The notes below the pieces were generated by a model, which made no database searches, was not told the origin of the DNA, and worked only from the letters and a program-made list of their open reading frames with translations. From Natronoarchaeum philippinense (lineage in GTDB: Archaea; Halobacteriota; Halobacteria; Halobacteriales; Natronoarchaeaceae): a stretch of 64,000 nucleotides of DNA. The DNA is taken from positions 744,001 to 808,000 of the forward strand of contig NZ_OBEJ01000001.1 of the NCBI RefSeq assembly GCF_900215575.1, given 5' to 3'. The translations under genes and the position numbers were made by a program. Of this stretch, positions 1-64,000 are shown piece by piece (position 1 is the first letter of the stretch; each line of letters starts with the position of its first letter).

Positions 1-646
1 GCGAGATACAGAGCGGCCCCTCGTACTCACGGACGAACGCACGGTCGAACGCGGCGGTCGAGCCGTCGGGTCGGCACTCCGGCCGGCCCATCAGCGTGTG
101 ATACACTGTGTCACCGAGGCCGGCCACGACGCGCACGTCGGTGTCGTGGGGATCGATCCGAGCGTTGAGGTCCGCGATGGATTCGAGCGGGTCGGCGGTG
201 AGTTCGACGACCTCCTCTAACACGAGATCGGCGCTGTCGAACCCCATCGCAAAATCGTGGGTGCGGAGCGCGCGGAACGGCTCCTCCCGCCCGATCAATT
301 GGAGTTCCACGTCGCCGAGCGGAATCGTCACGCTATCGAAGACGATCCGGCGCGGCCGGCCGCTCCGGTCGTCGCGCAACAGCGTGTACTCGGGTCGGCC
401 CGGTGCGGAGAGATCGCTGTAGTCGGCGAGCCGGTCGTAGACATCGTCCGTGGCGGTCTGGTTGCCCTTCGTAATCGCCTTCTCGTACCGCAGAATCGAG
501 GAGATAGAGTCCGCGATCGAGGCGACATCGACACCCTGACGCTCGGGGGCGTGATGGCTGTCCTCGACTCGCGTCGCCAAGCGGTCGAGCACGGCCTCGA
601 GCGGGCGCCCCTTGCGCGGGACGGCCACGGGAATCGTCTCAGTCAT
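1..646 (-). CDS. Partial protein with HisG-like N-terminus (C-terminus outside window)
   Basis: The ORF starts at ATG 644-646 and stays open to the left edge, giving at least 215 residues, so the C-terminus is missing. The first residues read MTETIPVAVPRKGRPLEAVL, which resembles the opening strand and loop of ATP phosphoribosyltransferases (HisG, typically AVPNKGR-L). Further on are RPRRIVFDSVTIPLGDVELQ and a G(F)DSADLVLEEV segment. I do not recognise a complete HisG active site in the visible part, so a histidine-pathway role is only a guess. It could equally be a haloarchaeal family of unknown function that shares the fold. Codon use is like that of the neighbours. Confidence 0.6.
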   Translation of the reverse strand, partial: MTETIPVAVPRKGRPLEAVLDRLATRVEDSHHAPERQGVDVASIADSISSILRYEKAITKGNQTATDDVYDRLADYSDLSAPGRPEYTLLRDDRSGRPRRIVFDSVTIPLGDVELQLIGREEPFRALRTHDFAMGFDSADLVLEEVVELTADPLESIADLNARIDPHDTDVRVVAGLGDTVYHTLMGRPECRPDGSTAAFDRAFVREYEGPLCIS

Positions 647-686
647 TGGCGGGACGAGGGCCCCGCCGGTCAAACAGGTTGCGCTT

Positions 687-2657
687 TCAGTTAAACATCT
701 CCCCGAGCTGGTCGCGCCAGTCTTGGATCTCCTGCACGTCGGATTCGACGTCTTCGACGTCATCCGCAACGTCTTCGACCGACTCGGAGAGGTCGTCGAT
801 CGAGTCCATGAGCTCGGAGATGTCGTCGGTCGCACCCTCGGCGATGCTCTCGACGGCCGCGAGGTCGTCAGCCACGCCGTCGAGTTCCTCGCTGACGCCC
901 TCGACATCCTCGCTAACGCCCGCAATCTCGTCTTCGAGGCGGTCGAACTCGGAATCCATTGCCTCGACGGACTCGTCGACGGCGTCGACACGGTCGTCCA
1001 GCGCCGTCGTGTGCTGGTCGACATCCGCGAGCCGCGCCTGCACGCTGTCGATGTCGTCGTCGTGCTCGTCGACGACGTCCTCGACCGCCTCTAGGTCGGC
1101 TTCGAGTTCGGCCACGGTCGTCTGGAGCTCCTCGATTATCTCGTCGCCCTGCCCGTTCTCCGCGAGGAACTCCTCCATCGCGCCGGCGTAGGCGCCGACC
1201 TCCTCGACGCGGGACTGGAGGTGGTCGATCCGGGAGACGACGCTCGCGTCGACGCCGAGGTCGAGCTCCTCCCGGAGCACGCGCTTGTCGTCTTCGTCCA
1301 CGTTGCCGGCGCGTAGCTCCGCTGCGAGCGCGCTGGCGACGCCGCCCTCGACGGCGGTCGCGGCGTCCGCGTCGGCGTCGTCGGCCGCCGCTGCCGAATC
1401 GGCGTCGGCCGATGCGGGGTCGTCGGCAGTCGACGTTTCGGCGTCGATATCATCTGCATCCTCGACGGGTTCGTCGTCGGTCGTTTCGGCCGATTCGTCG
1501 ATGGCGCCGTCAACTTCTTCCGGCTCGTCGAGGTCCTCGGCTACAGCCGCTGCATCGACTTGCTCAGTGGCGTCCTCGACATCGGCAGCGTCCTCGACTG
1601 CGGACACGTCGTCGGCGCCATCGACATCGGCGGCTTCGTCGTCCGACTCGTCCGCGGGCTCGGATTCTGCAGCAGCCTCGTCGGATTCGGCGCCGACCGC
1701 GTCCGGTTCGTCATCAGTGTCGTCCTCGATCTCAGCTAGCTCGTCGGCAGCGGCGTCCTCGTCCTCGGCGCCGACGCCGAGATCGAGCTCGGCATCCGCG
1801 TCCGAGTCGGCATCGACGGTGTCGTCGGACTCCTCGGTGTCGTCGGCCGTCTCTTCTTCTTCTTCGTCACCTGCGTCGTCGGGGAGGTCGATCTCGATGT
1901 CGGGCTCGTCGGCCGGCTCCTCGTCGTCCTCGGGGTCGGGGATCTGTTCTTCCAGTCCGAGATCGAAGTCGGGTTCGTCCTCGGCGTCGTCTTCGGACTC
2001 TGCCTCGGGCTCGTCGTCCTCGCCGTCGAGATCCACGTCGCCGAGATCCAGATCGAGTCCGCCGTCATCGGCCTCGTCCTCGGCCGCCTCGTCGGCGTCA
2101 GCTTCGGCCGATTCGGCGTCCGTCGCGGCGCCGGCGTCCTCGTCGGCGTCCGAGTCGTCCAGCCCCGGCACCGAGTCGGATTCGCCGGTGATCATGTCTT
2201 TGACGGCCTGACTACTCTCCTTGGAGGCGATGTCATCGATCGTCGAGTCGGCGACGGCGTCGGCGTCGGTCCTGTCGGCAGCGGCCTCGCCGTCCGGCCG
2301 CACCTCGGCAATCTCGGGTGGTTGGAGGAACGGATCGGCGTCTTCGGGATCGTCGATCCGGATGCCGTAGACGGTGACGAGCTGTTCGCCGGGATCGATC
2401 ACGTGCTCGAACTCGACCGTGTGGTCCTCGTAAGCGGTCCAGTGGTCGCTCTCGTACTCGGGGTGGAACCCGACGCCGTCCATCGAGAAGTCCTCGGGGA
2501 TCGGCTCTGAGAGACGGAGTGTGGCGCTCTCGTCGCGCGTCGACTCGATAGTGAATTTGATCGTCGGCACCGCGAAATCATCGGTTTCGAACGCCTTGTA
2601 GACCGAGATTCCGTCGGCGGACACCTCGATCGCGTCCTTGGCGGCCTCTTCGCTCAT
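687..2657 (-). CDS. Acidic coiled-coil protein, haloarchaeal family, function unknown
   Basis: The protein has 656 residues. I take MSEEAAKDAI as the start because an AT-rich TATA-like box (ccttttatgg on the minus strand, about 2682-2691) lies about 29 nt upstream, which suits a leaderless transcript. Residues 1 to about 130 form a compact beta-rich domain (KAFETDDFAVPTIKFTIES, DPGEQLVTVYGIRI). Residues about 140-450 are low-complexity Asp/Glu/Ala/Ser sequence, probably disordered. Residues about 480-656 are heptad-rich (many EVEDVVDEHDDDIDSVQ-like repeats), so a long coiled coil is likely. There is no signal peptide or membrane segment, so the protein is cytoplasmic. It may be a scaffold or structural protein; no enzyme motif is visible. 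Confidence 0.75.
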   Translation of the reverse strand: MSEEAAKDAIEVSADGISVYKAFETDDFAVPTIKFTIESTRDESATLRLSEPIPEDFSMDGVGFHPEYESDHWTAYEDHTVEFEHVIDPGEQLVTVYGIRIDDPEDADPFLQPPEIAEVRPDGEAAADRTDADAVADSTIDDIASKESSQAVKDMITGESDSVPGLDDSDADEDAGAATDAESAEADADEAAEDEADDGGLDLDLGDVDLDGEDDEPEAESEDDAEDEPDFDLGLEEQIPDPEDDEEPADEPDIEIDLPDDAGDEEEEETADDTEESDDTVDADSDADAELDLGVGAEDEDAAADELAEIEDDTDDEPDAVGAESDEAAAESEPADESDDEAADVDGADDVSAVEDAADVEDATEQVDAAAVAEDLDEPEEVDGAIDESAETTDDEPVEDADDIDAETSTADDPASADADSAAAADDADADAATAVEGGVASALAAELRAGNVDEDDKRVLREELDLGVDASVVSRIDHLQSRVEEVGAYAGAMEEFLAENGQGDEIIEELQTTVAELEADLEAVEDVVDEHDDDIDSVQARLADVDQHTTALDDRVDAVDESVEAMDSEFDRLEDEIAGVSEDVEGVSEELDGVADDLAAVESIAEGATDDISELMDSIDDLSESVEDVADDVEDVESDVQEIQDWRDQLGEMFN

Positions 2658-2760
2658 AGAGTGGTCTTTCCGTACCACCACCATAAAAGGAACGGGCCAG
2701 TAGGTGGCCGGATACGGCCACCGTCTGGTAACTTTCGGGCTCGAATGCGGCCGTCGAACG

Positions 2761-3597
2761 CTACAGGTCGATCCGGTCGCCGATCTCCGTGATCTCCAGC
2801 GAACCGGGATACTCGAAGCTCTTGGCGTGGTGGTGGAGCACCTTGGGGTCGGCGGTCAGGCCCTTCCACATATCGTAGTGGGTCGGGACGAACCGGTCGA
2901 ACTGCAGGTCGCCGGCGGCGCGGATCGCCTGATTCTCGTCGTTGTACCACTTCGTGCGGACCGGCGCGCCGGTCTCTTTGTCGTCGACGTTGCCGACCGT
3001 GCCGAAGGCGAGCACGCCCACGTCGATGTCGTACTCCGCGCCGACGCGCTCGAACTCGTCGCTGGGCTTGGTGTCGCCGCCGTGGAAGAACGTGGTGCCC
3101 TCGTACTCGATCACGTAGGAGACAGGATGGGTCGCGTCGGCGTCCTGTGCGACCTCGACGGAGACCGAGACGCCGCCGACCTCGAACTCGTCGCCCTCGG
3201 CGACCTCGACGAACTGCTCGTCGTCGATGTCGTAGTCGGCCTGCCAGTCCTCGTCCTCGAACGCCACGTCGAGGCTGTCGTCGGGCGCGTACAGGTCGGC
3301 GCCGGTCGATTCGAGGATCGGCGCCTGACTCGGACCGTGGACGTGGTCGGTGTGCTCGTGAGTCGCCAGCACGGCGTCGGCGTCGGCGATGTCGTCGGGA
3401 TCGAACGGGACCGGGATCATCCGGATCGTCCGCGGCGGGTCGCCCAGCCCGACGTAGGGATCGATAAACAGCGTCGTTCCGTCGCCGGCTTTCACCGCGA
3501 AGCCGTTACAACCGAGATACCAGACTGCGAGACTATCGGGGTCTGCCGCGTCGATCGCACGAGGCAGCCAGTCGCCCCAGTCGCTTTCGATCTGCAT
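2761..3597 (-). CDS. Metallo-beta-lactamase-fold hydrolase (UlaG-like)
   Basis: This 278-residue protein carries the metal-binding signature THEHTDHVHG, with H80, H82, D84 and H85, in the early part expected for the metallo-beta-lactamase fold. The GCNGFAVKAGDGTTLFIDPY segment and a later FFHGGDT motif match the UlaG/UPF0173 branch, whose members hydrolyse lactones or phosphodiesters with Zn or Mn. The substrate cannot be told from sequence. The length is normal for the group (about 230-280). It lies on the same strand as the flanking acidic coiled-coil gene (103 bp) and the YlbF-like gene (71 bp), but nothing links their functions. Confidence 0.85.
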   Translation of the reverse strand: MQIESDWGDWLPRAIDAADPDSLAVWYLGCNGFAVKAGDGTTLFIDPYVGLGDPPRTIRMIPVPFDPDDIADADAVLATHEHTDHVHGPSQAPILESTGADLYAPDDSLDVAFEDEDWQADYDIDDEQFVEVAEGDEFEVGGVSVSVEVAQDADATHPVSYVIEYEGTTFFHGGDTKPSDEFERVGAEYDIDVGVLAFGTVGNVDDKETGAPVRTKWYNDENQAIRAAGDLQFDRFVPTHYDMWKGLTADPKVLHHHAKSFEYPGSLEITEIGDRIDL

Positions 3598-3668
3598 GTC
3601 TCATGGATGCCACAGTCGGGGCCTAAGTGTTGCGCTCTCGCCCGACACGCCAGAAATGGCGGAAAAAC

Positions 3669-4061
3669 TTAGTCGTTACAGCAGCCGCCGGCCTCCTCGC
3701 CGAAGTCGATGTCGAGGGGCTCCGAGATGGCTTCGTTGATCGCCTCCAGTCGGGCGTCGAGGCGGTTCTGGGCTTCGAGGTACTCGGACATCACCGGGAT
3801 GTTGTGAAGCTCCTGTTGGGCCTGCTGGAGCTCCCGGAGGTCCTCCTGACTCGCGTCGCCGGTCTGGCGGGCGAGCTGGAACTCCTGTCGAAGTTGCTCG
3901 AACTCTTCGATGCGCTCTTGGGCGTTCTCGGATTCCTCGACTGCGGCCTTGGCGTCTTGGAGCGCGCGGTACTCGGGGAGGTCCTCGATGGCTTCGCCGA
4001 GCTGTCGGCCGAGCGCCTCGACGTCCGTCTCGAACTGACCGGCGTCGGTGTCGATACTCAT
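3669..4061 (-). CDS. YlbF/YmcA-like protein
   Basis: The protein has 130 residues from MSIDTDAGQF. An upstream ATG exists in frame, but the sequence before this Met lacks family character. The body is an all-alpha, Gln/Glu-rich helical sequence (LGEAIEDLPEYRALQDAK, AQERIEEFEQLRQEFQLA, ELQQAQQELHNIPVMSEYLEA) typical of the YlbF/YmcA family. In Bacillus these proteins bind each other and RNase Y and affect development and mRNA turnover. The C-terminus GGCCND has an adjacent Cys pair, as in Fe-S-binding YlbF homologues. In archaea the role is unknown. It follows the CHAT protease gene on the same strand after 90 bp. Confidence 0.8.
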   Translation of the reverse strand: MSIDTDAGQFETDVEALGRQLGEAIEDLPEYRALQDAKAAVEESENAQERIEEFEQLRQEFQLARQTGDASQEDLRELQQAQQELHNIPVMSEYLEAQNRLDARLEAINEAISEPLDIDFGEEAGGCCND

Positions 4062-4151
4062 GTTCCAACGTTGCTGTCCGAAGCGTTTGAAGGTGCCGGA
4101 AGCGGCCGGTCGCTCCCGGCACTCCGAAGCCACGCAACTGCGTCGGAGCTC

Positions 4152-6218
4152 TCACTGGACTTCGAGTCGCGCTCGAAGATCGGACGACCAGTACACGTCG
4201 CCGTCGTAGATGACCGGCATCTCGGCGCGATCGAGATACTCCAGCAAGCGGCCACGCGGAAGGGCGTGTTCGGATTCGGTTCCACAGAGATACGAGTACT
4301 CGGCGTCGTCCAGAAACGGGTGGTAAAAGGCCCCGACGTGGTGCGAGGAAAACTGGTCGTACGAGAGCAGGAACTGGTCGCCGTCGACGCGTTCGAGTTC
4401 CGCGGTCGCCGGAAGCCGATTCTCGCTCTGAGTCAGTGAGTGGGTGCCGTCGCCGACGACGGCGTAGTCTTTCCCCATCATGATGCGCCGGCGAGCGAGT
4501 TGGAGTGCCCGCTCGATGCCGAAGCCGTGGACCAGCAGGCGGGCGAAGGCCGAGCCGACCTTGACGGCGTGGTCGTTGAGAACCTGCGAGAACGTGATCG
4601 CGCCGGCGACGCTGCCGCGCTCGACCAACTCTCGCCCTTCGTAGTAGGAACCACAGGCGTTCAGGAAGAACGTCTGGGCACGGCAGGTGTCGATACTGGA
4701 CGACGACATGTAGCCGTCCGGACAGCGCAGCCCGGACTGCTCGCAGTGGCCGATGTAGTGGACGAAGTCCCGTCGAGACTCGAACAGTCGAGCGAGTTCG
4801 GCCGTCGAGAGCTGTTCGGCGACGGTCACGTCGATCGGTAGGTCCTCACCGCGCTGCCGATATATCTCGGCGACATCGGCGTGTTCGTCGGCCATCTCGT
4901 CGTCGTTGAGCACGACCGCGATGTCGATGCCGTCGTCGCTGCGGTCGAGATACTCCAGTCGGTTCTCGTAGGCCGCTGGCGTGGACTTGAACACGTCGAT
5001 CGGCGTCCCCTCCGCGAGCCAGCCGTGGATACGCCCGCTTTGCAGTTCCGGCTTGACGATGTCGACGGACGCCACGTCACCGGCTGCTCGACCGGTCGAC
5101 CCGCGATAGAAGTCGTCGAGCGACCGCGCGACGAGTTCGCTTCCCTCCAGTTCGGAGGTTCGCGGGGCGTAGATCAGGCTGAGCCGATCGAGCAGGTGGG
5201 GCAGCGTCGAGAGGTGTTCGGGCGTCGGCTCGACGTACGTCGAGAGATGCCAGTCGGGAAGCCGGTGCTGGATCGCCTCGTGGGCGACGGACATGTACGT
5301 CGCCAGACGCTCGGCCGGCGCGGCATCGTACAGCGCGCCGGCGTCCAGCCCAAGCGCGTCGAGTAGGCTCGCCTCGGAGAGGTTCGTCCCGTAGGGACCG
5401 ACGTTGCGGACCAGACAGTCCAAAAAAAACACCTGCCGGAGGAGTCGGGTTACCTCGCGTTCGAGATCCGGCAGTCCCGAGAGCTCCCACTCGGCGTCGA
5501 GCGAGGGCAGTCGGAGCGCCGGCCGGGGGCGGTCAGCAACGTCGACCGACGCCTGCAGGTAGTACGAAAGCGGCGCGAGCACGAACAGCGACGCCAGATC
5601 GTCGGGTGCGACGATCTCGATGCCCGTCGACGGCGTCGCGGCGACGACGGCGTCGGGCACCGCGACTTCCTCGCCGGTTTCGATACGCGGGGGATGGCCA
5701 CGCAGCGACGGGTACGAGCGGTCGACGCCGGTCGTTCGGTGAGATGCGTGGAGGTGCGACAGCGCGGTTGCGACGCCCTCGGGCGTCGGCGGGACCGTCA
5801 GCGAGTGGGTCGGCACCTCGCTACGGCTCCGAAACCCCACCGTCACGTCGGTGCGATCCGGGAACGAGACGACGGTGCAGTCGTAGTCGTCGGTGCGGCG
5901 GATCGATAGTTCACCGTCGACCCGGAGGTAGGTCTTGATCTCGGCGTCGACGTCGATCACGTACTCGTCGGTCGGGAGCGCGATCGGGTCGGTGTCCGGC
6001 CCGAGTTCGTGGGTCTGCCCGCCCGACAGCGGCGTCGCGTAGACGACCGCTGGCGGGAAGACGAGTTCCGACGCCGAGCAGACGAGCGCCGAGTCCACCG
6101 GCCGCGGGAGGTCGGCCTCGCTCCGTGCGAGGTGCAGATCCGGACTCCTGACGGCGATCTCCGCGCTGTCGGCGCCGAGGACGCGGAGGCCGGACCCCGT
6201 CACCTCCCACTCGATCAT
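4152..6218 (-). CDS. CHAT-domain (caspase-like) cysteine protease homologue
   Basis: This 688-residue soluble protein has a C-terminal half that reads as a CHAT domain: HYIGHC with the probable catalytic His491, then FFLNACGS with Cys522 about 30 residues later, followed by GSVAGAITFSQVLNDHAVKV and FARLLVHGFGIERALQLARR. That order (G-H, then NAC-G, then helix with AL-LARR) is characteristic of CHAT peptidases of clan CD. Residues 1 to about 400 are not recognised; they contain beta-rich stretches and a helical segment and may sense a signal or bind a substrate. No TPR array and no membrane segment are visible. CHAT proteins elsewhere act in programmed death and CRISPR-guided (Craspase) or TPR-linked defence. 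Substrate and trigger here are unknown. Confidence 0.8.
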   Translation of the reverse strand: MIEWEVTGSGLRVLGADSAEIAVRSPDLHLARSEADLPRPVDSALVCSASELVFPPAVVYATPLSGGQTHELGPDTDPIALPTDEYVIDVDAEIKTYLRVDGELSIRRTDDYDCTVVSFPDRTDVTVGFRSRSEVPTHSLTVPPTPEGVATALSHLHASHRTTGVDRSYPSLRGHPPRIETGEEVAVPDAVVAATPSTGIEIVAPDDLASLFVLAPLSYYLQASVDVADRPRPALRLPSLDAEWELSGLPDLEREVTRLLRQVFFLDCLVRNVGPYGTNLSEASLLDALGLDAGALYDAAPAERLATYMSVAHEAIQHRLPDWHLSTYVEPTPEHLSTLPHLLDRLSLIYAPRTSELEGSELVARSLDDFYRGSTGRAAGDVASVDIVKPELQSGRIHGWLAEGTPIDVFKSTPAAYENRLEYLDRSDDGIDIAVVLNDDEMADEHADVAEIYRQRGEDLPIDVTVAEQLSTAELARLFESRRDFVHYIGHCEQSGLRCPDGYMSSSSIDTCRAQTFFLNACGSYYEGRELVERGSVAGAITFSQVLNDHAVKVGSAFARLLVHGFGIERALQLARRRIMMGKDYAVVGDGTHSLTQSENRLPATAELERVDGDQFLLSYDQFSSHHVGAFYHPFLDDAEYSYLCGTESEHALPRGRLLEYLDRAEMPVIYDGDVYWSSDLRARLEVQ

Positions 6219-6385
6219 TCGAGTGGAACGAAAACGCTAATGGCAGTTATTTGTATCGAATGTACGAACTTCGCACCGCGACCGTCCCGATCACCGGTAC
6301 ACAGGCAGTTGCCTCGGAAGTCGTACGCTGCACGTTTCTGCACAGTATTTTCCGGATGTAACCCGAATCAATCATCACCTCCGGG

Positions 6386-6434
6386 CGAGTGGCATTGGTT
6401 ATCACTCGGGAAATCGAGGAAAGGTACAATTATA
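6386..6434 (+). promoter_or_regulatory. glyA promoter with upstream inverted repeat
   Basis: A TATA-like box (acaattata, 6426-6434) lies about 29 nt before the glyA ATG, which is the spacing of a leaderless haloarchaeal transcript. Immediately upstream is a perfect 6-bp inverted repeat, cgagtg at 6386-6391 and cactcg at 6403-6408, with an 11-nt spacer. Its position just before the BRE/TATA suits an activator or repressor site, but no regulator is known from the sequence. The rest of the 240-bp gap (6219-6385) shows no gene. Confidence 0.5.
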
Positions 6435-6459
6435 CGCGGGGGCCTCCCGACGTACCACC

Positions 6460-7716
6460 ATGGAGTACGACACCGTCAGGGAGGTCGATCCCGAGATCGC
6501 AGACGCCCTGAGCGGCGAGGTAGAGCGCCAGCAAAACACCCTCCAGATGATCGCCAGCGAGAACCACGCCAGCGAGGCGGTCATGGAGGCCCAAAGCTCC
6601 GCACTCACGAACGTCTACGCCGAGGGCTACCCCGGTGCCCGCTACTACGCGGGCTGTGAGTACGCCGACGAGGTCGAAGAGCTCGCCATCGAACGCGCCA
6701 AGGAGCTGTGGGGCGGCGACCACGTCAACGTCCAGCCCCACTCGGGCACGCAGGCCAACATGGGCGTCTATCTGGCCGTGCTCGATCCCGGCGACAAGAT
6801 CCTCTCGCTCGACCTGACCCACGGCGGCCACCTGTCCCACGGCCACCCCGCGAACTTCACGGGCCAGCTGTTCGACGTCGAGCAGTACGAGGTCGACGCC
6901 GAGTCGGGCTACATCGACTACGAGGCGGTCAAAGACAAGGCCGAGGAGTTCGACCCCGACATCGTCGTCTCTGGCTACTCGGCGTACCCCCGTACCGTCG
7001 AGTGGGAGAAGATTCAGGACGCGGCCGACGCGGCCGACGCGTACCACCTCGCGGACATGGCCCACATCACGGGCCTCGTCGCGGCGGGCGTCCACCCCTC
7101 GCCCGTCGGCGTCGCCGACTTCGTCACCGGCTCGACTCACAAGACGATCCGCGCGGGTCGCGGCGGCATCATCATCTGTGACGAAGAGTACGCCGACGAC
7201 ATCGACGCTGCCGTGTTCCCCGGCGCGCAGGGCGGCCCCCTCATGCACAACATCGCGGGCAAGGCCGTCGGCTTCGAGGAGGCACTCGACCCCTCCTTCG
7301 AGGAGTACGCCCAGCAGACGATCGACAACGCGAAAGCGCTCGGCGAGACGCTCGCGGACCACGGCTTCGAACTCGTCTCGGGCGGCACGGACAACCACCT
7401 CGTGCTCGTCGACCTCCGCGAGTCTCACCCGGACGTGACCGGCAACGACGCAGAGGAAGCGCTCGAAGAGGTCGGTATCGTCCTGAACGCCAACACGGTG
7501 CCCGGCGAGACCCGTAGCTCGTTCAACCCGAGCGGCATCCGCGCCGGCACGCCGCCGCTGACGACGCGTGGCTTCGACGAGGAGGCCACCCGTACCGTCG
7601 GCGACCTCATCGCGCAGGTCGTCGACGCCGTCGCCGAGGACAACTTCGAGGAAGTCCGGGACGACGTCGAAGCCGAAGTCGCACAGCTCACCGACGAGCA
7701 CCCGCTGTACGAGTAA
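6460..7716 (+). CDS. glyA: Serine hydroxymethyltransferase
   Basis: GlyA (418 residues, normal for archaea) is a PLP enzyme that interconverts serine and glycine while passing a one-carbon unit to a folate-type carrier in the cytoplasm. The sequence shows MIASENHASEAVMEAQSSAL near the N-terminus, the GYPGARYYAGCEYAD substrate loop, HSGTQANMGVY, and the PLP-lysine motif TGSTHKTIRAGRGG with K228. The start is set by the ATG 29 nt after a TATA-like box. The gene stands alone: the CHAT gene diverges upstream and a convergent gene follows. The DNA shows the usual high-GC codon use. Identification is secure. Confidence 0.97.
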   Translation: MEYDTVREVDPEIADALSGEVERQQNTLQMIASENHASEAVMEAQSSALTNVYAEGYPGARYYAGCEYADEVEELAIERAKELWGGDHVNVQPHSGTQANMGVYLAVLDPGDKILSLDLTHGGHLSHGHPANFTGQLFDVEQYEVDAESGYIDYEAVKDKAEEFDPDIVVSGYSAYPRTVEWEKIQDAADAADAYHLADMAHITGLVAAGVHPSPVGVADFVTGSTHKTIRAGRGGIIICDEEYADDIDAAVFPGAQGGPLMHNIAGKAVGFEEALDPSFEEYAQQTIDNAKALGETLADHGFELVSGGTDNHLVLVDLRESHPDVTGNDAEEALEEVGIVLNANTVPGETRSSFNPSGIRAGTPPLTTRGFDEEATRTVGDLIAQVVDAVAEDNFEEVRDDVEAEVAQLTDEHPLYE

Positions 7717-7726
7717 GACCGCGCGA

Positions 7727-7760
7727 CGCCGTTTTCTCTCCCTCTCTTTCTGCTTCGTCG
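7727..7760 (+). terminator. T-rich terminator after glyA
   Basis: Shortly after the glyA stop codon the sequence becomes pyrimidine-rich with several T runs (cgttttctctccctctctttctg). Archaeal RNA polymerase stops at such T tracts without needing a hairpin. The next gene, on the opposite strand, ends at 7793, so this tract separates convergent transcripts. Confidence 0.5.
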
Positions 7761-7792
7761 AGAGCAAAAGCTGGGAGCCGAGCGTCGGCGTT

Positions 7793-8092
7793 TCAGGGCC
7801 GGAAGTCGAACTTCGGTGCGTCCTCTAACGAGGGCCCGTCGTCGCGCTCGACGCCGTTCTCGTAGGTGATGAAGTTGAGATAGAAGGTTCGTCCGCAGCC
7901 GTCGTCGGACTCCGGATCGCCGATACAGACGAACTGGATGCCGTCGGCGTCCTCGCGGTCGTCGTCCGTTGTGGCGGCGTACTCGTAGCCCGCCAGCGGC
8001 TCGCGCGTCACGGACTTGTCCGCGAGGTAGGCGTCGCGCTCGATCTCGACGACGGCGTCGCAGTACGGACAGGTGTAACTCACCGAGACCAT
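7793..8092 (-). CDS. Small CPYC zinc-finger-like protein
   Basis: This 99-residue protein begins MVSVSYTCPYCDAVVEI. One CPYC pair near the N-terminus and a second Cys pair (FVCIGDPESDDGCGRTFYLNF) suggest a single zinc-binding site. There is no membrane segment or signal. I do not recognise the family by function; it looks like a conserved haloarchaeal small protein. It is transcribed convergently with glyA and its start lies 113 bp from the divergent eIF2B-like gene. No partner gene gives a clue to its role. Confidence 0.65.
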   Translation of the reverse strand: MVSVSYTCPYCDAVVEIERDAYLADKSVTREPLAGYEYAATTDDDREDADGIQFVCIGDPESDDGCGRTFYLNFITYENGVERDDGPSLEDAPKFDFRP

Positions 8093-8205
8093 CGACAGCA
8101 GGTATGGCCCGCAGTCGCATCACGGTTCCGGCGCAGCAACGACGGCGTCCCGACCAGTGTCGCCGCCCCCGCAAGGACTTTGCCGCCCTGCCGCGATGTG
8201 GTGGT

Positions 8206-9057
8206 ATGATCAACGAGACTGTCGAGGAGATCGAGGACATGCAGACCTCGAGTTCCTCGGTAGTAGCGGTCAAGGCAGCCGAGGCGCTGACCGACCTGCT
8301 CGGCCGGGAGTTCGCAACGGTCGAGGAGTTCGAGCGCGATCTCGACCGGAACGTCAGCGCGCTGCGACGGGCGAACCCCTCGCACGCATCGTTACAGAAC
8401 GCGATGCTGGAAATACGGGACACGGTGACGGCTCGGGAGTACGACGACCTCGACGCCGCGAAAGACGGTACTCGCGAGGCTATCGAGAGCGTCGTCGACG
8501 CCGTCGAGCAGGCGAAACACCGCGCCGCCGACAACGCCGCGGCGCTGTTCGAGGACGGCGATACGGTGTTGACTCACGACTACTCGACGACCGTGCTCGA
8601 AGCGATCGAACAGGCCGCCAGCGACGGCGCCTACCTCGACGTGTACGTCACCGAAGCTCGGCCCCGATATCTCGGCCGGAAGACCGCTCGCACGCTGGCG
8701 TCGATCGACCGCGTCGACGCCACGCTGCTGACCGACAGCGCCAGCGGCCACTACCTGCCCGAGTGCGATCGGGTCGTGACCGGGATGACCTGTATCGTCG
8801 ACCGCACGCTGTACAATCGAGTCGGCACGTTCCCCATCGCCGCGGCGGCCGAGCAAGTCGGGACGCCGGTGACGGTCGTGGGATCGAGTACCAAGATCGT
8901 CGAGGAGGGGTTCGTCTTCGAGAACGAGTACCGCCCAGCCAGTGAAGTCATGCGCGAACCGGCCGACGGCTTCGAAATCGAGAACCCTACCTACGACGCG
9001 ACGCCGATCGACCTGATCGAATCGGTCGTCACCGACGAGGGCGAGCGGGAATTCTAG
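8206..9057 (+). CDS. eIF2B-alpha / MtnA / R15P-isomerase superfamily protein
   Basis: The protein has 283 residues from ATG 8206 (MINETVEEIEDMQTSSSSVV); longer open frame upstream is Arg-rich shadow sequence. It has the N-terminal helical region and C-terminal Rossmann-like part of the eIF2B alpha/beta/delta family (LYNRVGTFPIAAAAEQVGTP, VVGSSTKI). Enzymes of this fold (MtnA, ribose-1,5-bisphosphate isomerase) use a Cys in a THCN-type motif and an Asp in a GAD-R motif. Here the first reads LTHDYST, so the Cys is replaced by Asp, while the ECDRVVTG segment keeps an Asp. It may therefore be a non-isomerase regulatory relative. Alignment by eye only. Confidence 0.75.
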   Translation: MINETVEEIEDMQTSSSSVVAVKAAEALTDLLGREFATVEEFERDLDRNVSALRRANPSHASLQNAMLEIRDTVTAREYDDLDAAKDGTREAIESVVDAVEQAKHRAADNAAALFEDGDTVLTHDYSTTVLEAIEQAASDGAYLDVYVTEARPRYLGRKTARTLASIDRVDATLLTDSASGHYLPECDRVVTGMTCIVDRTLYNRVGTFPIAAAAEQVGTPVTVVGSSTKIVEEGFVFENEYRPASEVMREPADGFEIENPTYDATPIDLIESVVTDEGEREF

Positions 9058-9156
9058 CAGTCTCAAATATTGGGGCCGCTGCTGGCAAAAATACTAGTCT
9101 GCTACTCATTTCTGGCGAAAGTGTTAAATCTGACTACAAGAACATGCGTAGTATTG

Positions 9157-10638
9157 ATGAACAGTGACACAAGCACGTTGCAACAGCGGCCGAGTGGCGT
9201 CCCGGGACTGGATAGGCTGCTCAACGGCGGGTTCGTCGACGGCCGGCTCTATCTCGTGCTGGGCGAGCCCGGGACGGGAAAGACGACGCTCGGCATGGAG
9301 TTTCTCAGCGCCGGGTTAGAACGCGACGAGACCGTCCTGCTCATCCACGGCGAAGAATCTAAAGGCGGCCATCTCACGAATGCAGCGCAGTTCGATATCG
9401 ATCTCTCCGACGCGGAGTTTCTGGACATCGGCCCCGAATCGGAGTTTTTCTCGGAGGCCCAGACGTACGATGTCGTCGATCCCGCGGACATCGAGGACGA
9501 CAGCCTGATCGTCGACATCCGGGACACGATCGACGAGCTCGATCCCGACCGCGTGCTCATCGACCCGATCACGCAGTTTCAGTACCTCGAATCGACCGAG
9601 TACCAGTTCCGAAAGCGAATCATCTCGTTCGCTCGATTTCTCAAGGATCGCGGGACGACCGTGCTGGCCACGAAGACCCCCGAATCCCAGTTCGACGAGC
9701 AGCTCAAATCCCTCAGCGACGGCGTCGTCTCGCTCGCGTACGAGCAGGAAGGTCGCCGGGTCAGCGTCCCGAAGCACCGGGGCATCGGACAGCGCGACGG
9801 CACGCACGGTCTCGAAATCCGCGACGACGGACTCCACGTCTACCCCGCACTGCGGCCCCAACAGCACTCTCAATCGTTCGAACCGATGCCGCTGACTTCC
9901 GGTGTCGACGGGCTCGACGAACTGCTCGGTGGCGGCATCGAGCAGGGCACCGTCACCATCGTCAGTGGGCCCTCCGGCGTCGGCAAAACGACGACTGTCA
10001 CCGAGTTCCTCCAGACCGCGGCGACCGAGGGCGACGGCGCGCTGGCGTACCTGTTCGAGGAGTCGCTCGATACGTTCACGTACCGCTCGGAGACGTTCGG
10101 CGTCCCGGTGACCGAGCTGCGCGAGGACGGCTCGCTGAGCGTCGAAGCGATCACGCCCTCGGTTCGCTCGCCCGAGGAGTTCGCCCAGCGGATCAGGAGG
10201 CAAGTCGAACAACAGGATATCGACCTCGTCGTCCTCGACGGTATTCAAGGGTACAAAACGGCGATCAAAGGCGGCGAAGACGATGTCGACCTCCGGCGTC
10301 GGCTGCACGCCCTCTCGGAGTATCTGACGAACGTGAACGTCTCTGTCATCCTGATCGACCAGCGCCACGAGGTGACCGGGCTGCCACAGCCGACCAGCGC
10401 CAACGTGAGCTATCTCGCGGACAACATCATCTACCAGCAGTTCGTCGAGATCGAGGGCGAGCTACAGCGGGTCGTCGGCGTCCTGAAAAAGCGCGTCGGC
10501 AACTACGAAACGGTTCCACGGCGCTTCTCGATCACGGACGACGGACTGTCGGTTGGCGATCCGATGACGGGCTACCACGGCGTCGTGACGGGGCTCCCCG
10601 AGCAGCGCAGCGTCGGGAGTCACAGCTCGCCCGACTGA
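9157..10638 (+). CDS. KaiC-like double RecA-fold ATPase
   Basis: This 493-residue protein contains two KaiC-type ATPase domains. The first (about residues 8-245) has Walker A GEPGTGKTT and opens with SGVPGLDRLLNGGF. The second (about 255-490) opens with TSGVDGLDELLGGG and has Walker A GPSGVGKTT. Walker B-type strands are RVLIDPI and LVVLDGI. In cyanobacteria KaiC is the clock ATPase/kinase; in haloarchaea related proteins are usually signalling ATPases of unknown output. Start ATG 9157 follows a TATA-like gttaaat about 31 nt upstream. A histidine kinase gene begins 7 nt after its stop, so the two are almost certainly cotranscribed. Confidence 0.9.
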   Translation: MNSDTSTLQQRPSGVPGLDRLLNGGFVDGRLYLVLGEPGTGKTTLGMEFLSAGLERDETVLLIHGEESKGGHLTNAAQFDIDLSDAEFLDIGPESEFFSEAQTYDVVDPADIEDDSLIVDIRDTIDELDPDRVLIDPITQFQYLESTEYQFRKRIISFARFLKDRGTTVLATKTPESQFDEQLKSLSDGVVSLAYEQEGRRVSVPKHRGIGQRDGTHGLEIRDDGLHVYPALRPQQHSQSFEPMPLTSGVDGLDELLGGGIEQGTVTIVSGPSGVGKTTTVTEFLQTAATEGDGALAYLFEESLDTFTYRSETFGVPVTELREDGSLSVEAITPSVRSPEEFAQRIRRQVEQQDIDLVVLDGIQGYKTAIKGGEDDVDLRRRLHALSEYLTNVNVSVILIDQRHEVTGLPQPTSANVSYLADNIIYQQFVEIEGELQRVVGVLKKRVGNYETVPRRFSITDDGLSVGDPMTGYHGVVTGLPEQRSVGSHSSPD

Positions 10639-10644
10639 TCGACG

Positions 10645-11658
10645 ATGGTCGAGATACAGCTACTCTTTGCCGACGACGGCAACCGAAACGCGCTGGCCTC
10701 GGTCGTCGAGGAGCACCACACCGCGATCACCGACCTCGAATTTCGACAGTGTGACATGTACGTCGTCGACGAAGCCGTGTTTCCAACGTACCGAGACGAC
10801 ATCGAGGCACGGAAGCACAGCCAAGAACCGGTGTTCTGTCCGGTCGTTCTCGTCCGTCGGGACCGAACGCCGATCACGGTGACGCTCCCGGACCCCGCGA
10901 CGCGCGATCCGCCACACCTCGTCAACGCCGTCGTCGAGGCGCCGATTCAAAAGCAGACGCTGTTTCGGACGTTTACCAACCTGCTGTCGCGCCGCGACCA
11001 GAGCGAGGCGCTCACCGAGGAGTTACGGGAGCGAAACGAACGGCTCGAACAGTTCGCCAGCACGCTGCGCCACGAACTGCGCAACCCGCTGAACATCCTC
11101 GATGGCTACCTCGATCAGGCGACCGAGCGCAGCGACGACCACTTCTTCGAGATCTGCCGGGACGCCACGGACCAAATGATGCAACTGCTCGAAGACACGC
11201 TGTTGCTCATCGACGGCGGCGAGGTGTCGACCGACCCCAGACCGCTCGATCTCTCGGCGGTGAGCGACGGCTGCTGGAACGTCGTCACGGCTGACGGTGC
11301 CGATATCGAAATCCGGACCTCGAAACAAATCCTGGCCGATGAGGTGCGGCTGAAACAGCTCTTGGAAAATCTGTTTCGTAACGCCGTCGAGCACGCCGGA
11401 CCGGACGTGACCGTCACAGTCGGCGATGTCGAGGGCGGGTTCTACGTCGAAGACGACGGCACGGGGATTCCGACCGAGGAGCGCAATCGCGTGTTCGACG
11501 AAGGCTACTCCGTCGCCAGCGCGGGCACCGGACTCGGACTTGCGGTCGTACAGGCGGTCGTCGACGGCCACGAATGGGAAGTCTCTCTCACCGACAGCAC
11601 GTCCGGCGGCGCCCGGTTCGAGATCACCGGCGTGCGCCCGTATCCCGCGGCGCAGTGA
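10645..11658 (+). CDS. Histidine kinase with N-terminal receiver-like domain
   Basis: This 337-residue soluble kinase has an H-box (LRHELRNPLNILDG), N-box (LLENLFRNAVEHAG), G1 (DDGTGIP) and G2 (GTGLGLAVV), so the catalytic core is complete. Residues 1 to about 115 follow the pattern of a response-regulator receiver: IQLLFADDGNR, CDMYVVDEAVFP, PVVLVRR and VVEAPIQKQTLFRTFTNLL. The usual conserved Lys of the fifth strand appears to be missing (VVEAPI), so it may be a pseudo-receiver. There are no membrane segments. It follows the KaiC-like gene by 6 nt, suggesting that the kinase reads KaiC-like ATPase state. No cognate response regulator is adjacent. Confidence 0.9.
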   Translation: MVEIQLLFADDGNRNALASVVEEHHTAITDLEFRQCDMYVVDEAVFPTYRDDIEARKHSQEPVFCPVVLVRRDRTPITVTLPDPATRDPPHLVNAVVEAPIQKQTLFRTFTNLLSRRDQSEALTEELRERNERLEQFASTLRHELRNPLNILDGYLDQATERSDDHFFEICRDATDQMMQLLEDTLLLIDGGEVSTDPRPLDLSAVSDGCWNVVTADGADIEIRTSKQILADEVRLKQLLENLFRNAVEHAGPDVTVTVGDVEGGFYVEDDGTGIPTEERNRVFDEGYSVASAGTGLGLAVVQAVVDGHEWEVSLTDSTSGGARFEITGVRPYPAAQ

Positions 11659-11696
11659 CGCCGCCGTCACACGGTCGCTGTCGGCGTCACAGCACA

Positions 11697-11790
11697 CTTA
11701 CGCGCGTCGATGTCGACCCACTCGCCTTCCAAACCGCCGACCGGTGCCATCGAAACGCGCTTACGCGCGCTCGATGTCGACCCACTCGCC
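11697..11790 (-). repeat. Direct repeat of an oxidoreductase gene end (paralogue remnant)
   Basis: The sequence at 11760-11790, which encodes the last residues (GEWVDIERA, stop) of the Gfo/Idh/MocA gene, is repeated at 11697-11726 with a single missing base. The upstream copy reads GEWVDIDAR in the same orientation and is not attached to an intact gene. The copies lie 63 bp apart. It looks like the surviving 3' tip of a second Gfo/Idh/MocA gene, or a short duplication of this one. The rest of the 102-bp gap shows nothing recognisable. Confidence 0.65.
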
Positions 11791-12879
11791 GGTTTGATCA
11801 CTCCGCTCAATAGCATCCAACACTCGCTGTGCTGCTAGCCCGTCCTCGAAGTTCGGGGACGCCTCGCCGCCCTCGGCGACCGCGGTCAGGAACTCGTAGT
11901 TCTCGTGGACGAAGGTGTGCTCCCAGCCAAGCACGTGGCCCGGCGGCCACCAGTGCTCGACGTAGGGATCGGATTCGTCGGTCACGAGCACGGTCTCGTA
12001 GCCGCGGTCGCCCTCGCGGAGCACCTCCAACTCGTTCAGGCGTTCGAGCGAGAACTTCAGACTGCCCTTCGAGCCGTTGATTTCGATGGTGTGGTCGTTC
12101 TTGTGTCCGGTGGCGAACCGCGAGGCCTCGAAGGTGGCCATCGCGCCGCCCTCGAAGGACGCCTGCGCGCTGTAGGCGTCGTCGACGGTGACCGGCCGCG
12201 TCTCGTCGTCGCCCTCGACCGGGCGCTCGTCGACGAACGTACGGCAGTGGCCCGAGACGCGGTCGAGTTCGCCCTGCTGGTCGCCGACGAGGAAGCGCGC
12301 GAGGTCCACAGTGTGCGAGCCGAGATCTCCCAGCGCGCCGCTGCCGGCTAGGTCCTCGTCCATTCGCCACGCCCACGGCGCCTCCGGGTCGGCCAGCCAG
12401 TCCTGCAGGTAGCGCCCGCGGACGTGCCGGATCTCGCCGAGTTCGCCGTCGTCGATCAGATTCTTGGCGTACTGGATCGCCGGCACGTACCGGTAGTTGA
12501 AGGCCGCACCGGCCGGCACGTCGGCGTCCCGTGCGGCGGCCGCCATCTCCTCAGCCTCTTCGAGCGTCGGCGCCAGCGGCTTCTCGCAGAACACCGGCGT
12601 CCCCGCTTCGAGTGCCGCGATCGAGGGCTCGGCGTGGATGTGGTTCGGGCCGAGGTTGTAGAACACGTCGACCTCGTCGATCACGTCGCGCCAGTCGGTC
12701 GCCGTCCGAGAGAAGCCGAACCGTTCGGCGGCGTCGGCCAGCGCCTCCTCGTCGCGCCCGATCAGCACGTCGCGCTCGACGGCTGGCGCGTCCGGGAAGA
12801 ACATCGGCAGCCGCGCCAGCGCGTTCGCGTGTGCTTTCCCCATGAATCGGTACCCGAGAACGCCTACCTGTAGGGTCAT
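11761..12879 (-). CDS. Gfo/Idh/MocA family NAD(P)-dependent oxidoreductase (1)
   Basis: This 372-residue protein starts MTLQVGVLGYRFMGKAHANA with a Rossmann dinucleotide-binding loop (GYRFMGKAH) and carries the family motif PVFCEKPLAPTLEEAEEM, whose EKP lysine takes part in catalysis. The later AWRMDEDLAGSGALGDLGSH segment includes the conserved G-L-D-GSH signature. Members oxidise sugars, inositols or their derivatives with NAD(P); the substrate here is unknown. It belongs to a minus-strand cluster with a second oxidoreductase (14778-15881) and a TIM-barrel isomerase/epimerase (13707-14675), which fits a polyol or uronate-type catabolic route. Confidence 0.92.
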   Translation of the reverse strand: MTLQVGVLGYRFMGKAHANALARLPMFFPDAPAVERDVLIGRDEEALADAAERFGFSRTATDWRDVIDEVDVFYNLGPNHIHAEPSIAALEAGTPVFCEKPLAPTLEEAEEMAAAARDADVPAGAAFNYRYVPAIQYAKNLIDDGELGEIRHVRGRYLQDWLADPEAPWAWRMDEDLAGSGALGDLGSHTVDLARFLVGDQQGELDRVSGHCRTFVDERPVEGDDETRPVTVDDAYSAQASFEGGAMATFEASRFATGHKNDHTIEINGSKGSLKFSLERLNELEVLREGDRGYETVLVTDESDPYVEHWWPPGHVLGWEHTFVHENYEFLTAVAEGGEASPNFEDGLAAQRVLDAIERSDQTGEWVDIERA

Positions 12880-12951
12880 AGAGAGGGGTTCGTTCGATTT
12901 CCAGTTAGTTGTTCCCGTCTGCGAGTCGGTCGTGGCGCCGGCGGGGAGCAG

Positions 12952-13662
12952 TTAGAACACGTCGACGTTGACGCCGCCGTCGTCGTCATCGCCGCCGCCC
13001 TGAAGTGAGCCGGCGATAGCCGACGTGAAGGCGTCGAGCCCGCGCGTCTGGTACCACACCGTTCCCGGGCCCGAAAAGTCCATGACGAGGCCCTCGCCGC
13101 TGAGCAGCGTCGACTTGAGGCCGCCGACGCGCCGGGCGTCGAAGTCGACCGACTCCTCCCACGCGACGACGTGCTCGTTGTCGACGGTGTAGGTCTCGCC
13201 GCTTCCGAGTTCGACAGTTTCCAAGCCGCCGAACGCCTCGACGAAGACGCTACCGGTGCCCTTGAGCGCCAGCGGCGTCATGCTCGCGCCGGCCAGCATC
13301 GACTGCAGCCCGCCGAACTCCGAGTCGATGTCGATCCCCGCATCGGAGGCGAGGAAGGCGCCGTCGACGGCGTACAGTGTCTCGTCGTTCAGTTCGTGGT
13401 GGTGAACGTCACCGGGCTTGGGCGGCGCGAGCGTCACCGTGCCGCGCCCGCCCTCGGCGGTGAACTCGTTTGCGACCAGCGACTCGCCGCCCAGCATCGA
13501 CTTAGCGGAGCTGAGCAGGCCGTCGCGGCTCGATGTCGTCTCGATCGAGACGGTCGACGAGTGGCTGACCATCGCGCCGGGCTCGGCGAGAATCGACTCG
13601 CCTTGTTCGAGGTCGACGCGGAGGTGCGCGTACGCGGGACGGTGAGTGATCTCGACGTTCAT
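12952..13662 (-). CDS. AIM24 / TIGR00266 family protein
   Basis: This 236-residue protein starts MNVEITHRPAYAHLRVDLEQ and contains the features of the AIM24/TIGR00266 family: LAEPGAMVSHSSTV, repeated beta strands ending in FLASDAGID and GTGSVFVEAFG, and a Gly/Asp-rich tail (LQGGGDDDDGG). The fold is a beta-sandwich with internal symmetry. In yeast the relative AIM24 is mitochondrial, but the biochemical role of prokaryotic members is unknown. There is no signal peptide or membrane segment. It sits between two genes of the oxidoreductase cluster, on the same strand, with gaps of 72 and 44 bp. No functional tie to them is evident. Confidence 0.88.
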   Translation of the reverse strand: MNVEITHRPAYAHLRVDLEQGESILAEPGAMVSHSSTVSIETTSSRDGLLSSAKSMLGGESLVANEFTAEGGRGTVTLAPPKPGDVHHHELNDETLYAVDGAFLASDAGIDIDSEFGGLQSMLAGASMTPLALKGTGSVFVEAFGGLETVELGSGETYTVDNEHVVAWEESVDFDARRVGGLKSTLLSGEGLVMDFSGPGTVWYQTRGLDAFTSAIAGSLQGGGDDDDGGVNVDVF

Positions 13663-13706
13663 CTCTGGGAATAATTATCTTCTACTGACTTAAAATGTAC
13701 GCGTCG

Positions 13707-14675
13707 TCACGCCCAGTAAGCGTCGCCGGGCTGGGTGTCGAAGACCGCCCGGTCGAGCATGTCGACGGCCTTCTCTAACCCTTCCAGCGAGGAGGTCAGC
13801 GAGTCCTCGTGTTCGATCGACAGCGCGCCCTCGTAGCCGACCATCCGCAGCGTCGAGACGATGTCCTTCCAGTGGGATTCGCCGTGGCCGTAGCCGATCG
13901 ACCGGAAGAGCCACGAACGGTTCGGCTCGTCGTCGTAGGCCGTGGTGTCGAGGACGCCCTTCTCGCGGGCCTGTGCCTCGTAGACTTTGGTGTCTTTGGC
14001 GTGGAAGTGATGGATGGCGTCTTCCTCGCCGAGCAGGCGGATCGCGTCGGTGATCTCGATGCCCTGCCAGTACAGATGCGAGGGGTCGAAGTTCGCGCCG
14101 ATCCGGTCGTTGGTCGCCTCACGGAGTCGCAACAGGCCGTGGGGCTCGTAGACGAGCATGTTGGGGTGCATTTCGATGGCCACGTCGACGCCGTGGGCGT
14201 CGGCGTGCTCGGCGATCTCGGACCAGTAGGGGATCGCAACGTCGTCCCACTGGTACTCGTGTGCGTCGGCGTGCTCGCTGGGCCACGGTGCCGTGATCCA
14301 ATTGGGAACGTCGTCGTCGGGACCGCCGGCAGGAAGCCCCGAAAAACAGGTGACGGTGTCGACGCCGAGCTGGGCGGCGAGCTCGATCGCTTCCCGGAGT
14401 TCGGTGTCGGCTTCGGCGGCCTGCTCGTCGTCCGGGTGGATCGGGTTGTTGTGGGTCGCCAGCGCCGAAATTCGCATGTCGTGCTCGTCGAGCAACTCCT
14501 GTAGCTCGGCTTGGGCGTCCTCGTCGTCGAGATACGCCTGTCGGTCGAGATGGTCGTCGCCCGGATACCCGCCGACTCCCGGCTCGGCGGCGGCGACGCC
14601 GAGGTCGGAGAGGTACGCGAGCGCGTCCTCGAACGAGCGATCGTACAGCGGCGGAGTGTGAACGCCGATGTCCAT
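13707..14675 (-). CDS. Sugar phosphate isomerase/epimerase (TIM barrel)
   Basis: The protein has 322 residues from MDIGVHTPPLYDRSFEDAL; another ATG lies three codons upstream and cannot be excluded. Motifs include AAEPGVGGYPG in the first strands, VTCFSGLP, VDVAIEMHPNMLVYEP (metal-ligand Glu), and IGANFDPSHLYWQGI with the conserved Asp/His of xylose-isomerase-like barrels. HFHAKDTKVY and ALSIEHEDS complete the expected metal site. Such enzymes epimerise or isomerise ketoses or inosose-type compounds with Mn or Mg. With the two flanking Gfo/Idh/MocA dehydrogenases it probably forms one catabolic set. Exact substrate unknown. Confidence 0.9.
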   Translation of the reverse strand: MDIGVHTPPLYDRSFEDALAYLSDLGVAAAEPGVGGYPGDDHLDRQAYLDDEDAQAELQELLDEHDMRISALATHNNPIHPDDEQAAEADTELREAIELAAQLGVDTVTCFSGLPAGGPDDDVPNWITAPWPSEHADAHEYQWDDVAIPYWSEIAEHADAHGVDVAIEMHPNMLVYEPHGLLRLREATNDRIGANFDPSHLYWQGIEITDAIRLLGEEDAIHHFHAKDTKVYEAQAREKGVLDTTAYDDEPNRSWLFRSIGYGHGESHWKDIVSTLRMVGYEGALSIEHEDSLTSSLEGLEKAVDMLDRAVFDTQPGDAYWA

Positions 14676-14777
14676 ACAGGCCACGTCGATGGACGCGTGA
14701 ATAAAGGTTCGGAGAAGCGGCAGAAGCTCGGTGGAGTAGAGTGTGCGCTCGAATGGTGGCTAAGGTGCGGCGTGCCG

Positions 14778-15881
14778 TCAGTCGTCGGCCGCCTGCGGGT
14801 CGGCTTCGGCGTCAGCCTCCTCGTCGAGTCGAACTGCACGGCCGGTCTCGCCGGAACGGTAGATGGCTTCGATGACGCGCTGGACCGTCAGGGCCTCATC
14901 GACGGTGTTGCGGTCGGGGGCCTGCCCTGTGGCGACGGCTTCGAGGAACGCGACCTGCTCCTGTCGGTGAGGGTCGTGCGAGCGCGTCTCGACTTCGGTC
15001 GTCGAGAGGTGGTGAGCACCGCCCTGTCCTGCCTCGTAGATTTCGAGGTCGCCGCTTGCCTTGTCGAAGCGCGCGCCGGCGTCGGTGCCGCGGACGAAAA
15101 ACTCCTGTGTCGGCGGTCGGTTGGTCGCCCACGCGACTTCCAGCGAGATGGTCTCCCCGCCGGCACAGCGGATCAGCGCCGTCGCCGAGTCGTCGACGTC
15201 GAAGTGCTCTGCGCCCTCGTCGTCGCCCCACATATCGACGTAGGCGTAGTCCTCGTCGGTGCCGAACTCCGAGCGTGCCGTGCCCGAGACTTCGACGACC
15301 TCGGGGTGATCGAGGAAGTGCAGCGCGAGGTCGATCGCGTGGACGCCGATGTCGATCAGCGATCCGCCGCCGGCGACGTTCTCGGCGGTAAACCACGAGC
15401 CGCGGCCGGGGATGCCCCGCCGGCGAACGTAGTTCGCCTCGATGTGAGTTACGTCGCCGAACCGGCCGGTCGTCTGCTGGTCCTTGATGATCTCGGCTTG
15501 GTGGTGATAGCGGCTGTGGAACCCGACCATGCAGAAGCCGTCGGCCTCGTGGGCGGCCTCGGCGATCCGCTCGGCGCTCTCGACGGTGTCGGCCAACGGC
15601 TTTTCGAGCAGCACGTCGAGCCCCGCTTCCAGTGCGTCGACGGCGTACTGCTCGTGGAACGTGTTCGGCGTCGTGATGACGGCGGCGTCGATCTGCTCGA
15701 ACAGTTCGTCGTGATCCTCGTAGGTAGGCACGTCGAACTTATCTTCGAAGCTACTTCTCGCGTCGGCGTCGATGTCCATCCCGCCGACGAGATTCGCGCC
15801 CATCTCGGTCAGCCGGTCGGCGTGGTAGTGCCCAATGTTACCGAGGCCGACGACGCCCAGTTTCACGTCGTTTCTAGTCAT
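14778..15881 (-). CDS. Gfo/Idh/MocA family NAD(P)-dependent oxidoreductase (2)
   Basis: The protein has 367 residues from MTRNDVKLGVVGLGNIGHYH; the upstream extension is hydrophobic shadow sequence. The Rossmann loop GLGNIG, the catalytic motif VLLEKPLADTVESAERI, and GGGSLIDIGVHAIDLALHF are the family signatures. It differs clearly from the oxidoreductase at 11761-12879, so the two are not a recent duplicate pair. The C-terminus is acidic (DEEADAEADPQAADD). It is the first gene of the minus-strand cluster, so the promoter in the AT-rich 15882-16020 stretch may drive it and the isomerase/epimerase downstream (102 bp gap). Likely polyol dehydrogenase; substrate unknown. Confidence 0.92.
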   Translation of the reverse strand: MTRNDVKLGVVGLGNIGHYHADRLTEMGANLVGGMDIDADARSSFEDKFDVPTYEDHDELFEQIDAAVITTPNTFHEQYAVDALEAGLDVLLEKPLADTVESAERIAEAAHEADGFCMVGFHSRYHHQAEIIKDQQTTGRFGDVTHIEANYVRRRGIPGRGSWFTAENVAGGGSLIDIGVHAIDLALHFLDHPEVVEVSGTARSEFGTDEDYAYVDMWGDDEGAEHFDVDDSATALIRCAGGETISLEVAWATNRPPTQEFFVRGTDAGARFDKASGDLEIYEAGQGGAHHLSTTEVETRSHDPHRQEQVAFLEAVATGQAPDRNTVDEALTVQRVIEAIYRSGETGRAVRLDEEADAEADPQAADD

Positions 15882-15996
15882 ACCTGTACTCTGTGTACTG
15901 GGCGGTTTAACTCTTTCAGATTGACCACCGGTAGGCCCTATTTTCCCAATCATATTCGGTCTCGAAATGAATAGGACGTAACGCCGAACGAACAGT

Positions 15997-16011
15997 AATA
16001 TAATGTATATT
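15997..16011. promoter_or_regulatory. AT-rich inverted repeat in divergent promoter region
   Basis: aatata at 15997-16002 and tatatt at 16006-16011 form a perfect 6-bp inverted repeat with a 3-nt spacer, inside the strikingly AT-rich stretch 15940-16020. The region separates the minus-strand oxidoreductase gene (start 15881) from the plus-strand small protein (start 16147). It could be a regulator site or only a TATA-rich promoter element. The rest of the 265-bp gap has no gene. Confidence 0.35.
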
Positions 16012-16146
16012 CTATAACACATCACCGAACGTCGAACGAGTAAGTGTATCCTGCTTGGACTGAGTTCACGGCAAACGAAGTAGCCGTTGCCGAACGGTCG
16101 CCGGGACGGGATATAGTTTTAACATTCGCGGCACGAACAGGTGTGT

Positions 16147-16374
16147 ATGGAGCAGTTCGACAAGTTCGTCTCCTCGACGACGCTGCGCGAGGAGAACGAC
16201 TCGATCAAGCTGTATCAAAACACAGTCTCGCTCGCCTGTCCCGCCTGTGAGGAGCCGTTCGACGACATGGTCGTCTGCAAAAACGAGTACACGAGTCTGA
16301 ACCAGACGATGCCGCTCGACCTCTGTACGACGGTCCACGACGGCACGCCGGTGCTGTTCACGCACAAGCCCTGA
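16147..16374 (+). CDS. Small CPAC protein, haloarchaeal, function unknown
   Basis: The protein has 75 residues from ATG 16147 (MEQFDKFVSSTTLREENDSI). A GTG lies two codons upstream, but the ATG fits better because a TATA-like tagttttaac at 16114-16123 is about 28 nt upstream. A CPAC pair (SLACPACEEPFDDMVVC) with a third Cys and later LCTTVHDG may bind zinc. I recognise it only as a conserved haloarchaeal small protein and have no function for it. Its gene is transcribed convergently with the nucleobase permease gene, with 29 bp between them. Confidence 0.7.
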   Translation: MEQFDKFVSSTTLREENDSIKLYQNTVSLACPACEEPFDDMVVCKNEYTSLNQTMPLDLCTTVHDGTPVLFTHKP

Positions 16375-16403
16375 AGGGATCCTAAAGACGCCGAAAGGCG
16401 CCG

Positions 16404-17960
16404 TCAGCGATCCCAGAACGATTCGAACTCGTCTTCTGTCAGTCGGTTCCACTCCGCGATCCCGCGCTCCTCGCGATCGCCGGGAATGGTGTTGTCGAGC
16501 ACCAGCGCCGCCAAGCCGCCGACGGCCATCCCGGTCGAGCCGACGACGTAGATCGTGTCTGCGATCAGCCGCTCGCCGAGAATGGGACCGATGAGCGCGA
16601 TATTGGAGACGCCCGCGCGGAATGCGCCCACGCCACCCACGCCGCCCATGTACGCCGGCATCGCCAGCCCGACAAACAGCGCGAAGCCGATGATGAAGGT
16701 GTTGCGCGAGGAGTCGAGATCGACGTGCCGGAGATTCGAGAGCCCGACGGCGATGATCTGCCCGAACATGGCGATGAACAGGCCGCCGACGATCGGATCG
16801 GGAATCGTGGCGATGGCCTGCCCGAAGTAGCCGATGAAGCCGACGACGATCATCACGGCGGCGCCGACCTGAACGACGTAGCGGGAGGCGACGCCGGTCA
16901 GCCCGATCGCGCCGATGTTCTCGGAGTAGGATGTCGAACCGCCGGTGCCCATGATGCCCGAGAAGACGTTCATCAGGCCCTCCATGCCGATGCCGTGGTT
17001 GATGCGCTTCTTGCTGGGGGCGCCCGAGCCGGTGATGTCGGCGACGGCGTAGTAGTCACCGATGCTCTCGGCGATCGACGCCAGCACGCCCGCGATCATC
17101 CCGGCGATAAACGCGCCGGTGAACTGCGGCGTCCCCCACTGGAAGGGGTAGATCGCAAACACGGGCGAGGTGTTCGTGATGTCATCGAGCGCGATGTGGC
17201 CCGGATTCCCGCTGGGGATGACGCCACCGACCGAGAGTCCGGCGGCGACGATCCACGCGATCGCGAGGCCGAGGACGACGGGGTACAGTCGGAACGCCCG
17301 ATGACGAACGTCGAGATACTGCGAAAACAGCACGATCAGCCCGAGCGTCAACCCGAGCAGCCACCAGTTCTGGTCGGCCGCCGCGATCTGGGGCGCCCCG
17401 AACAACGAGAGCCCGATCAGCGCGATCGTCGGCGCGATCACGACCGGGGAAAGGTACTGTCGGAGTTTCCCGATGAGCCCGAGATACCCGATCGCCACTT
17501 CGACCAGCGCGGCGACGATGATCGCGCCTTGGAGTTGCAACAGCGCTTCCTCCCACGTGCCGGCGCCGACGCCGGTCGTCGTGACGACCGTCACGACCGC
17601 CAACGCGGGCGTCAGCATCGAGAACGGCGCGCCCTGCACGATCGGGTACCGGTTCCCGAACGTCGTCTGGGCCAGCGTTGCGATGCCCGAGACGACGAAG
17701 AACGTACCGATAAAGCGTGCAGTCACGTCGTTGGGCATCCCCATCGCGCTGGCGAGAATCAGCGGGACGGCGATGTTTGCCCCGACCATCGTCAGGTAGT
17801 GCTGGACGCCGAGGACGGCCGACTCACCGACCGGCGGCTTGTCCTCGATGCCGTAGGCGAGGTCGTCGTCAGCCTCCGCCTCGGACGTGCGTTCGCGTTG
17901 CTCCTGTTCGATGCCGCCGCCGGATGTAGCGCCCGACGCCGACGGTTCGTTCCCCGTCAT
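16404..17960 (-). CDS. NCS2 nucleobase:cation symporter (uracil/xanthine permease family)
   Basis: The protein has 518 residues from MTGNEPSASGATSGGG. After an acidic, Ser/Gly-rich N-terminal tail of about 45 residues come about 12-14 membrane segments starting at LGVQHYLTMVGANIAVPLIL. NCS2 hallmarks are the GVQHYLTM opening, a conserved FGNRYPIVQGAPF loop and SYSENIGAIGLTGVASR, the signature before transmembrane segment 9-10. The family imports uracil, xanthine, uric acid or related bases with a proton or cation. Which base is moved cannot be read from sequence. It is a single gene, divergent from the alcohol dehydrogenase gene. Confidence 0.93.
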   Translation of the reverse strand: MTGNEPSASGATSGGGIEQEQRERTSEAEADDDLAYGIEDKPPVGESAVLGVQHYLTMVGANIAVPLILASAMGMPNDVTARFIGTFFVVSGIATLAQTTFGNRYPIVQGAPFSMLTPALAVVTVVTTTGVGAGTWEEALLQLQGAIIVAALVEVAIGYLGLIGKLRQYLSPVVIAPTIALIGLSLFGAPQIAAADQNWWLLGLTLGLIVLFSQYLDVRHRAFRLYPVVLGLAIAWIVAAGLSVGGVIPSGNPGHIALDDITNTSPVFAIYPFQWGTPQFTGAFIAGMIAGVLASIAESIGDYYAVADITGSGAPSKKRINHGIGMEGLMNVFSGIMGTGGSTSYSENIGAIGLTGVASRYVVQVGAAVMIVVGFIGYFGQAIATIPDPIVGGLFIAMFGQIIAVGLSNLRHVDLDSSRNTFIIGFALFVGLAMPAYMGGVGGVGAFRAGVSNIALIGPILGERLIADTIYVVGSTGMAVGGLAALVLDNTIPGDREERGIAEWNRLTEDEFESFWDR

Positions 17961-18107
17961 GTGCTCGTATCGTCGGAGCAAGGCCGTGGGGAGTAGATAG
18001 TGCTGTTGATCCGGATCGGCCGTTCAGGCCGAAACGACCGAAATAATCCCCGATTAGCATTCACTACTAGCTTTTTCATCGCGGCAGTCAACATCTAACG
18101 TGGACTC

Positions 18108-19145
18108 ATGCAAGCAGCCAGACTCCACGAGTACACAGAGGAGATGTCCGAGGGGCTGTCGATCGACGAGGTCGATCGACCGGAGCCGACGCGGTCCGAT
18201 CACGTCGTCGTCGAAGTCGAGGGGGCGGGCTGGTGCCAGACTGACAATCACATCATCGAGGGGATGTGGACGCCCTACGTCGATCAGGACCTGCCGATGA
18301 CGCTGGGCCACGAGAACGCCGGTACGATCGTCGAGGTCGGCGACGAGGTGACGACCGTCGAGGAAGGCGAGCAAGTGATCTGCCACCCGGTGATGACCTG
18401 CGGGAAGTGCCGGGCCTGCCGCACTGGCGACGACATGTACTGCGAGAATCTGGAGTTCCCGGGGCTGAACACCGACGGCGGCTTCGCCGAGTACCTCCTG
18501 ACCTCCGAGCGGTCGGTGATCCCGCTCGACACGGTGGACCCGGTCGAGATCGCGCCCCATGCCGACGCCGGCATCACGGCGTATCACGCCGCGAAAAAGG
18601 CCGTCGACGAACTGTATCCGGGGAGCTACAGCGTCGCCATCGGCATCGGCGGGCTGGGCCATATCGGCGTCCAAGCGCTCGATGCGATGAGCGCCGCCGA
18701 GATCGTCGCGGTCGACATCAAAGACGAAGCGCTCGATCTCGCCGAGGAGTGTGGCGCCGACTACACCGTCAACTCGACCGACGAGGACGTCGTCGAAGCC
18801 GTCGAGTCGATCACCGAAGGCGACGGGGCGACCCAGATTCTCGACTTCGTCGGCGCCGACGAGACGACCTCGCTCGGTCCCGACATCGTCGCACCGGGCG
18901 GGGATCATCACATCGTCGGATACGGCGGCGACATCCACCAACCGGCGCAGGATCTGGTCGACGCCGAGATGGCCTATCGCGGCACGCTGGTCGGCAAGTA
19001 CTCCGAACTGGAGGAACTCGTCGCGCTCGTCGAACAGGGGACGATGGATCTCCACACCAGCGAGTACTCGCTCGACGAGATCAACGAAGTCGCAGAGAAG
19101 CTCGAACACCGCGAGATCGAGGGACGGGCGGTTATCAAGCCCTGA
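18108..19145 (+). CDS. Zinc-dependent alcohol dehydrogenase (MDR family)
   Basis: This 345-residue enzyme has the catalytic zinc ligands C43 (GWCQTDNH), H68 and E69 (GHENAG), and structural zinc cysteines C98, C101, C104 and C112 (CGKCRACRTGDDMYC). The cofactor loop reads IGIGGLGHIGVQAL, followed by an acidic residue at the end of the next strand (VAVDIKDEA), which favours NAD over NADP. It oxidises primary or secondary alcohols, or reduces aldehydes, in the cytoplasm. The start follows a TATA-like gctttttcat (about 18070-18079). It is transcribed alone: the permease gene diverges upstream and a structured leader follows 265 bp before the next gene. Confidence 0.95.
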   Translation: MQAARLHEYTEEMSEGLSIDEVDRPEPTRSDHVVVEVEGAGWCQTDNHIIEGMWTPYVDQDLPMTLGHENAGTIVEVGDEVTTVEEGEQVICHPVMTCGKCRACRTGDDMYCENLEFPGLNTDGGFAEYLLTSERSVIPLDTVDPVEIAPHADAGITAYHAAKKAVDELYPGSYSVAIGIGGLGHIGVQALDAMSAAEIVAVDIKDEALDLAEECGADYTVNSTDEDVVEAVESITEGDGATQILDFVGADETTSLGPDIVAPGGDHHIVGYGGDIHQPAQDLVDAEMAYRGTLVGKYSELEELVALVEQGTMDLHTSEYSLDEINEVAEKLEHREIEGRAVIKP

Positions 19146-19292
19146 TCGTCGCTTCGAGCACTCCGGGGGCGGTCACCGGCGACTGCGAGCGTTCGGTTGG
19201 CGAGGCGCGTTCGGCCCACTCCGGGCCGCATTGCTCCAGTCATCGCCGGAAAACCATCTGTTCAGGCGCGGCGTCGTAACTACTTGAGCGCT

Positions 19293-19397
19293 GCTATCAA
19301 ATAGCATTATACTAGTTTCATAGTCGTTCCAGTCGAACTCTCACACGGATTTCCGGGCTCCGGGCGCCGGGGGACGCCGGGGGCGGTCAGGAAATCC
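19293..19397 (+). promoter_or_regulatory. Promoter and structured leader of the AhpD-like gene
   Basis: The 265-bp gap before the AhpD-like gene holds two inverted repeats. gctat (19293-19297) and atagc (19301-19305) flank caa and touch the likely TATA region (cattatac, 19304-19311). Further on, ggatttcc (19347-19354) pairs perfectly with ggaaatcc (19390-19397), enclosing a 35-nt G/C-rich loop of repeated ccggg/gccggg units, ending 13 nt before the ATG. If transcription starts near 19337, this hairpin lies in the mRNA leader and could hide the ribosome site. Confidence 0.45.
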
Positions 19398-19410
19398 GGG
19401 GAGACCGACG

Positions 19411-19815
19411 ATGGCAACAACCGACACGCATTCGGAAATCGAGGAGTATCTCGGTCAGGTACCGAGCTGGATGGGGGAGATCTCGGAGCCTGCGACCGAC
19501 CACAGCTGGGGGATCATGCGGGACCTGCTGCTCGGCGAGACCGAGCTATCGGGGCGGGAGAAAGCGCTCGTGGGCCTTGGGGCGGCCGCCGCGATTCAGT
19601 GTCCCTACTGCACCTACTTCCATCAGGAAGAAGCGAAACTGGCAGGCGTGAACGACGTGGAACTGACAGAGGCAATCAACGTCAGCGGGACGACGAGGTA
19701 CTTCTCGACGGTACTGCACGGCGCGAGAGTCGACGAAGACCAGTTCGCCGACGAGATGGGCGAGGTCTTCGAACATCTCGAAAACCAGCAAGCGGCAGCA
19801 GCGGGCGACGACTGA
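19411..19815 (+). CDS. AhpD-like / carboxymuconolactone decarboxylase family protein
   Basis: This 134-residue protein has the AhpD-type redox motif CPYCTYFH, with C64, C67 and H71, in an alpha-helical fold (KALVGLGAAAAIQ before it). In the family this motif gives thiol-dependent peroxidase or disulfide reductase activity; it is absent from true carboxymuconolactone decarboxylases. A role in handling peroxide or organic oxidants is therefore likely. The mRNA seems to have a structured leader, unlike most genes in the window. The O-methyltransferase gene follows on the same strand after 71 bp with its own start. Confidence 0.9.
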   Translation: MATTDTHSEIEEYLGQVPSWMGEISEPATDHSWGIMRDLLLGETELSGREKALVGLGAAAAIQCPYCTYFHQEEAKLAGVNDVELTEAINVSGTTRYFSTVLHGARVDEDQFADEMGEVFEHLENQQAAAAGDD

Positions 19816-19886
19816 CCGGACGACGGCGTCCATTTTTCGGAACTGTCGGCCCAGAGTATTTGACGGCGCGCAAACTCGGTACGGGT

Positions 19887-20558
19887 ATGACCGACATCCT
19901 GCCAGACGAGAGCGCCCGGTTCGTCCGCGCCGTCGGCCCCCAGCCCGACGAGGTTCTCGACGAGATGGACGAGTACGCCCGCGTAAACGGCTTTCCCCAC
20001 GTCGGTCCGGAAGTCGGCGGCTGGCTGGCGATGCTCGCACGACTGACCGACGCCCGCCGGGTCTTCGAGTTCGGGTCAGGTTACGGCTACTCGGCGTACT
20101 GGTTCGCCCGCGAACTGCCCGCCGACGGCGAAGTCGTGTTGACCGAGTACGACGCCGACGAGTTGGAAATGGCCCGCGAGTACATGGATCGCGGCGGCGT
20201 CGACGATCTGGCCGTCTACGAGGAGGGCGACGCGCTGGAGGCGATCGAACGCCACGACGGTCCTTTCGATGTCGTGCTGGTCGACCTCCGGAAGGACCAG
20301 TACCCCGACGCGTTCGACGCCGTCCGCGAGAAAGTCGCACCCGGCGGCGTGATCGTCGCCGACAACGCGATGACAGCCGGACCGATCCAGTTCGAGAAAC
20401 TGCTGGAACTCGAAGAGGGCGGCGACCCCGACGGCGTCAACGAACACACCCGCGGCATCGCCTCGTATCTCGACGCCGTTCGCGCCGCGCCGGAGTTCGA
20501 GACCTCGGTGATGCCGATCGGCGAGGGCATCTCGGTGAGCCACAAGGAGCGTCGGTGA
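19887..20558 (+). CDS. SAM-dependent O-methyltransferase
   Basis: The protein has 223 residues from ATG 19887 (MTDILPDESARFVRAVGPQP). It contains the methyltransferase motif I FEFGSGYGYSAYWFA, an acidic motif II (LTEYDADE), and the catechol/caffeoyl-type O-methyltransferase pattern FDVVLVDLRKDQYPDAFD followed by GVIVADNAM, where Asp and Asn bind the divalent metal and substrate. Members methylate small phenolic or related hydroxyl compounds. Substrate here is unknown. Upstream open sequence is shadow of the AhpD-like gene. No clear operon with it: 71 bp apart, same strand. Confidence 0.9.
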   Translation: MTDILPDESARFVRAVGPQPDEVLDEMDEYARVNGFPHVGPEVGGWLAMLARLTDARRVFEFGSGYGYSAYWFARELPADGEVVLTEYDADELEMAREYMDRGGVDDLAVYEEGDALEAIERHDGPFDVVLVDLRKDQYPDAFDAVREKVAPGGVIVADNAMTAGPIQFEKLLELEEGGDPDGVNEHTRGIASYLDAVRAAPEFETSVMPIGEGISVSHKERR

Positions 20559-20689
20559 GAATCCCGGAGAGTCGCGGCGCGTGGCGGCGAGACGATCGAA
20601 CGTCGGCACAGCGGTAGTTTCGGCGTCTCGACGCGTGTAACGGACCGATAGCGTGCGGCTTAACCGGGTCCGAATCCTGTCTGTGATAG

Positions 20690-21736
20690 ATGCCGCCTGC
20701 GATAGAGACGACTGATCTTGTCAAGGAGTACGGCGACCTCCGAGCGCTGGACGGACTGTCGCTGCGCGTCGAGGAGGGGGAGTTCTTCGGCTTGCTCGGC
20801 CCGAACGGGGCGGGCAAAACTACCTTTATCAACATCCTTGTCGGGCTGGCGCGCAAGTCCGGCGGCGAGGCCCGAGTGTTCGGCCACGACGTGGTCGAGG
20901 ACTACCAGCAGGCCCGGGACGCCATCGGGCTGGCGCCACAGGAGTTCAACGTCGATCGCTTCTTCCCCATCATCGAGGTTTTAGAGCACAAGGCCGGCTA
21001 CCACGGCGTTCCGCCCGAGGAAGCCACCGAACGCGCCGAGCGCGCGCTGGAGCGCGTCGGCATCCTCCACAAGCGCGACGAGCGCTTCGACTGGCTCTCC
21101 GGCGGGATGAAACGCCGCTTCCTGCTGGCCCGTGCGCTTGTGACCGATCCGGACCTGCTGATCCTCGACGAACCGACCGCAGGCGTCGACGTGCAGTTGC
21201 GCCACGACCTGTGGGACGTGGTGCGTCAACTCAACGACGAGGGGACGACGATCCTGCTGACGACCCACTACATCGAGGAGGCCGAACGGCTCTGTGACCG
21301 CGTTGCGATCCTCAACGAGGGCTCGAAACTCGACGTGTCGACGCCAGAGGAGCTGATGGGCCGCGGTACCGACACGATCTACGTCCGAGTCCGCGAGGAA
21401 CAAGCGGCCGCGGAACCCGAACGCGTCGCCGCGGCGGCGACTGCCGGCGGCGACGGCGGCCAGCGGACCGAGGCCGACGCCGGAGCGATCGACGCCGACG
21501 GGACCGCGGCGAACGTGCCAGCCGGGGACCGGCTGACGGCGATCGACGGCGTCCAGTCGGCGACCGTCGAGGACGGCCGGCTGGCTGTGCGGGCGCGAAA
21601 CGGCGGCGCCACCGCGCCGGACGTGCTCAACGCGCTCGAAGCCGAGGGCTACGAGATCGCCGATCTGGAGATTTCGCGCACGTCCCTAGAGGAGATTTTC
21701 GTCGAGATGACCAACCGCGAGCGAGGTGACCGCTGA
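20690..21736 (+). CDS. ABC-2 type exporter, ATP-binding subunit
   Basis: This 348-residue ATPase has Walker [10 protein letters not shown], signature LSGGMKRR, Walker B LLILDEPTAGVD and switch His (TTHYIEEAERL). The core (residues 1 to about 230) is DrrA-like, as in daunorubicin-type and other ABC-2 exporters. An unusual feature is an Ala/Gly/Asp-rich linker (about residues 240-275) before a small C-terminal domain that ends LEEIFVEMTNRERGDR. The stop overlaps the permease ATG by one base (TGATG), so translation is coupled. Cargo is unknown. A TATA-like cttaacc lies about 33 nt before the start. Confidence 0.93.
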   Translation: MPPAIETTDLVKEYGDLRALDGLSLRVEEGEFFGLLGPNGAGKTTFINILVGLARKSGGEARVFGHDVVEDYQQARDAIGLAPQEFNVDRFFPIIEVLEHKAGYHGVPPEEATERAERALERVGILHKRDERFDWLSGGMKRRFLLARALVTDPDLLILDEPTAGVDVQLRHDLWDVVRQLNDEGTTILLTTHYIEEAERLCDRVAILNEGSKLDVSTPEELMGRGTDTIYVRVREEQAAAEPERVAAAATAGGDGGQRTEADAGAIDADGTAANVPAGDRLTAIDGVQSATVEDGRLAVRARNGGATAPDVLNALEAEGYEIADLEISRTSLEEIFVEMTNRERGDR

Positions 21737-22527
21737 TGAGCCTCGGACTGCCCACTGGCTCGAAAGCGCTGCTCAAGCGGGAGATCCAGCGCTATCTCCG
21801 CCGGTACACCAACACGTTCGCGCCGCCGCTGATCACGAACGTGCTGTACTTCTCGGTGTTCGGCGTCGTGCTCGGCGGCCGGATCGATCAGATTCAGGGC
21901 TTCGACTACATCGTCTTTCTCCTGCCCGGCCTCGTCGTGCTGGGGATGATCTCGAACGCCTTCGAGAACTCCTCCTTTTCGATCTTCCACGGGAGATGGA
22001 ACGAGTACATTCACGAGACGCTGACCTCGCCGCTGTCCTATAGCCAGATGGTCGGCGCGTACGTCGTCGCCAGCGCGCTGCGGGGCGTCCTCGTGGGCGT
22101 TCTGATCTCCGCGATCGGCGTCGCCTTCACCGTGCTCAACGGGCAGGTGTCGACCGTCACGATCGCCCAGCCGTTCTATCTGGCGGCGTTCGGGCTGATC
22201 GTCCCGACGCTGTTCGCCGGCTTCGGCGTGATCGGCGGGCTGCTCGCCGAGGACTTCGATCACCTCACGGTGATGAACCAGTTCATCCTCCGCCCGCTGG
22301 TGTTTTTCGGCGCGGTGTTTTACTCGCTGGAGACGCTGCCGGGCGTCTGGCGCGACCTGTCGCTGCTGAATCCGATGGTGTACATGGTCGACGGCGTGCG
22401 CTACGGGTTCCTCGGGTACTCCGACGTAGACCCGCGCTTCTCGCTGGTCGTACTCTCGGGGCTGACGCTCGCGGTGCTGTTCGTCGACGTACAGTTGTTC
22501 AAGCGCGGCTACGGCTTGACCGACTGA
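21736..22527 (+). CDS. ABC-2 type exporter, permease subunit
   Basis: This 263-residue membrane protein has about six transmembrane segments (for example VLYFSVFGVVLGG, YIVFLLPGLVVLGMISNAFE, ALRGVLVGVLISAIGVAF, GLIVPTLFAGFGVIGGL). The ILRPLVFFGAVFYSLETLPG and LNPMVYMVDGVRYG segments are signatures of ABC-2 permeases of the DrrB/NodJ type. It pairs with the ATPase encoded immediately upstream to form the exporter. Cargo is unknown. The gene starts within the ATPase stop codon. A short hairpin follows directly after its stop codon. Confidence 0.93.
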   Translation: MSLGLPTGSKALLKREIQRYLRRYTNTFAPPLITNVLYFSVFGVVLGGRIDQIQGFDYIVFLLPGLVVLGMISNAFENSSFSIFHGRWNEYIHETLTSPLSYSQMVGAYVVASALRGVLVGVLISAIGVAFTVLNGQVSTVTIAQPFYLAAFGLIVPTLFAGFGVIGGLLAEDFDHLTVMNQFILRPLVFFGAVFYSLETLPGVWRDLSLLNPMVYMVDGVRYGFLGYSDVDPRFSLVVLSGLTLAVLFVDVQLFKRGYGLTD

Positions 22528-22544
22528 GGCGTCGTGACGACGCC
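22528..22544 (+). terminator. Hairpin right after the ABC permease stop
   Basis: ggcgtcg (22528-22534) and cgacgcc (22538-22544) form a perfect 7-bp stem with a tga loop, starting at the first base after the stop codon. No T run follows, so it may be an RNA-end stabiliser or processing signal instead of a terminator. A second inverted repeat, ggtacg/cgtacc, lies about 80 bp further on. The remaining gap to 22723 shows no gene. Confidence 0.4.
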
Positions 22545-22723
22545 GCGCCGCAGCCGGCGAGCAGCCAATTCGGGACCGTAGTAACCGTCTACTATCCGTA
22601 ATCGAACTCGTAACTAACTGGGAGGTACGTGATCGTTCGACGTACCGTGATCGAGACTGACCAGAGAGCCAGCCCGCATCGCCCGTCAGCGCGCGTCGGG
22701 CAGACGAGTTCGGCGCACCGCCG

Positions 22724-23368
22724 ATGAGCCGCCAGTTCCGGACCGGCATCGACCTGCTGGATCGCCACCTCGGCGGCGGCATCCCCGCCGGAAGCGTCGT
22801 CGCGCTGACGGCGCCGCCGGCGAGCCAGTCGGAGCTGCTGCTGTACGAGTTGGTCGGTCGTCGCCGGACGCTGTATCTCTCGGCGGAGCGCACCGCCGAC
22901 GACGTTCGGTCGGTGCTCGACGAACAGACGAGCGACGCCGCCGGACGGGCGAGCGACGCCGAGTGGCACGTCCGGGAGACGCGGGGCGACGACCAGATCG
23001 ATCGGGCGACGCGGCTCCTCCGGTCGCTCGCCGACGACGCGCTCGTGATCGTCGATCCGGTCGACGCGCTGGAGCGGTCGGATCGACGCCGTTATCGGCG
23101 CTTTCTCGCCGAACTCCGCGACGAGATGGAGGCGAGCGGCGGCGTCGCCGTGCTCCACTGTCTCGACGGGCGTGACGCGCCGCCGCTGCGAGATGTCACG
23201 GAGTACATGGCCGACGTGGTGTTCGACCTCTCAACGGAGGTCCAACAGGAGACGGTGCGGACGCGGCTTCGCGTTCCGAAGTTCCGCAACGGCGCCGCGC
23301 CGACGGACGTGATTCGCCTCCAGTTGACCGACGAGGTGGCGGTGGATCACAGCCGCGAGATCGCCTGA
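22724..23368 (+). CDS. RecA/KaiC-like protein with degenerate P-loop
   Basis: This 214-residue protein has the layout of a single KaiC/RadA-type ATPase domain. It opens FRTGIDLLDRHLGGGIPAGS like KaiC, but where a Walker A motif is expected it reads ALTAPPASQSELLL, with no GKT/GKS. A Walker B-type strand ALVIVDPVDAL and later VAVLHCLDGRDAPP are present. It may bind nucleotide weakly or act only as a regulatory partner of true RecA-fold ATPases. Related haloarchaeal proteins are conserved but of unknown function. It is a single gene, convergent with the creatininase-family gene (22 bp between ends). Confidence 0.8.
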   Translation: MSRQFRTGIDLLDRHLGGGIPAGSVVALTAPPASQSELLLYELVGRRRTLYLSAERTADDVRSVLDEQTSDAAGRASDAEWHVRETRGDDQIDRATRLLRSLADDALVIVDPVDALERSDRRRYRRFLAELRDEMEASGGVAVLHCLDGRDAPPLRDVTEYMADVVFDLSTEVQQETVRTRLRVPKFRNGAAPTDVIRLQLTDEVAVDHSREIA

Positions 23369-23390
23369 ACGAGCCGTCAGTTCGTCCGGT

Positions 23391-24161
23391 TTAGACGTGC
23401 GGTTCCGCGGCCAGATCCTCGAATCGCTGGTCGTCGAGCCACTCCAAGAGCGCGACGAGTTGCTCGGTCGCGGCCTCGAACAGCTCCTCGCCCTTCTCGG
23501 CGGTGGCGTCGCGCTGATCCCCGAGGACGCCGTTGTCGGTGTTGTCGATCGAGTCGTAGAACGTTCTGGCGCCGTGCTGGCGTATCTCGTCGTCGGAGAA
23601 GGTTCGCAGCCCGCCTTCGGCGGCGGCTTCCAGTTTGTCCTCGCGGACCAGATCGGGCGCGAGGTGTTGAACCATCGCGGTCTCCTTGGGGCCGCCGTGG
23701 GGGCCGTTGTGCTCGAACAGGTCGTCGACCAGATCGGGGATGCTCTCGTCCCACATCCACTCGATCGCGTAGGCGGTGTCGTCGGCCCGGAGTCGCCGGC
23801 CGACTTCCCTGAGGTGGTCGACGTTGCCGCCGTGGGCGTTGACGTAGACGATGCGGTCGATCCCGTGGTACGCGAGGTTGCGCGAGAAGCTCTCGACGTA
23901 GTTGCGGAACGTCTCGGGATCGACCCACATCGTCCCGTGGAACTGCCGGTGGTGCTCGGAGACGCCGATGCGAACCGGCGGCGTACAGAGAAATCCGGTG
24001 CGGTCGGCCGCCTCGTTGGCCAGTCCTTCCGCGATGATGTGGTCGGTGCCCTCCGGCAGGTGGGGGCCGTGCTGTTCGGTCGATCCCAGCGGGACGATCG
24101 CCACCGACTCCGACTCGAAGTACGACCCGAGTTCCGGCCACGTTCGATCGGCGAGATGCAT
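23391..24161 (-). CDS. Creatininase family amidohydrolase
   Basis: The protein has 256 residues from MHLADRTWPELGSYFE; the longer frame upstream lacks family sequence. Metal ligands of the creatininase fold are visible: E29, H31 (GSTEQHGPHLP) and D40 (GTDH), then YVNAHGGN, and a later Glu (HGGPKETAMVQHL). The family hydrolyses cyclic amides such as creatinine, or formamides such as FAPy (ArfB) in archaeal flavin and F420 biosynthesis. Archaeal ArfB belongs here, so a riboflavin or F420 role is possible but unproven. It is transcribed alone; the phosphoglycolate phosphatase gene diverges upstream. Confidence 0.88.
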   Translation of the reverse strand: MHLADRTWPELGSYFESESVAIVPLGSTEQHGPHLPEGTDHIIAEGLANEAADRTGFLCTPPVRIGVSEHHRQFHGTMWVDPETFRNYVESFSRNLAYHGIDRIVYVNAHGGNVDHLREVGRRLRADDTAYAIEWMWDESIPDLVDDLFEHNGPHGGPKETAMVQHLAPDLVREDKLEAAAEGGLRTFSDDEIRQHGARTFYDSIDNTDNGVLGDQRDATAEKGEELFEAATEQLVALLEWLDDQRFEDLAAEPHV

Positions 24162-24344
24162 CGCTAACAACCGGGTGCCGTCGCGGCTTAAGTCTTGGCA
24201 GGGCGTCAGTCCGGGACGGGTTCCGGCCGTCGGCAGTGCCGTGCTGACGCCGCGGCGTCTGTCACGGTCGTGCAAGCGGCGTCCCTCGTGGCCTACCGAC
24301 TGCCATCCGCAACGGCTTAGGGCGCGAGCGCCGATCCACCGTCA

Positions 24345-25016
24345 ATGACAGCGCCGCTCGTACTCGACATCGACGGGACGCTGACGAGAGCCGACGGCGA
24401 GCCCGGGATCGATCCCGCCGTCTTCGAACCGCTGCGCGAGTGGCCCGAGCCGGTCGTTATCGCCACGGGGAAGGCGTTCCCGTTCCCGGTCGCGCTGAGC
24501 CAGTTCGTCGGACTGCCCGAGCGCGTGATCGCCGAGAACGGCGGCGTCGTCTACGCCGAGGGGGAGATGACCGTCGTCGGCGCCCGCGACGACGCCGAGG
24601 CCGCCGTGGCCGACCTTCGAGAACGCGGCTACGACCTCGGGTGGGGCGAGCCGGATCTGGTCAACCGCTGGCGCGAGACCGAAATCGCCGCCAACCTCGA
24701 CGTGCCCGAGGCGCCGCTGCGCGCGGTCGCCGCCGAGCACGGACTGGAAGTCGTCGACACCGGCTACGCCTATCACGTCAAGGATCCCGAGATCGGCAAG
24801 GGCGACGGACTGATCGCCGTGGCCGACCTTCTGGATCGAGAGCCGTCGTCGTTCGTCGCGGTCGGCGACTCGGAAAACGACGTTTCGACGTTCGAAGTCG
24901 CCGGCGAGAGCTACGCCGTCGCCAACGCCGACGACGCCGCCCGGGAGGCGGCCGACCACGTCACCGACGGCGTCCACGCCGCGGGCGCGCTCGAAGTGCT
25001 CGAACAGATTCGGTAA
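24345..25016 (+). CDS. pgp: Phosphoglycolate phosphatase (HAD superfamily, archaeal type)
   Basis: This 223-residue HAD phosphatase begins MTAPLVLDIDGTLT, with nucleophile D8 and acid/base D10. Motif II lies in VVIATGKAF and motif III/IV in KGDGLIAVADLL and VAVGDSENDVSTFEVAG. A C2-type cap lies between residues about 85 and 155. This arrangement matches archaeal phosphoglycolate phosphatases (Thermoplasma TA0175 type), which remove the phosphate from 2-phosphoglycolate. The alternative is a sucrose-phosphate-phosphatase-like enzyme of the same superfamily. The length is normal. The gene is convergent with the membrane protein gene ending at 25037. Confidence 0.9.
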   Translation: MTAPLVLDIDGTLTRADGEPGIDPAVFEPLREWPEPVVIATGKAFPFPVALSQFVGLPERVIAENGGVVYAEGEMTVVGARDDAEAAVADLRERGYDLGWGEPDLVNRWRETEIAANLDVPEAPLRAVAAEHGLEVVDTGYAYHVKDPEIGKGDGLIAVADLLDREPSSFVAVGDSENDVSTFEVAGESYAVANADDAAREAADHVTDGVHAAGALEVLEQIR

Positions 25017-25036
25017 CTCAGAAGTAGTACGATAGC

Positions 25037-25636
25037 TCAGTTGGTCGCGTCGCCGACTGCGTGGCCGAGGCGCCGCCGGACGCCGACGAGAAGCTCTCGG
25101 AGCACCGGCGCGCCGTCGTAGAGCCACAGCAGCGCCGTGCCGACGATGACGCCCGCCTGCACCAGCACGAACGTCGGCGGATCGGGCGCGGTCAGCGCGT
25201 CGACGTACTCGTAGAACAGTTCGACCGTGACGCCGACGACCGGCTGCTCGGGGCTCGGCGGCGCCGTCACGACGGGCCAGAGGATCGGGGCGGCGACGAG
25301 TTCGCCTTCGCGGAGCACGTCCTCGACGAGATCGCCGGGGAGATGGAGGAGATAGCCGAGCACGAGGGCGACACCGACCGAGCCGCGGCCGTACGTCCGC
25401 GCGAGGAGTCCGGCGCCGACCGCGACCGGCACGGCAAAGAAGATCGAATGCCCGAGCGCGTAGCCCGAGTCGAAGACGCCGTACTGCCACGACAGCGGCT
25501 TGTCGATCAGGTCCGGGAGCTGCGAGCCGACGAGCGCGGCGATAGCTTCGAGCGCTCCGGGCGACCGTCGGTCGACGACGTGACACCACAGCGAGTAGGC
25601 GAGATAGCCGACTGCCGCGTGTTCCCAAGGCAGCAT
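25037..25636 (-). CDS. Membrane-bound metal-dependent hydrolase-like protein
   Basis: The protein has 199 residues from MLPWEHAAVGYLAYSLW. It has about four membrane segments with polar motifs placed as in the YdjM/DUF457 group of predicted membrane-bound metal hydrolases: EHAAVGYL at the N-terminus, SQLPDLIDKP, YALGHSIFF and YLLHLPGDLVED. The His and Asp residues probably bind metal in the membrane plane. Substrate unknown; phospholipid or DNA-damage-linked roles have been suggested for relatives only. Upstream Met codons exist in frame, but the family begins at this one. No operon partner. Confidence 0.75.
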   Translation of the reverse strand: MLPWEHAAVGYLAYSLWCHVVDRRSPGALEAIAALVGSQLPDLIDKPLSWQYGVFDSGYALGHSIFFAVPVAVGAGLLARTYGRGSVGVALVLGYLLHLPGDLVEDVLREGELVAAPILWPVVTAPPSPEQPVVGVTVELFYEYVDALTAPDPPTFVLVQAGVIVGTALLWLYDGAPVLRELLVGVRRRLGHAVGDATN

Positions 25637-25731
25637 GGGTGATCGGAGGGCTCTCGCGGGATTAGTTATACAGTCGCTGTGGACGAGCAACGAGAGTACG
25701 GAGCGCTTACCGCAGGACTGAGACGGGAGAG

Positions 25732-25932
25732 CTACGGCAGTCGGACGCCGTTTCTCGTCAGAAACTCGCCGGCGTCTTTGATTTCCACTGGGCTGCCGAT
25801 GATCCGGTAGTGCTCGTCCTCTGGGACGACCGTCACGACAAAGCGCGACTCGATCTCCTCGCGCAGTCCCTCCAGCGCCTGCGAGGGGAGCACGATCTGC
25901 GTGCTGTCGCGCAGTCGAGTCGGGTCCGGCAT
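25732..25932 (-). CDS. VNG_1110C-like small protein
   Basis: This 66-residue protein begins MPDPTRLRDSTQIVLP and ends EFLTRNGVRLP. It looks like the short haloarchaeal family represented by VNG_1110C in Halobacterium, which I recall with moderate certainty. There is no Cys, no membrane segment and no catalytic motif; the sequence predicts an alpha-beta fold (FVVTVVPEDEHYRIIGSPVEI). Function unknown. It is encoded divergently from the DRG GTPase gene with a 154-bp gap that should hold both promoters. Confidence 0.7.
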   Translation of the reverse strand: MPDPTRLRDSTQIVLPSQALEGLREEIESRFVVTVVPEDEHYRIIGSPVEIKDAGEFLTRNGVRLP

Positions 25933-26086
25933 CTATCTATCTCGTGAAGCGTCCCTAACTTCAATATGCCGAAACATCACAACCCCCAGCGAGATCCCTG
26001 GTGCTTCGCCGATATCGGGGAATTGGGAGCGACCCACCGGCGACGAACGGAAGGGTTTTCGGGCGTCGTCCTCCTACCGGCGGGTA

Positions 26087-27196
26087 ATGGGGCTCGAAGA
26101 GGAAATCGAGGAACTCCGCGAAGAGATCGCTAGCACGCCCTACAACAAGTCGACCGAGGGGCACATCGGGCGACTGAAGTCGAAGCTCGCGGAGAAAAAA
26201 GAGAAGTTAGAACAACAGTCCTCCGCGGGCGGCGGCGAGGGCTACCACGTCGAGAAGCACGGCGACGCCACCGTCGCGCTCGTCGGGTTCCCGAGCGTCG
26301 GCAAGTCGACGCTGCTCAACGCCCTGACCAACGCCGAGAGCGAGACCGGCTCCTACGAGTTCACGACGCTCGACGTCAACCCCGGCATGCTGCCGCTGAA
26401 CGGCGCCAACATCCAGATGCTCGACGTGCCCGGGCTGATCGAGGGCGCCGCGAGCGGACGCGGCGGCGGCCAAGAGGTGCTGTCGGTCGTCCGAGCGGCC
26501 GATCTCGTGATCTTCGTGCTCTCTGCGTTCGAGATCGACCAGTACGAGCGACTCAACGAGGAGCTGTACAAGAACAAGATCCGCGTCGATCAGGAACCGC
26601 CGCGCGTCTCGGTCTCGCGCAAGGGGAAAGACGGCATCCGCGTGACATCCAGTGCGGACCTAGAGATGGACGATCACACGATCGGCGAGATCCTCCGCCA
26701 GCGCGGCTACGTCAACGCCGACGTGACGATCAACGAACAGCTCGACATGGACCGGCTGATCGACGGCATCATGGACAACCGCGAGTACATCCCCTCGATC
26801 ACCGCGGTCAACAAGGCCGACTTGCTCGATCCCGACTACGTCGAGACGGTCAAGGAGAACCTCCGAGAGCACGATCTCGATCCCGAGGAAGTGACGTTCA
26901 TCAGCGCCGAGAAGGAGAAGGGCCTCGACGCGCTCAAAGAGCGTATCTGGGAGGAACTCGGGCTGATCCGAATCTACATGGACAAGCCCGGCCGCGGCAT
27001 CGACTACGAGGAGCCGCTGGTGATCGAACGGAACAGTACCGTCGAGGACGCCGCCGAAAAGCTCGGCGGCGAGTTCCGCGATCGGTTCCGCTTCGCCCGC
27101 GTCTCCGGCGACAGCGTCAAGCACGACGAACAGCAGGTCGGCCTCGACCACGAACTCGCCGACGAGGACGTCCTGCGGATGATCACCCGGAAGTGA
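26087..27196 (+). CDS. drg: DRG-family GTPase (Obg superfamily with TGS domain)
   Basis: The protein has 369 residues from ATG 26087 (MGLEEEIEELREEIASTPYN). The N-terminal helical lobe (1 to about 55) is typical of developmentally regulated GTP-binding proteins. The G motifs are G1 GFPSVGKST (67-75), G3 DVPGLIEGAASGRGGG and G4 NKADLLD. A C-terminal TGS domain begins near residue 290 (LIRIYMDKPGRGIDYEEP). DRG GTPases bind ribosomes and RNA in archaea and eukaryotes. The stop overlaps the next gene (GTGA), so it is cotranscribed with the small membrane protein. Confidence 0.95.
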   Translation: MGLEEEIEELREEIASTPYNKSTEGHIGRLKSKLAEKKEKLEQQSSAGGGEGYHVEKHGDATVALVGFPSVGKSTLLNALTNAESETGSYEFTTLDVNPGMLPLNGANIQMLDVPGLIEGAASGRGGGQEVLSVVRAADLVIFVLSAFEIDQYERLNEELYKNKIRVDQEPPRVSVSRKGKDGIRVTSSADLEMDDHTIGEILRQRGYVNADVTINEQLDMDRLIDGIMDNREYIPSITAVNKADLLDPDYVETVKENLREHDLDPEEVTFISAEKEKGLDALKERIWEELGLIRIYMDKPGRGIDYEEPLVIERNSTVEDAAEKLGGEFRDRFRFARVSGDSVKHDEQQVGLDHELADEDVLRMITRK

Positions 27197-27642
27197 CGCC
27201 CCCAGACGAGACGCCGGCCCGACGCCGCCGATTTCTCGCCTACGTGCTCGCGGGGCTGTCGCCGTGGGTCGCGCTCGTCTTTCCCGGTCGCGTCGACGTG
27301 TTTTTCGCTTGGGGTTGGATCAATCTCGACCCGTGGAACGCCGTCACCGTCTACGAGTATCTCTTCGTCTACACTCGCGGGCCGCTCGCGTTGCCGCGTC
27401 ACATTCAGGCGTGGCCGATCGCAACGCTGCTGTACGCCGGCGCATTCGCTAGCGCGCTCGCTGGCGTCCTGTTCGGGCGCGAAGACCGGCGGCTCACGGC
27501 CGGCCTCGCCGCGCTGTCGATGCTCTCTGTACTGCGATTTTCGGCCGGCTTCGCGCGGCCGTCGATCACGCCGGTGCCGATCGGCGTCGCCGTCGTCGCG
27601 CTGGTGGTGTGGTGGTACGATGCAGACCTGCTGACGGCGTGA
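27193..27642 (+). CDS. Small membrane protein (TIGR04206-like)
   Basis: This 149-residue protein starts at a GTG that overlaps the DRG stop codon (GTGA). It has about four hydrophobic segments: LAYVLAGLSPWVALVFP, a central WPIATLLYAGAFASALAG, and two near the C-terminus ending VAVVALVVWWYDADLLTA. It resembles a haloarchaeal membrane family (TIGR04206) that I recall with moderate certainty. Function unknown. The overlap implies translational coupling to the DRG GTPase, but such couplings in haloarchaea often join unrelated genes. Its last codon and stop lie in the first unit of the degenerate tandem repeat. Confidence 0.65.
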   Translation: MTPPDETPARRRRFLAYVLAGLSPWVALVFPGRVDVFFAWGWINLDPWNAVTVYEYLFVYTRGPLALPRHIQAWPIATLLYAGAFASALAGVLFGREDRRLTAGLAALSMLSVLRFSAGFARPSITPVPIGVAVVALVVWWYDADLLTA

Positions 27643-27731
27643 AGACGCCGACTCGCTGACCGCGTGAGGACGCCGCTCCGTGATGGCGTGAGGATGCCGC
27701 TCCGAACGCAGTAGGGATGCCGCTCCGGAAC
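27637..27731. repeat. Degenerate tandem repeat, about 24 bp x 4
   Basis: Four imperfect copies of a unit like gcgtgaggacgccgctccg follow one another at about 27637-27661, 27662-27685, 27686-27707 and 27708-27731. The first contains the last codon and stop (gcg tga) of the membrane protein gene, so the array repeats the end of the coding sequence several times. It probably arose by slippage and then diverged. The rest of the gap to 27856 shows no gene. Confidence 0.6.
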
Positions 27732-27856
27732 ACCGCGATGACACCGTAGCTGGCGCTCGCTGGGAGTGGAGAAAACAGCAAAAACCGGTCCCGACCGACG
27801 GTGGTTACCGTTCGGACCGACACCGGGAACCGCACCTGCGGGCCCCGAAGTCGGTC

Positions 27857-28837
27857 TCAGGCGAATTGTGCCTGTCCGTCGGCTTCGAGCAGCTCCTTGT
27901 AGCGGTTGCGGATCGTCACTTCCGAGATGTCGGTGACATCCGCGACCTCGCTCTGGGTGATCTCCTCGTTGCAAAGCAGCGGCGCGGCGTAGACGGCCGC
28001 GGCCGCGAGGCCGACCGGGCTCTTGCCGGAGTGGATCCCCTCCTCTTTCGCGGTCCGGAGGAGCTGGCGGGCGCGGTGTTCGGCCTCCTCCGAGAGGTCG
28101 AGTTCGGAGGCGAACCGGCCGACGTACTGCTCGGGGTCGGCGGGCTGGATCTCTAGGGAGAGCTCGCGCACGATGTAGCGGTAGGTGCGCTTGAACTCCA
28201 TCTCGTCGATCCGGCTGACGTTGGCGACCTCGTCGATCGAGCGCGGCGTGCCGGTCTGGCGCGCCGCGGCGTACAGCGCGGCGCTGGCGACGCCCTCGAT
28301 CGAGCGGCCCGGCAGGAGGTCGTCTTCGAGCGCGCGGCGATAGATCACGCTCGCAGTCTCCCGAACGTCTTCCGGAAGACCGAGCGCGCTCGCCATGCGG
28401 TCGATCTCGCCGAGCGCCTGCTTGAGGTTGCGCTCCTTGGAGTCGCGGGTGCGGAACCGCTCGTTCCACGTGCGAAGCCGCTGCATCTTCTCGCGCTGGC
28501 TGGAGCTGAGGGTGTTGCCGTAGGCGTCTTTGTCCTGCCAGCCGATGTTGGTCGAGAGCCCGTCGTCGTGCATCATCTTCGTCGTTGGCGCCCCGACGCG
28601 GGACTTGTTGTCCTTCTCGGCGGCGTCGAACGCACGCCATTCGGGCCCGCGGTCGATCTCGTCTTCCTCGACGACGAGGCCGCACTCCTCGCAGACGGTC
28701 TCGCCGTGCTCGCTGTCTGCCTGCAGGCGACCGCCACACTCGGGGCAGAGCTGTTCGTCGGTGCGCTCGTCCGTTCGTTCCGTGGTTCGTTCGCGCGCCG
28801 ATACGTCGCCGTTGGTTCGGATGCTCGTTTCTGTCAT
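27857..28837 (-). CDS. tfb: Transcription initiation factor TFB
   Basis: This 326-residue archaeal TFIIB homologue has an N-terminal zinc ribbon with C31, C34, C49 and C52 (CPECGG and CEECG), the B-reader/B-linker segment (RGPEWRAFDAAEKDNKSRVG, TKMMHDDGLSTNIGWQD), and two cyclin-like repeats (about residues 135-225 and 230-320). The last helix-turn-helix (SEVADVTDISEVTIRNRYKE) contacts the BRE. TFB bridges TBP and RNA polymerase at the promoter. I use MTETSIRTNG as the start. Haloarchaea carry several TFBs; this is one full-length copy. The long leader with a palindrome suggests it is regulated. Confidence 0.97.
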   Translation of the reverse strand: MTETSIRTNGDVSARERTTERTDERTDEQLCPECGGRLQADSEHGETVCEECGLVVEEDEIDRGPEWRAFDAAEKDNKSRVGAPTTKMMHDDGLSTNIGWQDKDAYGNTLSSSQREKMQRLRTWNERFRTRDSKERNLKQALGEIDRMASALGLPEDVRETASVIYRRALEDDLLPGRSIEGVASAALYAAARQTGTPRSIDEVANVSRIDEMEFKRTYRYIVRELSLEIQPADPEQYVGRFASELDLSEEAEHRARQLLRTAKEEGIHSGKSPVGLAAAAVYAAPLLCNEEITQSEVADVTDISEVTIRNRYKELLEADGQAQFA

Positions 28838-28887
28838 TGGTAACTCACCGTGGTGGGAGGGCAAGGGCTACCGGTGGGGAAAGTGTC

Positions 28888-28947
28888 CCAAAATACGACC
28901 GGATGTCGCGCTCCTATACCTCCATAGGAGGGAAAGCCTTATAAATG
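28888..28947 (-). promoter_or_regulatory. tfb promoter region with perfect palindrome
   Basis: Upstream of tfb, ctcctat (28911-28917) and ataggag (28924-28930) form a perfect 7-bp inverted repeat with a 6-nt spacer. It is flanked on the minus strand by two TATA-like boxes: a distal atttataagg (about 28937-28946) and a proximal gtattttggg (about 28889-28898). A transcript from the distal box would begin at the palindrome, so a bound protein could block it. Nothing else is seen in the 205-bp gap. Confidence 0.5.
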
Positions 28948-29042
28948 TTTCGTAGTGAGGGTTAGTGACATACATATACTTGTCGGAGACTTGTCCGTCT
29001 GCACCACGGCTCTACCAGACCGGCGGTGTCCCCGAGATAGCG

Positions 29043-29666
29043 TCACCGATCGAGGTAGTTTCTGGCCTCCGCGTCGGTCACTTGCCGGAAGTCCCGATAG
29101 AACTGCCCCACCGCCTGAAACCCCGGCGGCGTCTCGACGGCGACGACCTCGTCGGCGAACGGGTCGAGCGCCGGCAGCGAGTCGGGCGATCCGACCGGCA
29201 CGGCGAGAACGACCCGTTCGGCCCCTCGCCCTCGGACCTGCCGAAGACAGGCCCGCGCGGTCGCTCCCGTGGCGACGCCGTCGTCGACCACGACGACGCG
29301 GCGTCCGGACACGTCAGGCGGCTCGTCGGTCCCTCGATACGCTCGGAGCTTCTCGCGTGCGCTCTGTGCCGTCTGTTCGCGCTCGCGCTCGACGTAGCTC
29401 TCCTCGACGCCGAGCCGGGCGATCAGATCGTCGTTGCGCCACGCGCTCCCGTCGCTGGCGACCGCCCCGATCGCCAACTCCTCGTTGTGCGGCGCGCCCA
29501 TCTTCTTCGAGACCACTACGTCGAGATCGGCGTCCAGTCGGTCTGCGACGGGCCGTGCGACCGGCAGCGCCCCGCGCGGGATGCCGACGACGAGATCGGC
29601 CTCGACGCCCCGCTCTGCGAGCAGGTCGGCCAGTTGTTCTCCAGCCTCGGCTCTGTTCTGAAACAT
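29043..29666 (-). CDS. Phosphoribosyltransferase family protein
   Basis: The protein has 207 residues from MFQNRAEAGEQLADLLAERG. It carries the PRPP-binding loop VVVVDDGVATGATA, a hydrophobic beta strand before two acidic residues, and an upstream hood motif (VVGIPRGALPVARPVAD, VVSKKMGAPHNEELAIGAVA). This form (KKMGAPHNEE) is typical of a widespread group of predicted phosphoribosyltransferases found beside dienelactone hydrolase or erythromycin-esterase-like genes in bacteria. No partner of that kind is adjacent. The base substrate is unknown. The gene lies upstream of tfb on the same strand with a 205-bp gap, so it has no clear coupling. Confidence 0.9.
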   Translation of the reverse strand: MFQNRAEAGEQLADLLAERGVEADLVVGIPRGALPVARPVADRLDADLDVVVSKKMGAPHNEELAIGAVASDGSAWRNDDLIARLGVEESYVEREREQTAQSAREKLRAYRGTDEPPDVSGRRVVVVDDGVATGATARACLRQVRGRGAERVVLAVPVGSPDSLPALDPFADEVVAVETPPGFQAVGQFYRDFRQVTDAEARNYLDR

Positions 29667-29750
29667 CGTGCTCCCCCAAGCGACGGTACGGTCTCCCGGC
29701 ACTAACCTGTTGTAGCGCGTTCCGTGCGCGACGCTGGCGACCAGCAGGAA

Positions 29751-31025
29751 TCAGTCGTCCGATTCGGGCGTCGCCTCGTCGGCGGCGTCACGGCGGGGCT
29801 CGGCCGCCGCAGCGTCGTCGCCACGGGTGCCGGCGGCGTCAGCGAGGACCTCGGCGACGGCCGTCGGCGCGTCGTCGGGGGCGACTGCGACGCTCTCGGA
29901 CGCCGCGGCGTCCGGGGGCACGACGCGCACCGTCGCCGGCGCGACGGCCGCCACCTCCGACAGCACCGCGTCGACGCCGTCGTCCTGCGGTCCGACCAGC
30001 GCGGCGGCGTCTGCGCCCCGAGCGCGTTCTCGGGCGGCGGCCAGTTCGGCGCCGTCGGGGGGCGACAGCGGCGTCGTCACGACGCGGTCGACGCCGAGAC
30101 TCCGAGCCGTCGCCGCGGCCACGTCGCCCTCGGGTAGCGGCCCGGCCGAGAGGTCGTAGCCGGCGTCGTCGAGCCGAACGAGTGTGTTCGCAGCAGTCCC
30201 GCCGGTTCCGAGGACGTGAACGCGCACGCCGCGGGGCGATGCTCGGTCCGGAAGCGCCGTCACCGAGGTGGAGCCGGTCGCCGGGTCGCGGGCAACGACC
30301 GAGCGCACGTCGAACGCGGCGTCGATCGCCGACTCGGTGAGCACCTCTTCGGGCGTGCCGACGGCGACGAACTCGCCGTCGGCCAGCAGCGCCAGTCGAT
30401 CGCAGTATCGCGCCGCGAGGTCGAGGTCGTGGATCGCCGCCAGCGCCGCGGTGCCGTCCGCGACGAGCGAGCGGACGAGTTCGAGCGTCTCGACCTGATG
30501 GTTCACGTCAAGGCTTGCGGTCGGCTCGTCGAGCAACAGCGCAGGCGTCTCCTGTGCGACCGCGCGGGCCAGCAGGACGCGCTGGCGCTCGCCGCCGCTG
30601 ATCTCGTCGATCGGCCGGTCGGCGAGGTCGGTGACGCCGGTGCGTTCGAGCGCGGCGTCGACGGCGCGGCGGTCGTCCTCGGCGGCGGGACTGAACCGCG
30701 AGCGGTGGGGGTGGCGGGCCATTGCGACGATCTCGCGCACGTCGAACGAAAAGGACACCTCGGCGTGCTGCGGGACGACCGCCACGCGCCGGCTGGCGGC
30801 CCGCGAAGAGAGCCCGCCGACCGCGTCGCCGTCGACACGTACCGAACCGGAATCGGGCGCGAGGACGCCGCTGATCGATCGCAACAGCGTCGTCTTGCCG
30901 GCGCCGTTCGGCCCGACGAGGCCGACGAGTTCGCCCGGCTCGACAGCGAGCGAGACCTCCGAGAGCACCGGCACGTCGCCCAGCGAGATCGAGAGGTCCT
31001 CGACGCTGATCGTCGGGTCCGTCAC
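29751..31025 (-). CDS. btuD: ABC transporter ATP-binding protein, corrinoid/siderophore/haem type
   Basis: The protein has 424 residues from a GTG (reads [19 protein letters not shown]) that overlaps the permease stop (GTGA). Walker [11 protein letters not shown]-loop VVPQHAEV, signature ISGGERQR and Walker [12 protein letters not shown] are intact, covering residues 1 to about 255. Beyond that lies an unusual C-terminal extension of about 165 residues with its own Rossmann-like start ([19 protein letters not shown]) and a tail rich in Ala/Asp. The ATPase drives uptake of B12-type corrinoid, haem or siderophore through the btuC-encoded channel. The extension may regulate the ATPase; its ligand is unknown. 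Confidence 0.9.
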
Positions 31026-32197
31026 AGGCCGTGCACCTCCCTCGATCGGAGCAAGAACAGGAAGAAGGGCGCGCCGACCGCGGCGGTGACGATGCCGACT
31101 GGCATCTCGGCGGGCCCCGAGCGGGCGATCGTGTCCGCGACGACGAGGAAGGTGCCGCCCGCGAGCGCGCTCGTCGGCAGCAGGACGCGGTGATCCGGAC
31201 CGACGACCAGCCGCATCGCGTGGGGCACGATCAGGCCGACGAAGCCGATGACGCCCGTCACGGCGACGCCGGCGGCCGTCACGACGCTGGCGACCGCGAG
31301 CAACAGGAGCTTGGCGCGCTCGACCTCGACGCCGAGATGGTGGGCTTCCTCCTCGCCGAGCAAGAGCAGGTTGAGCTCTCTGACATACGCACCCAGCACC
31401 GCGATCCCGAGGAGCGCGACCGGGAGGACGAACGCCACCTCGTCCCACGTGCTGTGCTGGAGGTGGCCCATCATCCAGTAGACGGCCTGTTTCAGGCTCT
31501 CGCCGCTCTGGAGCAGGAGGTAGGAGATGACGGCGCCCAGAAACGTCTGGACGGCGACGCCCGCCAGCAACAGCGTGGCAATGGGCGTCCGACCGCCCTC
31601 GGTGGCGATGGCGTAGACGCCGAAGGCGGTCACGAGCGCGCCGACAAAGGCCGCCAGCCGCAGGTCGACCGGCACCAGCGAGGGCACCGCGATGGCGGCG
31701 ACGGCGCCGACGGCCGCACCCGAGGAGACGCCGACGATGGAGGGGTCGGCCAGCGGGTTCCGGAAGAACCCCTGCATCACGGTGCCGGCGGCCGCCAGCG
31801 CGATGCCGACGGTCGCCGCGAGCACGATGCGGGGTAGTCTGATATTGACGACGATCGCGCGAGTGGTGGCGGGCACCGACGCCGAGAACGGCGACGCCCA
31901 CGCGAGATCGGGCCACAGATAGGGGATCGAGAGCCCGGGAACGAGTTGCCAGAACCCGGTATCGACGCCGACGCCGGCTGGCACGACGAAGGCGTCGTAG
32001 ACCGCTCTGGCGACCGCGATCGCTGGAATCTCGACGGGACCGATCGTGGCGCTGACGAGGATTGCGACACCCAGCAGCACGGCGAGTGGCACTGACCAGA
32101 CGAACGCGCGGACGCTCGGCCGCGATCGGACCGCGCTCGCTACGCTGGCCGTGCGCGCTCGCACGCCTCGGTCGTCGCCGTCGGTCGTCGTTGCCAC
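31022..32197 (-). CDS. btuC: ABC transporter permease, FecCD/BtuC family
   Basis: This permease has about 10 membrane segments and family motifs: [60 protein letters not shown] and [20 protein letters not shown], the last near the ATPase contact loop. I place the start at GTG 32197 (391 residues). A longer reading would start at a rare TTG (32230) lying inside the AT-rich promoter box shared with btuF, which is unlikely. It couples to btuD by a GTGA overlap. The substrate is imported across the cytoplasmic membrane. Confidence 0.92.
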
Positions 32198-32230
32198 GGG
32201 AGTGTTCGCAACCTCGTTTGCATTAGACAA

Positions 32231-32242
32231 ATATTTATTGGA
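32231..32242. promoter_or_regulatory. Shared AT-rich promoter box, btuF/btuC divergent
   Basis: The segment aatatttatt lies between the divergent btuF and btuC genes. Its centre is about 27 nt before the btuF ATG (32264), the right distance for a leaderless plus-strand transcript, and about 40 nt before the btuC GTG start, so the same box could also serve the minus strand. No clear operator palindrome is seen here. Confidence 0.55.
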
Positions 32243-32263
32243 TACGGCTGCAGGGTTGAGACG

Positions 32264-33361
32264 ATGACACGGACTCGAACGAGCGTGGCCGTCGCAGCCC
32301 TCGCCATCGTGGCGATGGTCGCCGGCGTCGCCGCGCCGATCGGCGCAGCGCCCACAGCCGGACCGGACGCCGCCGGCGCCGCGGCGTCGACGGCGCCTGT
32401 CGCCGACCTACAACAGAATCAGTCGAACTGTTCGTTCCCGCAGACGTTCACCGACGCCGGTGGGACCGAAGTGACCGTCGAGAACGAGCCCCAAGAGATC
32501 GTGACGCTGAACCCCTCGGCCGCCCAGACGCTCTGGGAGATCGGCGGCCGCGAGAAGGTCGTCGGCGTCTCTCAGTACGCGACGTATCTGGAGGGTGCCG
32601 AAGATCGAACGATCGTCAGCAACGAGGACGGCACCACCTCGACCGAGGTCGTCGTCGACCTCGATCCCGATCTCGTGCTCGCCCCGAACACGATTCCGCC
32701 CGAGACGGTCGGACAACTGCGGGACAACGGCCTGACGGTCTACCAGTTCGCGTCGGCGACCTCGATCGAAGACGTCTACGACAAGACCGAGCGCATCGGT
32801 GCGCTGACCGGCGAGTGTCAGGGCGCGACCGAGACCGTCGAGTGGATGCAGACCGAGATCGACGCCGTCCGCGAGAACGTCACCGAGAGTGATCGTCCGA
32901 GCGTCTACATGGAGTTCAGCAGCGGCTGGACGACCGGTGCGGGGACGTTCCAGCACGACGTTATCACGACTGCAGGCGCGCAAAACACTGCAGCCGAGGC
33001 GGGACTGGAGGGCTGGGGCGAGATCAGCGACGAGCAACTGCTCAACCAGAGCCCCGAGTTCCTGCTGTTGCTCGGGGAGACACAGGTCCCGGATCGGCAG
33101 GCCGTCCAGTCGACCAGCGCCGTCCAGAACGACCGGATCATCCGCGTGGACCGGAACTACGCACAACAGCCCGCGCCGCGAGTCGTCTACGTAGTGCAGG
33201 CGATCAACGAGGCGGTGCAGAACTACGAAAGCGAGAGCGCGAGCCAGAACAACGAGAGCGACGCCGGAAACCAGAGCGACGGCGATAACATCCCCGGTTT
33301 CGGCGGCGTCGCCGCCCTCGTCGCGCTGCTGTCGGTCGCCCTGTTCGCGCGCAAGCGCTGA
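32264..33361 (+). CDS. btuF: Periplasmic-type binding protein, PGF-CTERM anchored (BtuF/FecB-like)
   Basis: This 365-residue protein has an N-terminal signal peptide ([21 protein letters not shown]), a class III binding-protein core ([51 protein letters not shown]), and a C-terminal PGF-CTERM tail: IPGFGG, a hydrophobic helix, then ARKR. The tail directs membrane anchoring after cleavage by archaeosortase. Before it is an Asn/Glu/Ser-rich spacer ([18 protein letters not shown]), a likely glycosylated region. It captures the substrate of the BtuCD channel outside the cell. It diverges from btuC across a short shared promoter. Confidence 0.92.
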
Positions 33362-33460
33362 CCGCCCACGCAACCGAACGCCCATCCAACCGCATCTCGA
33401 CGCCGCCCGTCGGCGTCGCGGAAACCGACCTTTTTACGTCATCGACGCCGACCGACCAGT

Positions 33461-33739
33461 ATGGTCGAAAACGTCATCTGGCCCGCGTACTTCGACGCGG
33501 AGCTGACGCGCAAGCAGGGTCGGCGAGTGCCCACAGAGCTTGCCGTCGCGAGCCCCGAAGTCGAGGAGATCGCGCAGGCAGTCCAGCAGGTCGGCTACGA
33601 CGCCGTCGTCGAGCGCGACGTGGCCTACCCCCGGGAGAACTACACCGAGCGCGGACGGGTGCTCGTCAAGGACGCCGACGACGCGAAAAACGACGTCGTG
33701 CAGGCCGTGGCCGCCTACGTCTCGACGATGCGCGAGTGA
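33461..33739 (+). CDS. srp19: Signal recognition particle protein SRP19
   Basis: SRP19 (92 residues) binds 7S RNA and promotes SRP54 assembly for co-translational membrane targeting. The sequence [20 protein letters not shown] followed by [20 protein letters not shown] matches the family, including the conserved IWP-Y-D and R-GRR-P elements. The start is set by a TATA-like cctttttacg about 29 nt upstream, indicating a leaderless transcript. Its stop codon overlaps the start of the Gar1 gene (TGATG), so they are cotranscribed. SRP19 next to Gar1 is a common arrangement in haloarchaea. Confidence 0.95.
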
Positions 33740-33966
33740 TGCAGCGACTTGGCGAAGTCGATCGAACGGCACAAGGACTGGCGATCGTTCGGCTCGACGA
33801 CGACGAGATTCCGCCGATCGGACGCGAAGTCGTCGACGAATCGCTCTCGACGGCGGGCCGGATCGTCGACGTGTTCGGCCCGGTCGAGACGCCCTACGTG
33901 GCGATCACGCCCGAGGACGACCGGCGGCTGGCGACGCTACTCGGGCAGAAGCTGTACGTACAGTAA
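33739..33966 (+). CDS. gar1: H/ACA RNA-protein component Gar1
   Basis: The protein has 75 residues from ATG 33739; a GTG three bases earlier is also open but the ATG lies at the coupled position. The sequence (LAIVRLDDDEIPPIGREVVD, GRIVDVFGPVETPYVAI) matches the small beta-barrel of archaeal Gar1. Gar1 is part of the H/ACA ribonucleoprotein with Cbf5, Nop10 and L7Ae that makes pseudouridine in rRNA at guide-RNA-directed sites. The start codon sits in the SRP19 stop (TGATG). It is a compact single-domain archaeal form without the Gly-Arg tails of eukaryotes. Confidence 0.9.
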   Translation: MQRLGEVDRTAQGLAIVRLDDDEIPPIGREVVDESLSTAGRIVDVFGPVETPYVAITPEDDRRLATLLGQKLYVQ

Positions 33967-33977
33967 GGTGGGGGCGT

Positions 33978-34406
33978 TCAGTCCGCTTTCCCTTCGACCG
34001 TGAGACACTCACAGCGGTCGGCCTCGGGATCGAAGCAGTCCGGACACTCCGAGCGCCGATCGATGATCGTGTCGAGTCGCTCGGCGACGGTGTCGTCGAT
34101 GACGCTCTCTAGGGCGCGGGCCTCCTCGCGGTAGCTCTCGACTTCCAGCACGTTCGCCAGAAACCGTTCGATGATGCAGTACGTCTGGATCGCGTCGCGG
34201 GCCCGGCCGATCCCCTCGTCGGTGAGTTCGACGCCCTTGTACTTCTCGTGGTCGGCGAGGCCGCGATCCTCCAACTTGCCGATCATCTCGTTGACGCTGG
34301 CGGGGCTGACGTCGAGCATATCGGCGAGCGTGCCGGTCGACGCCGGGCCGTCTTCGATCATCTGTGCGAGATAGATCGCCTTGAGGTACTGGTCTGCTGT
34401 GTTCAT
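33978..34406 (-). CDS. sirR: DtxR-family metal-dependent regulator (SirR-like)
   Basis: This 142-residue regulator has an N-terminal winged helix (GPASTGTLADMLDVSPASVN, with recognition helix and wing EKYKGVELTDEG) followed by a dimerisation/metal domain (CIIERFLANVLEVESYREEA). Some canonical metal ligands seem altered: the position often His in the HEEA segment reads REEA, and LEHV reads LESV. The C-terminus instead has four Cys (ECPDCFDPEADRCEC), which may hold metal. It likely represses iron or manganese genes. The gene follows a ferritin-like gene on the same strand by 31 bp, so they probably form an operon. Confidence 0.9.
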   Translation of the reverse strand: MNTADQYLKAIYLAQMIEDGPASTGTLADMLDVSPASVNEMIGKLEDRGLADHEKYKGVELTDEGIGRARDAIQTYCIIERFLANVLEVESYREEARALESVIDDTVAERLDTIIDRRSECPDCFDPEADRCECLTVEGKAD

Positions 34407-34437
34407 GCGAGATCACCCGGCGCAGCCGCAGTGGCGC

Positions 34438-34938
34438 TCATTCGCGTTCCTCCATGATCGCGGTCACTTCCTCGACGCCCTCTTTTTCCTCTTCGCGGAT
34501 CGCATACAGCGTGTCGAGCACGCCCTGCTGGTCGATGCTGTAGTCGGCGTCGCTGGCCTCGATCGCCTCGATGAGATCGTCGTAGAACTTGTAGGCCGTC
34601 TCCTCGTTGCAGAGCTGGTCGTACAGCAGCCCGTCGAAGTCCTCGGGCTGGTTCTGCGCGTAGTTCTCGCGGACCAGCAGTTCGATCTCGTCGTAGCCGA
34701 CCGTCTCGGCGTCCATCTCGTCGATCAGCGACTCCAGCCGGGCGCGGTGCTCGGCGGACTCCTCGGCGGCGTGGTCGAGCAACTGCTCGATGGCGTCGTC
34801 GAGTTCGTCTCGCTCGGCGTCCGAGAGCGACTCCAAGTGCGAATAGGCACGCGCCTCGACGACCTCCTCCAGCACGACCCCGATCTGCAAGAGTCGGGCG
34901 AGCTGGCGGTCCGTCGAGACGCGTTGACCCAAGCTCAT
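34438..34938 (-). CDS. Ferritin-like (rubrerythrin-type) protein
   Basis: This protein has 166 residues from MSLGQRVSTDRQLARLLQIG; two GTG codons upstream are possible alternative starts. It has the four-helix pattern of ferritin-like proteins with Glu/His ligands: LEEVVEARAYSHLES, HAAEESAEHRARLESLIDE and NEETAYKFYDDLIEAIE, plus EEEKEGVEEV. A diiron site that stores or oxidises iron, or removes peroxide, is likely. It is followed on the same strand by the DtxR-family regulator, so the pair probably handles iron storage and its control. No iron-box-like palindrome was seen just upstream. Confidence 0.85.
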   Translation of the reverse strand: MSLGQRVSTDRQLARLLQIGVVLEEVVEARAYSHLESLSDAERDELDDAIEQLLDHAAEESAEHRARLESLIDEMDAETVGYDEIELLVRENYAQNQPEDFDGLLYDQLCNEETAYKFYDDLIEAIEASDADYSIDQQGVLDTLYAIREEEKEGVEEVTAIMEERE

Positions 34939-35097
34939 ATCCACCACTCGGGGAGCCGGTCACTTAACGCTCCCTACTTTCGGCGTCGCGCGACATCTCC
35001 GGCACCCAGCCCGAGGTCCGGCGGACCGACGAGCGGCGACACAGCCGACAGCCACAGCGCCCCCACAGCTATCCGCCGATCTGTGGTTACCTCACCC

Positions 35098-36465
35098 ATG
35101 CGCTACCTCGAAATCAGGGTGCCGAGCGGCAAACGGAGTGCCGTCCTCGGCATTCTCGAGGATGAGGGCGTCGATTACGTCGCCAGCGACGAGACGAGCG
35201 GCCGAGGCTACACCGCGGTCGTCCGCTTTCCACTCCCGACTCGGGCCGTCGAACCGGTACTCGATCGCCTGCACGAGGCGGGTATCGACGACGACGCCAG
35301 CGTCGTCGTGATCGACGCCGAGACGGTGCTGTCCGAACAGTTCGCTCGGCTCCGAGACCAGTACGGCCGCGGCGGTAAGCGGGGCGCCCGCACGTCGCGG
35401 CAGGTCCTCCGGACGAAAGCCGAGGAGCTGATGCCGGTGTTCCCGATCTACGTCGCAATGTTGCTGATCAGCGCCGTCGTCGCTACAGCCGGGCTGCTCG
35501 CGGATTCGCCGGCGGTCGTCGTCGGATCGATGGTGATCGCGCCGCTGATCGGTCCCGCGCTGGCGGCCAACATCGGGATCGTCACCGGTGACGGCAATCT
35601 CAGATCGACCGGATTCGCCTACCAGTTCGCCGGTCTCGCCGTGGTCATCTCGGCCTCGATCGGCATCGCCGTCCTCGCCCGTCTGGCGGGCCTCGAACCG
35701 GCGGGCGTCGACATCGTCGTGGCGACAGAACTCGAAGAGCGCGTCTCGCCGAACCTGCTCTCGCTGGCGGTCGCGCTCGGCGCCGGCGTCGCCGGCATCC
35801 TGAGTCTGACACGAGGGTTTTCGGAAGCGATCGTCGGCGTCATGATCGCCGCCGCGCTCATCCCGCCAGCGGCCGCCGTCGGGATCACCGTCGCGTGGGG
35901 GATGTACGGGGCGGCGCTGGGCGCTGCCGGACTCGTGGCCGTGAACGTGCTGTCGATCAACTTCGCGGCTCTCTCGACGCTGTGGATTGCGGGCTATCGC
36001 CCACAGGGGCTGTTCGAGGTCGCCCCGACGCGGACGGAAACCTACGCGTACGCGGCGCTCTTCGCCGCCGCGTTGCTGGTGCTGGCGGCGCCGCTGGCCG
36101 GCGTCACGATGCTCGACATCCACACCACGCAGGTCCAATCGGCCGCCGAAGCGGACGTGGCTGCCGTGCTCAACGAGTCCGAATACGGTGAGTACGAGCT
36201 CGAAACCGTCGAAGTGGTGCTCGACGAGGACTACCCCGTTCGGTCGATCGACCGCGTTCTCATTACGGTCTCCAGCCGCGATCCGGGCGTCAGCCCGGCG
36301 TTGACCGATCGCCTCTACCGCGAACTCAGCGAGGACACCGAGGAGCCGCTGGTCGTCGAAGTACAGTTCATCGTCGCCGACGAGCAACGCCAGTCGAGTT
36401 CTGCTTCGGCGTCGCTTCGCGCGGGCGCTGGAGGGCAACTCGACCGCCGATATTCCGGACAGTAA
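35098..36465 (+). CDS. TIGR00341 / DUF389 membrane protein
   Basis: The protein has 455 residues from ATG 35098 (MRYLEIRVPSGKRSAVLGIL). Residues 1 to about 85 form an ACT-like ferredoxin-fold domain; then come about 6-8 membrane segments with the DUF389 signature (VVGSMVIAPLIGPALAANIG, ALIPPAAAVGITVAWGMYG), and a C-terminal soluble domain (VLDEDYPVRSIDRVLITVS). DUF389/TIGR00341 proteins are widespread in archaea and bacteria; the function is unknown. It does not share an operon with its neighbours; the ferritin-like gene diverges upstream and the suf operon converges downstream. Confidence 0.9.
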   Translation: MRYLEIRVPSGKRSAVLGILEDEGVDYVASDETSGRGYTAVVRFPLPTRAVEPVLDRLHEAGIDDDASVVVIDAETVLSEQFARLRDQYGRGGKRGARTSRQVLRTKAEELMPVFPIYVAMLLISAVVATAGLLADSPAVVVGSMVIAPLIGPALAANIGIVTGDGNLRSTGFAYQFAGLAVVISASIGIAVLARLAGLEPAGVDIVVATELEERVSPNLLSLAVALGAGVAGILSLTRGFSEAIVGVMIAAALIPPAAAVGITVAWGMYGAALGAAGLVAVNVLSINFAALSTLWIAGYRPQGLFEVAPTRTETYAYAALFAAALLVLAAPLAGVTMLDIHTTQVQSAAEADVAAVLNESEYGEYELETVEVVLDEDYPVRSIDRVLITVSSRDPGVSPALTDRLYRELSEDTEEPLVVEVQFIVADEQRQSSSASASLRAGAGGQLDRRYSGQ

Positions 36466-36525
36466 CGCGGCTGAGCCGTCGCTACTCGGGGTCGGAGGCC
36501 GAAGAAAAACGAACCGAAAGCGGCG

Positions 36526-37740
36526 CTATTCCCGCAGTCTCTGCGCCACGAGGTCTTCGAGATCCTCGCGGAGTTCGTCGACCGCAACTTCGTCGAGAAC
36601 GGGGACGAAAAAGCCCTCGACGAGCATGTTGACCGCTTTCTCGGGATCGACGCCGCGACTGATCATGTAGAACAGCTCCTCCTGGTCGACCTGACCGACG
36701 GTCGCGGAGTGGCTGGCCTCGGTGTCGTGGTTGTTGATGATCAGCTTCGGGGAGGCGTCGGCCTCGCTCTCGTCCGACAGCATCAGCGTGTTCTCGCGCT
36801 GGTAGGAGTTGGTGTCCCACGCGCCAGAGCCGACGTCCTGAACGCCCTCGTAGACCGAGCGTGCCACGTCGTCGATGACGCCGCGGGTCACCAGATCGGC
36901 GGTGGTGTGCTCGGCACGGTGCCAGACGCGGGCGTCCAGATCGAAGTGCTGGTCCTCGTGGCCGAAAAAGGCGCCGACGATCTGGGACTCGGAGCTGTCG
37001 CCGTTGAGTTCGGTCTCGACGCTGGACTTGGTCAGGCGGGAGCCGATGTTGCCCTCGATCCAGTTGATCGTGGCGTACGTGCCGGCGTCACCGCGCTTGT
37101 GGGTGAAGTTGTACGTCTCCTCGTCGACGTTCTGGAGCGAGCCGTACTGGACGTTGGAGTTCTCGCCGGCGGCGATCTCGACGACGCCGCTGTAGTAGCG
37201 GTCGCCCTCGACATCGGCGTCGCCCGTGCTCTGGCGTTCCAGCAGCGTGACCGAGGAGGACTCCTCGGCGACGACGAGCGTGTAGTTGAACAGCGACTGG
37301 CTGTTCATTTCGGTGCGGACCTTCACGTCCTCGGCCTCGACGCCCTCGGGGACGTAGACGACCGTCCCGGTCGAGAACAGCGCCGTCGACAGCGCGGTGA
37401 GGTAGTTCGACTGCGGATCGACGACGTTCCCGAAGTTGTCTTCGAGCAGGTCGTCGAGTTCGTCGACGGCTTCGCTCCAGGGGAGCACCTCGACGCCCTC
37501 GGCGTCGACGAGCTCTTTCTCCTCGGCGGCGTTCAGCGGATCGACCAGCGACTCGTAGTCGAGGTCTTCGAGGTTGGTCCACTTTCGGCCCGGCGTCTGG
37601 ATGACCGACGGCATGCCGAGGTCCTCCAGCGCGTCGAGCGCGTCGAGACGCGTTTCGAGGAGCCACTCGGGCTCCCCGAGCTCCTCGGAGATCTGGCGAA
37701 CGGTGCTCTCGTCGATCGTGGCGTGTACCTGCGTACTCAT
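36526..37740 (-). CDS. sufD: Fe-S cluster assembly scaffold SufD
   Basis: SufD (404 residues) pairs with SufB on the SufBC2D scaffold that builds iron-sulfur clusters. The N-terminus is helical (EWLLETRLDALDALEDLGMP) and the rest is a right-handed beta-helix, ending with the SufBD signature SHSATVGQVDQEELFYMIS and PEKAVNMLVEGFF. The invariant late His of the family is within ASHSATVGQ. It is the third gene of the sufCBD operon, starting 2 bp after the SufB stop. In haloarchaea SUF is the main Fe-S assembly route. The end of the gene faces the DUF389 gene. Confidence 0.95.
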   Translation of the reverse strand: MSTQVHATIDESTVRQISEELGEPEWLLETRLDALDALEDLGMPSVIQTPGRKWTNLEDLDYESLVDPLNAAEEKELVDAEGVEVLPWSEAVDELDDLLEDNFGNVVDPQSNYLTALSTALFSTGTVVYVPEGVEAEDVKVRTEMNSQSLFNYTLVVAEESSSVTLLERQSTGDADVEGDRYYSGVVEIAAGENSNVQYGSLQNVDEETYNFTHKRGDAGTYATINWIEGNIGSRLTKSSVETELNGDSSESQIVGAFFGHEDQHFDLDARVWHRAEHTTADLVTRGVIDDVARSVYEGVQDVGSGAWDTNSYQRENTLMLSDESEADASPKLIINNHDTEASHSATVGQVDQEELFYMISRGVDPEKAVNMLVEGFFVPVLDEVAVDELREDLEDLVAQRLRE

Positions 37741-37741
37741 G

Positions 37742-39172
37742 TTATCCGAGGCTCCCCTCCATCTCGAGCTCGATGAGGCGATTGAGCTCGACCGCGTACT
37801 CGATGGGCAGTTCTTCCGTGATCGGCTCGATGAAGCCCGAGACGATCATCTGCTTGGCGTCGTCGTCGTCGAGACCGCGCGACTGGAGGTAGAAGATGTC
37901 CTCGTCGCCGATCTTGCCGACGGTGGCCTCGTGGGCGACGTTGACCTTCGATTCCTCGATCTCCATGTACGGCATCGTGTCGCTGGTCGACTCGTTGTCG
38001 AACATCAGGGCGTCGCACTCGACGGCCGTCGAGGAGTTCTCGGCGCCGTCGGCGATCTGGACGAGCCCGCGGTAGTTGGTGCGGCCGCCGTCCTTGGCGA
38101 TCGACTTGGACTCGACGGTCGACTTCGTGTCGGGCGCGTTGTGGTACACCTTCGCGCCGGTGTCGATGTCCTGGCCCTCGCCCGCGAAGGCGATGGTGAT
38201 GTGGTTGTCCGTCGCGCCGCGACCCTTGAGGATCGTCGAGGGGTACAGCATCGTGGCCTTCGAGCCCATCGAGCCCGAGATCCACTCCATCGTGCCGCCC
38301 TTCTCGGCGATGGCGCGCTTGGTGTTGAGGTTGTAGGTGTTCTTCGACCAGTTCTGCACCGTGGAGTACTGGACGTGGGCGTCCTCCTTGACGAAGACCT
38401 CGACGCCGCCGGAGTGGAGGTTGTGGGTGCCGTACTTCGGCGCCGAACAGCCCTCGATGTAGTGAACCTCGCTACCGGGCTCGGCGATGATGAGCGTGTG
38501 CTCGAACTGGCCCATCCCTTCCGAGTTCATCCGGAAGTACGCCTGCACGGGCATCTCGACGGTGACGTCCTCGGGGACGTACACGAACGAGCCGCCCGAC
38601 CAGACCGCGCCGTGGAGCGCCGCGAACTTGTTGTCGCTCGGGGGGACGCAGTTCGTCATGAAGTGCTCTTTGACGAGCTCTTCGTGCTCCTGGACGGCCT
38701 CGTCCATGTTGCAGAAGATGACGCCCTTCTCCTCCCACTGCTCTTGCATGTTCTGGTAGACGACCTCCGACTCGTACTGGGCGCCGACGCCCGAGAGCGC
38801 CTTGCGCTCGGCCTCGGGGATGCCCAGCTTCTCGAAGGTGTCCTGAATCTCGTCGGGGAGGTCCTCCCAGTCGTCGGCGCCCTCGCGCTTGTCGACGTCC
38901 GGGCGGATGTAGGGAACGATCTCCTCGACATCGAGCCCCGAAAGGTCGGGCATGCCCGGCCAGCCGCTCGGCATCGGCATCTCCTCGTACTGTCGGAACG
39001 CGCGGAGGCGCCGCTCGAGCATCCACTCGGGTTCGTCTTTGTCCTCGCTGATGAGGCGGACGACCTCCTCGGTCAGTCCCTTGTCGGAGCGGACGGCGGA
39101 TTTCTCCTCTTTCTTGAACTCGAACCGCTCCTCGGTGTCGGTCTCTTGTAGGTGGTCTTGATCTGAACTCAT
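37742..39172 (-). CDS. sufB: Fe-S cluster assembly scaffold SufB
   Basis: SufB (476 residues) is the scaffold subunit on which Fe-S clusters form. It includes the N-terminal extension (LTEEVVRLISEDKDEPEWML), CVPPSDNKFAALHGAVW, a beta-helix with the conserved EGCSAPKYGTHNLHSGGVEV cluster/sulfide site Cys, and the ending HEATVGKIGDEDIFYLQSRG. No intein is present, unlike some SufB proteins. It is second in the sufCBD operon, 34 bp after sufC. The acidic N-terminal residues are typical of haloarchaea. Length and motifs are normal for the family. Confidence 0.97.
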   Translation of the reverse strand: MSSDQDHLQETDTEERFEFKKEEKSAVRSDKGLTEEVVRLISEDKDEPEWMLERRLRAFRQYEEMPMPSGWPGMPDLSGLDVEEIVPYIRPDVDKREGADDWEDLPDEIQDTFEKLGIPEAERKALSGVGAQYESEVVYQNMQEQWEEKGVIFCNMDEAVQEHEELVKEHFMTNCVPPSDNKFAALHGAVWSGGSFVYVPEDVTVEMPVQAYFRMNSEGMGQFEHTLIIAEPGSEVHYIEGCSAPKYGTHNLHSGGVEVFVKEDAHVQYSTVQNWSKNTYNLNTKRAIAEKGGTMEWISGSMGSKATMLYPSTILKGRGATDNHITIAFAGEGQDIDTGAKVYHNAPDTKSTVESKSIAKDGGRTNYRGLVQIADGAENSSTAVECDALMFDNESTSDTMPYMEIEESKVNVAHEATVGKIGDEDIFYLQSRGLDDDDAKQMIVSGFIEPITEELPIEYAVELNRLIELEMEGSLG

Positions 39173-39206
39173 GGTTTAGTGTTGGATGGTAGTCGCTGGA
39201 GCCGTA

Positions 39207-40121
39207 TCAGGCTGTCTCGTAGACCTGCTCTCGGACCCAGTCGTACCCCTCGTCCTCGAGCGTCTCGGCGAGTTCGGCGTCGCCGCTCATGGCGATCTCG
39301 CCGTCGAGCATCACGTGGACGTGGTCGGGCTCGACGTAGTCGAGGATCCGCTGGTAGTGGGTGATCTGCAGGATGCCGGTGCCCTGCTCGTCGCGCAGCG
39401 CGTTGATGCCGTCGGAAACGTCCTGCAGGCGGTCGATGTCCAGCCCGGAGTCGATCTCGTCGAGCACGGCGATCTCGGGTTCGAGAATGGCGGCCTGGAG
39501 CACCTCGTTCTGTTTCTTCTCGCCGCCGGAGAAGCCGGCGTTCAGATATCGGCGAGCGAACTTCTCGTCCATGTCGAGCTGCTCCATCTTCTCGGAGAGG
39601 ATCTGCTGGAACTGCGCAACGTCGACTTCGCCCTCGTCGGCGGGGCCTTCCATCGGGGAGGTTTCGTAGCCTTCGTCGTCGGCTTCTTCCTCGGCGTCAT
39701 CGTCCTCTTCGCCCTCGAAGAGCTCCTCGCGCTCCTCGATCTTGGCGTTGAGCGCCGTTCGGAGGAAGTTCGACATCGTGACGCCCTCGATCTCGGCGGG
39801 ATACTGGAAACCGAGGAACACGCCGAGCGCGGCGCGCTCGTTGGGTTCGAGCTCGAGCAGATTCCAAGTCGTCTGGTCCTCGTCGATCTCGATGTCCTCG
39901 AACTCGTCGCCCTCGAAGTGGAGCAGCACTTCGCCGTCGGTGATCTCGTAGGCGGGGTGGCCGGCGATGACCTTCGCTGTCGTCGACTTGCCGCTCCCGT
40001 TGGGACCCATCAGCGCGTGGATCTCACCGGGTTCGACCTCGAGGTCGACGCCGTTGAGGATCTGCTCGCCGCCCTCCTCTGCTACCTTCGCGTGGAGATT
40101 TTTGAGTTGTAGCGTAGCCAT
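39207..40121 (-). CDS. sufC: Fe-S cluster assembly ATPase SufC
   Basis: The protein has 304 residues from [20 protein letters not shown]. SufC is the ABC-type ATPase that drives the SufBD scaffold. Walker [10 protein letters not shown], signature [10 protein letters not shown] and Walker [13 protein letters not shown] are intact; the switch His is in [11 protein letters not shown] highly acidic insertion of about 35 residues (around residues 130-165, rich in Glu and Asp) between Walker A and the signature is unusual compared with bacterial SufC and is common in haloarchaea. It is the first gene of sufCBD, with its promoter in the 40122-40388 gap. Confidence 0.97.
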
Positions 40122-40206
40122 TGGTGAATAGTCCTCTGTCACTCGAACGGTGGGGGCGGCTACCCATAATGGTTTCGCATTTCACGCAATCAGTTGTCTT
40201 TCGGGA

Positions 40207-40215
40207 AAAATACTT
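40207..40215 (-). promoter_or_regulatory. suf operon promoter (TATA-like)
   Basis: On the minus strand, aaaaagtatttttcc (about 40205-40218) gives a strong TATA-like box about 85-90 nt before the SufC start, so a leader of about 60 nt is expected. The rest of the 267-bp gap contains no gene. The plus-strand PurM-like gene starts at 40389 and would need its own promoter. No iron-box palindrome was noticed. Confidence 0.45.
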
Positions 40216-40388
40216 TTTCAGTTTACCAACTCACGATCGGCAGTTTTCCACTGGACTTTCCCGGCGCTCGACGCCGCTGCTGGGCCGGCAGCGGGTGTTC
40301 TAGCTCTCAAACACAACTACAGACCGTCGAGTGTCAGCTGTTCGGCCCGAGTAGGAACACAGAAACCGCTCGCGGGAAATCCGTCGGT

Positions 40389-41396
40389 ATGGACGAGACG
40401 GGCAAAGTCGACCGAGAGTTCTTCGAGGGCCAGATCGCCTCGCGGCTGGGTGCCCCCCGCGACGACATCGCAATCGGCCCGACCTACGGCGTCGACTTCG
40501 GACTGCTCGACATCGACGACAGCGTTCTGGCCGTCGCTACCGATCCGATCTCGATCCTGCCCGAACTGGGCTTCGAGCGCGCCGGACGGTTCGGCATTCG
40601 GATCGTCCTCTCGGACGTGGCCGTCTCGGGACTGACGCCCTCGCACGTCGCCGTCTCACTGTCCTTACCCCCTGAAACGACCGATGAACAGTTCGCGCGC
40701 TTCTGGAGCGCGATCGACGAGGAGTGCCGCGATCTCGGCGTGGGCGTCCTCACGGGCCACACCGCTCGGTACGACGAGAGCCGGTATCCGTGGGTCGGCA
40801 ACGGGACGGCGTTCGCGGTCGGCGACGCAGACGACCTCGTGCGCCCCGACGGCGCTCGCCCGGGTGACGACCTACTGATAACGAAGGGGCCTGCCGTCGA
40901 GACGACGGGACTGCTGGCCTCGCTGTTTCCCGAACAGATCGACCTGCCCGCGGAGACGGTGACAACCGCCCAAGAACGCCTCGACGACGTGGAGACGGTG
41001 CGAGACTGCGCAGCGGCGTCTGAGGCCGGTCGCGTGACCGCGATGCACGACGCGACCGAGGGCGGTCTGGTCGGCGCACTCCACGAAGTCGCCGGGAGCG
41101 CAGGCGTTCACCTCGACGTCCAGACGGACGCCGTGCCGATGCTGCCGGGCGTCAAGGCGGTCAGCAATGCGCTGTCGATGGATCCGTGGCGTGCGAGCAC
41201 CGCCGGAACGTTGCTCTTGACCGTAGATCCGGAGGACACCGACGCCGTCGTCTCGGCGCTCGAAGATCGGGGGACGCCGGTCGGCGTCGCCGGACGCGTC
41301 GAAGACGGCTCGGGCGTCGTCGTCGACGGCGAGGCGGTCGACGCACCGAGCGGCGACGCCTCGTGGCCGGTCTACGAACGACTGCTCGGGGAGTGA
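40389..41396 (+). CDS. AIR synthase (PurM)-like superfamily protein
   Basis: The protein has 335 residues from ATG 40389 (MDETGKVDREFFEGQIASRL). It has the PurM/HypE fold pattern: N-terminal acidic strand AIGPTYGVDFGLLDIDD, ATDPISILPELGFERAGRFG with LSDVAVSGLTPSH, and C-terminal MHDATEGGLVGALHEVAGSA, the ATP-binding segment typical of HypE and its relatives (DATRGG in HypE). The family includes PurM, SelD, ThiL and HypE, which bind ATP and substrates at the dimer interface. No hydrogenase genes are nearby, so it is probably a HypE-like protein of unknown substrate, not a true HypE. Divergent from sufC. Confidence 0.85.
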   Translation: MDETGKVDREFFEGQIASRLGAPRDDIAIGPTYGVDFGLLDIDDSVLAVATDPISILPELGFERAGRFGIRIVLSDVAVSGLTPSHVAVSLSLPPETTDEQFARFWSAIDEECRDLGVGVLTGHTARYDESRYPWVGNGTAFAVGDADDLVRPDGARPGDDLLITKGPAVETTGLLASLFPEQIDLPAETVTTAQERLDDVETVRDCAAASEAGRVTAMHDATEGGLVGALHEVAGSAGVHLDVQTDAVPMLPGVKAVSNALSMDPWRASTAGTLLLTVDPEDTDAVVSALEDRGTPVGVAGRVEDGSGVVVDGEAVDAPSGDASWPVYERLLGE

Positions 41397-41409
41397 GGCG
41401 TGAGCCGAG

Positions 41410-44400
41410 TCACATGAAGCTGCCGAGGCCCGTCTGTTCCTGCCCGCTTTTGACTTCCTCCCACGAGATGTCAAGCGCCTCCAGCACGCGGGCGATCGGT
41501 CCCTTGAGCGTCTTGTCGAGCATCTTCTCGTAGTCGACCTCGAACTCCTCGGGGATCTGGTCTTCGTACTCGAAACAGATCACGTCCGGGTCGCGCTTGA
41601 ACTCGCCGTACAGCGCGTCTGTCTGTGGATTGAGCCCGTCTTCGCTCTCCACGCGCTCGAAGAAGTCGGGGTGGACTTTCTGCAGGTAGAGCCGTTTTGG
41701 CTTCGAGCCGCTGGCGAAGTTCGTCCCGAGTAGCATATTGGCGTACTTCGCGCCCCTGACCTGCGCGGTGTCGGTGTCGTAGTTGTCGAGTTTCTTGCCG
41801 ATTCCGCCGGGAATACCGATCTCGTCGAGCGACACGTCGCCGCTCTGGACGCGCTGGATCACCTCGTGGACGTAGTCTTTGACGTCCTCGATGTCCTCCC
41901 CGCGGACGATTCGGGTGATGACTTCCAACTGGACTTCCTTGGTGATCGGCGCGATGTCCGAGCGCTGGTACTCGAAGCCGGTGATGTCGATGTCGTCGAC
42001 GTCTTTGCCCTCCTTCCAGACGATGTGGCCGGCGTAGCGCTTCTTGGTGCCCGCTTGGAAGAAGCGCCGATAGAGCTTCTCGAACTCGATCTGGAAGCGG
42101 TGTTCGTCGGCGTTCAGTTCCTCGCGCGCGAACTCGTCGTAGGCGTCGTTGATGTGCTCCTCGATCTCGAAGGACTGATCGATGGCGTCGTCTTTCGAGA
42201 TCTCGGGACCGAGTTCGAGCATCACCGAGTCCGTGTTGTGAAGGACAACCCCGCCGACGGCGTCGACGAAGTTCTGGTTTTCAGCGACGCTAAGATCGTA
42301 CACGTGTCCGTCGTGGTCAGTTTCGTGGACTACCGGATCTCGACCGGAGCGGTAATAATCGCACGTGCGAATCGTGTAGCTCTTCTTACTTTCGCGGTAT
42401 TTGAACGAGTGCTTCCGCCCTCGCTGGGTGAGGAGCATCGACAATCCCGCCACGAGTTTGCGGCTCGTCGTCTCGAAGTCGAAGTTACGCTGACAGTACT
42501 CGTCCGAGTACCGCGGGAATTCCCTCGAGCCGTCTCCTTCAACGAGGACCTCGAGAAACAGCTCTTGGAGTTCATTGGATAGGTGATAGACGAACGAAGG
42601 GATGCGTTTCCCTCGAGAAGTCTGACCAGCGAACTCCCGGAAGAACACCGCCGAAAGCTCGTTCATCATCTGCAGCTTTCGCGTCTGATCGTCGTACCGT
42701 ATTTCGGCGTCGCCATCCTCGATAACGCGCTCGTCGCTGCTATCGGATACGATGATACTAGCTGTCGCTCCCTCGAACAGTCGTTCGTAATCCGTCTGTA
42801 GGCCTTTGAGCCATTCGCTGCGCGACTCCGAGATACTCGCCCCGAACTTCCGATCGGTCGTCTCGACAGTCGAGGCGCTCCCTTCCGTCACGTAGGCAGC
42901 GAGGAGGCGAACGAGCGCTTTCCCGTCCTCGGAATCCGGATCGACGTGACGCTGGACCTTGATCGTCGAATCCAAACTCCCGTGGTGCTCATGGCCGAAC
43001 CAGACGTACTCTTCGTCCGCGTGTATCCGCTTTACCTTCGTCTCGGCGTCTTCGCTTCCGACACTTCGGCCGTCCTTGTACTCTCTGGTGTATCCGCGTA
43101 ACACCTCGTACACGTCGATCGTTTCGACGCTCTCGAGTGAGGGAACTCCGGGAATACGCAGCGGTTCATCGAGGTCTTCAGGCGAAGCTTCGACGAAGTC
43201 ATCGTCTTCTTCGACGACGAACGAATGATCTCGGGTCGTCGTCGACTCTCCAAACTTGTGCTGAACGTCGACAACGGGTTTGTCGGTTTCGTGCCGGATT
43301 ACCTGCTCGATCGGTTGCCACTCGGGATTGCCGTCGTCGCTCAGGGAAAGTGCTTCCCAACCGTCGATTTCGCGCCTGTCCTTGCCGAGTGACGCCGACG
43401 CGACGGGGCCGCCGTCAGCGGTGATCAACAGTTCAGACTCCGTCGTCGTGTCCGCGCGCTCGAAGAGTTGTTCGATCGGAACGACGCGCATCATGCTGTC
43501 AGGGTCCCGAACAACTACCGGTCTGTCGCCGGTAACACTGTCACCGTAAATGACCTGATGCCCGAGATCGTTCGCCGCGGTCTCGGTGAACTCGATAACG
43601 TCACGTCCTGTTGCGGTTACAGCGGCGCCCATCTCCTTGTCGTAGAGACGGAATCGATCCCATCCGAGCACCCCGTAGAGAGAATTCATGATGACCTTGA
43701 CAGCCGCTTGCTGTCGGTCGAACCGCTCGTAGTCCTGGCTGTCGGGGTCGTTCTCGTTCCGGAGCGATTTCTTCTCCTCGCGCTCGCTGAGGAGTTCGTC
43801 GACCATCTCCCGGATGATGCCGTCCGGCTCCTTCCGGAAGTGGGTCCCGTTGGGCGCGCGGTAGGTCTCGCCGTCGTAGGACTCGGGGTCGACTTTCGTC
43901 TCGGGCGAGGCGTTCGTCGTCACCATACACATCGGGTACAGCGACTTGAGGTCCAGTACGGTGACGTTCTCGCGGACGCCGGTGATCGGGTCGAAGACGG
44001 CGCCGCCCTCGTAGTCCTCGCCCTCGTGGCGGCCCTTCGAGGGGAGCGCAAAGTCGCCGTGGACCTTGTGGAGCACGTACATGTCGACCGCGTCGCCCGG
44101 CGTCGGGGCGTCTTCGAGCTTACAGCCGACGAAGGATCGCACCTCGTCCCAGAACGCGACGATGTCTTGCTTGCGGTCGAGTTCGACACAGAGCTCCACG
44201 TCCCGGAGGTTGTACTCCAGCAGGCGCTCGGGGTCTTGCTCCCAGAGGTCGCCGATGTCGCCGGTGTAGCGTTCCTTGCCGACGCCGAGTTCCTGCTCGC
44301 CGACGGCGTCGAGCCGGTAGGATTCGAGTTCGGTGAACTGCGTGCGCTTGTAGGCGTAGAGCAGGTCGAACACGACCCGGCCCTTGATGTCCGGGCCGCC

Positions 44401-45459
44401 CCAGCCGCCGGCCCAGACCTCGTTGACGCGGGAGAGCCGGTCGTAAGAGAGGCCCAGATTCTCCAGCCGGTTCACGAGGTAGGGCGCGTCGAAGTCCTCG
44501 AAGTTCCAGCCCGTCAGCACGTCCGGATCGGTCGTTGTGATGTACTCTACGAACGCCCGGAGCATCGCCTCCTCGGAGTCGAACGTCCGAACTTCGTAGT
44601 CGGCGTCCTCGGCCATCGGGTCGTAGCCGTCGAGCGCCTCGGGCGCGTCGACGCCGCCGACCGGCGCGTCGTAGAGCCAGACGACGTACTCGTCGTCGTA
44701 GGAGTCGTGGCTCGTCAGGCAGACGATCGGCTGCTCGGCGTCCTCGGGCTCGGGGAACCCGTGTCGGTCGTCGACCTCGATGTCGAAGGCGTTGACGCGG
44801 GGGCTGGCAGCGGCCTCGACGGCCTCGACTTCGTCGTGGACGGCGATCAGGGCGCCGTCCTCGTCGCGGCGCAGGGGGACCTCGATCCCGCTCTCGACGT
44901 CTTTGTCGATCAAAAAGCGATTGGGAAACAGGATGTCGGCCTCGAAGTGGTCGAACTCGTCGCGGACGTTCCCAACGTCACGCGGCGTCCGGCCGAAGAT
45001 TTTGGTCAGCCTCTCGCCGCGGATGCTCTCGAAGGGCTCGCCGTCCTCGTCCGTCTCGGTCGAGCCCGTGAGCACGTCGTATTCGTCTTCTGGCGGCCGG
45101 CCCAGCGAGTCGGTCGGAGCGTAGAAGTACGGCCGGAACCCGATCAGTTTGACGTGCTCGGGCTCGTCGTCGGCGTCGCGGCCGAACACGTGCATGATCG
45201 GGCGTTCGTTCTGCCCGTTCCCCTCGATGGTGTAGTCGACCTGCATCACGGCGAGAGTCTTGGTGTCGGCGGGCTCGCCGTACTTGGCGTCGACGCCCTC
45301 GCGGGAGGGGTCGATCGTCTCGATGCCGTCGCCGCCCCCGTCGCCGGCGACGGCGCGGGCCTCCGCGGCGGCGTGGGCGTCTCGCCCGTCGTCGGCGTCG
45401 TCGGCCCCCGAGCCGATGTCGCCGAAGGTCATCTGCTCTGCGGTCCCCGAATCGGTCAT
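41410..45459 (-). CDS. polB: Family B DNA polymerase with intein
   Basis: The precursor has 1349 residues from MTDSGTAEQMTFGD; removing the 435-residue intein leaves 914. It is the replicative/repair family B polymerase of haloarchaea. Exonuclease motifs are Exo I NAFDIEVDD, Exo II TGWNFEDFDAPYL and Exo III YNLRDVELCVEL. Polymerase motifs are A DLKSLYPMCM, B KVIMNSLYGVLG and C YGD-TDS, which is split by the intein. The N-terminus is an acidic, Gly/Ala-rich tail. A TATA-like cagtttttac box about 29 nt upstream suits a leaderless transcript. The polymerase is inactive until the intein splices out. Confidence 0.97.
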   Translation of the reverse strand: MTDSGTAEQMTFGDIGSGADDADDGRDAHAAAEARAVAGDGGGDGIETIDPSREGVDAKYGEPADTKTLAVMQVDYTIEGNGQNERPIMHVFGRDADDEPEHVKLIGFRPYFYAPTDSLGRPPEDEYDVLTGSTETDEDGEPFESIRGERLTKIFGRTPRDVGNVRDEFDHFEADILFPNRFLIDKDVESGIEVPLRRDEDGALIAVHDEVEAVEAAASPRVNAFDIEVDDRHGFPEPEDAEQPIVCLTSHDSYDDEYVVWLYDAPVGGVDAPEALDGYDPMAEDADYEVRTFDSEEAMLRAFVEYITTTDPDVLTGWNFEDFDAPYLVNRLENLGLSYDRLSRVNEVWAGGWGGPDIKGRVVFDLLYAYKRTQFTELESYRLDAVGEQELGVGKERYTGDIGDLWEQDPERLLEYNLRDVELCVELDRKQDIVAFWDEVRSFVGCKLEDAPTPGDAVDMYVLHKVHGDFALPSKGRHEGEDYEGGAVFDPITGVRENVTVLDLKSLYPMCMVTTNASPETKVDPESYDGETYRAPNGTHFRKEPDGIIREMVDELLSEREEKKSLRNENDPDSQDYERFDRQQAAVKVIMNSLYGVLGWDRFRLYDKEMGAAVTATGRDVIEFTETAANDLGHQVIYGDSVTGDRPVVVRDPDSMMRVVPIEQLFERADTTTESELLITADGGPVASASLGKDRREIDGWEALSLSDDGNPEWQPIEQVIRHETDKPVVDVQHKFGESTTTRDHSFVVEEDDDFVEASPEDLDEPLRIPGVPSLESVETIDVYEVLRGYTREYKDGRSVGSEDAETKVKRIHADEEYVWFGHEHHGSLDSTIKVQRHVDPDSEDGKALVRLLAAYVTEGSASTVETTDRKFGASISESRSEWLKGLQTDYERLFEGATASIIVSDSSDERVIEDGDAEIRYDDQTRKLQMMNELSAVFFREFAGQTSRGKRIPSFVYHLSNELQELFLEVLVEGDGSREFPRYSDEYCQRNFDFETTSRKLVAGLSMLLTQRGRKHSFKYRESKKSYTIRTCDYYRSGRDPVVHETDHDGHVYDLSVAENQNFVDAVGGVVLHNTDSVMLELGPEISKDDAIDQSFEIEEHINDAYDEFAREELNADEHRFQIEFEKLYRRFFQAGTKKRYAGHIVWKEGKDVDDIDITGFEYQRSDIAPITKEVQLEVITRIVRGEDIEDVKDYVHEVIQRVQSGDVSLDEIGIPGGIGKKLDNYDTDTAQVRGAKYANMLLGTNFASGSKPKRLYLQKVHPDFFERVESEDGLNPQTDALYGEFKRDPDVICFEYEDQIPEEFEVDYEKMLDKTLKGPIARVLEALDISWEEVKSGQEQTGLGSFM
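42235..43539 (-). mobile_element. PolB intein with LAGLIDADG homing endonuclease (pol-c site)
   Basis: The intein has 435 residues within polymerase motif C: extein YGD, then Ser1 (SVTGDRPVVV), and at the end VVLH-Asn435 followed by Thr+1 of TDS. Block B has the TxxH motif (TTRDHSFVV, His105), and block F ends with the His434-Asn435 splice pair. LAGLIDADG-type helices lie at residues about 210-222 (LLAAYVTEG, E219) and about 327-339 (FLEVLVEGDGS, D336), so an intact DOD homing endonuclease is likely. The DNA is visibly less GC-rich than the flanking polymerase code, which suggests lateral transfer. Residues 641-1075 of the precursor. Confidence 0.95.
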
Positions 45460-45484
45460 GTCGTTCGGGTTCGCCCCGACCGGG

Positions 45485-45533
45485 TAAAAACTGTCGTGAT
45501 TCGGGGGACCGACCACCCCACCAAGCGCTTTTG
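45485..45533. promoter_or_regulatory. Divergent promoters of polB and the MaoC gene
   Basis: Within the 97-bp gap, gtaaaaactg (45483-45492) is a minus-strand TATA-like box about 29 nt before the polB ATG, and gcgcttttga (about 45524-45533) is a plus-strand TATA-like box about 27 nt before the MaoC ATG. Both genes are therefore likely to be leaderless. No shared operator palindrome is seen. Confidence 0.5.
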
Positions 45534-45556
45534 ACGGCTCCGGGTGAGGTCGACCC

Positions 45557-46006
45557 ATGACCGGGCGCTACTACGAGGAGTTCACGGTCGGCGAGACGAT
45601 CAGCCACGAGAAGCGCCGCACGATCTCGGAAAGCGACAACCAGCGCTTCTGTGACATGACGATGAACCAGCAGCCCCTCCACCTCGACGAGGCGTTCGCG
45701 GCGGAGACGGAGTTCGGCGAGCGCGTCGTCAACGGGCTACTCACGTTGAGCCTCGCGGTGGGGCTGACGATCCCCGAGACGACTGACGGAACGATCGTCG
45801 CAAACCTGTCCTACGACGAGGTCGAGCATCCCGCTCCTGTGTATCACGGCGATACGATCCGCGCCGAGACCACGGTGCTCGACAAGCGCGAGACGAGCGA
45901 CGGCGAGCGCGGCGTCGTCACGATGGCCGTCGAAGTGTTCAATGGGGACGACGAACTGGTCTGTGAGTTCGAACGGACGGTGCTCTCGAAGAAGAGCCCC
46001 GAGTGA
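45557..46006 (+). CDS. MaoC-like (R)-hydratase / dehydratase
   Basis: The protein has 149 residues, a single hot-dog fold. The catalytic motif of the hydratase-2 family is visible as FCDMTMNQQPLHLDEAFA, where Asp and His line the active site. The likely reaction is reversible hydration of an enoyl-CoA thioester, but the substrate is not set. Single-domain MaoC proteins in haloarchaea serve PHA, fatty acid or mesaconyl-CoA-type pathways. The gene diverges from polB; no pathway partner is adjacent. Confidence 0.9.
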   Translation: MTGRYYEEFTVGETISHEKRRTISESDNQRFCDMTMNQQPLHLDEAFAAETEFGERVVNGLLTLSLAVGLTIPETTDGTIVANLSYDEVEHPAPVYHGDTIRAETTVLDKRETSDGERGVVTMAVEVFNGDDELVCEFERTVLSKKSPE

Positions 46007-46037
46007 GTGTCGCCGCCCGACAGGGCCGTGCGCGCGG

Positions 46038-46559
46038 TCACTCGTCGACGCGGTACTCCACTGCCGGCGCCGTGACGCCGACGCCGAGATCGGCCAACGC
46101 CGCCGCGACGCCGTCGAGCGGCGTGGACGTCTCGAACGGATCTGTGGCCTGCCAAGCGTGGCGAACCGTCCAGTCCGGGCCGACGACGAAGAGGGCGCGT
46201 CCCGGCACGTCGCGATGGCCGTGCCAATCGTCGAGGCGGACGCCGTAGGCGTCGGCGACGCCGGCGTGGAAATCGCTGAGAACGGGCCCGTCGAGTCCGA
46301 GGCGATCCGCGGCGTTCGCGTTCGCAAAGATGCTATCGCCGGTGATCGCCCAGACGAGTAGGTCCTCGCGTGCGGCCCATCCGGCGTCCCCGAGCGCTCG
46401 GAGTTCGTCCTCGCAGACCGGCGCGTGGGCCGACGGCTCGAAGGCGAGGACGGTGGCATCGATGTCCTCGACGAAGCGGTTCAGATCGTAGATCGCCGGT
46501 TCCCGTGCCGTCACGCCCGGCAGCGAGAAGTCCGGCGCCGTCTGTCCGACAGCGAGCAT
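46038..46559 (-). CDS. Peroxiredoxin / AhpC-TSA family protein
   Basis: This 173-residue protein is a thioredoxin-fold peroxiredoxin: APDFSLPGVT at the N-terminus, a peroxidatic-Cys-like position in FEPSAHAPVCEDELRAL and a SDFHAGVADAYGV segment. The usual context before the peroxidatic Cys (P-x-x-x-T-x-x-C) is changed to PSAHAPVC, so the Thr is missing; activity may be altered. No second resolving Cys is seen, suggesting a 1-Cys type. It would reduce peroxides in the cytoplasm. It is convergent with the MaoC gene. Confidence 0.82.
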   Translation of the reverse strand: MLAVGQTAPDFSLPGVTAREPAIYDLNRFVEDIDATVLAFEPSAHAPVCEDELRALGDAGWAAREDLLVWAITGDSIFANANAADRLGLDGPVLSDFHAGVADAYGVRLDDWHGHRDVPGRALFVVGPDWTVRHAWQATDPFETSTPLDGVAAALADLGVGVTAPAVEYRVDE

Positions 46560-46605
46560 AGTGCCGGTAGGCCGCCGTCGGGGATGAATGTGCTGGAGCG
46601 CCGTC

Positions 46606-47541
46606 TCACGCCGCGGCGTTCTGGCCGGACTCCTCGTCGGCCTGCTGTTGTTCGATTCGCTCGACGCAGTCCTCGTAGTCGGGGTTCGACACCTGCTCGA
46701 CGACGTTGAACTCCTCGTCGAGCACGAGCACCGTCTCGATCACCACGTCGGTCGTGCGGGCGTCGCCGACGAACGCGGCGCCGTCGATGGTCGTCGGCGT
46801 CGAGATGTCGCTCTCGTCGATCGTGCTGGTGTCGAGGCCGCTCGAAACGTAGTAGCGCAAGCCGGCCTCGTAGGCGTACGCGTCGCCTTCGACCGTTGCC
46901 GTCGAGCAGTCCTCGAACGTCACCGACGCGCTCTCGGCGGCGCCGTCGGACTCCTCGCTCTCGGACGACTGCACCGTCGCGGCGCTCGTCTCCCCGCTGA
47001 CGCCACCGCCGTCAGCGCGCACCACGCTGTCGTTGATGCCGCCACCAGTTGCGTTCGGTGCGGTGACGTTGTACGCGCCGAGTCCGATCCCCTCGATCGC
47101 GTCGCCCTCCAGCGTCCCGTTCACGTGCGCGGTGAAGCCTTCGCTCGGCGTCGCGGCGGTCACGATGCCGCGGAGTTCGTATCGGGGACGCTCGTCGCCG
47201 TCGGCATCAGCCCCGAGGGTGCCGTTGACGACGCAGAGTTCGCCGTTGCACTCGACGGTGTCGTTCGCCGCGTCGTTAGCCGCCGCGATCTCACCGATGA
47301 CGACGAGTTCGTAGTCGAGATCGCCTTCGAGGTCATCGCTGGGTTCGAGTGTCACCGTCAGATTGATTCTGTCGACATCGACAGTCCTGTTCTCGGGAAC
47401 GGCCGTGTCGTTGGCTGCCGTATCGTTGTCGGTACCGTCTTGCAGCAGCGTATCGCCGGCAACGAGTACGCCGCCAGCCGCCACGACGGCGACCAGCAGT
47501 GTCAGTGCGATCAGTACGTGTCGGCGTCTGTTCGCTGCCAT
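46606..47541 (-). CDS. Predicted N-glycosylated surface protein with N-terminal anchor
   Basis: The protein has 311 residues from MAANRRRHVLIALTLLVAVV. It has a single N-terminal hydrophobic helix and no second membrane segment. The rest is extracellular: it has many N-glycosylation sequons (NDT, NRT, NLT, NGT, NVT, NAT, NDS), a Ser/Glu-rich linker (VQSSESEESDGAAESASV) and Cys pairs (VECNGELCVVNG, EDCSTATVEG). No enzyme motif was recognised. It may be a cell-surface glycoprotein or sensor. The final residues QQQADEESGQNAAA are likely disordered. No operon partner is obvious; the transporter gene at 47656 diverges. Confidence 0.75.
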   Translation of the reverse strand: MAANRRRHVLIALTLLVAVVAAGGVLVAGDTLLQDGTDNDTAANDTAVPENRTVDVDRINLTVTLEPSDDLEGDLDYELVVIGEIAAANDAANDTVECNGELCVVNGTLGADADGDERPRYELRGIVTAATPSEGFTAHVNGTLEGDAIEGIGLGAYNVTAPNATGGGINDSVVRADGGGVSGETSAATVQSSESEESDGAAESASVTFEDCSTATVEGDAYAYEAGLRYYVSSGLDTSTIDESDISTPTTIDGAAFVGDARTTDVVIETVLVLDEEFNVVEQVSNPDYEDCVERIEQQQADEESGQNAAA

Positions 47542-47655
47542 ACACTGTGCTGATTCGTGAGGAGACAAAGGCGAACGTACCAGACGCGCTCGCGGTAGTG
47601 ACGGTCTGTTGCAGATTCGTTTCGGGGTGCGGAACCGCCCACAGGTTTAGGTCGG

Positions 47656-48921
47656 ATGACGGAACCAGCAGGGGCCGATGGTGGCACTCGGATGGAGGTG
47701 ATCGTCGACCCGGAGCTGACTGCTCGCGCACTCGCGTGGGTGGCCTGCGGGGCGACGCTCGGCACGTTCACCGGACTGATACCGGGGATCCACGCGAACA
47801 ACGTCGCGCTGGTGCTGGCCTCGCTCGCACCGGGGCTACCGGGCACCGCGCTGGGCGTCGGTATCGGCATCCTGTCGGCGGGCGTCGTCCACACGTTCGT
47901 CAACGTCGTGCCGGCGCTCGCGCTGGGCGTGCCCGACGCCGAGACCGCCGCGACGACGCTGCCGGGTCACCGGCTGGTGCTGGCCGGCCGGGGCGAGGAG
48001 GCGATCCGGCTCTCGGCGCTGGGCAGCGGCCTCGCAGTGCTGGCCGCGGTACCGCTCGCGATCCCGCTCACGCGGGGGATGACGGCCGTCTATCCGACGC
48101 TGTCGGCCAACGTCGCAGTCGTTCTCGGCGCCGTGCTCGTCGGGCTGGTCGCCGCCGAGTCGGGGGCGCGCTCTCGGCTCGGCGGCCTGCTGGCACAGGC
48201 CGGAAGCGGGGCGCTCGGCGTCGTCGCGCTCGATCTCGATCCGGCTGCACCGCTGGAGGCAGGCGGGATGCTCGCGCCGCTGTTCGCCGGCCTGTTCGGC
48301 GCACCCATCTTGCTCGAAGCGATGGACGGCGGCGGCGTCCCGCGGCAGACCGGTACCGCAGTCCGGTCGTCTCGACGCCGCGTCGTACTGACTGCGGTGG
48401 CGGGGGCGATGGCCGGAGCGATCGTCGGCTACCTGCCCGCCGTCTCTGCGGCGATCGCCGCTGTGGCGGTGCTGGCGTGCGTGCCGGGCGGCGACGACGA
48501 CCGAGCCTACGTCGTGGCGACCAGCGGCGTCGACACGGCCAACGCCATCTTCGCGCTGGTCGCGCTGGTCGCATTGGGCCAGCCGCGATCCGGCGTGATC
48601 GTCGCTTTCGAACAGTCCGGGGCACCGCTGACACTCGCGGTGCTCGTTCCCTGTGTCGTGCTGGCTGGCGCTCTCGGCTTTCTCGTCACACTCCTCGTAG
48701 GCGATCGGTACCTCCGGGCGGTCGGACGCGTCGACCAGCGATGGCTCTCGGTCGGCGTCCTCGCTGTTCTCGGGATGCTTTCGTGGTTGTTTGCTGGGAC
48801 CGTCGGCGTCCTCGCATTCCTCGCGGCAACGGCGGTCGGACTGGTGCCGGCCCGGCTGGGCGCACGACGGGTGCATCTGATGGGCGTGTTGCTCGTGCCG
48901 TTGCTCGTCTGGTCCGTGTAA
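47656..48921 (+). CDS. TctA-like / COG1784 membrane protein
   Basis: This 421-residue membrane protein has about ten or eleven hydrophobic segments. It opens with GATLGTFTGLIPGIHANNVA, the glycine-rich signature shared with the tripartite tricarboxylate transporter subunit TctA (GLIPGI-AN), and repeats a similar pattern in the second half (AGAIVGYLPAVSAAIAAVAV). Stand-alone members in archaea (COG1784) have no known partner or substrate; no TctB or TctC is present nearby. ATG 47692 is an alternative start. Divergent from the surface protein gene, with a promoter probably between them. Confidence 0.85.
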   Translation: MTEPAGADGGTRMEVIVDPELTARALAWVACGATLGTFTGLIPGIHANNVALVLASLAPGLPGTALGVGIGILSAGVVHTFVNVVPALALGVPDAETAATTLPGHRLVLAGRGEEAIRLSALGSGLAVLAAVPLAIPLTRGMTAVYPTLSANVAVVLGAVLVGLVAAESGARSRLGGLLAQAGSGALGVVALDLDPAAPLEAGGMLAPLFAGLFGAPILLEAMDGGGVPRQTGTAVRSSRRRVVLTAVAGAMAGAIVGYLPAVSAAIAAVAVLACVPGGDDDRAYVVATSGVDTANAIFALVALVALGQPRSGVIVAFEQSGAPLTLAVLVPCVVLAGALGFLVTLLVGDRYLRAVGRVDQRWLSVGVLAVLGMLSWLFAGTVGVLAFLAATAVGLVPARLGARRVHLMGVLLVPLLVWSV

Positions 48922-49033
48922 GTGGATTCATTCGTCTTGTGACCCTCTCGACGGCGTCGAGCCGCGATGCCGATGGATCAAGAGCGGGTGACGAAAGACA
49001 ACCGTTAAAAGCGGCGGGGCGGAACGGAGTAGT

Positions 49034-49213
49034 ATGAGTCAGTCCCAACAAAAGCGAGCGCAAAAGTGCGTCTCGTGCGGGATCAACATCGCCGGCACGA
49101 GCGCCGCCACGTTCAAGTGTCCCGACTGTGGCGCCCAGATCGTCCGGTGTGCGAAGTGCCGCAAGCAGAGCAACCTCTACGAGTGCCCCGACTGTGGGTT
49201 CATGGGTCCGTAA
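49034..49213 (+). CDS. Zinc-finger microprotein, HVO_2753-like
   Basis: This 59-residue protein begins [20 protein letters not shown] and ends [11 protein letters not shown]. It has four CPxC/CxxC pairs (CVSC, CPDC, CAKC, CPDC), enough for two zinc sites. The homologue HVO_2753 in Haloferax, of similar size and lying next to EF-1 beta, is known from work on microproteins to need zinc and to affect swarming and biofilm formation. Here the ATG lies 28 nt after a TATA-like gttaaaa (49004-49010). It is cotranscribed with EF-1 beta, 2 bp downstream. Confidence 0.9.
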
Positions 49214-49215
49214 CA

Positions 49216-49482
49216 ATGGGGAAAGTAGCCGCTGCCGTCAAGGTCATGCCGCAGAGCCCGGACGTCGATCTGGACGACCTTCAGGAGCGTCTCGAACAGT
49301 CCCTCCCCGAGGGCGCGAAGATCAACGGCGTCGAGCGTGACGACGTTGCCTTCGGTCTGGTCGCGCTCATCCCGACCGTGATCGTGCCCGACGACGCCGG
49401 CGGGACGGAAGCTGTCGAGGAGTCGTTCGCCACGGTCGACGGCGTCGAGAGCGTCGAGGTCGAAGACGTCGGCCGCATCTAA
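49216..49482 (+). CDS. ef1b: Translation elongation factor EF-1 beta
   Basis: This 88-residue protein is the archaeal guanine nucleotide exchange factor for EF-1 alpha. It consists of the compact C-terminal catalytic ferredoxin fold only ([49 protein letters not shown]-like [13 protein letters not shown]). It starts 2 bp after the zinc microprotein stop, so both are on one transcript. A T-rich run cttttcg soon after the stop may end transcription. Identification is secure. Confidence 0.95.
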
Positions 49483-49653
49483 CCGACGAACACCTTTTCG
49501 CGGACGCCACTCTCGATAGCGACAGCACTAGAGATCGGCATTGCGACGCCGTAATCCAGCCTTAATTACAACCCCGTTTAGCCGCGGTCCTGTCGGACAG
49601 CCCCGGCCACGATCGCCGGCAGGCTTTTGGTGTGCCGTTGCGTAGCACGCCCC

Positions 49654-49833
49654 ATGGACGAGGCGACTGTGAAACTGTTATGTCCGGAGTGTGGTAAAAA
49701 CTGGCAGACGCCGATCAACGACCTTCCGTCCTCTCACGAGAATTTCCACTGTCCGAACTGTCACGCGACGCGACGGCTCGCGGAGTTCATGCACACCGAC
49801 CGCGATCTCGAGACGCTCAAGCAGTTCGAGTAA
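49654..49833 (+). CDS. Small zinc-ribbon protein (DUF7836-like)
   Basis: This 59-residue protein begins MDEATVKLLCPECGKNWQTP and has two CPxC pairs: CPEC and CPNC, 18 residues apart (about C10/C13 and C33/C36), consistent with a zinc ribbon. It resembles a haloarchaeal family (DUF7836) that I recall with moderate certainty. A TATA-like cttttgg about 28 nt upstream supports the ATG. Its stop codon directly abuts the stop of the convergent aIF2-beta gene. Function unknown. Confidence 0.8.
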   Translation: MDEATVKLLCPECGKNWQTPINDLPSSHENFHCPNCHATRRLAEFMHTDRDLETLKQFE

Positions 49834-50238
49834 TCACTCGCCCGCGGGCGAGCGCGCACCGCAGGCCTCACACCGGAGCAACAGCGCACCCTGTTCGCGT
49901 TCGATGCGGGTGTCCGGCAGGCCACATTCGGGACAGAGCACGAACTCCTCGGTGTAGGCCTCGATCGCGTCGTCGATGCGGGACTGGCGGAACTCACCGG
50001 TCAGACGCGCGCGCCCACTTTCGTCGATGTGACCGCTGGTGCCGAGCTCGTTCTGGAGGAACTGGATGACGTGGTCTGGTTCCCGGCCCAGTCGGTCGAC
50101 GGTCGACTGGAAGTTCTCGTAGACCGTTGCGTTGCCCTCCTGTCGAACGTCGGGGTCGGGGACCGAAAACCGCTCGTCGCTGCCCTCGATATCCGGCGTC
50201 TCCGACAGCGCTCGGTCGAGTTGGTCCTCGTAGTCCAT
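49834..50238 (-). CDS. eif2b: Translation initiation factor aIF2 subunit beta
   Basis: This 134-residue protein is the beta subunit of archaeal aIF2, which delivers Met-tRNAi to the small ribosomal subunit. Its N-terminal helix (MDYEDQLDRALSETPDIE) binds aIF2-gamma. The C-terminal zinc ribbon has the pairs CPEC (EFVLCPECGLPDTRIE) and CEAC (LLRCEACGARSPAGE). The start is supported by a minus-strand TATA-like gatttttacg about 27 nt upstream (50260-50269). It is convergent, with no gap, with the preceding small zinc-ribbon gene. Confidence 0.95.
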   Translation of the reverse strand: MDYEDQLDRALSETPDIEGSDERFSVPDPDVRQEGNATVYENFQSTVDRLGREPDHVIQFLQNELGTSGHIDESGRARLTGEFRQSRIDDAIEAYTEEFVLCPECGLPDTRIEREQGALLLRCEACGARSPAGE

Positions 50239-50468
50239 GTGACAACGAAGCCGACACGAGCGTAAAAATCTTCAGCTATCGGCCGAGGGAAGCGCCCCGC
50301 TGGCCTCGTAACGCGGCCCGCTCGATCGTCAGTAACCACGCCTTACTGCCATCGCTTCCCAGAGAGTACAGTAACCGTAACGAAGCGCACGAAAACGGTT
50401 AACACAGCCGTATGGTAACGGGACTCAAGATAATAATATAACCCTGCAGTCGTTAGGTGTTCTTGCCT

Positions 50469-50705
50469 ATGAAGAAGCAGGAGCTCATCCACCTTCACGG
50501 ACTGCTCGCAGAAGTATCCAACAATTACGAAGAGTACAACGACACCGCACTCGATTATCAGGACTACGACGATCTCGGCGTACGGCCGACATCGATTCAC
50601 AAGTCCAAAACCGACCACAAGGCCGCTGTTTTCGCGCTGGCAAAATGTATCACCAGCGATGTCGACGGGGAAGAAACCGAACCCGTCGCCGCGACTGCGG
50701 ACTAA
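50469..50705 (+). CDS. UPF0058 family protein (1)
   Basis: This 78-residue protein begins MKKQELIHLHGLLAEVSNNY, the pattern of UPF0058, a small haloarchaeal and euryarchaeal helical family with no known function. Conserved HKSKTDHKAAVF follows in the centre. A TATA-like ataatataac (50433-50442) lies about 30 nt upstream, with a short leader. A second UPF0058 gene occurs at 61596-61874 (MHKDELLELHEQM), sharing the HKSKSEHKHAVF motif. The two have diverged, so they are not a recent duplication. Confidence 0.85.
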   Translation: MKKQELIHLHGLLAEVSNNYEEYNDTALDYQDYDDLGVRPTSIHKSKTDHKAAVFALAKCITSDVDGEETEPVAATAD

Positions 50706-50740
50706 CGCCGCTTCTGCGATACGCTCTCCGTGCTTCATCG

Positions 50741-50765
50741 ACGCCTCTAGGGGCGTTCTTTCTGC
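50741..50765 (+). terminator. Hairpin plus T-rich terminator after UPF0058 gene
   Basis: acgcc (50741-50745) pairs with ggcgt (50752-50756) around tctagg, and is followed by ttctttct. It looks like a weak intrinsic terminator placed 35 bp after the UPF0058 stop. It separates this gene from the UPF0212 gene (ending at 50853) on the opposite strand. The gap has no gene. Confidence 0.5.
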
Positions 50766-50852
50766 ATTTCGATTCTCCACCGTCCGCGAACGACTAGCTC
50801 TGCCGCTGGATGGGCTCCGAAAAGAACTCGACCGATCGGTAGGCGGGAGACG

Positions 50853-51302
50853 CTACTCCAGTAGATCCTCGAACTCAGGCAGAATTTCGTCGTCGCCGTT
50901 CTCCGAGTCGTCGTCGGAGGCGTCGGCAGCAGTCTCGTCCGAGCTGTCGTCGCCCTCGTCCTCGTCTTCGACGACCTCGACTTCGAGCACTTCCAGCGGG
51001 ATGTTTTCGAGCCGCTGGCCGATCTCCTTGCGCGCGATCCGGGAGGCGTGTTCCTCGCGCTCGACGTTGAACACGGTCATCTCCAGTTCGAGCGCGACGA
51101 GGCCTTCGTCGGCCGCGATAAAGGCCGGCTCCTGGGACTCTCCGCAGTGGGGGCAGGACCGCTCACCCATGGATATCTCGACGTAGTTGAGGTCGGGGTT
51201 GAGCATCTCGCCGGTCTTCGAGATGGCGATGCGAACCGCCTCGTCAGCCGACCCGACATCGTACACCGGGACCGCGGCCTCGACGACAACTCTGCAGTTC
51301 AT
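50853..51302 (-). CDS. UPF0212 / DUF555 family protein
   Basis: The protein has 149 residues from ATG 51302 (MNCRVVVEAAVPVYDV); an ATG two codons upstream is also possible. It matches UPF0212/DUF555 by MNCRVVVEAAVPVYDV, RIAISKTGEMLNPDLNYVEI and RSCPHCGESQEPAFIA, which has a CPHC metal site. The C-terminal ~40 residues are an acidic, Ser-rich tail (EDEGDDSSDETAADASDD). The family is archaeal and its function is unknown. No operon partner is seen; the enoyl-CoA hydratase gene lies 159 bp further upstream on the same strand. Confidence 0.9.
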   Translation of the reverse strand: MNCRVVVEAAVPVYDVGSADEAVRIAISKTGEMLNPDLNYVEISMGERSCPHCGESQEPAFIAADEGLVALELEMTVFNVEREEHASRIARKEIGQRLENIPLEVLEVEVVEDEDEGDDSSDETAADASDDDSENGDDEILPEFEDLLE

Positions 51303-51461
51303 GGCCATCTTGTTCTTCGGAGCCCGACAGTATGAAGGTTAGCCCCGCATGCACTCAACACCGCACGACCGCTCCGGAGACGTTGCCTATCGGCTGCTAC
51401 GGCTGTAGCTGTCGAAACGGTGCGGCCGCGACGCGGCATCTCGACGCCGACGCGGAGCCCG

Positions 51462-52256
51462 TCAGCGTCCCTCGAATTCGGCGTCGCGGCCCTCGAAAAA
51501 CGACTCGACGCCCTCGACGTGGTCGTCGGTGTCGAAGGCGACGCCCTGCGCGAGCGCTTCGTCCGCGAGTGCCTCCGAGAGCGACTTCTCGACGCCGTCG
51601 CCGAGCAGTCGCTTGGCGTGTCGGAGCGCGACCGTCGGACCGGACGCGATCCGATCGACGAGGTCGGCGGCGCGGTCGTCGAACTCGTCGGCCGGATAGA
51701 CGTGATTGACCAGCCCCAGTTCGGCGGCGCGGTCGGCGTCGACGACTTCGCCGGTGAACACCAGTTCCTTGGCGACGTTCTCGCCGACGATCCGGGGCAG
51801 GAAATACGACGTTCCCGAGTCGACCGAGAGGCCGACCGCGCGAAACGAAAAGCCGATCGAACAGTGCTCGCTCGCCAGTTGGAGGTCACAGGCGATCGCA
51901 AGCGACGCCCCGGCGCCGATCGCCGCCCCGTCGAGCAGCGCGACCGTCGGGAGCGGGAACTCCGCGAGCCGCTCGATCGTCCGGTTGAACGAGCGCTCGA
52001 CGACGCGGACGCGCTCTTCGACCGACAGGTCGCCCTGGATGCCCTCGACCATCGCCTCGATGTCCCCGCCGGCCGAGAACGCCTCGCCCGCACCCTCGAG
52101 AACGACACAGCGAGCGTCGGCGGCGTCGGCGTCGTCGAGTGCGTCACGAATTCCCTCGGCGACCGGCCGCGACAGTGCGTTGCGTTCGTCGGGCCGGTTT
52201 AGCGTGATCGTTGCGACGCCGTCGTCGATATCGAGCAGCACCGATTCGTCGCTCAT
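51462..52256 (-). CDS. Enoyl-CoA hydratase/isomerase family protein
   Basis: The protein has 264 residues from MSDESVLLDIDDGVATITLN. It is a crotonase-fold enzyme: GGDIEAMVEG near the first oxyanion loop, VALLDGAAIGAGASLAIACD, and AVGLSVDSGTSYFLPRIVG. The last segment has an Asp (VDSGTS) where hydratases have a catalytic Glu, and so resembles the PaaG-type isomerase branch (ring epoxide/2-enoyl isomerases). C-terminal FFEGRDAEFEGR is typical. It acts on a CoA thioester in beta-oxidation or aromatic degradation; the substrate is not fixed. Gene 52521-53021 lies upstream on the same strand, separated by a repeat tract. Confidence 0.9.
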   Translation of the reverse strand: MSDESVLLDIDDGVATITLNRPDERNALSRPVAEGIRDALDDADAADARCVVLEGAGEAFSAGGDIEAMVEGIQGDLSVEERVRVVERSFNRTIERLAEFPLPTVALLDGAAIGAGASLAIACDLQLASEHCSIGFSFRAVGLSVDSGTSYFLPRIVGENVAKELVFTGEVVDADRAAELGLVNHVYPADEFDDRAADLVDRIASGPTVALRHAKRLLGDGVEKSLSEALADEALAQGVAFDTDDHVEGVESFFEGRDAEFEGR

Positions 52257-52440
52257 CGTCGTTCCACCTCGGTCGTAGCCTGCACGTCGACAGTTGTCCG
52301 GAAGCGTGTCGCTGCGCTGCTCGTCGTCCGAGAAGGCGCTGTAGCGTCGTCCGACGAGTCCACTTTGCACGCGTCGTTAGTTGTCATCCTTGCCTACTGG
52401 CTCGGCGGCGTCCGACAAAAGTGTGCGGTACGATTCGGAC

Positions 52441-52512
52441 CGGCGGCCGACAGTGGCCCGGCGGCCGACAGTGGCCCGGCGGCCGACAGTGGCCCGGCGG
52501 CCGACAGTGGCC
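52441..52512. repeat. Four perfect 18-bp tandem repeats
   Basis: The unit cggcggccgacagtggcc occurs four times in a row (52441-52458, 52459-52476, 52477-52494, 52495-52512) without a mismatch, followed by a partial copy (cggcg). It begins 8 bp after the stop codon (52521-52523) of the upstream minus-strand gene, on its downstream side, and lies in a 264-bp gap before the enoyl-CoA hydratase gene. Perfect identity indicates recent copying. The unit is a multiple of three bases, so it stays open in frame if read as protein (six residues per unit), but it is after the stop. Confidence 0.95.
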
Positions 52513-52520
52513 CGGCGTCC

Positions 52521-53021
52521 TCAGTTCCGATCAGACGCGTCCGGCATCGCGGCGACCGCCGCTTCGACCGTTCTGAGGGCATCGATAGCGTCGCTTCCCT
52601 CGACGACCACCGTGAGTCGGCCGTCGACCGCGGCGGCAGCCTCGACGCCAATTTCCTCGGCAGCGAGTCGCCTGCTGACGGCGCCCAAGTCGCCGGCACC
52701 CACGTCGCCCTCGGCCGCGATCGCGGTGAGCTGGCCGTCGGGCGCGACGCCGACATCGCCGAGTCGGAGCAGGGCGTCCGGATCGGGCGCCTCGACGAGA
52801 CCGACGCGACGCTGCATCGTCACGCGGGCGTCCCGTTCGGTGCGCTCGACCGCCGGCAGCTCGTCGGCGTACCGCCGGAGTGCCGTTGCGACGGCATCGT
52901 CCTCGCCGTCGACGGCGAGAAACCGGGCCGCCGCGGAGTAGTTCACGACGCCGGCGCGGAGCGCGTCCAGCAAGAATGGGCGCTCGCGCGCCGCCGCTCG
53001 GGTCCGTTCGGCTAGTGACAT
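52521..53021 (-). CDS. Haloarchaeal conserved protein, ACT-like, function unknown
   Basis: The protein has 166 residues from MSLAERTRAAARERPFLLDA. The N-terminal region is helical (LRAGVVNYSAAARFLAVDGE), with two later alpha-beta units (LTAIAAEGDVGAGDLGAVSR, LTVVVEGSDAIDALRTVEAA) whose pattern resembles ACT-like regulatory folds. It is probably the haloarchaeal DUF7523-type family that I recall only moderately. No catalytic motif is seen. It diverges from the CbiX gene (start 53140) and its 3' end abuts the 18-bp repeat tract. Role unknown. Confidence 0.75.
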   Translation of the reverse strand: MSLAERTRAAARERPFLLDALRAGVVNYSAAARFLAVDGEDDAVATALRRYADELPAVERTERDARVTMQRRVGLVEAPDPDALLRLGDVGVAPDGQLTAIAAEGDVGAGDLGAVSRRLAAEEIGVEAAAAVDGRLTVVVEGSDAIDALRTVEAAVAAMPDASDRN

Positions 53022-53139
53022 GGACCGAGGTACGAACGGGATCGCAAAAACGCCACGGGTGCGCGGTCGGAGAGGGAGAGGCAAGGCAAGCTTGCGGGCA
53101 GACGAAGTCACTAAGAGAGTCGAGTCCTGAGCCTCGGGT

Positions 53140-54039
53140 ATGCAAGCGCTGGTCATAGTGGCCCACGGCTCCCACCTGAACCCCGATTCCAGCACGCCGA
53201 CCTTCGAGCACGCCGACCGGATCCGCGAGACGGGCGCGTTCGACGAGGTCAGGGAAGCGTTCTGGAAGGAAGAGCCCCACTTCCGCGAGGTGCTTCGGAC
53301 TGTGGAGAGCGACGAGGTGTACGTCGTCCCGCTGTTCATCAGCGAGGGGTACTTCACCGAGCAGGTGATCCCCCGGGAACTCCGGCTGGACGGCTGGGAC
53401 GTCGACCAGTGGAACTCCGAGGACGGCGTCAGCGCGTCCCAAGCCACGCTGGAGGCCGGCGACGTCGAGAAGACCATCCACTACTGCGGGCCGGTCGGCA
53501 CCCACGACGCGATGTCGGACGTGATCGTCCAGCGCGCCGAGTCGGTCACCGCCGGGCACGGCGTCGACCTCGCCGAAGACTTCGGACTGGCGGTCGTCGG
53601 TCACGGCACCGAGCGGAACGAAAACAGCGCGAAAGCGATCTACCACCACGCCGACCGCATCAGCGAACGTGACCGGTTCGACGAGGTCCAAGCCGTGTTC
53701 ATGGACGAAGATCCGGAGGTCGACGACGTAACGGAGTTCTTCGAGACCGAGGACATCGTCGTCGTCCCGCTGTTTATCGCCGACGGCTTCCACACCCAAG
53801 AGGACATTCCCGAAGACATGGGGCTGACCGACGACTACCGGACGGGCTACGACATCCCGGGCGAAGTCGACGGCCACCGCATCTGGTATTCGGGCGCGGT
53901 CGGCACCGAGGCGCTGATGGCCGACGTGGTGCTCGAACGCGCCAACGACGCCGGCGCGAACGTCGACGACGCCGTCGAGCAGGTCCGGGAGACGACCCGC
54001 GTCGAGAGCCCCGACGACACGTCGGCGGCGGGTGACTGA
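53140..54039 (+). CDS. cbiX: Sirohydrochlorin cobaltochelatase CbiX (two-domain)
   Basis: This 299-residue chelatase has two CbiX-like halves, the long form made of duplicated domains. The first half begins MQALVIVAHGSHLNPDSSTP with the metal-binding His (H9) and the second holds LAVVGHGTERNENS, with HHADRISERDRF as in the first. It inserts cobalt (or nickel/iron) into sirohydrochlorin in the anaerobic branch of B12 synthesis. The next gene (2 bp after) is the DR2241-family protein that often accompanies CbiX. No other cobalamin genes are nearby. Confidence 0.93.
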   Translation: MQALVIVAHGSHLNPDSSTPTFEHADRIRETGAFDEVREAFWKEEPHFREVLRTVESDEVYVVPLFISEGYFTEQVIPRELRLDGWDVDQWNSEDGVSASQATLEAGDVEKTIHYCGPVGTHDAMSDVIVQRAESVTAGHGVDLAEDFGLAVVGHGTERNENSAKAIYHHADRISERDRFDEVQAVFMDEDPEVDDVTEFFETEDIVVVPLFIADGFHTQEDIPEDMGLTDDYRTGYDIPGEVDGHRIWYSGAVGTEALMADVVLERANDAGANVDDAVEQVRETTRVESPDDTSAAGD

Positions 54040-54041
54040 GC

Positions 54042-55127
54042 GTGAACGACGCGCAGTTCGACGCCCTGCTGGACGCGCTCGACGCCGACGGCGCGGTCGC
54101 CTACGACGGGGTCCGCGTCGAGGACCGCGAGGACGGCTACGCGCTGCAGACGCCCGACCAGCACCGCGAGGCCCTCGACGAGAGTCAACTCCGGGACGCC
54201 GCCGCGGACGCCGACGCGTGGCTCACCAACTGGTACTACTGGGAGCGCGTGATCGACGCCCGCGACGAGGCCCGCGAAGAATTCCTCCACTGGCTCGAAC
54301 GCGCCGACGAACACCCGGTCGACGAACGCTACGACGCCCTCGCCGACGGCATCGAGCGCACGTGGGGCGAACTCGCCATCCACGTTACTGTCGACGACGA
54401 CGGGCTCCGACGCTATCGAGTCACCCACGTCGACGATGCCGAGGCCGAGCACGACGATTTGGATGGCTACCACGACCCGCTGGAGGCTCGCGAACTGTTC
54501 AAGACCGACGACGACGGCCGGTATCGACCGCTCCGGACCGCGCCAACGCTGCCGACCGGCTGGGCGTTCGTCGACCTCGACGGCCACGACCTCGTTCGGA
54601 CGATCGACTTCACGTATCCCGCAACGATCCAGAACTGGCACCGCGAGCGCGAGGGCGAACTGGACGTGACTCACTGGCACGAGACCGCAGAGCGCCAGAC
54701 CGGTATCTACGACGTGCTCGACGAGCTCGACGCCGACGCCGTCGACTGGATCGCCGAAGCCTGTTGTGACGATTCCCAGTGTCTCCGCCGGCGCGAGTGG
54801 CAGTTCGACGAGGACCACGAACTGACCGCTGACGGCGGTTCTGGCACGTTCCCCTGTCGGGAGCCCTGTTCGCTGGTGGTCGCGGCCGGGCGCAAGTGGA
54901 CGACGCTCGAAGACGAGACCGAACGCACCTACCAACTCGACCTGACGCTGAGCGAGCTACGACAGATCGAGGAGCTGATCGACGCCGTCGCCGACGGCCG
55001 GACCGACGAGATTCGGGAAGCCGACGTGTACGACGGCGCGAACCGCTACCGGGCGCGGTATCTGCGGGCCAAGCGGTTCGACGAGGACGGCGAGCTGTCG
55101 GTCACCGAGATCGGCGCCGACGAGTAA
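54042..55127 (+). CDS. DR2241 family protein (CbiX-associated, likely Fe-S binding)
   Basis: The protein has 361 residues from a GTG start, two bases after the cbiX stop. It contains Cys pairs in the C-terminal half: EACCDDSQCLRRREW and GTFPCREPCSLVVAA, at the positions expected for the 4Fe-4S cluster of the DR2241 family. The N-terminal part is helical (RDEAREEFLHWLERADEHPV). DR2241 proteins occur next to CbiX and may deliver or protect metal, or form a redox partner; the reaction is unproven. Tight spacing suggests cotranslation with CbiX. Confidence 0.88.
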   Translation: MNDAQFDALLDALDADGAVAYDGVRVEDREDGYALQTPDQHREALDESQLRDAAADADAWLTNWYYWERVIDARDEAREEFLHWLERADEHPVDERYDALADGIERTWGELAIHVTVDDDGLRRYRVTHVDDAEAEHDDLDGYHDPLEARELFKTDDDGRYRPLRTAPTLPTGWAFVDLDGHDLVRTIDFTYPATIQNWHREREGELDVTHWHETAERQTGIYDVLDELDADAVDWIAEACCDDSQCLRRREWQFDEDHELTADGGSGTFPCREPCSLVVAAGRKWTTLEDETERTYQLDLTLSELRQIEELIDAVADGRTDEIREADVYDGANRYRARYLRAKRFDEDGELSVTEIGADE

Positions 55128-55194
55128 CGGTCGTTGTTTTCTGTCGACGATCACGTACCGTTGCACACACCGCAGTTACACCGAGAGCCCCGCA

Positions 55195-55773
55195 TCAGCC
55201 ACGCAAGAGAAACGCGAGCGCTCCGCCGACGGCGGCGACGACGACGACGACGCCCAGCATGACGACGGCGCTGTCGACCATCGAGGCGACGAGAACGGCC
55301 AGCACCAACGCGCCACCCGCCAGCGCGAGCAGGCCGATCGTTCCGGGATCAGTCGCGTCGACGCCGTCGAGCGCCGGCAGCCGATCGGCAAGCGCCGGGA
55401 GCAGACCGGACGACGGCTTCGACGCGTCGGGACTGGGGTCGACCGTCGGCCCGGCGTCGGGGTCGATCCGAACCGGTACCTCGATCGAGGACTGGCCGTA
55501 GCCCGCCGACAGCGTCAGCGCGCCGCCGAACGGGCCGGCGGCGGCGACGTCGACGGCGACACGCTGGGTCGCGTCGGCGTCGAGAAACGGGGCCGGCGAT
55601 GCGACCGATCCGGCGGCTGCCAGATCGCCGTCGAGACTGAGGTGGACGTGAGCGCCGTCGCCGTGGTTAACGAGAACGACCTCGAAAGACCCAGCGGTCA
55701 CGAAGGGGCCGTCGGCGACCTCGATGGCGTGCCGACGCGATCGGTTGACGTGAACCGTTAGCTCCTCGGGCAC
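55195..55773 (-). CDS. Membrane-anchored protein of unknown function (two C-terminal TM)
   Basis: The protein has 192 residues from GTG 55773 (VPEELTVHVNRSRRHAIEVA); the longer reading frame upstream runs into the Trm112-like region. The N-terminal part is beta-rich (FEVVLVNHGDGAHVHLSLDG, VDVAAAGPFGGALTLSAG), like a secreted domain. The C-terminus has two adjacent hydrophobic helices (LLALAGGALVLAVLVASMV, AVVMLGVVVVVAAVGGALAFL). I recognise no enzyme motif. It may sit on the membrane with the beta domain outside or inside. It is a haloarchaeal protein of unknown role. Confidence 0.6.
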   Translation of the reverse strand: MPEELTVHVNRSRRHAIEVADGPFVTAGSFEVVLVNHGDGAHVHLSLDGDLAAAGSVASPAPFLDADATQRVAVDVAAAGPFGGALTLSAGYGQSSIEVPVRIDPDAGPTVDPSPDASKPSSGLLPALADRLPALDGVDATDPGTIGLLALAGGALVLAVLVASMVDSAVVMLGVVVVVAAVGGALAFLLRG

Positions 55774-55819
55774 GACAGTGGGGTCGTAGCGGACCGATAA
55801 AAAGTTTGATACCGACCGA

Positions 55820-56014
55820 TCAGGCGGGCGACTCGTCGCGCATGTCCGGCGGCAGTAGGTTCGGGATGCCGTCCTCGATCGGGTAGCGCTCGCCACACTC
55901 CGAGCAGGTCAGCGTCCCGGAGAGGACTTCGCCGTCCTCGCGGTCGTCGACGTCCAGTTCCAGCTCCTCTTTGTCCAGCGGACAGCAGACGATATCGAGC
56001 AGCGACTCTTTCAC
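55820..56014 (-). CDS. Trm112-like zinc-ribbon protein
   Basis: This 64-residue protein begins [20 protein letters not shown] and has two Cys pairs: CCPL and CSEC ([20 protein letters not shown]). The sequence [10 protein letters not shown] is the Trm112/UPF0434 signature. Trm112 proteins activate several methyltransferases that modify tRNA, rRNA or release factors. In haloarchaea Trm112 is known to bind many class I methyltransferases. It lies 46 bp after the membrane protein gene start and 74 bp downstream of purA, all on the minus strand. Confidence 0.9.
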
Positions 56015-56088
56015 TGGGATTCACCCGCGTTCATGCTCGGACGGTAGCGGGCGAGCGAGAAAAGCGTGGGGGTTTCGCCCGGCTGCAG

Positions 56089-57480
56089 TTACTCGAAGGG
56101 GTTCACGCGGACGACCGTGTCCTCGCGGCCGGGACCCATCCCGACGGCGTAGATCGGCGCGTCCATCTCCTCGGAGACGTACTCCAGATAGGTGCGGGCG
56201 TTCTCGGGGATGGCGTCGTACCCCTGCTGGGCGACGGCCGACCAATCGACGTCCTCCCAGCCCTCGAACGTTCGGTAGTTGGGATCACAGCGCTCCCAGC
56301 GCTCGGTCGTCGCGGGCACGGTGTCGATCTCCTCGCCGTCGAGATCGTAGGAGTGGCCCACCTTCACTTCGTCGAGGCCGGCCAGCACGTCGACGTGGTT
56401 GATCGCCAGCCCGGTGAAGCCGTTCGCGCGGGCGGCGTGGCGCAGCATCGGCATGTCGAGCCAGCCGACGCGGCGGGGGCGACCGGTGACGGTGCCGTAC
56501 TCGCCGCCCTCGTCACGGATGTAGGTCGCCAGTTCGTACTCCTCGCCCTCGCCAGTGCCTTCGATCTGCTCGTCAACATCGCCCAGTTCCGTCGGGAGCG
56601 GACCCGAGCCGACCCGGGAGAGATAGGCTTTGACGATGCCGATTACTTCGCCCTGGCCGACTGTAGTCGGGCCGAGGCCGGAGCCGACGGCGGCGCCGCC
56701 GGCGGTCGGGTTCGAGGAGGTGACGTAGGGGTAGTTCCCGTGGTCGATGTCGATCGAGGTGCCCTGTGCGCCCTCGAACATGACTTCGCCGCCGTCGTCG
56801 ATCGTGTCGGCGAGGAACTCGCCGGCGTTGACGGCCATGTTCTCCTCGGCGATGCGCTCGCCGAACTCGCGGTACTGCTCGAAGACGGCGTCGACATCGA
56901 AGGCGTCGTGAACGTCGACGCCCTCGATGACGTCGTCGACCTCGTCGAAATCGATCTGGTAAACGTCCTCGACGAGCGCGCGCTTCTGAGGGATCGCGTA
57001 CTCCAGTCGGTCCCGCAGCACGTCTTCGTCGAGCAGATCTCCGACGCGGACGCCGCGGCGTCCCGCCTTGTCCTCGTAGGTGGGGCCGATGCCGCGACCG
57101 GTCGTTCCGACCTTCAGGTCCGTGTCGCTTTTGACGTCTTCTTCGATGTTGTCCAGCACGCGGTGATAGGGGAGAATGACGTGTGCGCGACGCGCCACGC
57201 GAACGTCGGGGTCGAGCCCCTGCTCGCGGAGACTGTCGATCTCGTCGAACAGCGTCTTGGGGTTGATCACGCAGCCGTTGCCGAGCACGCCGACCTTGCC
57301 GCGGACGGCGCCGCTCGGGACGAGCGAGAGCTTGTACTCGGTCCCGCCTTCGACTACGGTGTGGCCCGCGTTGTCGCCGCCCTGATACCGGGCGATAACG
57401 TCGGCCGCGTCGCCATAAAGGTCGACGACGCCGCCCTTCCCCTCGTCGCCGAGTTGCGACCCGACGATGGTTACGGTCAT
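56089..57480 (-). CDS. purA: Adenylosuccinate synthetase
   Basis: PurA (463 residues) joins IMP and aspartate using GTP to make adenylosuccinate, the first committed step to AMP. The N-terminal P-loop-like motif GSQLGDEGKGGVVDLYGDAA, the conserved GNGCVINPKTLFDEID, and GRGIGPTYEDKAGRRGVRVGD are clear. It is slightly longer than bacterial PurA (about 430), with an insertion near PVLEEVEDVIEG-type region (VDDVIEGVDVHDAFDVDAVF). A minus-strand TATA-like ctgtttatccg box about 30 nt upstream suggests a leaderless mRNA. The identification is secure. Confidence 0.97.
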   Translation of the reverse strand: MTVTIVGSQLGDEGKGGVVDLYGDAADVIARYQGGDNAGHTVVEGGTEYKLSLVPSGAVRGKVGVLGNGCVINPKTLFDEIDSLREQGLDPDVRVARRAHVILPYHRVLDNIEEDVKSDTDLKVGTTGRGIGPTYEDKAGRRGVRVGDLLDEDVLRDRLEYAIPQKRALVEDVYQIDFDEVDDVIEGVDVHDAFDVDAVFEQYREFGERIAEENMAVNAGEFLADTIDDGGEVMFEGAQGTSIDIDHGNYPYVTSSNPTAGGAAVGSGLGPTTVGQGEVIGIVKAYLSRVGSGPLPTELGDVDEQIEGTGEGEEYELATYIRDEGGEYGTVTGRPRRVGWLDMPMLRHAARANGFTGLAINHVDVLAGLDEVKVGHSYDLDGEEIDTVPATTERWERCDPNYRTFEGWEDVDWSAVAQQGYDAIPENARTYLEYVSEEMDAPIYAVGMGPGREDTVVRVNPFE

Positions 57481-57667
57481 AACAGGGACCGATTCCGACC
57501 GGCCGGATAAACAGATTACGGTTTGAGCGGTCCGACGCCCACGCGATTCGACGGCTGACTGTCGAAACGAGCACGCAGAGCCGCGCTTCGCCGTGACGCC
57601 GACGATCTACCCGGACGATGGCCGCACAACTATGGGCTCGGTCGTGGGAGTCTATCACAGGGGAACG

Positions 57668-58357
57668 ATGACGGGCCACCCAGCAGCCGATCGGTCGAGA
57701 GAGCAGACCGAGTGCCGAACGGGAGAGAACGGCGAGTCTCGACCCCGACGAGACGCCGAAGTCGGCAGGCGCGGATTCCTGACGGCCGGTGCGACGGCCG
57801 GCGGTGCGCTGTGGAGCGGCGCCGCCGCGGCACAGACAGATGGAAACCAGACTGGAGGTAACGAAACGGGGCAAAACGAAACCGGGGACAACGCGAGCGG
57901 CGGAAACCAGACCGGCGGTGCGGAAGGCGGAGGAACCGAAACGGTCGAACTGGTCGACTACGCCTACGAGCCCGGGACCGACCAGCCGCTCCAGATCACG
58001 CCCGGAACGACGGTGCAGTTCGTCTGGATCACTGACAACCACAACATCAACGTCGACGACCAGCCCGACGAGGCGGCGTGGGAGGGGTACGTCGACATCG
58101 AAAACGCCGGGTTCGAGTACGAGTTTACCTTCGACACCGAGGGCACCTACGAGTTCCACTGCGATCCACACCAGCAACTGGGTATGGAGGGAACGATCAC
58201 CGTCGGTGCAATGGAGGAAGGAGGGGGCGACACGGGCCCGGTGATGCCCGGCGGCGCGCTGGCGTTGGGTGTCGCGACGATGGCGGCGCTGCTCGCGGTG
58301 ACGTTTTTGGCGTACTTTCTGCTCAAGTACGGCGGCGAGTACGAGGACGAGCCCTGA
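57668..58357 (+). CDS. Halocyanin-like type 1 copper protein, Tat-exported
   Basis: The protein has 229 residues from ATG 57668 (MTGHPAADRSREQTECRTGE). A twin-arginine motif RRGFLTAG (R34, R35) and an Ala-rich hydrophobic segment form a Tat signal. A Gly/Asn/Thr linker (GGNETGQNETGDNASGGNQT) leads to a plastocyanin-type copper domain with ligands H125 (TDNHNINV), C165, H168 and M173 (FHCDPHQQLGM). A C-terminal hydrophobic helix (LALGVATMAALLAVTFLAYF) anchors it. It is a membrane-attached blue copper electron carrier, probably for respiratory electron transfer. GTG 57593 and ATG 57632 are alternative starts. Confidence 0.93.
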   Translation: MTGHPAADRSREQTECRTGENGESRPRRDAEVGRRGFLTAGATAGGALWSGAAAAQTDGNQTGGNETGQNETGDNASGGNQTGGAEGGGTETVELVDYAYEPGTDQPLQITPGTTVQFVWITDNHNINVDDQPDEAAWEGYVDIENAGFEYEFTFDTEGTYEFHCDPHQQLGMEGTITVGAMEEGGGDTGPVMPGGALALGVATMAALLAVTFLAYFLLKYGGEYEDEP

Positions 58358-58521
58358 GTCATAGGGTCTCCAACTCCGAAAGCCAATCGTTGCACGGCGG
58401 ACGTGGGGGTGAACGAACCGAACGTGTTAACTCCCACCACGTCAAACGTCTCACCCGACAGTGCGGTGCCACGAAATAGAGGGTAACATTTAAACCCCGC
58501 AATGACAAGTTAACAAATGCC

Positions 58522-58827
58522 ATGATAGACAGACTTGAGAAGGAAGTGGACATGCTGGAGCGCCATCTGCAGGTTCTCAAGATGGTCATCGAGAACGAGC
58601 CGATCGGGATCGTGAAGATGTCCAACGAGACGGGCTACCCCCACCACAAAGTTCGATACTCCCTGCGCGTGCTCGAGGAGGAAAACCTCATCGAGCCGTC
58701 GAGTCAGGGAGCGATCACCACCGAGCGCACCGCGGAGTTCGTCGACGAACTCGACGAGAAACTCGACGACATCGTCGGCAAGCTCGACGAGATGAAGATC
58801 GACGACGCGGTCGAAGTCGAGAACTGA
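58522..58827 (+). CDS. Winged-helix transcriptional regulator-like protein
   Basis: The protein has 101 residues from MIDRLEKEVDMLERHLQVLK. It has an N-terminal helical segment and a winged helix (GIVKMSNETGYPHHKVRYSLRVLEEENLI) followed by a helical C-terminus (FVDELDEKLDDIVGKLDEMK). It looks like a haloarchaeal regulator family with wHTH of unknown target. A TATA-like acatttaaac (58487-58496) lies about 30 nt upstream. No effector domain is present. It converges with the 890-residue gene: their stops lie 6 bp apart. Confidence 0.8.
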   Translation: MIDRLEKEVDMLERHLQVLKMVIENEPIGIVKMSNETGYPHHKVRYSLRVLEEENLIEPSSQGAITTERTAEFVDELDEKLDDIVGKLDEMKIDDAVEVEN

Positions 58828-58833
58828 CGCGGT

Positions 58834-61506
58834 TTACAGTTCGGGCACGTTGATGTGGAATTCGTCGGCGCGGGCCTCGACGAGGCAGAGATGATACCCC
58901 TGCTTTCTGGATAGCTTTACGAAGCTCTCCCGGGAGTCACGACTCAACAGACTCCCGCTGGTGGCTTCCGAGACTGCTTCGAGCGCACCCGGCTCGAAGA
59001 ACGACGAGGTGACCAGAAACGCCGCCGCGAGTTCGTCGTTCGCTTGTTTGATTCGGCTGGCGGCCGATTCGAGTTCGACCAGCATCGACTCGGTCGCCGG
59101 ATCCCGCGAGTCGTTGAGATCGGCGACGATCAGCGGGTTGCCCATCCGGTCGCGCAACACCACGTCGAACGTCGCCTGTTCGGTCACTTCTTCGCCGTCT
59201 TCGGTGTAGACGATGTCGACCTCGCCGCCCAGCTCCGCGCGGTCGATGTCCGGAAGAGCGTCGTACAGATCGCTGAGTCCGCCCGCGTGACCGGTGTCAC
59301 GGATCTCGTACAGCAACCGCTCGACCACCCAGCGAACAAACTGATACGAAAGCGTCGACGCGAGGTACTCGTCGTAGGGCTGGCCGTTCACCGCGGCGGC
59401 GTCGGCGTCGAACTGGGTGTGTCGCTCCAGCCGGATGTTCCCGTTGACCGCATCGGCGTCGGCGTCACCGGCGTGGGCGGCTTCGAGCGTCGCATCGCCC
59501 TTCGAGCGGTACCGGACGAACAGGTTGGTTCCGGCGGTCGCTTCGGCCGGTCGGAGCTGTACGTCGGCGTCGTGGGCCGTTACGCCGGCGTCCTCCAGCG
59601 CAGTCTCTAAACGCTCGACCTCGGCTTCGAGGCGTTCGATTTCGGCGTCGCGCTGATCGATCTCCTCGCGGAGCGAGTCGGTCTTCTGGTCGAGGCGGTC
59701 GCGTTCGGTCTGTAGCTGGTCACGCTCCTCGCGGATGCGCTCGACGGCGTCTTCCAGTTCGTCGATGCGCTCCTCGCGCTCTTCGAGATCGGCCTTCGAT
59801 GGGCCGCTGTCGTCGGACGCCGCTGCACGGCCCGTCGCGGTCTGCTGGCGGTCGCCCTGCTGGGAGCGGCGGCTGCTCTGTCGGGATCGGCTCTCGCCGT
59901 TGCTCCCCAGGCCGTTCGTCGAGGTGCTCGACGCCGAACGCCGAGCGCGGTCGTTCGAACCTGTCCCGGCGGTACCGGTCGGGGACCCGGCCGCAGACGC
60001 CGCCGTCGCGCCGCCGTCGTCGGGCTCCGGCGAGAAGCTGTGGTCCGGATCGAGCGAGGGGATCGTCTGGGCGTTCTGCCAGTCGACCTCCTGTTCGGTT
60101 CGCGGGTCGACGCCGCTGTCGGGCGTGGCGTCGTGGTCGACGGCGCCGCGCTCGCTCGTCAGTTCGTGAGACTCCGCGCGGTCGCCGTTGTCGGTGCGCT
60201 CGACGGAGCCGGCACCAGCGGTCCCGGTAGCGTCTCGGTCGGGAGTGGTGGTCGGCTCGGCTGCAGACGCGGATTCGGTCTGCTTCGGTTCGGAATCATC
60301 GGCGATCTGCTCGGTAGTACGTGCAGCGGCCGACTGCGCATCAGTGGCGCCGAGACCGTCGTCCGACCCCGATTCGTCGGTCCGCAACCGGTGGTCGGTT
60401 TGGTTCTGATCCGACGGCGCGCTCTCCTCGGCCGACGCGTCAGTGGTCTCGGTCCTCCCAGTCTCGGCGGTCGTCGATCGCCCGCCTACGGCAGGGTCGT
60501 CCACATCGTGCTCGACCTTGTCCGGTTGAGCGCCCGTTTCGTCCGCGCCGGACGCCGGGCTGCGGTCGTTTCCGGCGTCGTCGACAGAGCCGATGTCGTC
60601 CGTCGCGTCCTGATCGCCGCCGAACTCTACATCCTCGTACCCTGCGATCCGGTCCTCGGCGTCGCCGTGCGAACGGTCCGCGTCGATGTCGGTCCGGGCG
60701 TCCTCGGCGTCTGCCCGCGGGTCGATCCCGTCGCCTGCCGAGGGAGACTGGTCGAGTTCGTCGCTTGCCGAGGCGGGACGGGTGCGTTCGTCGTCTGCCG
60801 TCCCGGTCTCCGTCGCGTCAACTCGACCGGAGGCAGCTGCGTAGTCGGCGGCATCGACGCCGGCTGGCTCCGCGTCCGGTTCGGGGGATCCTGCGTCCGA
60901 GTCGGTCGAGTCCGCGCCGTCGAGAGACGCACCGGCTGCAGCCGCCTCGTCGGCACCGGCATCGGCTGGCTCCGGGATGTCGATCACGTCTACATCCACG
61001 TCGCGCACTTCGTAGATACCGACCTCGTCGTCGGCGCGGTCGAACGCCTCCTCGCCGCCGATCAGCTCCTCGTTGTTGCCGACGAAGGCGGCGCTCATCG
61101 AGCGCCCGCCGTAGTAGACGACGTAGTAGTCGCCGCTGAGTACGTTTTCGCTGAGTTCGAGATAGCCGGTGAACGACCCCGACGTGAGGGTGTCGTCGAC
61201 CTCCGAGACGCCGGTGTCCTCGGTGTAGTACTTGCCTTGGGTTTCCCCGCCGGATTCCCACATCGTACACAGCAGGGGCAACGCTGGATCCGGCGCGACG
61301 TGTGCCGTTCCGGACGCGTCCTCGAAGTCGTCGATGCTACCCTCGTGGATGCCGACGACGCGGCCGTTCAGCATGAACAGCCACGTGCCAGCGGCCTCGA
61401 CCGCGCCGGAGAAGTCGGAGTCCGCGAGATCGCGCAGCCCCCCGAAGCCGCCCGAGAAGGAGCGGGACTCCCACCGCTCGACGCGCTCTTGCGTGCGCGA
61501 GTTCAT
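58834..61506 (-). CDS. Large mosaic protein: N-domain, acidic linker, coiled coil, nuclease-fold-like C-domain
   Basis: The protein has 890 residues from MNSRTQERVERWESRSFSGG; a TATA-like aagtatttgg lies about 29 nt upstream. Residues 1 to about 160 form a beta-rich N-domain (GTWLFMLNGRVVGIHEGSID, YLELSENVLSGDYYVVYYGG). Residues about 170-560 are a long Asp/Glu/Ser/Thr/Ala-rich disordered linker. Residues about 585-660 are a coiled coil (ERIDELEDAVERIREERDQL). The C-terminal 220 residues include TFDVVLRDRMGNPLIVADLN, which recalls PD-(D/E)XK fold strands though the usual ExK is not evident. No signal peptide. It is probably the haloarchaeal DUF7527-type family; function unknown. Confidence 0.75.
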   Translation of the reverse strand: MNSRTQERVERWESRSFSGGFGGLRDLADSDFSGAVEAAGTWLFMLNGRVVGIHEGSIDDFEDASGTAHVAPDPALPLLCTMWESGGETQGKYYTEDTGVSEVDDTLTSGSFTGYLELSENVLSGDYYVVYYGGRSMSAAFVGNNEELIGGEEAFDRADDEVGIYEVRDVDVDVIDIPEPADAGADEAAAAGASLDGADSTDSDAGSPEPDAEPAGVDAADYAAASGRVDATETGTADDERTRPASASDELDQSPSAGDGIDPRADAEDARTDIDADRSHGDAEDRIAGYEDVEFGGDQDATDDIGSVDDAGNDRSPASGADETGAQPDKVEHDVDDPAVGGRSTTAETGRTETTDASAEESAPSDQNQTDHRLRTDESGSDDGLGATDAQSAAARTTEQIADDSEPKQTESASAAEPTTTPDRDATGTAGAGSVERTDNGDRAESHELTSERGAVDHDATPDSGVDPRTEQEVDWQNAQTIPSLDPDHSFSPEPDDGGATAASAAGSPTGTAGTGSNDRARRSASSTSTNGLGSNGESRSRQSSRRSQQGDRQQTATGRAAASDDSGPSKADLEEREERIDELEDAVERIREERDQLQTERDRLDQKTDSLREEIDQRDAEIERLEAEVERLETALEDAGVTAHDADVQLRPAEATAGTNLFVRYRSKGDATLEAAHAGDADADAVNGNIRLERHTQFDADAAAVNGQPYDEYLASTLSYQFVRWVVERLLYEIRDTGHAGGLSDLYDALPDIDRAELGGEVDIVYTEDGEEVTEQATFDVVLRDRMGNPLIVADLNDSRDPATESMLVELESAASRIKQANDELAAAFLVTSSFFEPGALEAVSEATSGSLLSRDSRESFVKLSRKQGYHLCLVEARADEFHINVPEL

Positions 61507-61595
61507 ATATCGAGTACAAACCACAAGCGCACCAAATACTTTCCGGCGTGCGCGTCACCCGACTGCGGACGGACGAACAGAACAGTTGGCCGCTC

Positions 61596-61874
61596 TCAGA
61601 TCTTCGACTCGGCGTCGTCGGCGAGCTCTTGCATGCGCTTGCCGATCCGGCCGGCGCTGGAGAACTCGTCGTCGCTCATCGCGCTGGCGAGTGCGTTACC
61701 GAGCACGAACACGGCGTGTTTGTGTTCGCTCTTGGACTTGTGGACGTGAGAGGGGTCGACATCGAGGTTGTGGTACGGCTCGAACAGCTCCGGATCCACG
61801 TGCTCACGCTCGGCGAAGTTCTCCATGATGATGACCATTTGCTCGTGGAGTTCGAGGAGCTCGTCTTTGTGCAT
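61596..61874 (-). CDS. UPF0058 family protein (2)
   Basis: The protein has 92 residues from MHKDELLELHEQMVIIMENF. The central motif HKSKSEHKHAVFVLGNALAS matches that of the other UPF0058 protein in the window (50469-50705). It is slightly longer at its C-terminus (AGRIGKRMQELADDAESKI). The start follows a minus-strand TATA-like gtaattcttaac (61900-61911). The family is helical and conserved in haloarchaea; no function is known. Two diverged copies in one region suggest different roles or partners. Confidence 0.85.
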   Translation of the reverse strand: MHKDELLELHEQMVIIMENFAEREHVDPELFEPYHNLDVDPSHVHKSKSEHKHAVFVLGNALASAMSDDEFSSAGRIGKRMQELADDAESKI

Positions 61875-61992
61875 GACCGAACCTAAGGGCGTCCCTGAGT
61901 TAAGAATTACCCCGTTCGCGGTAACATCGTCCCGGACCAATTACCATCGGCATCATCGACTGTTCAACGTTCGTTCCAGCCGGATGGCGGAG

Positions 61993-62649
61993 TTAAGACG
62001 CGTCGCCGAGCCCGTGAGACGCATCCACAACCGGTGTCCAGCCCAGTTCCTCCAGCGCGGTCGCAACCGTCCAGCCGCCGAAGATGGCTGCGCCGACAGT
62101 CTCGGGGATTGCAAGCCCGGGAACTGGCCCCGAGCTGAGCGCCGCCGCCCAGACGAGCCAGAACAGCAGGTGGACGATCCCGAGCCAGAGCGTGACCAAT
62201 CCCCGGCGGACGCGCCCAGCAAGCGCCGACCCAGTGCCGTAGAGCCACAGCGCGACCGTCGCGGCGAGGTAGTGCGTGATCGCAACGGCGCCGTGAGGAT
62301 CGCGCGGAAGGTGGAACACGCCGACGAGCGCGAGAGCGACGAGCGCGACGCCGAACGCCGCGACGCCGAGTCGCTGGAAAAGCGTCTCCGACCGTGCCCA
62401 CAACACGCCCGAAAACGGCAGCCCGATGACGCCAGTGAGTATCAGCCCGCCGTTGAACACCAGAAACTGCGGGGACGATCGGATGAACGCCCAAGTTACA
62501 GATCGGCCGTCCGGCAGTGCGCCCGTATCCGAGAGCGCGCTGTTCGTCCAGACGAACTCCGGATCGACGAGCGTGGCGGCGAGAATCGCAGTCGCCGCCA
62601 CGGCCGGCCCGACCACACCGCAGATCGCCGCCACGTGGCGCTGTCGCAT
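61993..62649 (-). CDS. DUF998 family membrane protein
   Basis: The protein has 218 residues from MRQRHVAAICGVVGPAVAAT. About six membrane segments are present, and the loop DPEFVWTNSALSDTGALPDG between the first two contains the S-L-S-D pattern of DUF998. Further hydrophobic segments follow (FLVFNGGLILTGVIGLPFSG, LGIVHLLFWLVWAAAL). Function of DUF998 is not known; other members occur with permease-like or sensing genes. A TATA-like aacttatttg box about 27 nt upstream suggests a leaderless mRNA. It is upstream of the UPF0058 gene on the same strand (118-bp gap). Confidence 0.85.
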   Translation of the reverse strand: MRQRHVAAICGVVGPAVAATAILAATLVDPEFVWTNSALSDTGALPDGRSVTWAFIRSSPQFLVFNGGLILTGVIGLPFSGVLWARSETLFQRLGVAAFGVALVALALVGVFHLPRDPHGAVAITHYLAATVALWLYGTGSALAGRVRRGLVTLWLGIVHLLFWLVWAAALSSGPVPGLAIPETVGAAIFGGWTVATALEELGWTPVVDASHGLGDAS

Positions 62650-62722
62650 ACCACTACGAATCGGTTCACAGTTCAAATAAGTTCGGACGGGACAGCAACG
62701 AGGGGGGCGTGCGACGCTGCGC

Positions 62723-63868
62723 TCAGGCGTCGACGGGGAACCAAGCGAGTTCGTGGTCGGCCGTGAGCGTGACGCGCACCGGTGAGTCGAGATCGAGCGT
62801 CTCGCTGTGGTTGTGCATACACTCGATCGTGTTCCCCGAGTCGAGTTCGACGCGATAGAGCACGGAGGGGCCGAGATACCGGCGGTAGGTAATCCGACCG
62901 TTGGCGTCTTCTTCGTCGGCCGACACGGCCATCAGGTCGTCGGGACGGACGAGCACGTCGATGTCGGCGTCGTCGTACTCGGGTGCGAACCCGTAGATAC
63001 GGTCCCGGTCGATCGTTGCGATCGGCGTCTCGACATCGTCGCCGTCGACGGAACCAGTCAGAAAACTCGCGTGGCCGAGAAAGCCCGCGACGAAGCGCGA
63101 GGTCGGACGCTGGAACACCGCTTCCGGACGGCCCAGCTGTTCGATGTGGCCGTCGTGCATCACTGCGACGCGGTCGCTGATCGACAGCGCCTCCTCTTGA
63201 TCGTGCGTGACCGAGATCGCCGTCACGCCGGACTCCTTGAGGATCCGACGGACCTCCTCGCGCATCTCGACGCGCAGATCGACGTCGAGATTGGAGAACG
63301 GCTCGTCGAGCAGTAGAATCTCCGGCTCGGGTGCGAGCGAGCGCGCCAGCGCGACGCGCTGTTGCTGGCCACCCGAGAGTTCGTCCGGGTAGGCCTCGCC
63401 CTGATCGGCGAGTCCGACGAGTTCGAGCAGGTCCGAAACACGCTCGTCGCGCTCGGCCCCGTCGAGATCCTCCAAACCGAAGGCGACGTTCTCAGCGGCG
63501 GTAAGGTGCGGAAACAGCGCGAATCCTTGAAACACGACACCGACATCGCGCTCCTCGGGTGCGACGAACGTCTCGTCGTCTGTCACCGTTCGGTCGCCAA
63601 GTTCGATCCGACCCTCGTCGGGCTGTTCCAGTCCGGCGACGAGCCGGAGCGTCGTCGTCTTCCCACAGCCCGACGGGCCCAGCAGCGTCAACAGTTCTCC
63701 CTTCCGAACCGACAGCGACAGGTCCTCCACAGCCTGTTCGGTACCGAATGACTTCGAGACGCCGTCGACTGAGAGTGCTGTTTCCCGGCGCGCATCGGCG
63801 CGCTCGGCGTCCGTTGCGTCCCTATTTCGTGTCTCCGCCGGCGACCTGTGTGTGCCCTGTGTTGCCAT
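62723..63868 (-). CDS. ABC transporter ATP-binding protein (FbpC/PotA-like, likely ferric iron)
   Basis: The protein has 381 residues from MATQGTHRSPAETRNRDATD, with a disordered N-terminal tail of about 30 residues. ABC core motifs are Walker A GPSGCGKTT, Q-loop VVFQGFALFPHLT, signature LSGGQQQR and Walker B ILLLDEPFSNLD; switch His is in ISVTHDQEEAL. A C-terminal TOBE-type domain (RYLGPSVLYRVELDSGNTIE) puts it in the CysA/PotA/FbpC class. Substrate binding is undetermined, but a TTTAGG-N4-CCTAAA palindrome about 95 bp upstream supports ferric iron uptake. Partner permease and binding protein would lie beyond the right edge. Confidence 0.9.
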   Translation of the reverse strand: MATQGTHRSPAETRNRDATDAERADARRETALSVDGVSKSFGTEQAVEDLSLSVRKGELLTLLGPSGCGKTTTLRLVAGLEQPDEGRIELGDRTVTDDETFVAPEERDVGVVFQGFALFPHLTAAENVAFGLEDLDGAERDERVSDLLELVGLADQGEAYPDELSGGQQQRVALARSLAPEPEILLLDEPFSNLDVDLRVEMREEVRRILKESGVTAISVTHDQEEALSISDRVAVMHDGHIEQLGRPEAVFQRPTSRFVAGFLGHASFLTGSVDGDDVETPIATIDRDRIYGFAPEYDDADIDVLVRPDDLMAVSADEEDANGRITYRRYLGPSVLYRVELDSGNTIECMHNHSETLDLDSPVRVTLTADHELAWFPVDA

Positions 63869-63960
63869 CGTTGCCTCCCTGTCGAGCGTTGCTGTGCCGT
63901 GCCACCCCCGACGAAAGCACGCAGCGAAGCGGGAGGCGGCGTCGCTCGCGTACACATACA

Positions 63961-63976
63961 TTTAGGTGTTCCTAAA
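63961..63976. promoter_or_regulatory. Iron-box-like palindrome upstream of the ABC ATPase gene
   Basis: tttagg (63961-63966), tgtt, cctaaa (63971-63976) is a perfect inverted repeat of two 6-bp arms. The TTAGG-N-CCTAA form resembles the operator bound by DtxR-family iron regulators (consensus TTAGGTTAGCCTAA-like). It lies about 95 bp upstream of the start of the FbpC-like ATPase gene. A divergent gene may lie beyond the window, so the site could act on both. A DtxR-family regulator is encoded at 33978-34406. Confidence 0.65.
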
Positions 63977-64000
63977 ACATTTCGGTAGCGGCCGGACGAC

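Follow-up and report, generated by a model that had tools for sequence, protein, structure and literature searches.

In cyanobacteria, SasA and KaiB bind to the CI domain of KaiC and compete for it (PMC6378743); in an older model based on SAXS and EM, SasA sat on the CII side instead (PMC3161067). For bacteria, the 2011 genome paper of Ramlibacter tataouinensis described, for this and other bacteria, a "second kaiC-context" that has no kaiB, shows SY, TY or SF sites, and systematically has a kinase gene, Nt_HK, after kaiC. The special N-terminal domain of Nt_HK (RtaNt) has receiver-like similarity, co-transcription of the two genes was found by RT-PCR, and a SasA-like role was proposed (PMC3164672). 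In the haloarchaeon Haloferax volcanii, cirC adjoins fixL, which was noted in 2014 without a statement on the N-domain (PMC3941300). KaiC-receiver fusions and a view of KaiC as a hub of archaeal signalling are cited in PMC5847659, and a 2025 review knew of no study on the function of an archaeal pseudo-receiver (PsR; PMC12632262).

Here we describe a kaiC-kinase pair in a 64,000-nucleotide stretch of Natronoarchaeum philippinense DNA, which we call the window. The pair is an archaeal variant of a known module, and its layout has the bacterial (2011) and H. volcanii (2014) precedents given above. New are the archaeal family, the fold and PsR status of the kinase N-domain, the distribution of the pair, the exchange of kinase halves, and a co-divergence that is specific to CI; an earlier mention in Makarova et al. 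2017, on KaiC hubs in archaea, is possible. KaiC is common in archaea, yet the cyanobacterial output pathway is reported to be absent there (PMC5520375); the kinase of the pair is a candidate KaiC reader.

The kaiC gene and the adjoining kinase gene

The first-pass annotation of the window described a double-domain KaiC and, 6 nt further on, a soluble histidine kinase; the open reading frames and Pfam agree with this description (Table 1). Both genes lie on the same strand, separated by positions 10639-10644. The upstream neighbour, of the eIF-2B/ribose-1,5-bisphosphate isomerase type, is co-directional and ends at 9057, and the downstream neighbour (11761-12879, minus strand) is convergent, so the unit comprises two genes. 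Judging from sequence, the TTAAAT element is probably a leaderless haloarchaeal promoter for this unit. No response regulator gene was found beside the pair; the genome of the organism has 21 receiver matches.

By motif reading, both P-loops, both catalytic Glu pairs and the Walker B aspartates are intact in the two RecA-type domains of KaiC, which presumably assembles as a hexamer. When compared with S. elongatus KaiC, T413 and S418 keep the phospho-sites T426 and S431, and Tyr419 replaces T432; this SY pair is common to most homologues. The long KaiA-binding tail is absent from the C-terminus, and the protein stops approximately 20 aa past the conserved GDP motif region. In the kinase, residues N242/N246, D270-G272-G274 and G294-G296-G298 are invariant among 19 homologues. 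Pfam detected neither a PAS nor a GAF domain in this protein; residues 1-122 are its sole non-kinase part, and the N-domain is its only sensory domain in N. philippinense.

Table 1. Features of the kaiC-kinase unit, in window positions.
Feature	Positions	Strand	Remarks
TATA-like TTAAAT	9124..9129	+	about 30 nt 5' of the KaiC ATG; read from sequence
kaiC, double-domain KaiC ATPase, 493 aa	9157..10638	+	ATG start; PF06745 E 3e-65, two domains; PDB KaiC matches E 1e-51
CI domain, KaiC aa 12-231	9190..9849	+	Walker A GEPGTGKT 36-43, EE 66-67, Walker B D136
CII domain, KaiC about aa 246-468	9892..10560	+	Walker A GPSGVGKT 271-278, EE 301-302, phospho-site region T413...S418-Y419
Soluble histidine kinase, 337 aa	10645..11658	+	ATG start, 6 nt past the kaiC stop
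N-terminal pseudo-receiver, kinase aa 1-120	10645..11004	+	phospho-Asp site occupied by D42; Lys replaced by A99, which precedes invariant P100
Single predicted helix, kinase aa 103-162, joining PsR alpha5 to the first DHp helix	10951..11130	+	AF2 model of the full-length kinase
HisKA/DHp domain, kinase aa 134-188, phospho-acceptor H143	11044..11208	+	Pfam; H143 invariant in 19 homologues
HATPase_c, kinase aa 232-328	11338..11628	+	Pfam; N, G1 and G2 boxes intact

Reading of the translations at 11761-16025 (minus strand) showed an adjoining metabolic cluster of two Gfo/Idh/MocA-type dehydrogenases and a sugar isomerase/epimerase-like gene. Elsewhere in the window, positions 4152-6218 (minus strand) encode a 688-aa protein without a significant match in Pfam, NCBIfam or PADLOC. 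Its C-terminal part contains HYIGHC ... FLNACGS, which we take, as a lead only, to recall the motifs of CHAT-type caspase-like peptidases.

The N-terminal domain of the kinase is a pseudo-receiver

Residues 1-122 of the kinase matched no Pfam family, and their 36 relatives gave isolated weak matches at most. A profile of the 37 homologous N-domains matched receivers in the PDB with a best E of 1.4e-5, the pseudo-receiver of PleD being included. AlphaFold2 (AF2) modelled the domain (mean pLDDT 85, pTM 0.79) with five strands (3-7, 26-28, 38-42, 67-72 and 95-99) and three clear helices (11-21, 43-59 and 103-120) in receiver order; alpha2 and alpha4 are not clearly formed, and the model otherwise has the (beta-alpha)5 receiver fold. 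The top 50 Foldseek matches to this model were receivers almost throughout, with E from 2.5e-4 and TM about 0.6-0.7. The receiver-like character that had been read from the sequence is thus borne out by the profile, the model and the structural matches, and a non-receiver fold was not what AF2 and Foldseek returned. The proposed comparison with the PsRs of KaiA and CikA fared differently: neither was among the top 50 structural matches, and membership of those families is unsupported. The accompanying statement that these two PsRs read KaiC has to be corrected for CikA, whose PsR contacts KaiB on KaiC and not KaiC alone (PMC6378743).

At the Lys site, none of the 37 family sequences has Lys and 25 have Ala, which bears out the altered fifth strand noticed earlier and its reading as a sign of a pseudo-receiver. 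Thr or Ser is present at its site in 5 of the 37, the others having chiefly Arg or other residues, and the metal-binding acidic pair (DD) is not conserved in the family. The phospho-Asp site is occupied by Asp in 31 sequences, Glu in 4 and Gly in 2. The 2025 review defines a pseudo-receiver as a receiver from which one or more of the five residues DD, D, T and K are missing (PMC12632262). By this definition, the kinase N-domain is a pseudo-receiver, because Lys is absent and Ser/Thr and the acidic pair are not kept. A SasA-like N-domain of the thioredoxin/KaiB-like type is ruled out by the receiver fold in AF2 and Foldseek, and so is a kinase of the CikA type, as Pfam detected no GAF domain and the PsR is N-terminal instead of C-terminal.

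Recurrence and spread of the pair

Among 293 genomes of the order Halobacteriales, the N-domain was matched in 141 (E<=0.01) and KaiC in 166 (E<=1e-60). A double KaiC lies immediately upstream and on the same strand in 58 of the 64 strong N-domain matches (E<=1e-15), usually at a gap of about 100 nt or less, and many divergent kaiC-kinase pairs overlap or are separated by a few nucleotides. This recurrence rules out a chance adjacency of two signalling genes; the claimed kaiC-kinase adjacency is widely conserved in related genomes. The genome of N. philippinense itself has approximately 30 matches of the histidine kinase type and one N-domain match, which adjoins its only double KaiC at E<=1e-60. 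A search with the full-length kinase returned ordinary kinases without the N-domain, nearly all of them haloarchaeal.

We also read 40 further stretches with weaker N-domain matches, solitary matches, or KaiCs without an obvious partner. Many of them still hold a diverged N-domain kinase beside KaiC, and some hold a tandem pair. The PsR is the constant part of these proteins and the rest of the kinase is variable: HisKA-HATPase may stand alone or be combined with at least one PAS domain, the kinase core may be a different one, or two PsR kinases may occur in tandem; in Haloferax larsenii, KaiC is followed by two PsR kinases. Stand-alone receivers of 125-127 aa (Pfam Response_reg) overlap the end of kaiC at L121:2720-3097 and L123:4515-4898; they keep the Lys-Pro motif and have no acidic pair. 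N-domain kinases without KaiC nearby occur at a few loci, L110-L115; supposing that the domain reads KaiC, these kinases should act on a KaiC elsewhere or have changed partner. On the Halorussus halophilus plasmid NZ_CP044524.1, a kaiC homologue (L151:3501-4916) lacks an annotation. The matching KaiC gene in genome G082 (coordinates as for L151) has an in-frame TAA, with the downstream PsR kinase intact.

Beyond the Halobacteria, a profile search found the PsR domain in another, non-haloarchaeal family of the same phylum, beside a single-domain KaiC (L173, L176) and beside a double KaiC (L178). In the former two (L173:2277-4193 and L176:2386-4389), a gap of 3 nt separates the single-domain KaiC from a downstream PsR-PAS-HisKA protein in which Pfam detected no HATPase_c. 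On the Acaryochloris plasmid pMB01 (L153:2711-6547), an archaeal-type PsR kinase stands divergent to KaiC, with an E of about 1e-26; the other flank of this KaiC-like gene is a receiver-kinase. In eight Alphaproteobacteria (Bradyrhizobium, Sphingomonas, Rhizobium, Pacificitalea, Phenylobacterium, Agrobacterium, Sinorhizobium and Sphingobium), we examined one plasmid KaiC each, and all are directly followed by a kinase or response-regulator-type gene. The bacterial KaiCs that we read fit the SY/TY/SF site pattern (PMC3164672). The N-domain profile of the alphaproteobacterial proteins also matches receivers and has Arg at the Lys site, where the archaeal family has Ala. The archaeal profile and that of the eight alphaproteobacterial KaiC-linked kinases align co-linearly but weakly (hhalign P 0.0018, probability 15%), so a specific relationship between the two domains, and homology with RtaNt, is at most tentative.

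Identities to two relatives were compared for the pair and for GlyA. In a congeneric genome (G001), identity is approximately 80% for KaiC, 72% for the kinase and 94% for GlyA; in a genome of another family (G210), it is 79% for KaiC, 70% for the N-domain and 79% for GlyA. Taxonomic labels outside the named plasmid records stand for relative kinship. Because the pair is about equally close to the distant genome and to the congener, these sequences suggest that the cassette has moved by joint transfer.

Co-divergence with CI and readings of the pair

Distance matrices were compared over 57-61 pairs, and the two halves of KaiC were tested after redundancy thinning. Over all pairs, PsR distances correlate with KaiC distances at r 0.93 and those of the kinase ATPase part at r 0.70, the latter falling to 0.15 among distant pairs. 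Such correlations are indirect and may partly mirror shared inheritance or rate differences, although the kinase core and CII act as internal controls. With CII held constant, the partial r between PsR and CI is 0.58-0.74 (about 0.67; 0 of 2000 permutations), whereas that between PsR and CII with CI held constant is -0.10 to 0.05. PsR distances hardly follow the HATPase of their own polypeptide (r 0.11-0.27). CII is not mere noise, as its distances track those of the kinase ATPase no less closely than CI distances do. Of the two main PsR subgroups, one considered by itself (13 loci) gives a weaker CI signal, with a partial r of 0.33. Because the divergence of the PsR follows CI, not CII, and barely that of its own kinase core, these data suggest that the PsR contacts the CI domain of KaiC.

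We therefore favour, as the reasonably probable reading, a two-gene signalling cassette in which the PsR would dock on CI and the state of KaiC would modulate the kinase. KaiC would act as an ATP-driven state machine, and the N-terminal PsR, as the only input domain of the kinase, would dock on its CI half. Changes in KaiC that depend on its ATP state or phosphorylation would be passed through the continuous helix from alpha5 into the DHp domain to the kinase core, which may then alter phosphotransfer to an unlinked response regulator. We infer binding, the direction of the signal, the regulator that partners the kinase and the input that KaiC measures, and likewise the status of the pair as an output module, which the first-pass annotation had proposed. 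A clock is not needed for this cassette. More tentatively, the PsR could be dedicated to docking on KaiC-CI and take the functional place of SasA/KaiB. KaiC and PsR might then form an old, exchangeable receptor-reader unit, occurring in Halobacteria, the other family of the phylum and a cyanobacterial plasmid, with a related domain in proteobacteria, onto which different kinase outputs were grafted for a read-out independent of KaiA and KaiB.

The signal could also run the other way, with the kinase as input and the PsR regulating the ATPase or autophosphorylation of KaiC, as KaiA does in cyanobacteria. Co-divergence of PsR and CI is symmetric, and the stand-alone receivers at L121 and L123 have no kinase part, leaving KaiC or a third protein as their only possible targets; KaiA, moreover, carries a PsR and stimulates KaiC (PMC12632262). 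However, KaiA works through its C-terminal domain on the KaiC tail, whose long form is missing here, and the kinase machinery is complete and fused directly to the PsR. We consider this direction unlikely.

It is quite improbable that the N-domain works within its own kinase as a sensor or brake, binding a ligand or sensing redox in the manner of the CikA PsR, with KaiC co-transcribed and acting separately. In CikA, PsR domains are quinone-binding and inhibit the kinase to which they belong (PMC12632262), and the kinases at L110-L115 occur without KaiC, but this reading would leave unexplained both why PsR divergence follows CI rather than the kinase core and why kinase halves are exchanged while the pairing of PsR and KaiC lasts. 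A working receiver phosphorylated on D42, in a hybrid kinase or phosphorelay, would fit the acidic residue that most members keep at the phospho-site; given the missing Lys, the loss of Ser/Thr in most members, the unconserved acidic pair, and Gly or Glu in place of D42 in six sequences, we hold it to be very improbable. As for the output of a full archaeal circadian oscillator, KaiC keeps T413 and S418, with Tyr at the T432 position, and kaiC homologues of H. volcanii show light/dark-dependent transcription (PMC3941300), yet this is hardly conceivable with the cyanobacterial central output pathway found missing in surveys of Archaea (PMC5520375), no KaiA-type tail, and no KaiB above the Pfam cut-off in any of 146 genomes from the order (three matches fell below it; control genomes, including Synechococcus, positive), which extends to the order the absence of KaiB claimed for the locus. 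A defence system was ruled out, as KaiC had only weak P-loop matches in PADLOC and the kinase had no match there.

The cassette with a PsR docked on CI names a candidate reader, a predicted binding domain and a predicted KaiC ring, and Haloferax genetics is tractable; the pair is thus a testable candidate for an archaeal KaiC read-out without the usual clock partners. As in the SasA-KaiC system of Synechococcus, a histidine kinase would be linked to KaiC by an N-terminal non-catalytic domain; the N-domain of SasA is thioredoxin/KaiB-like, whereas that of the N. philippinense kinase has a receiver fold. The PsRs of CikA and KaiA likewise have a receiver fold without phospho-chemistry and act around KaiC, but that of CikA is C-terminal and binds KaiB, and KaiA is not a kinase. 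The second receiver of PleD, among the best profile matches, is also a pseudo-receiver, with an adaptor use, and has no link to KaiC. H. volcanii cirC-fixL, known here by its published description, is likewise haloarchaeal and also combines a double-domain KaiC gene with an adjacent gene for a sensor kinase. The Ramlibacter context has the same arrangement, a double KaiC directly followed by an N-domain kinase with kaiB absent; our pair differs from it in belonging to an archaeal branch, which has Ala at the Lys site where the bacterial members examined keep Arg.
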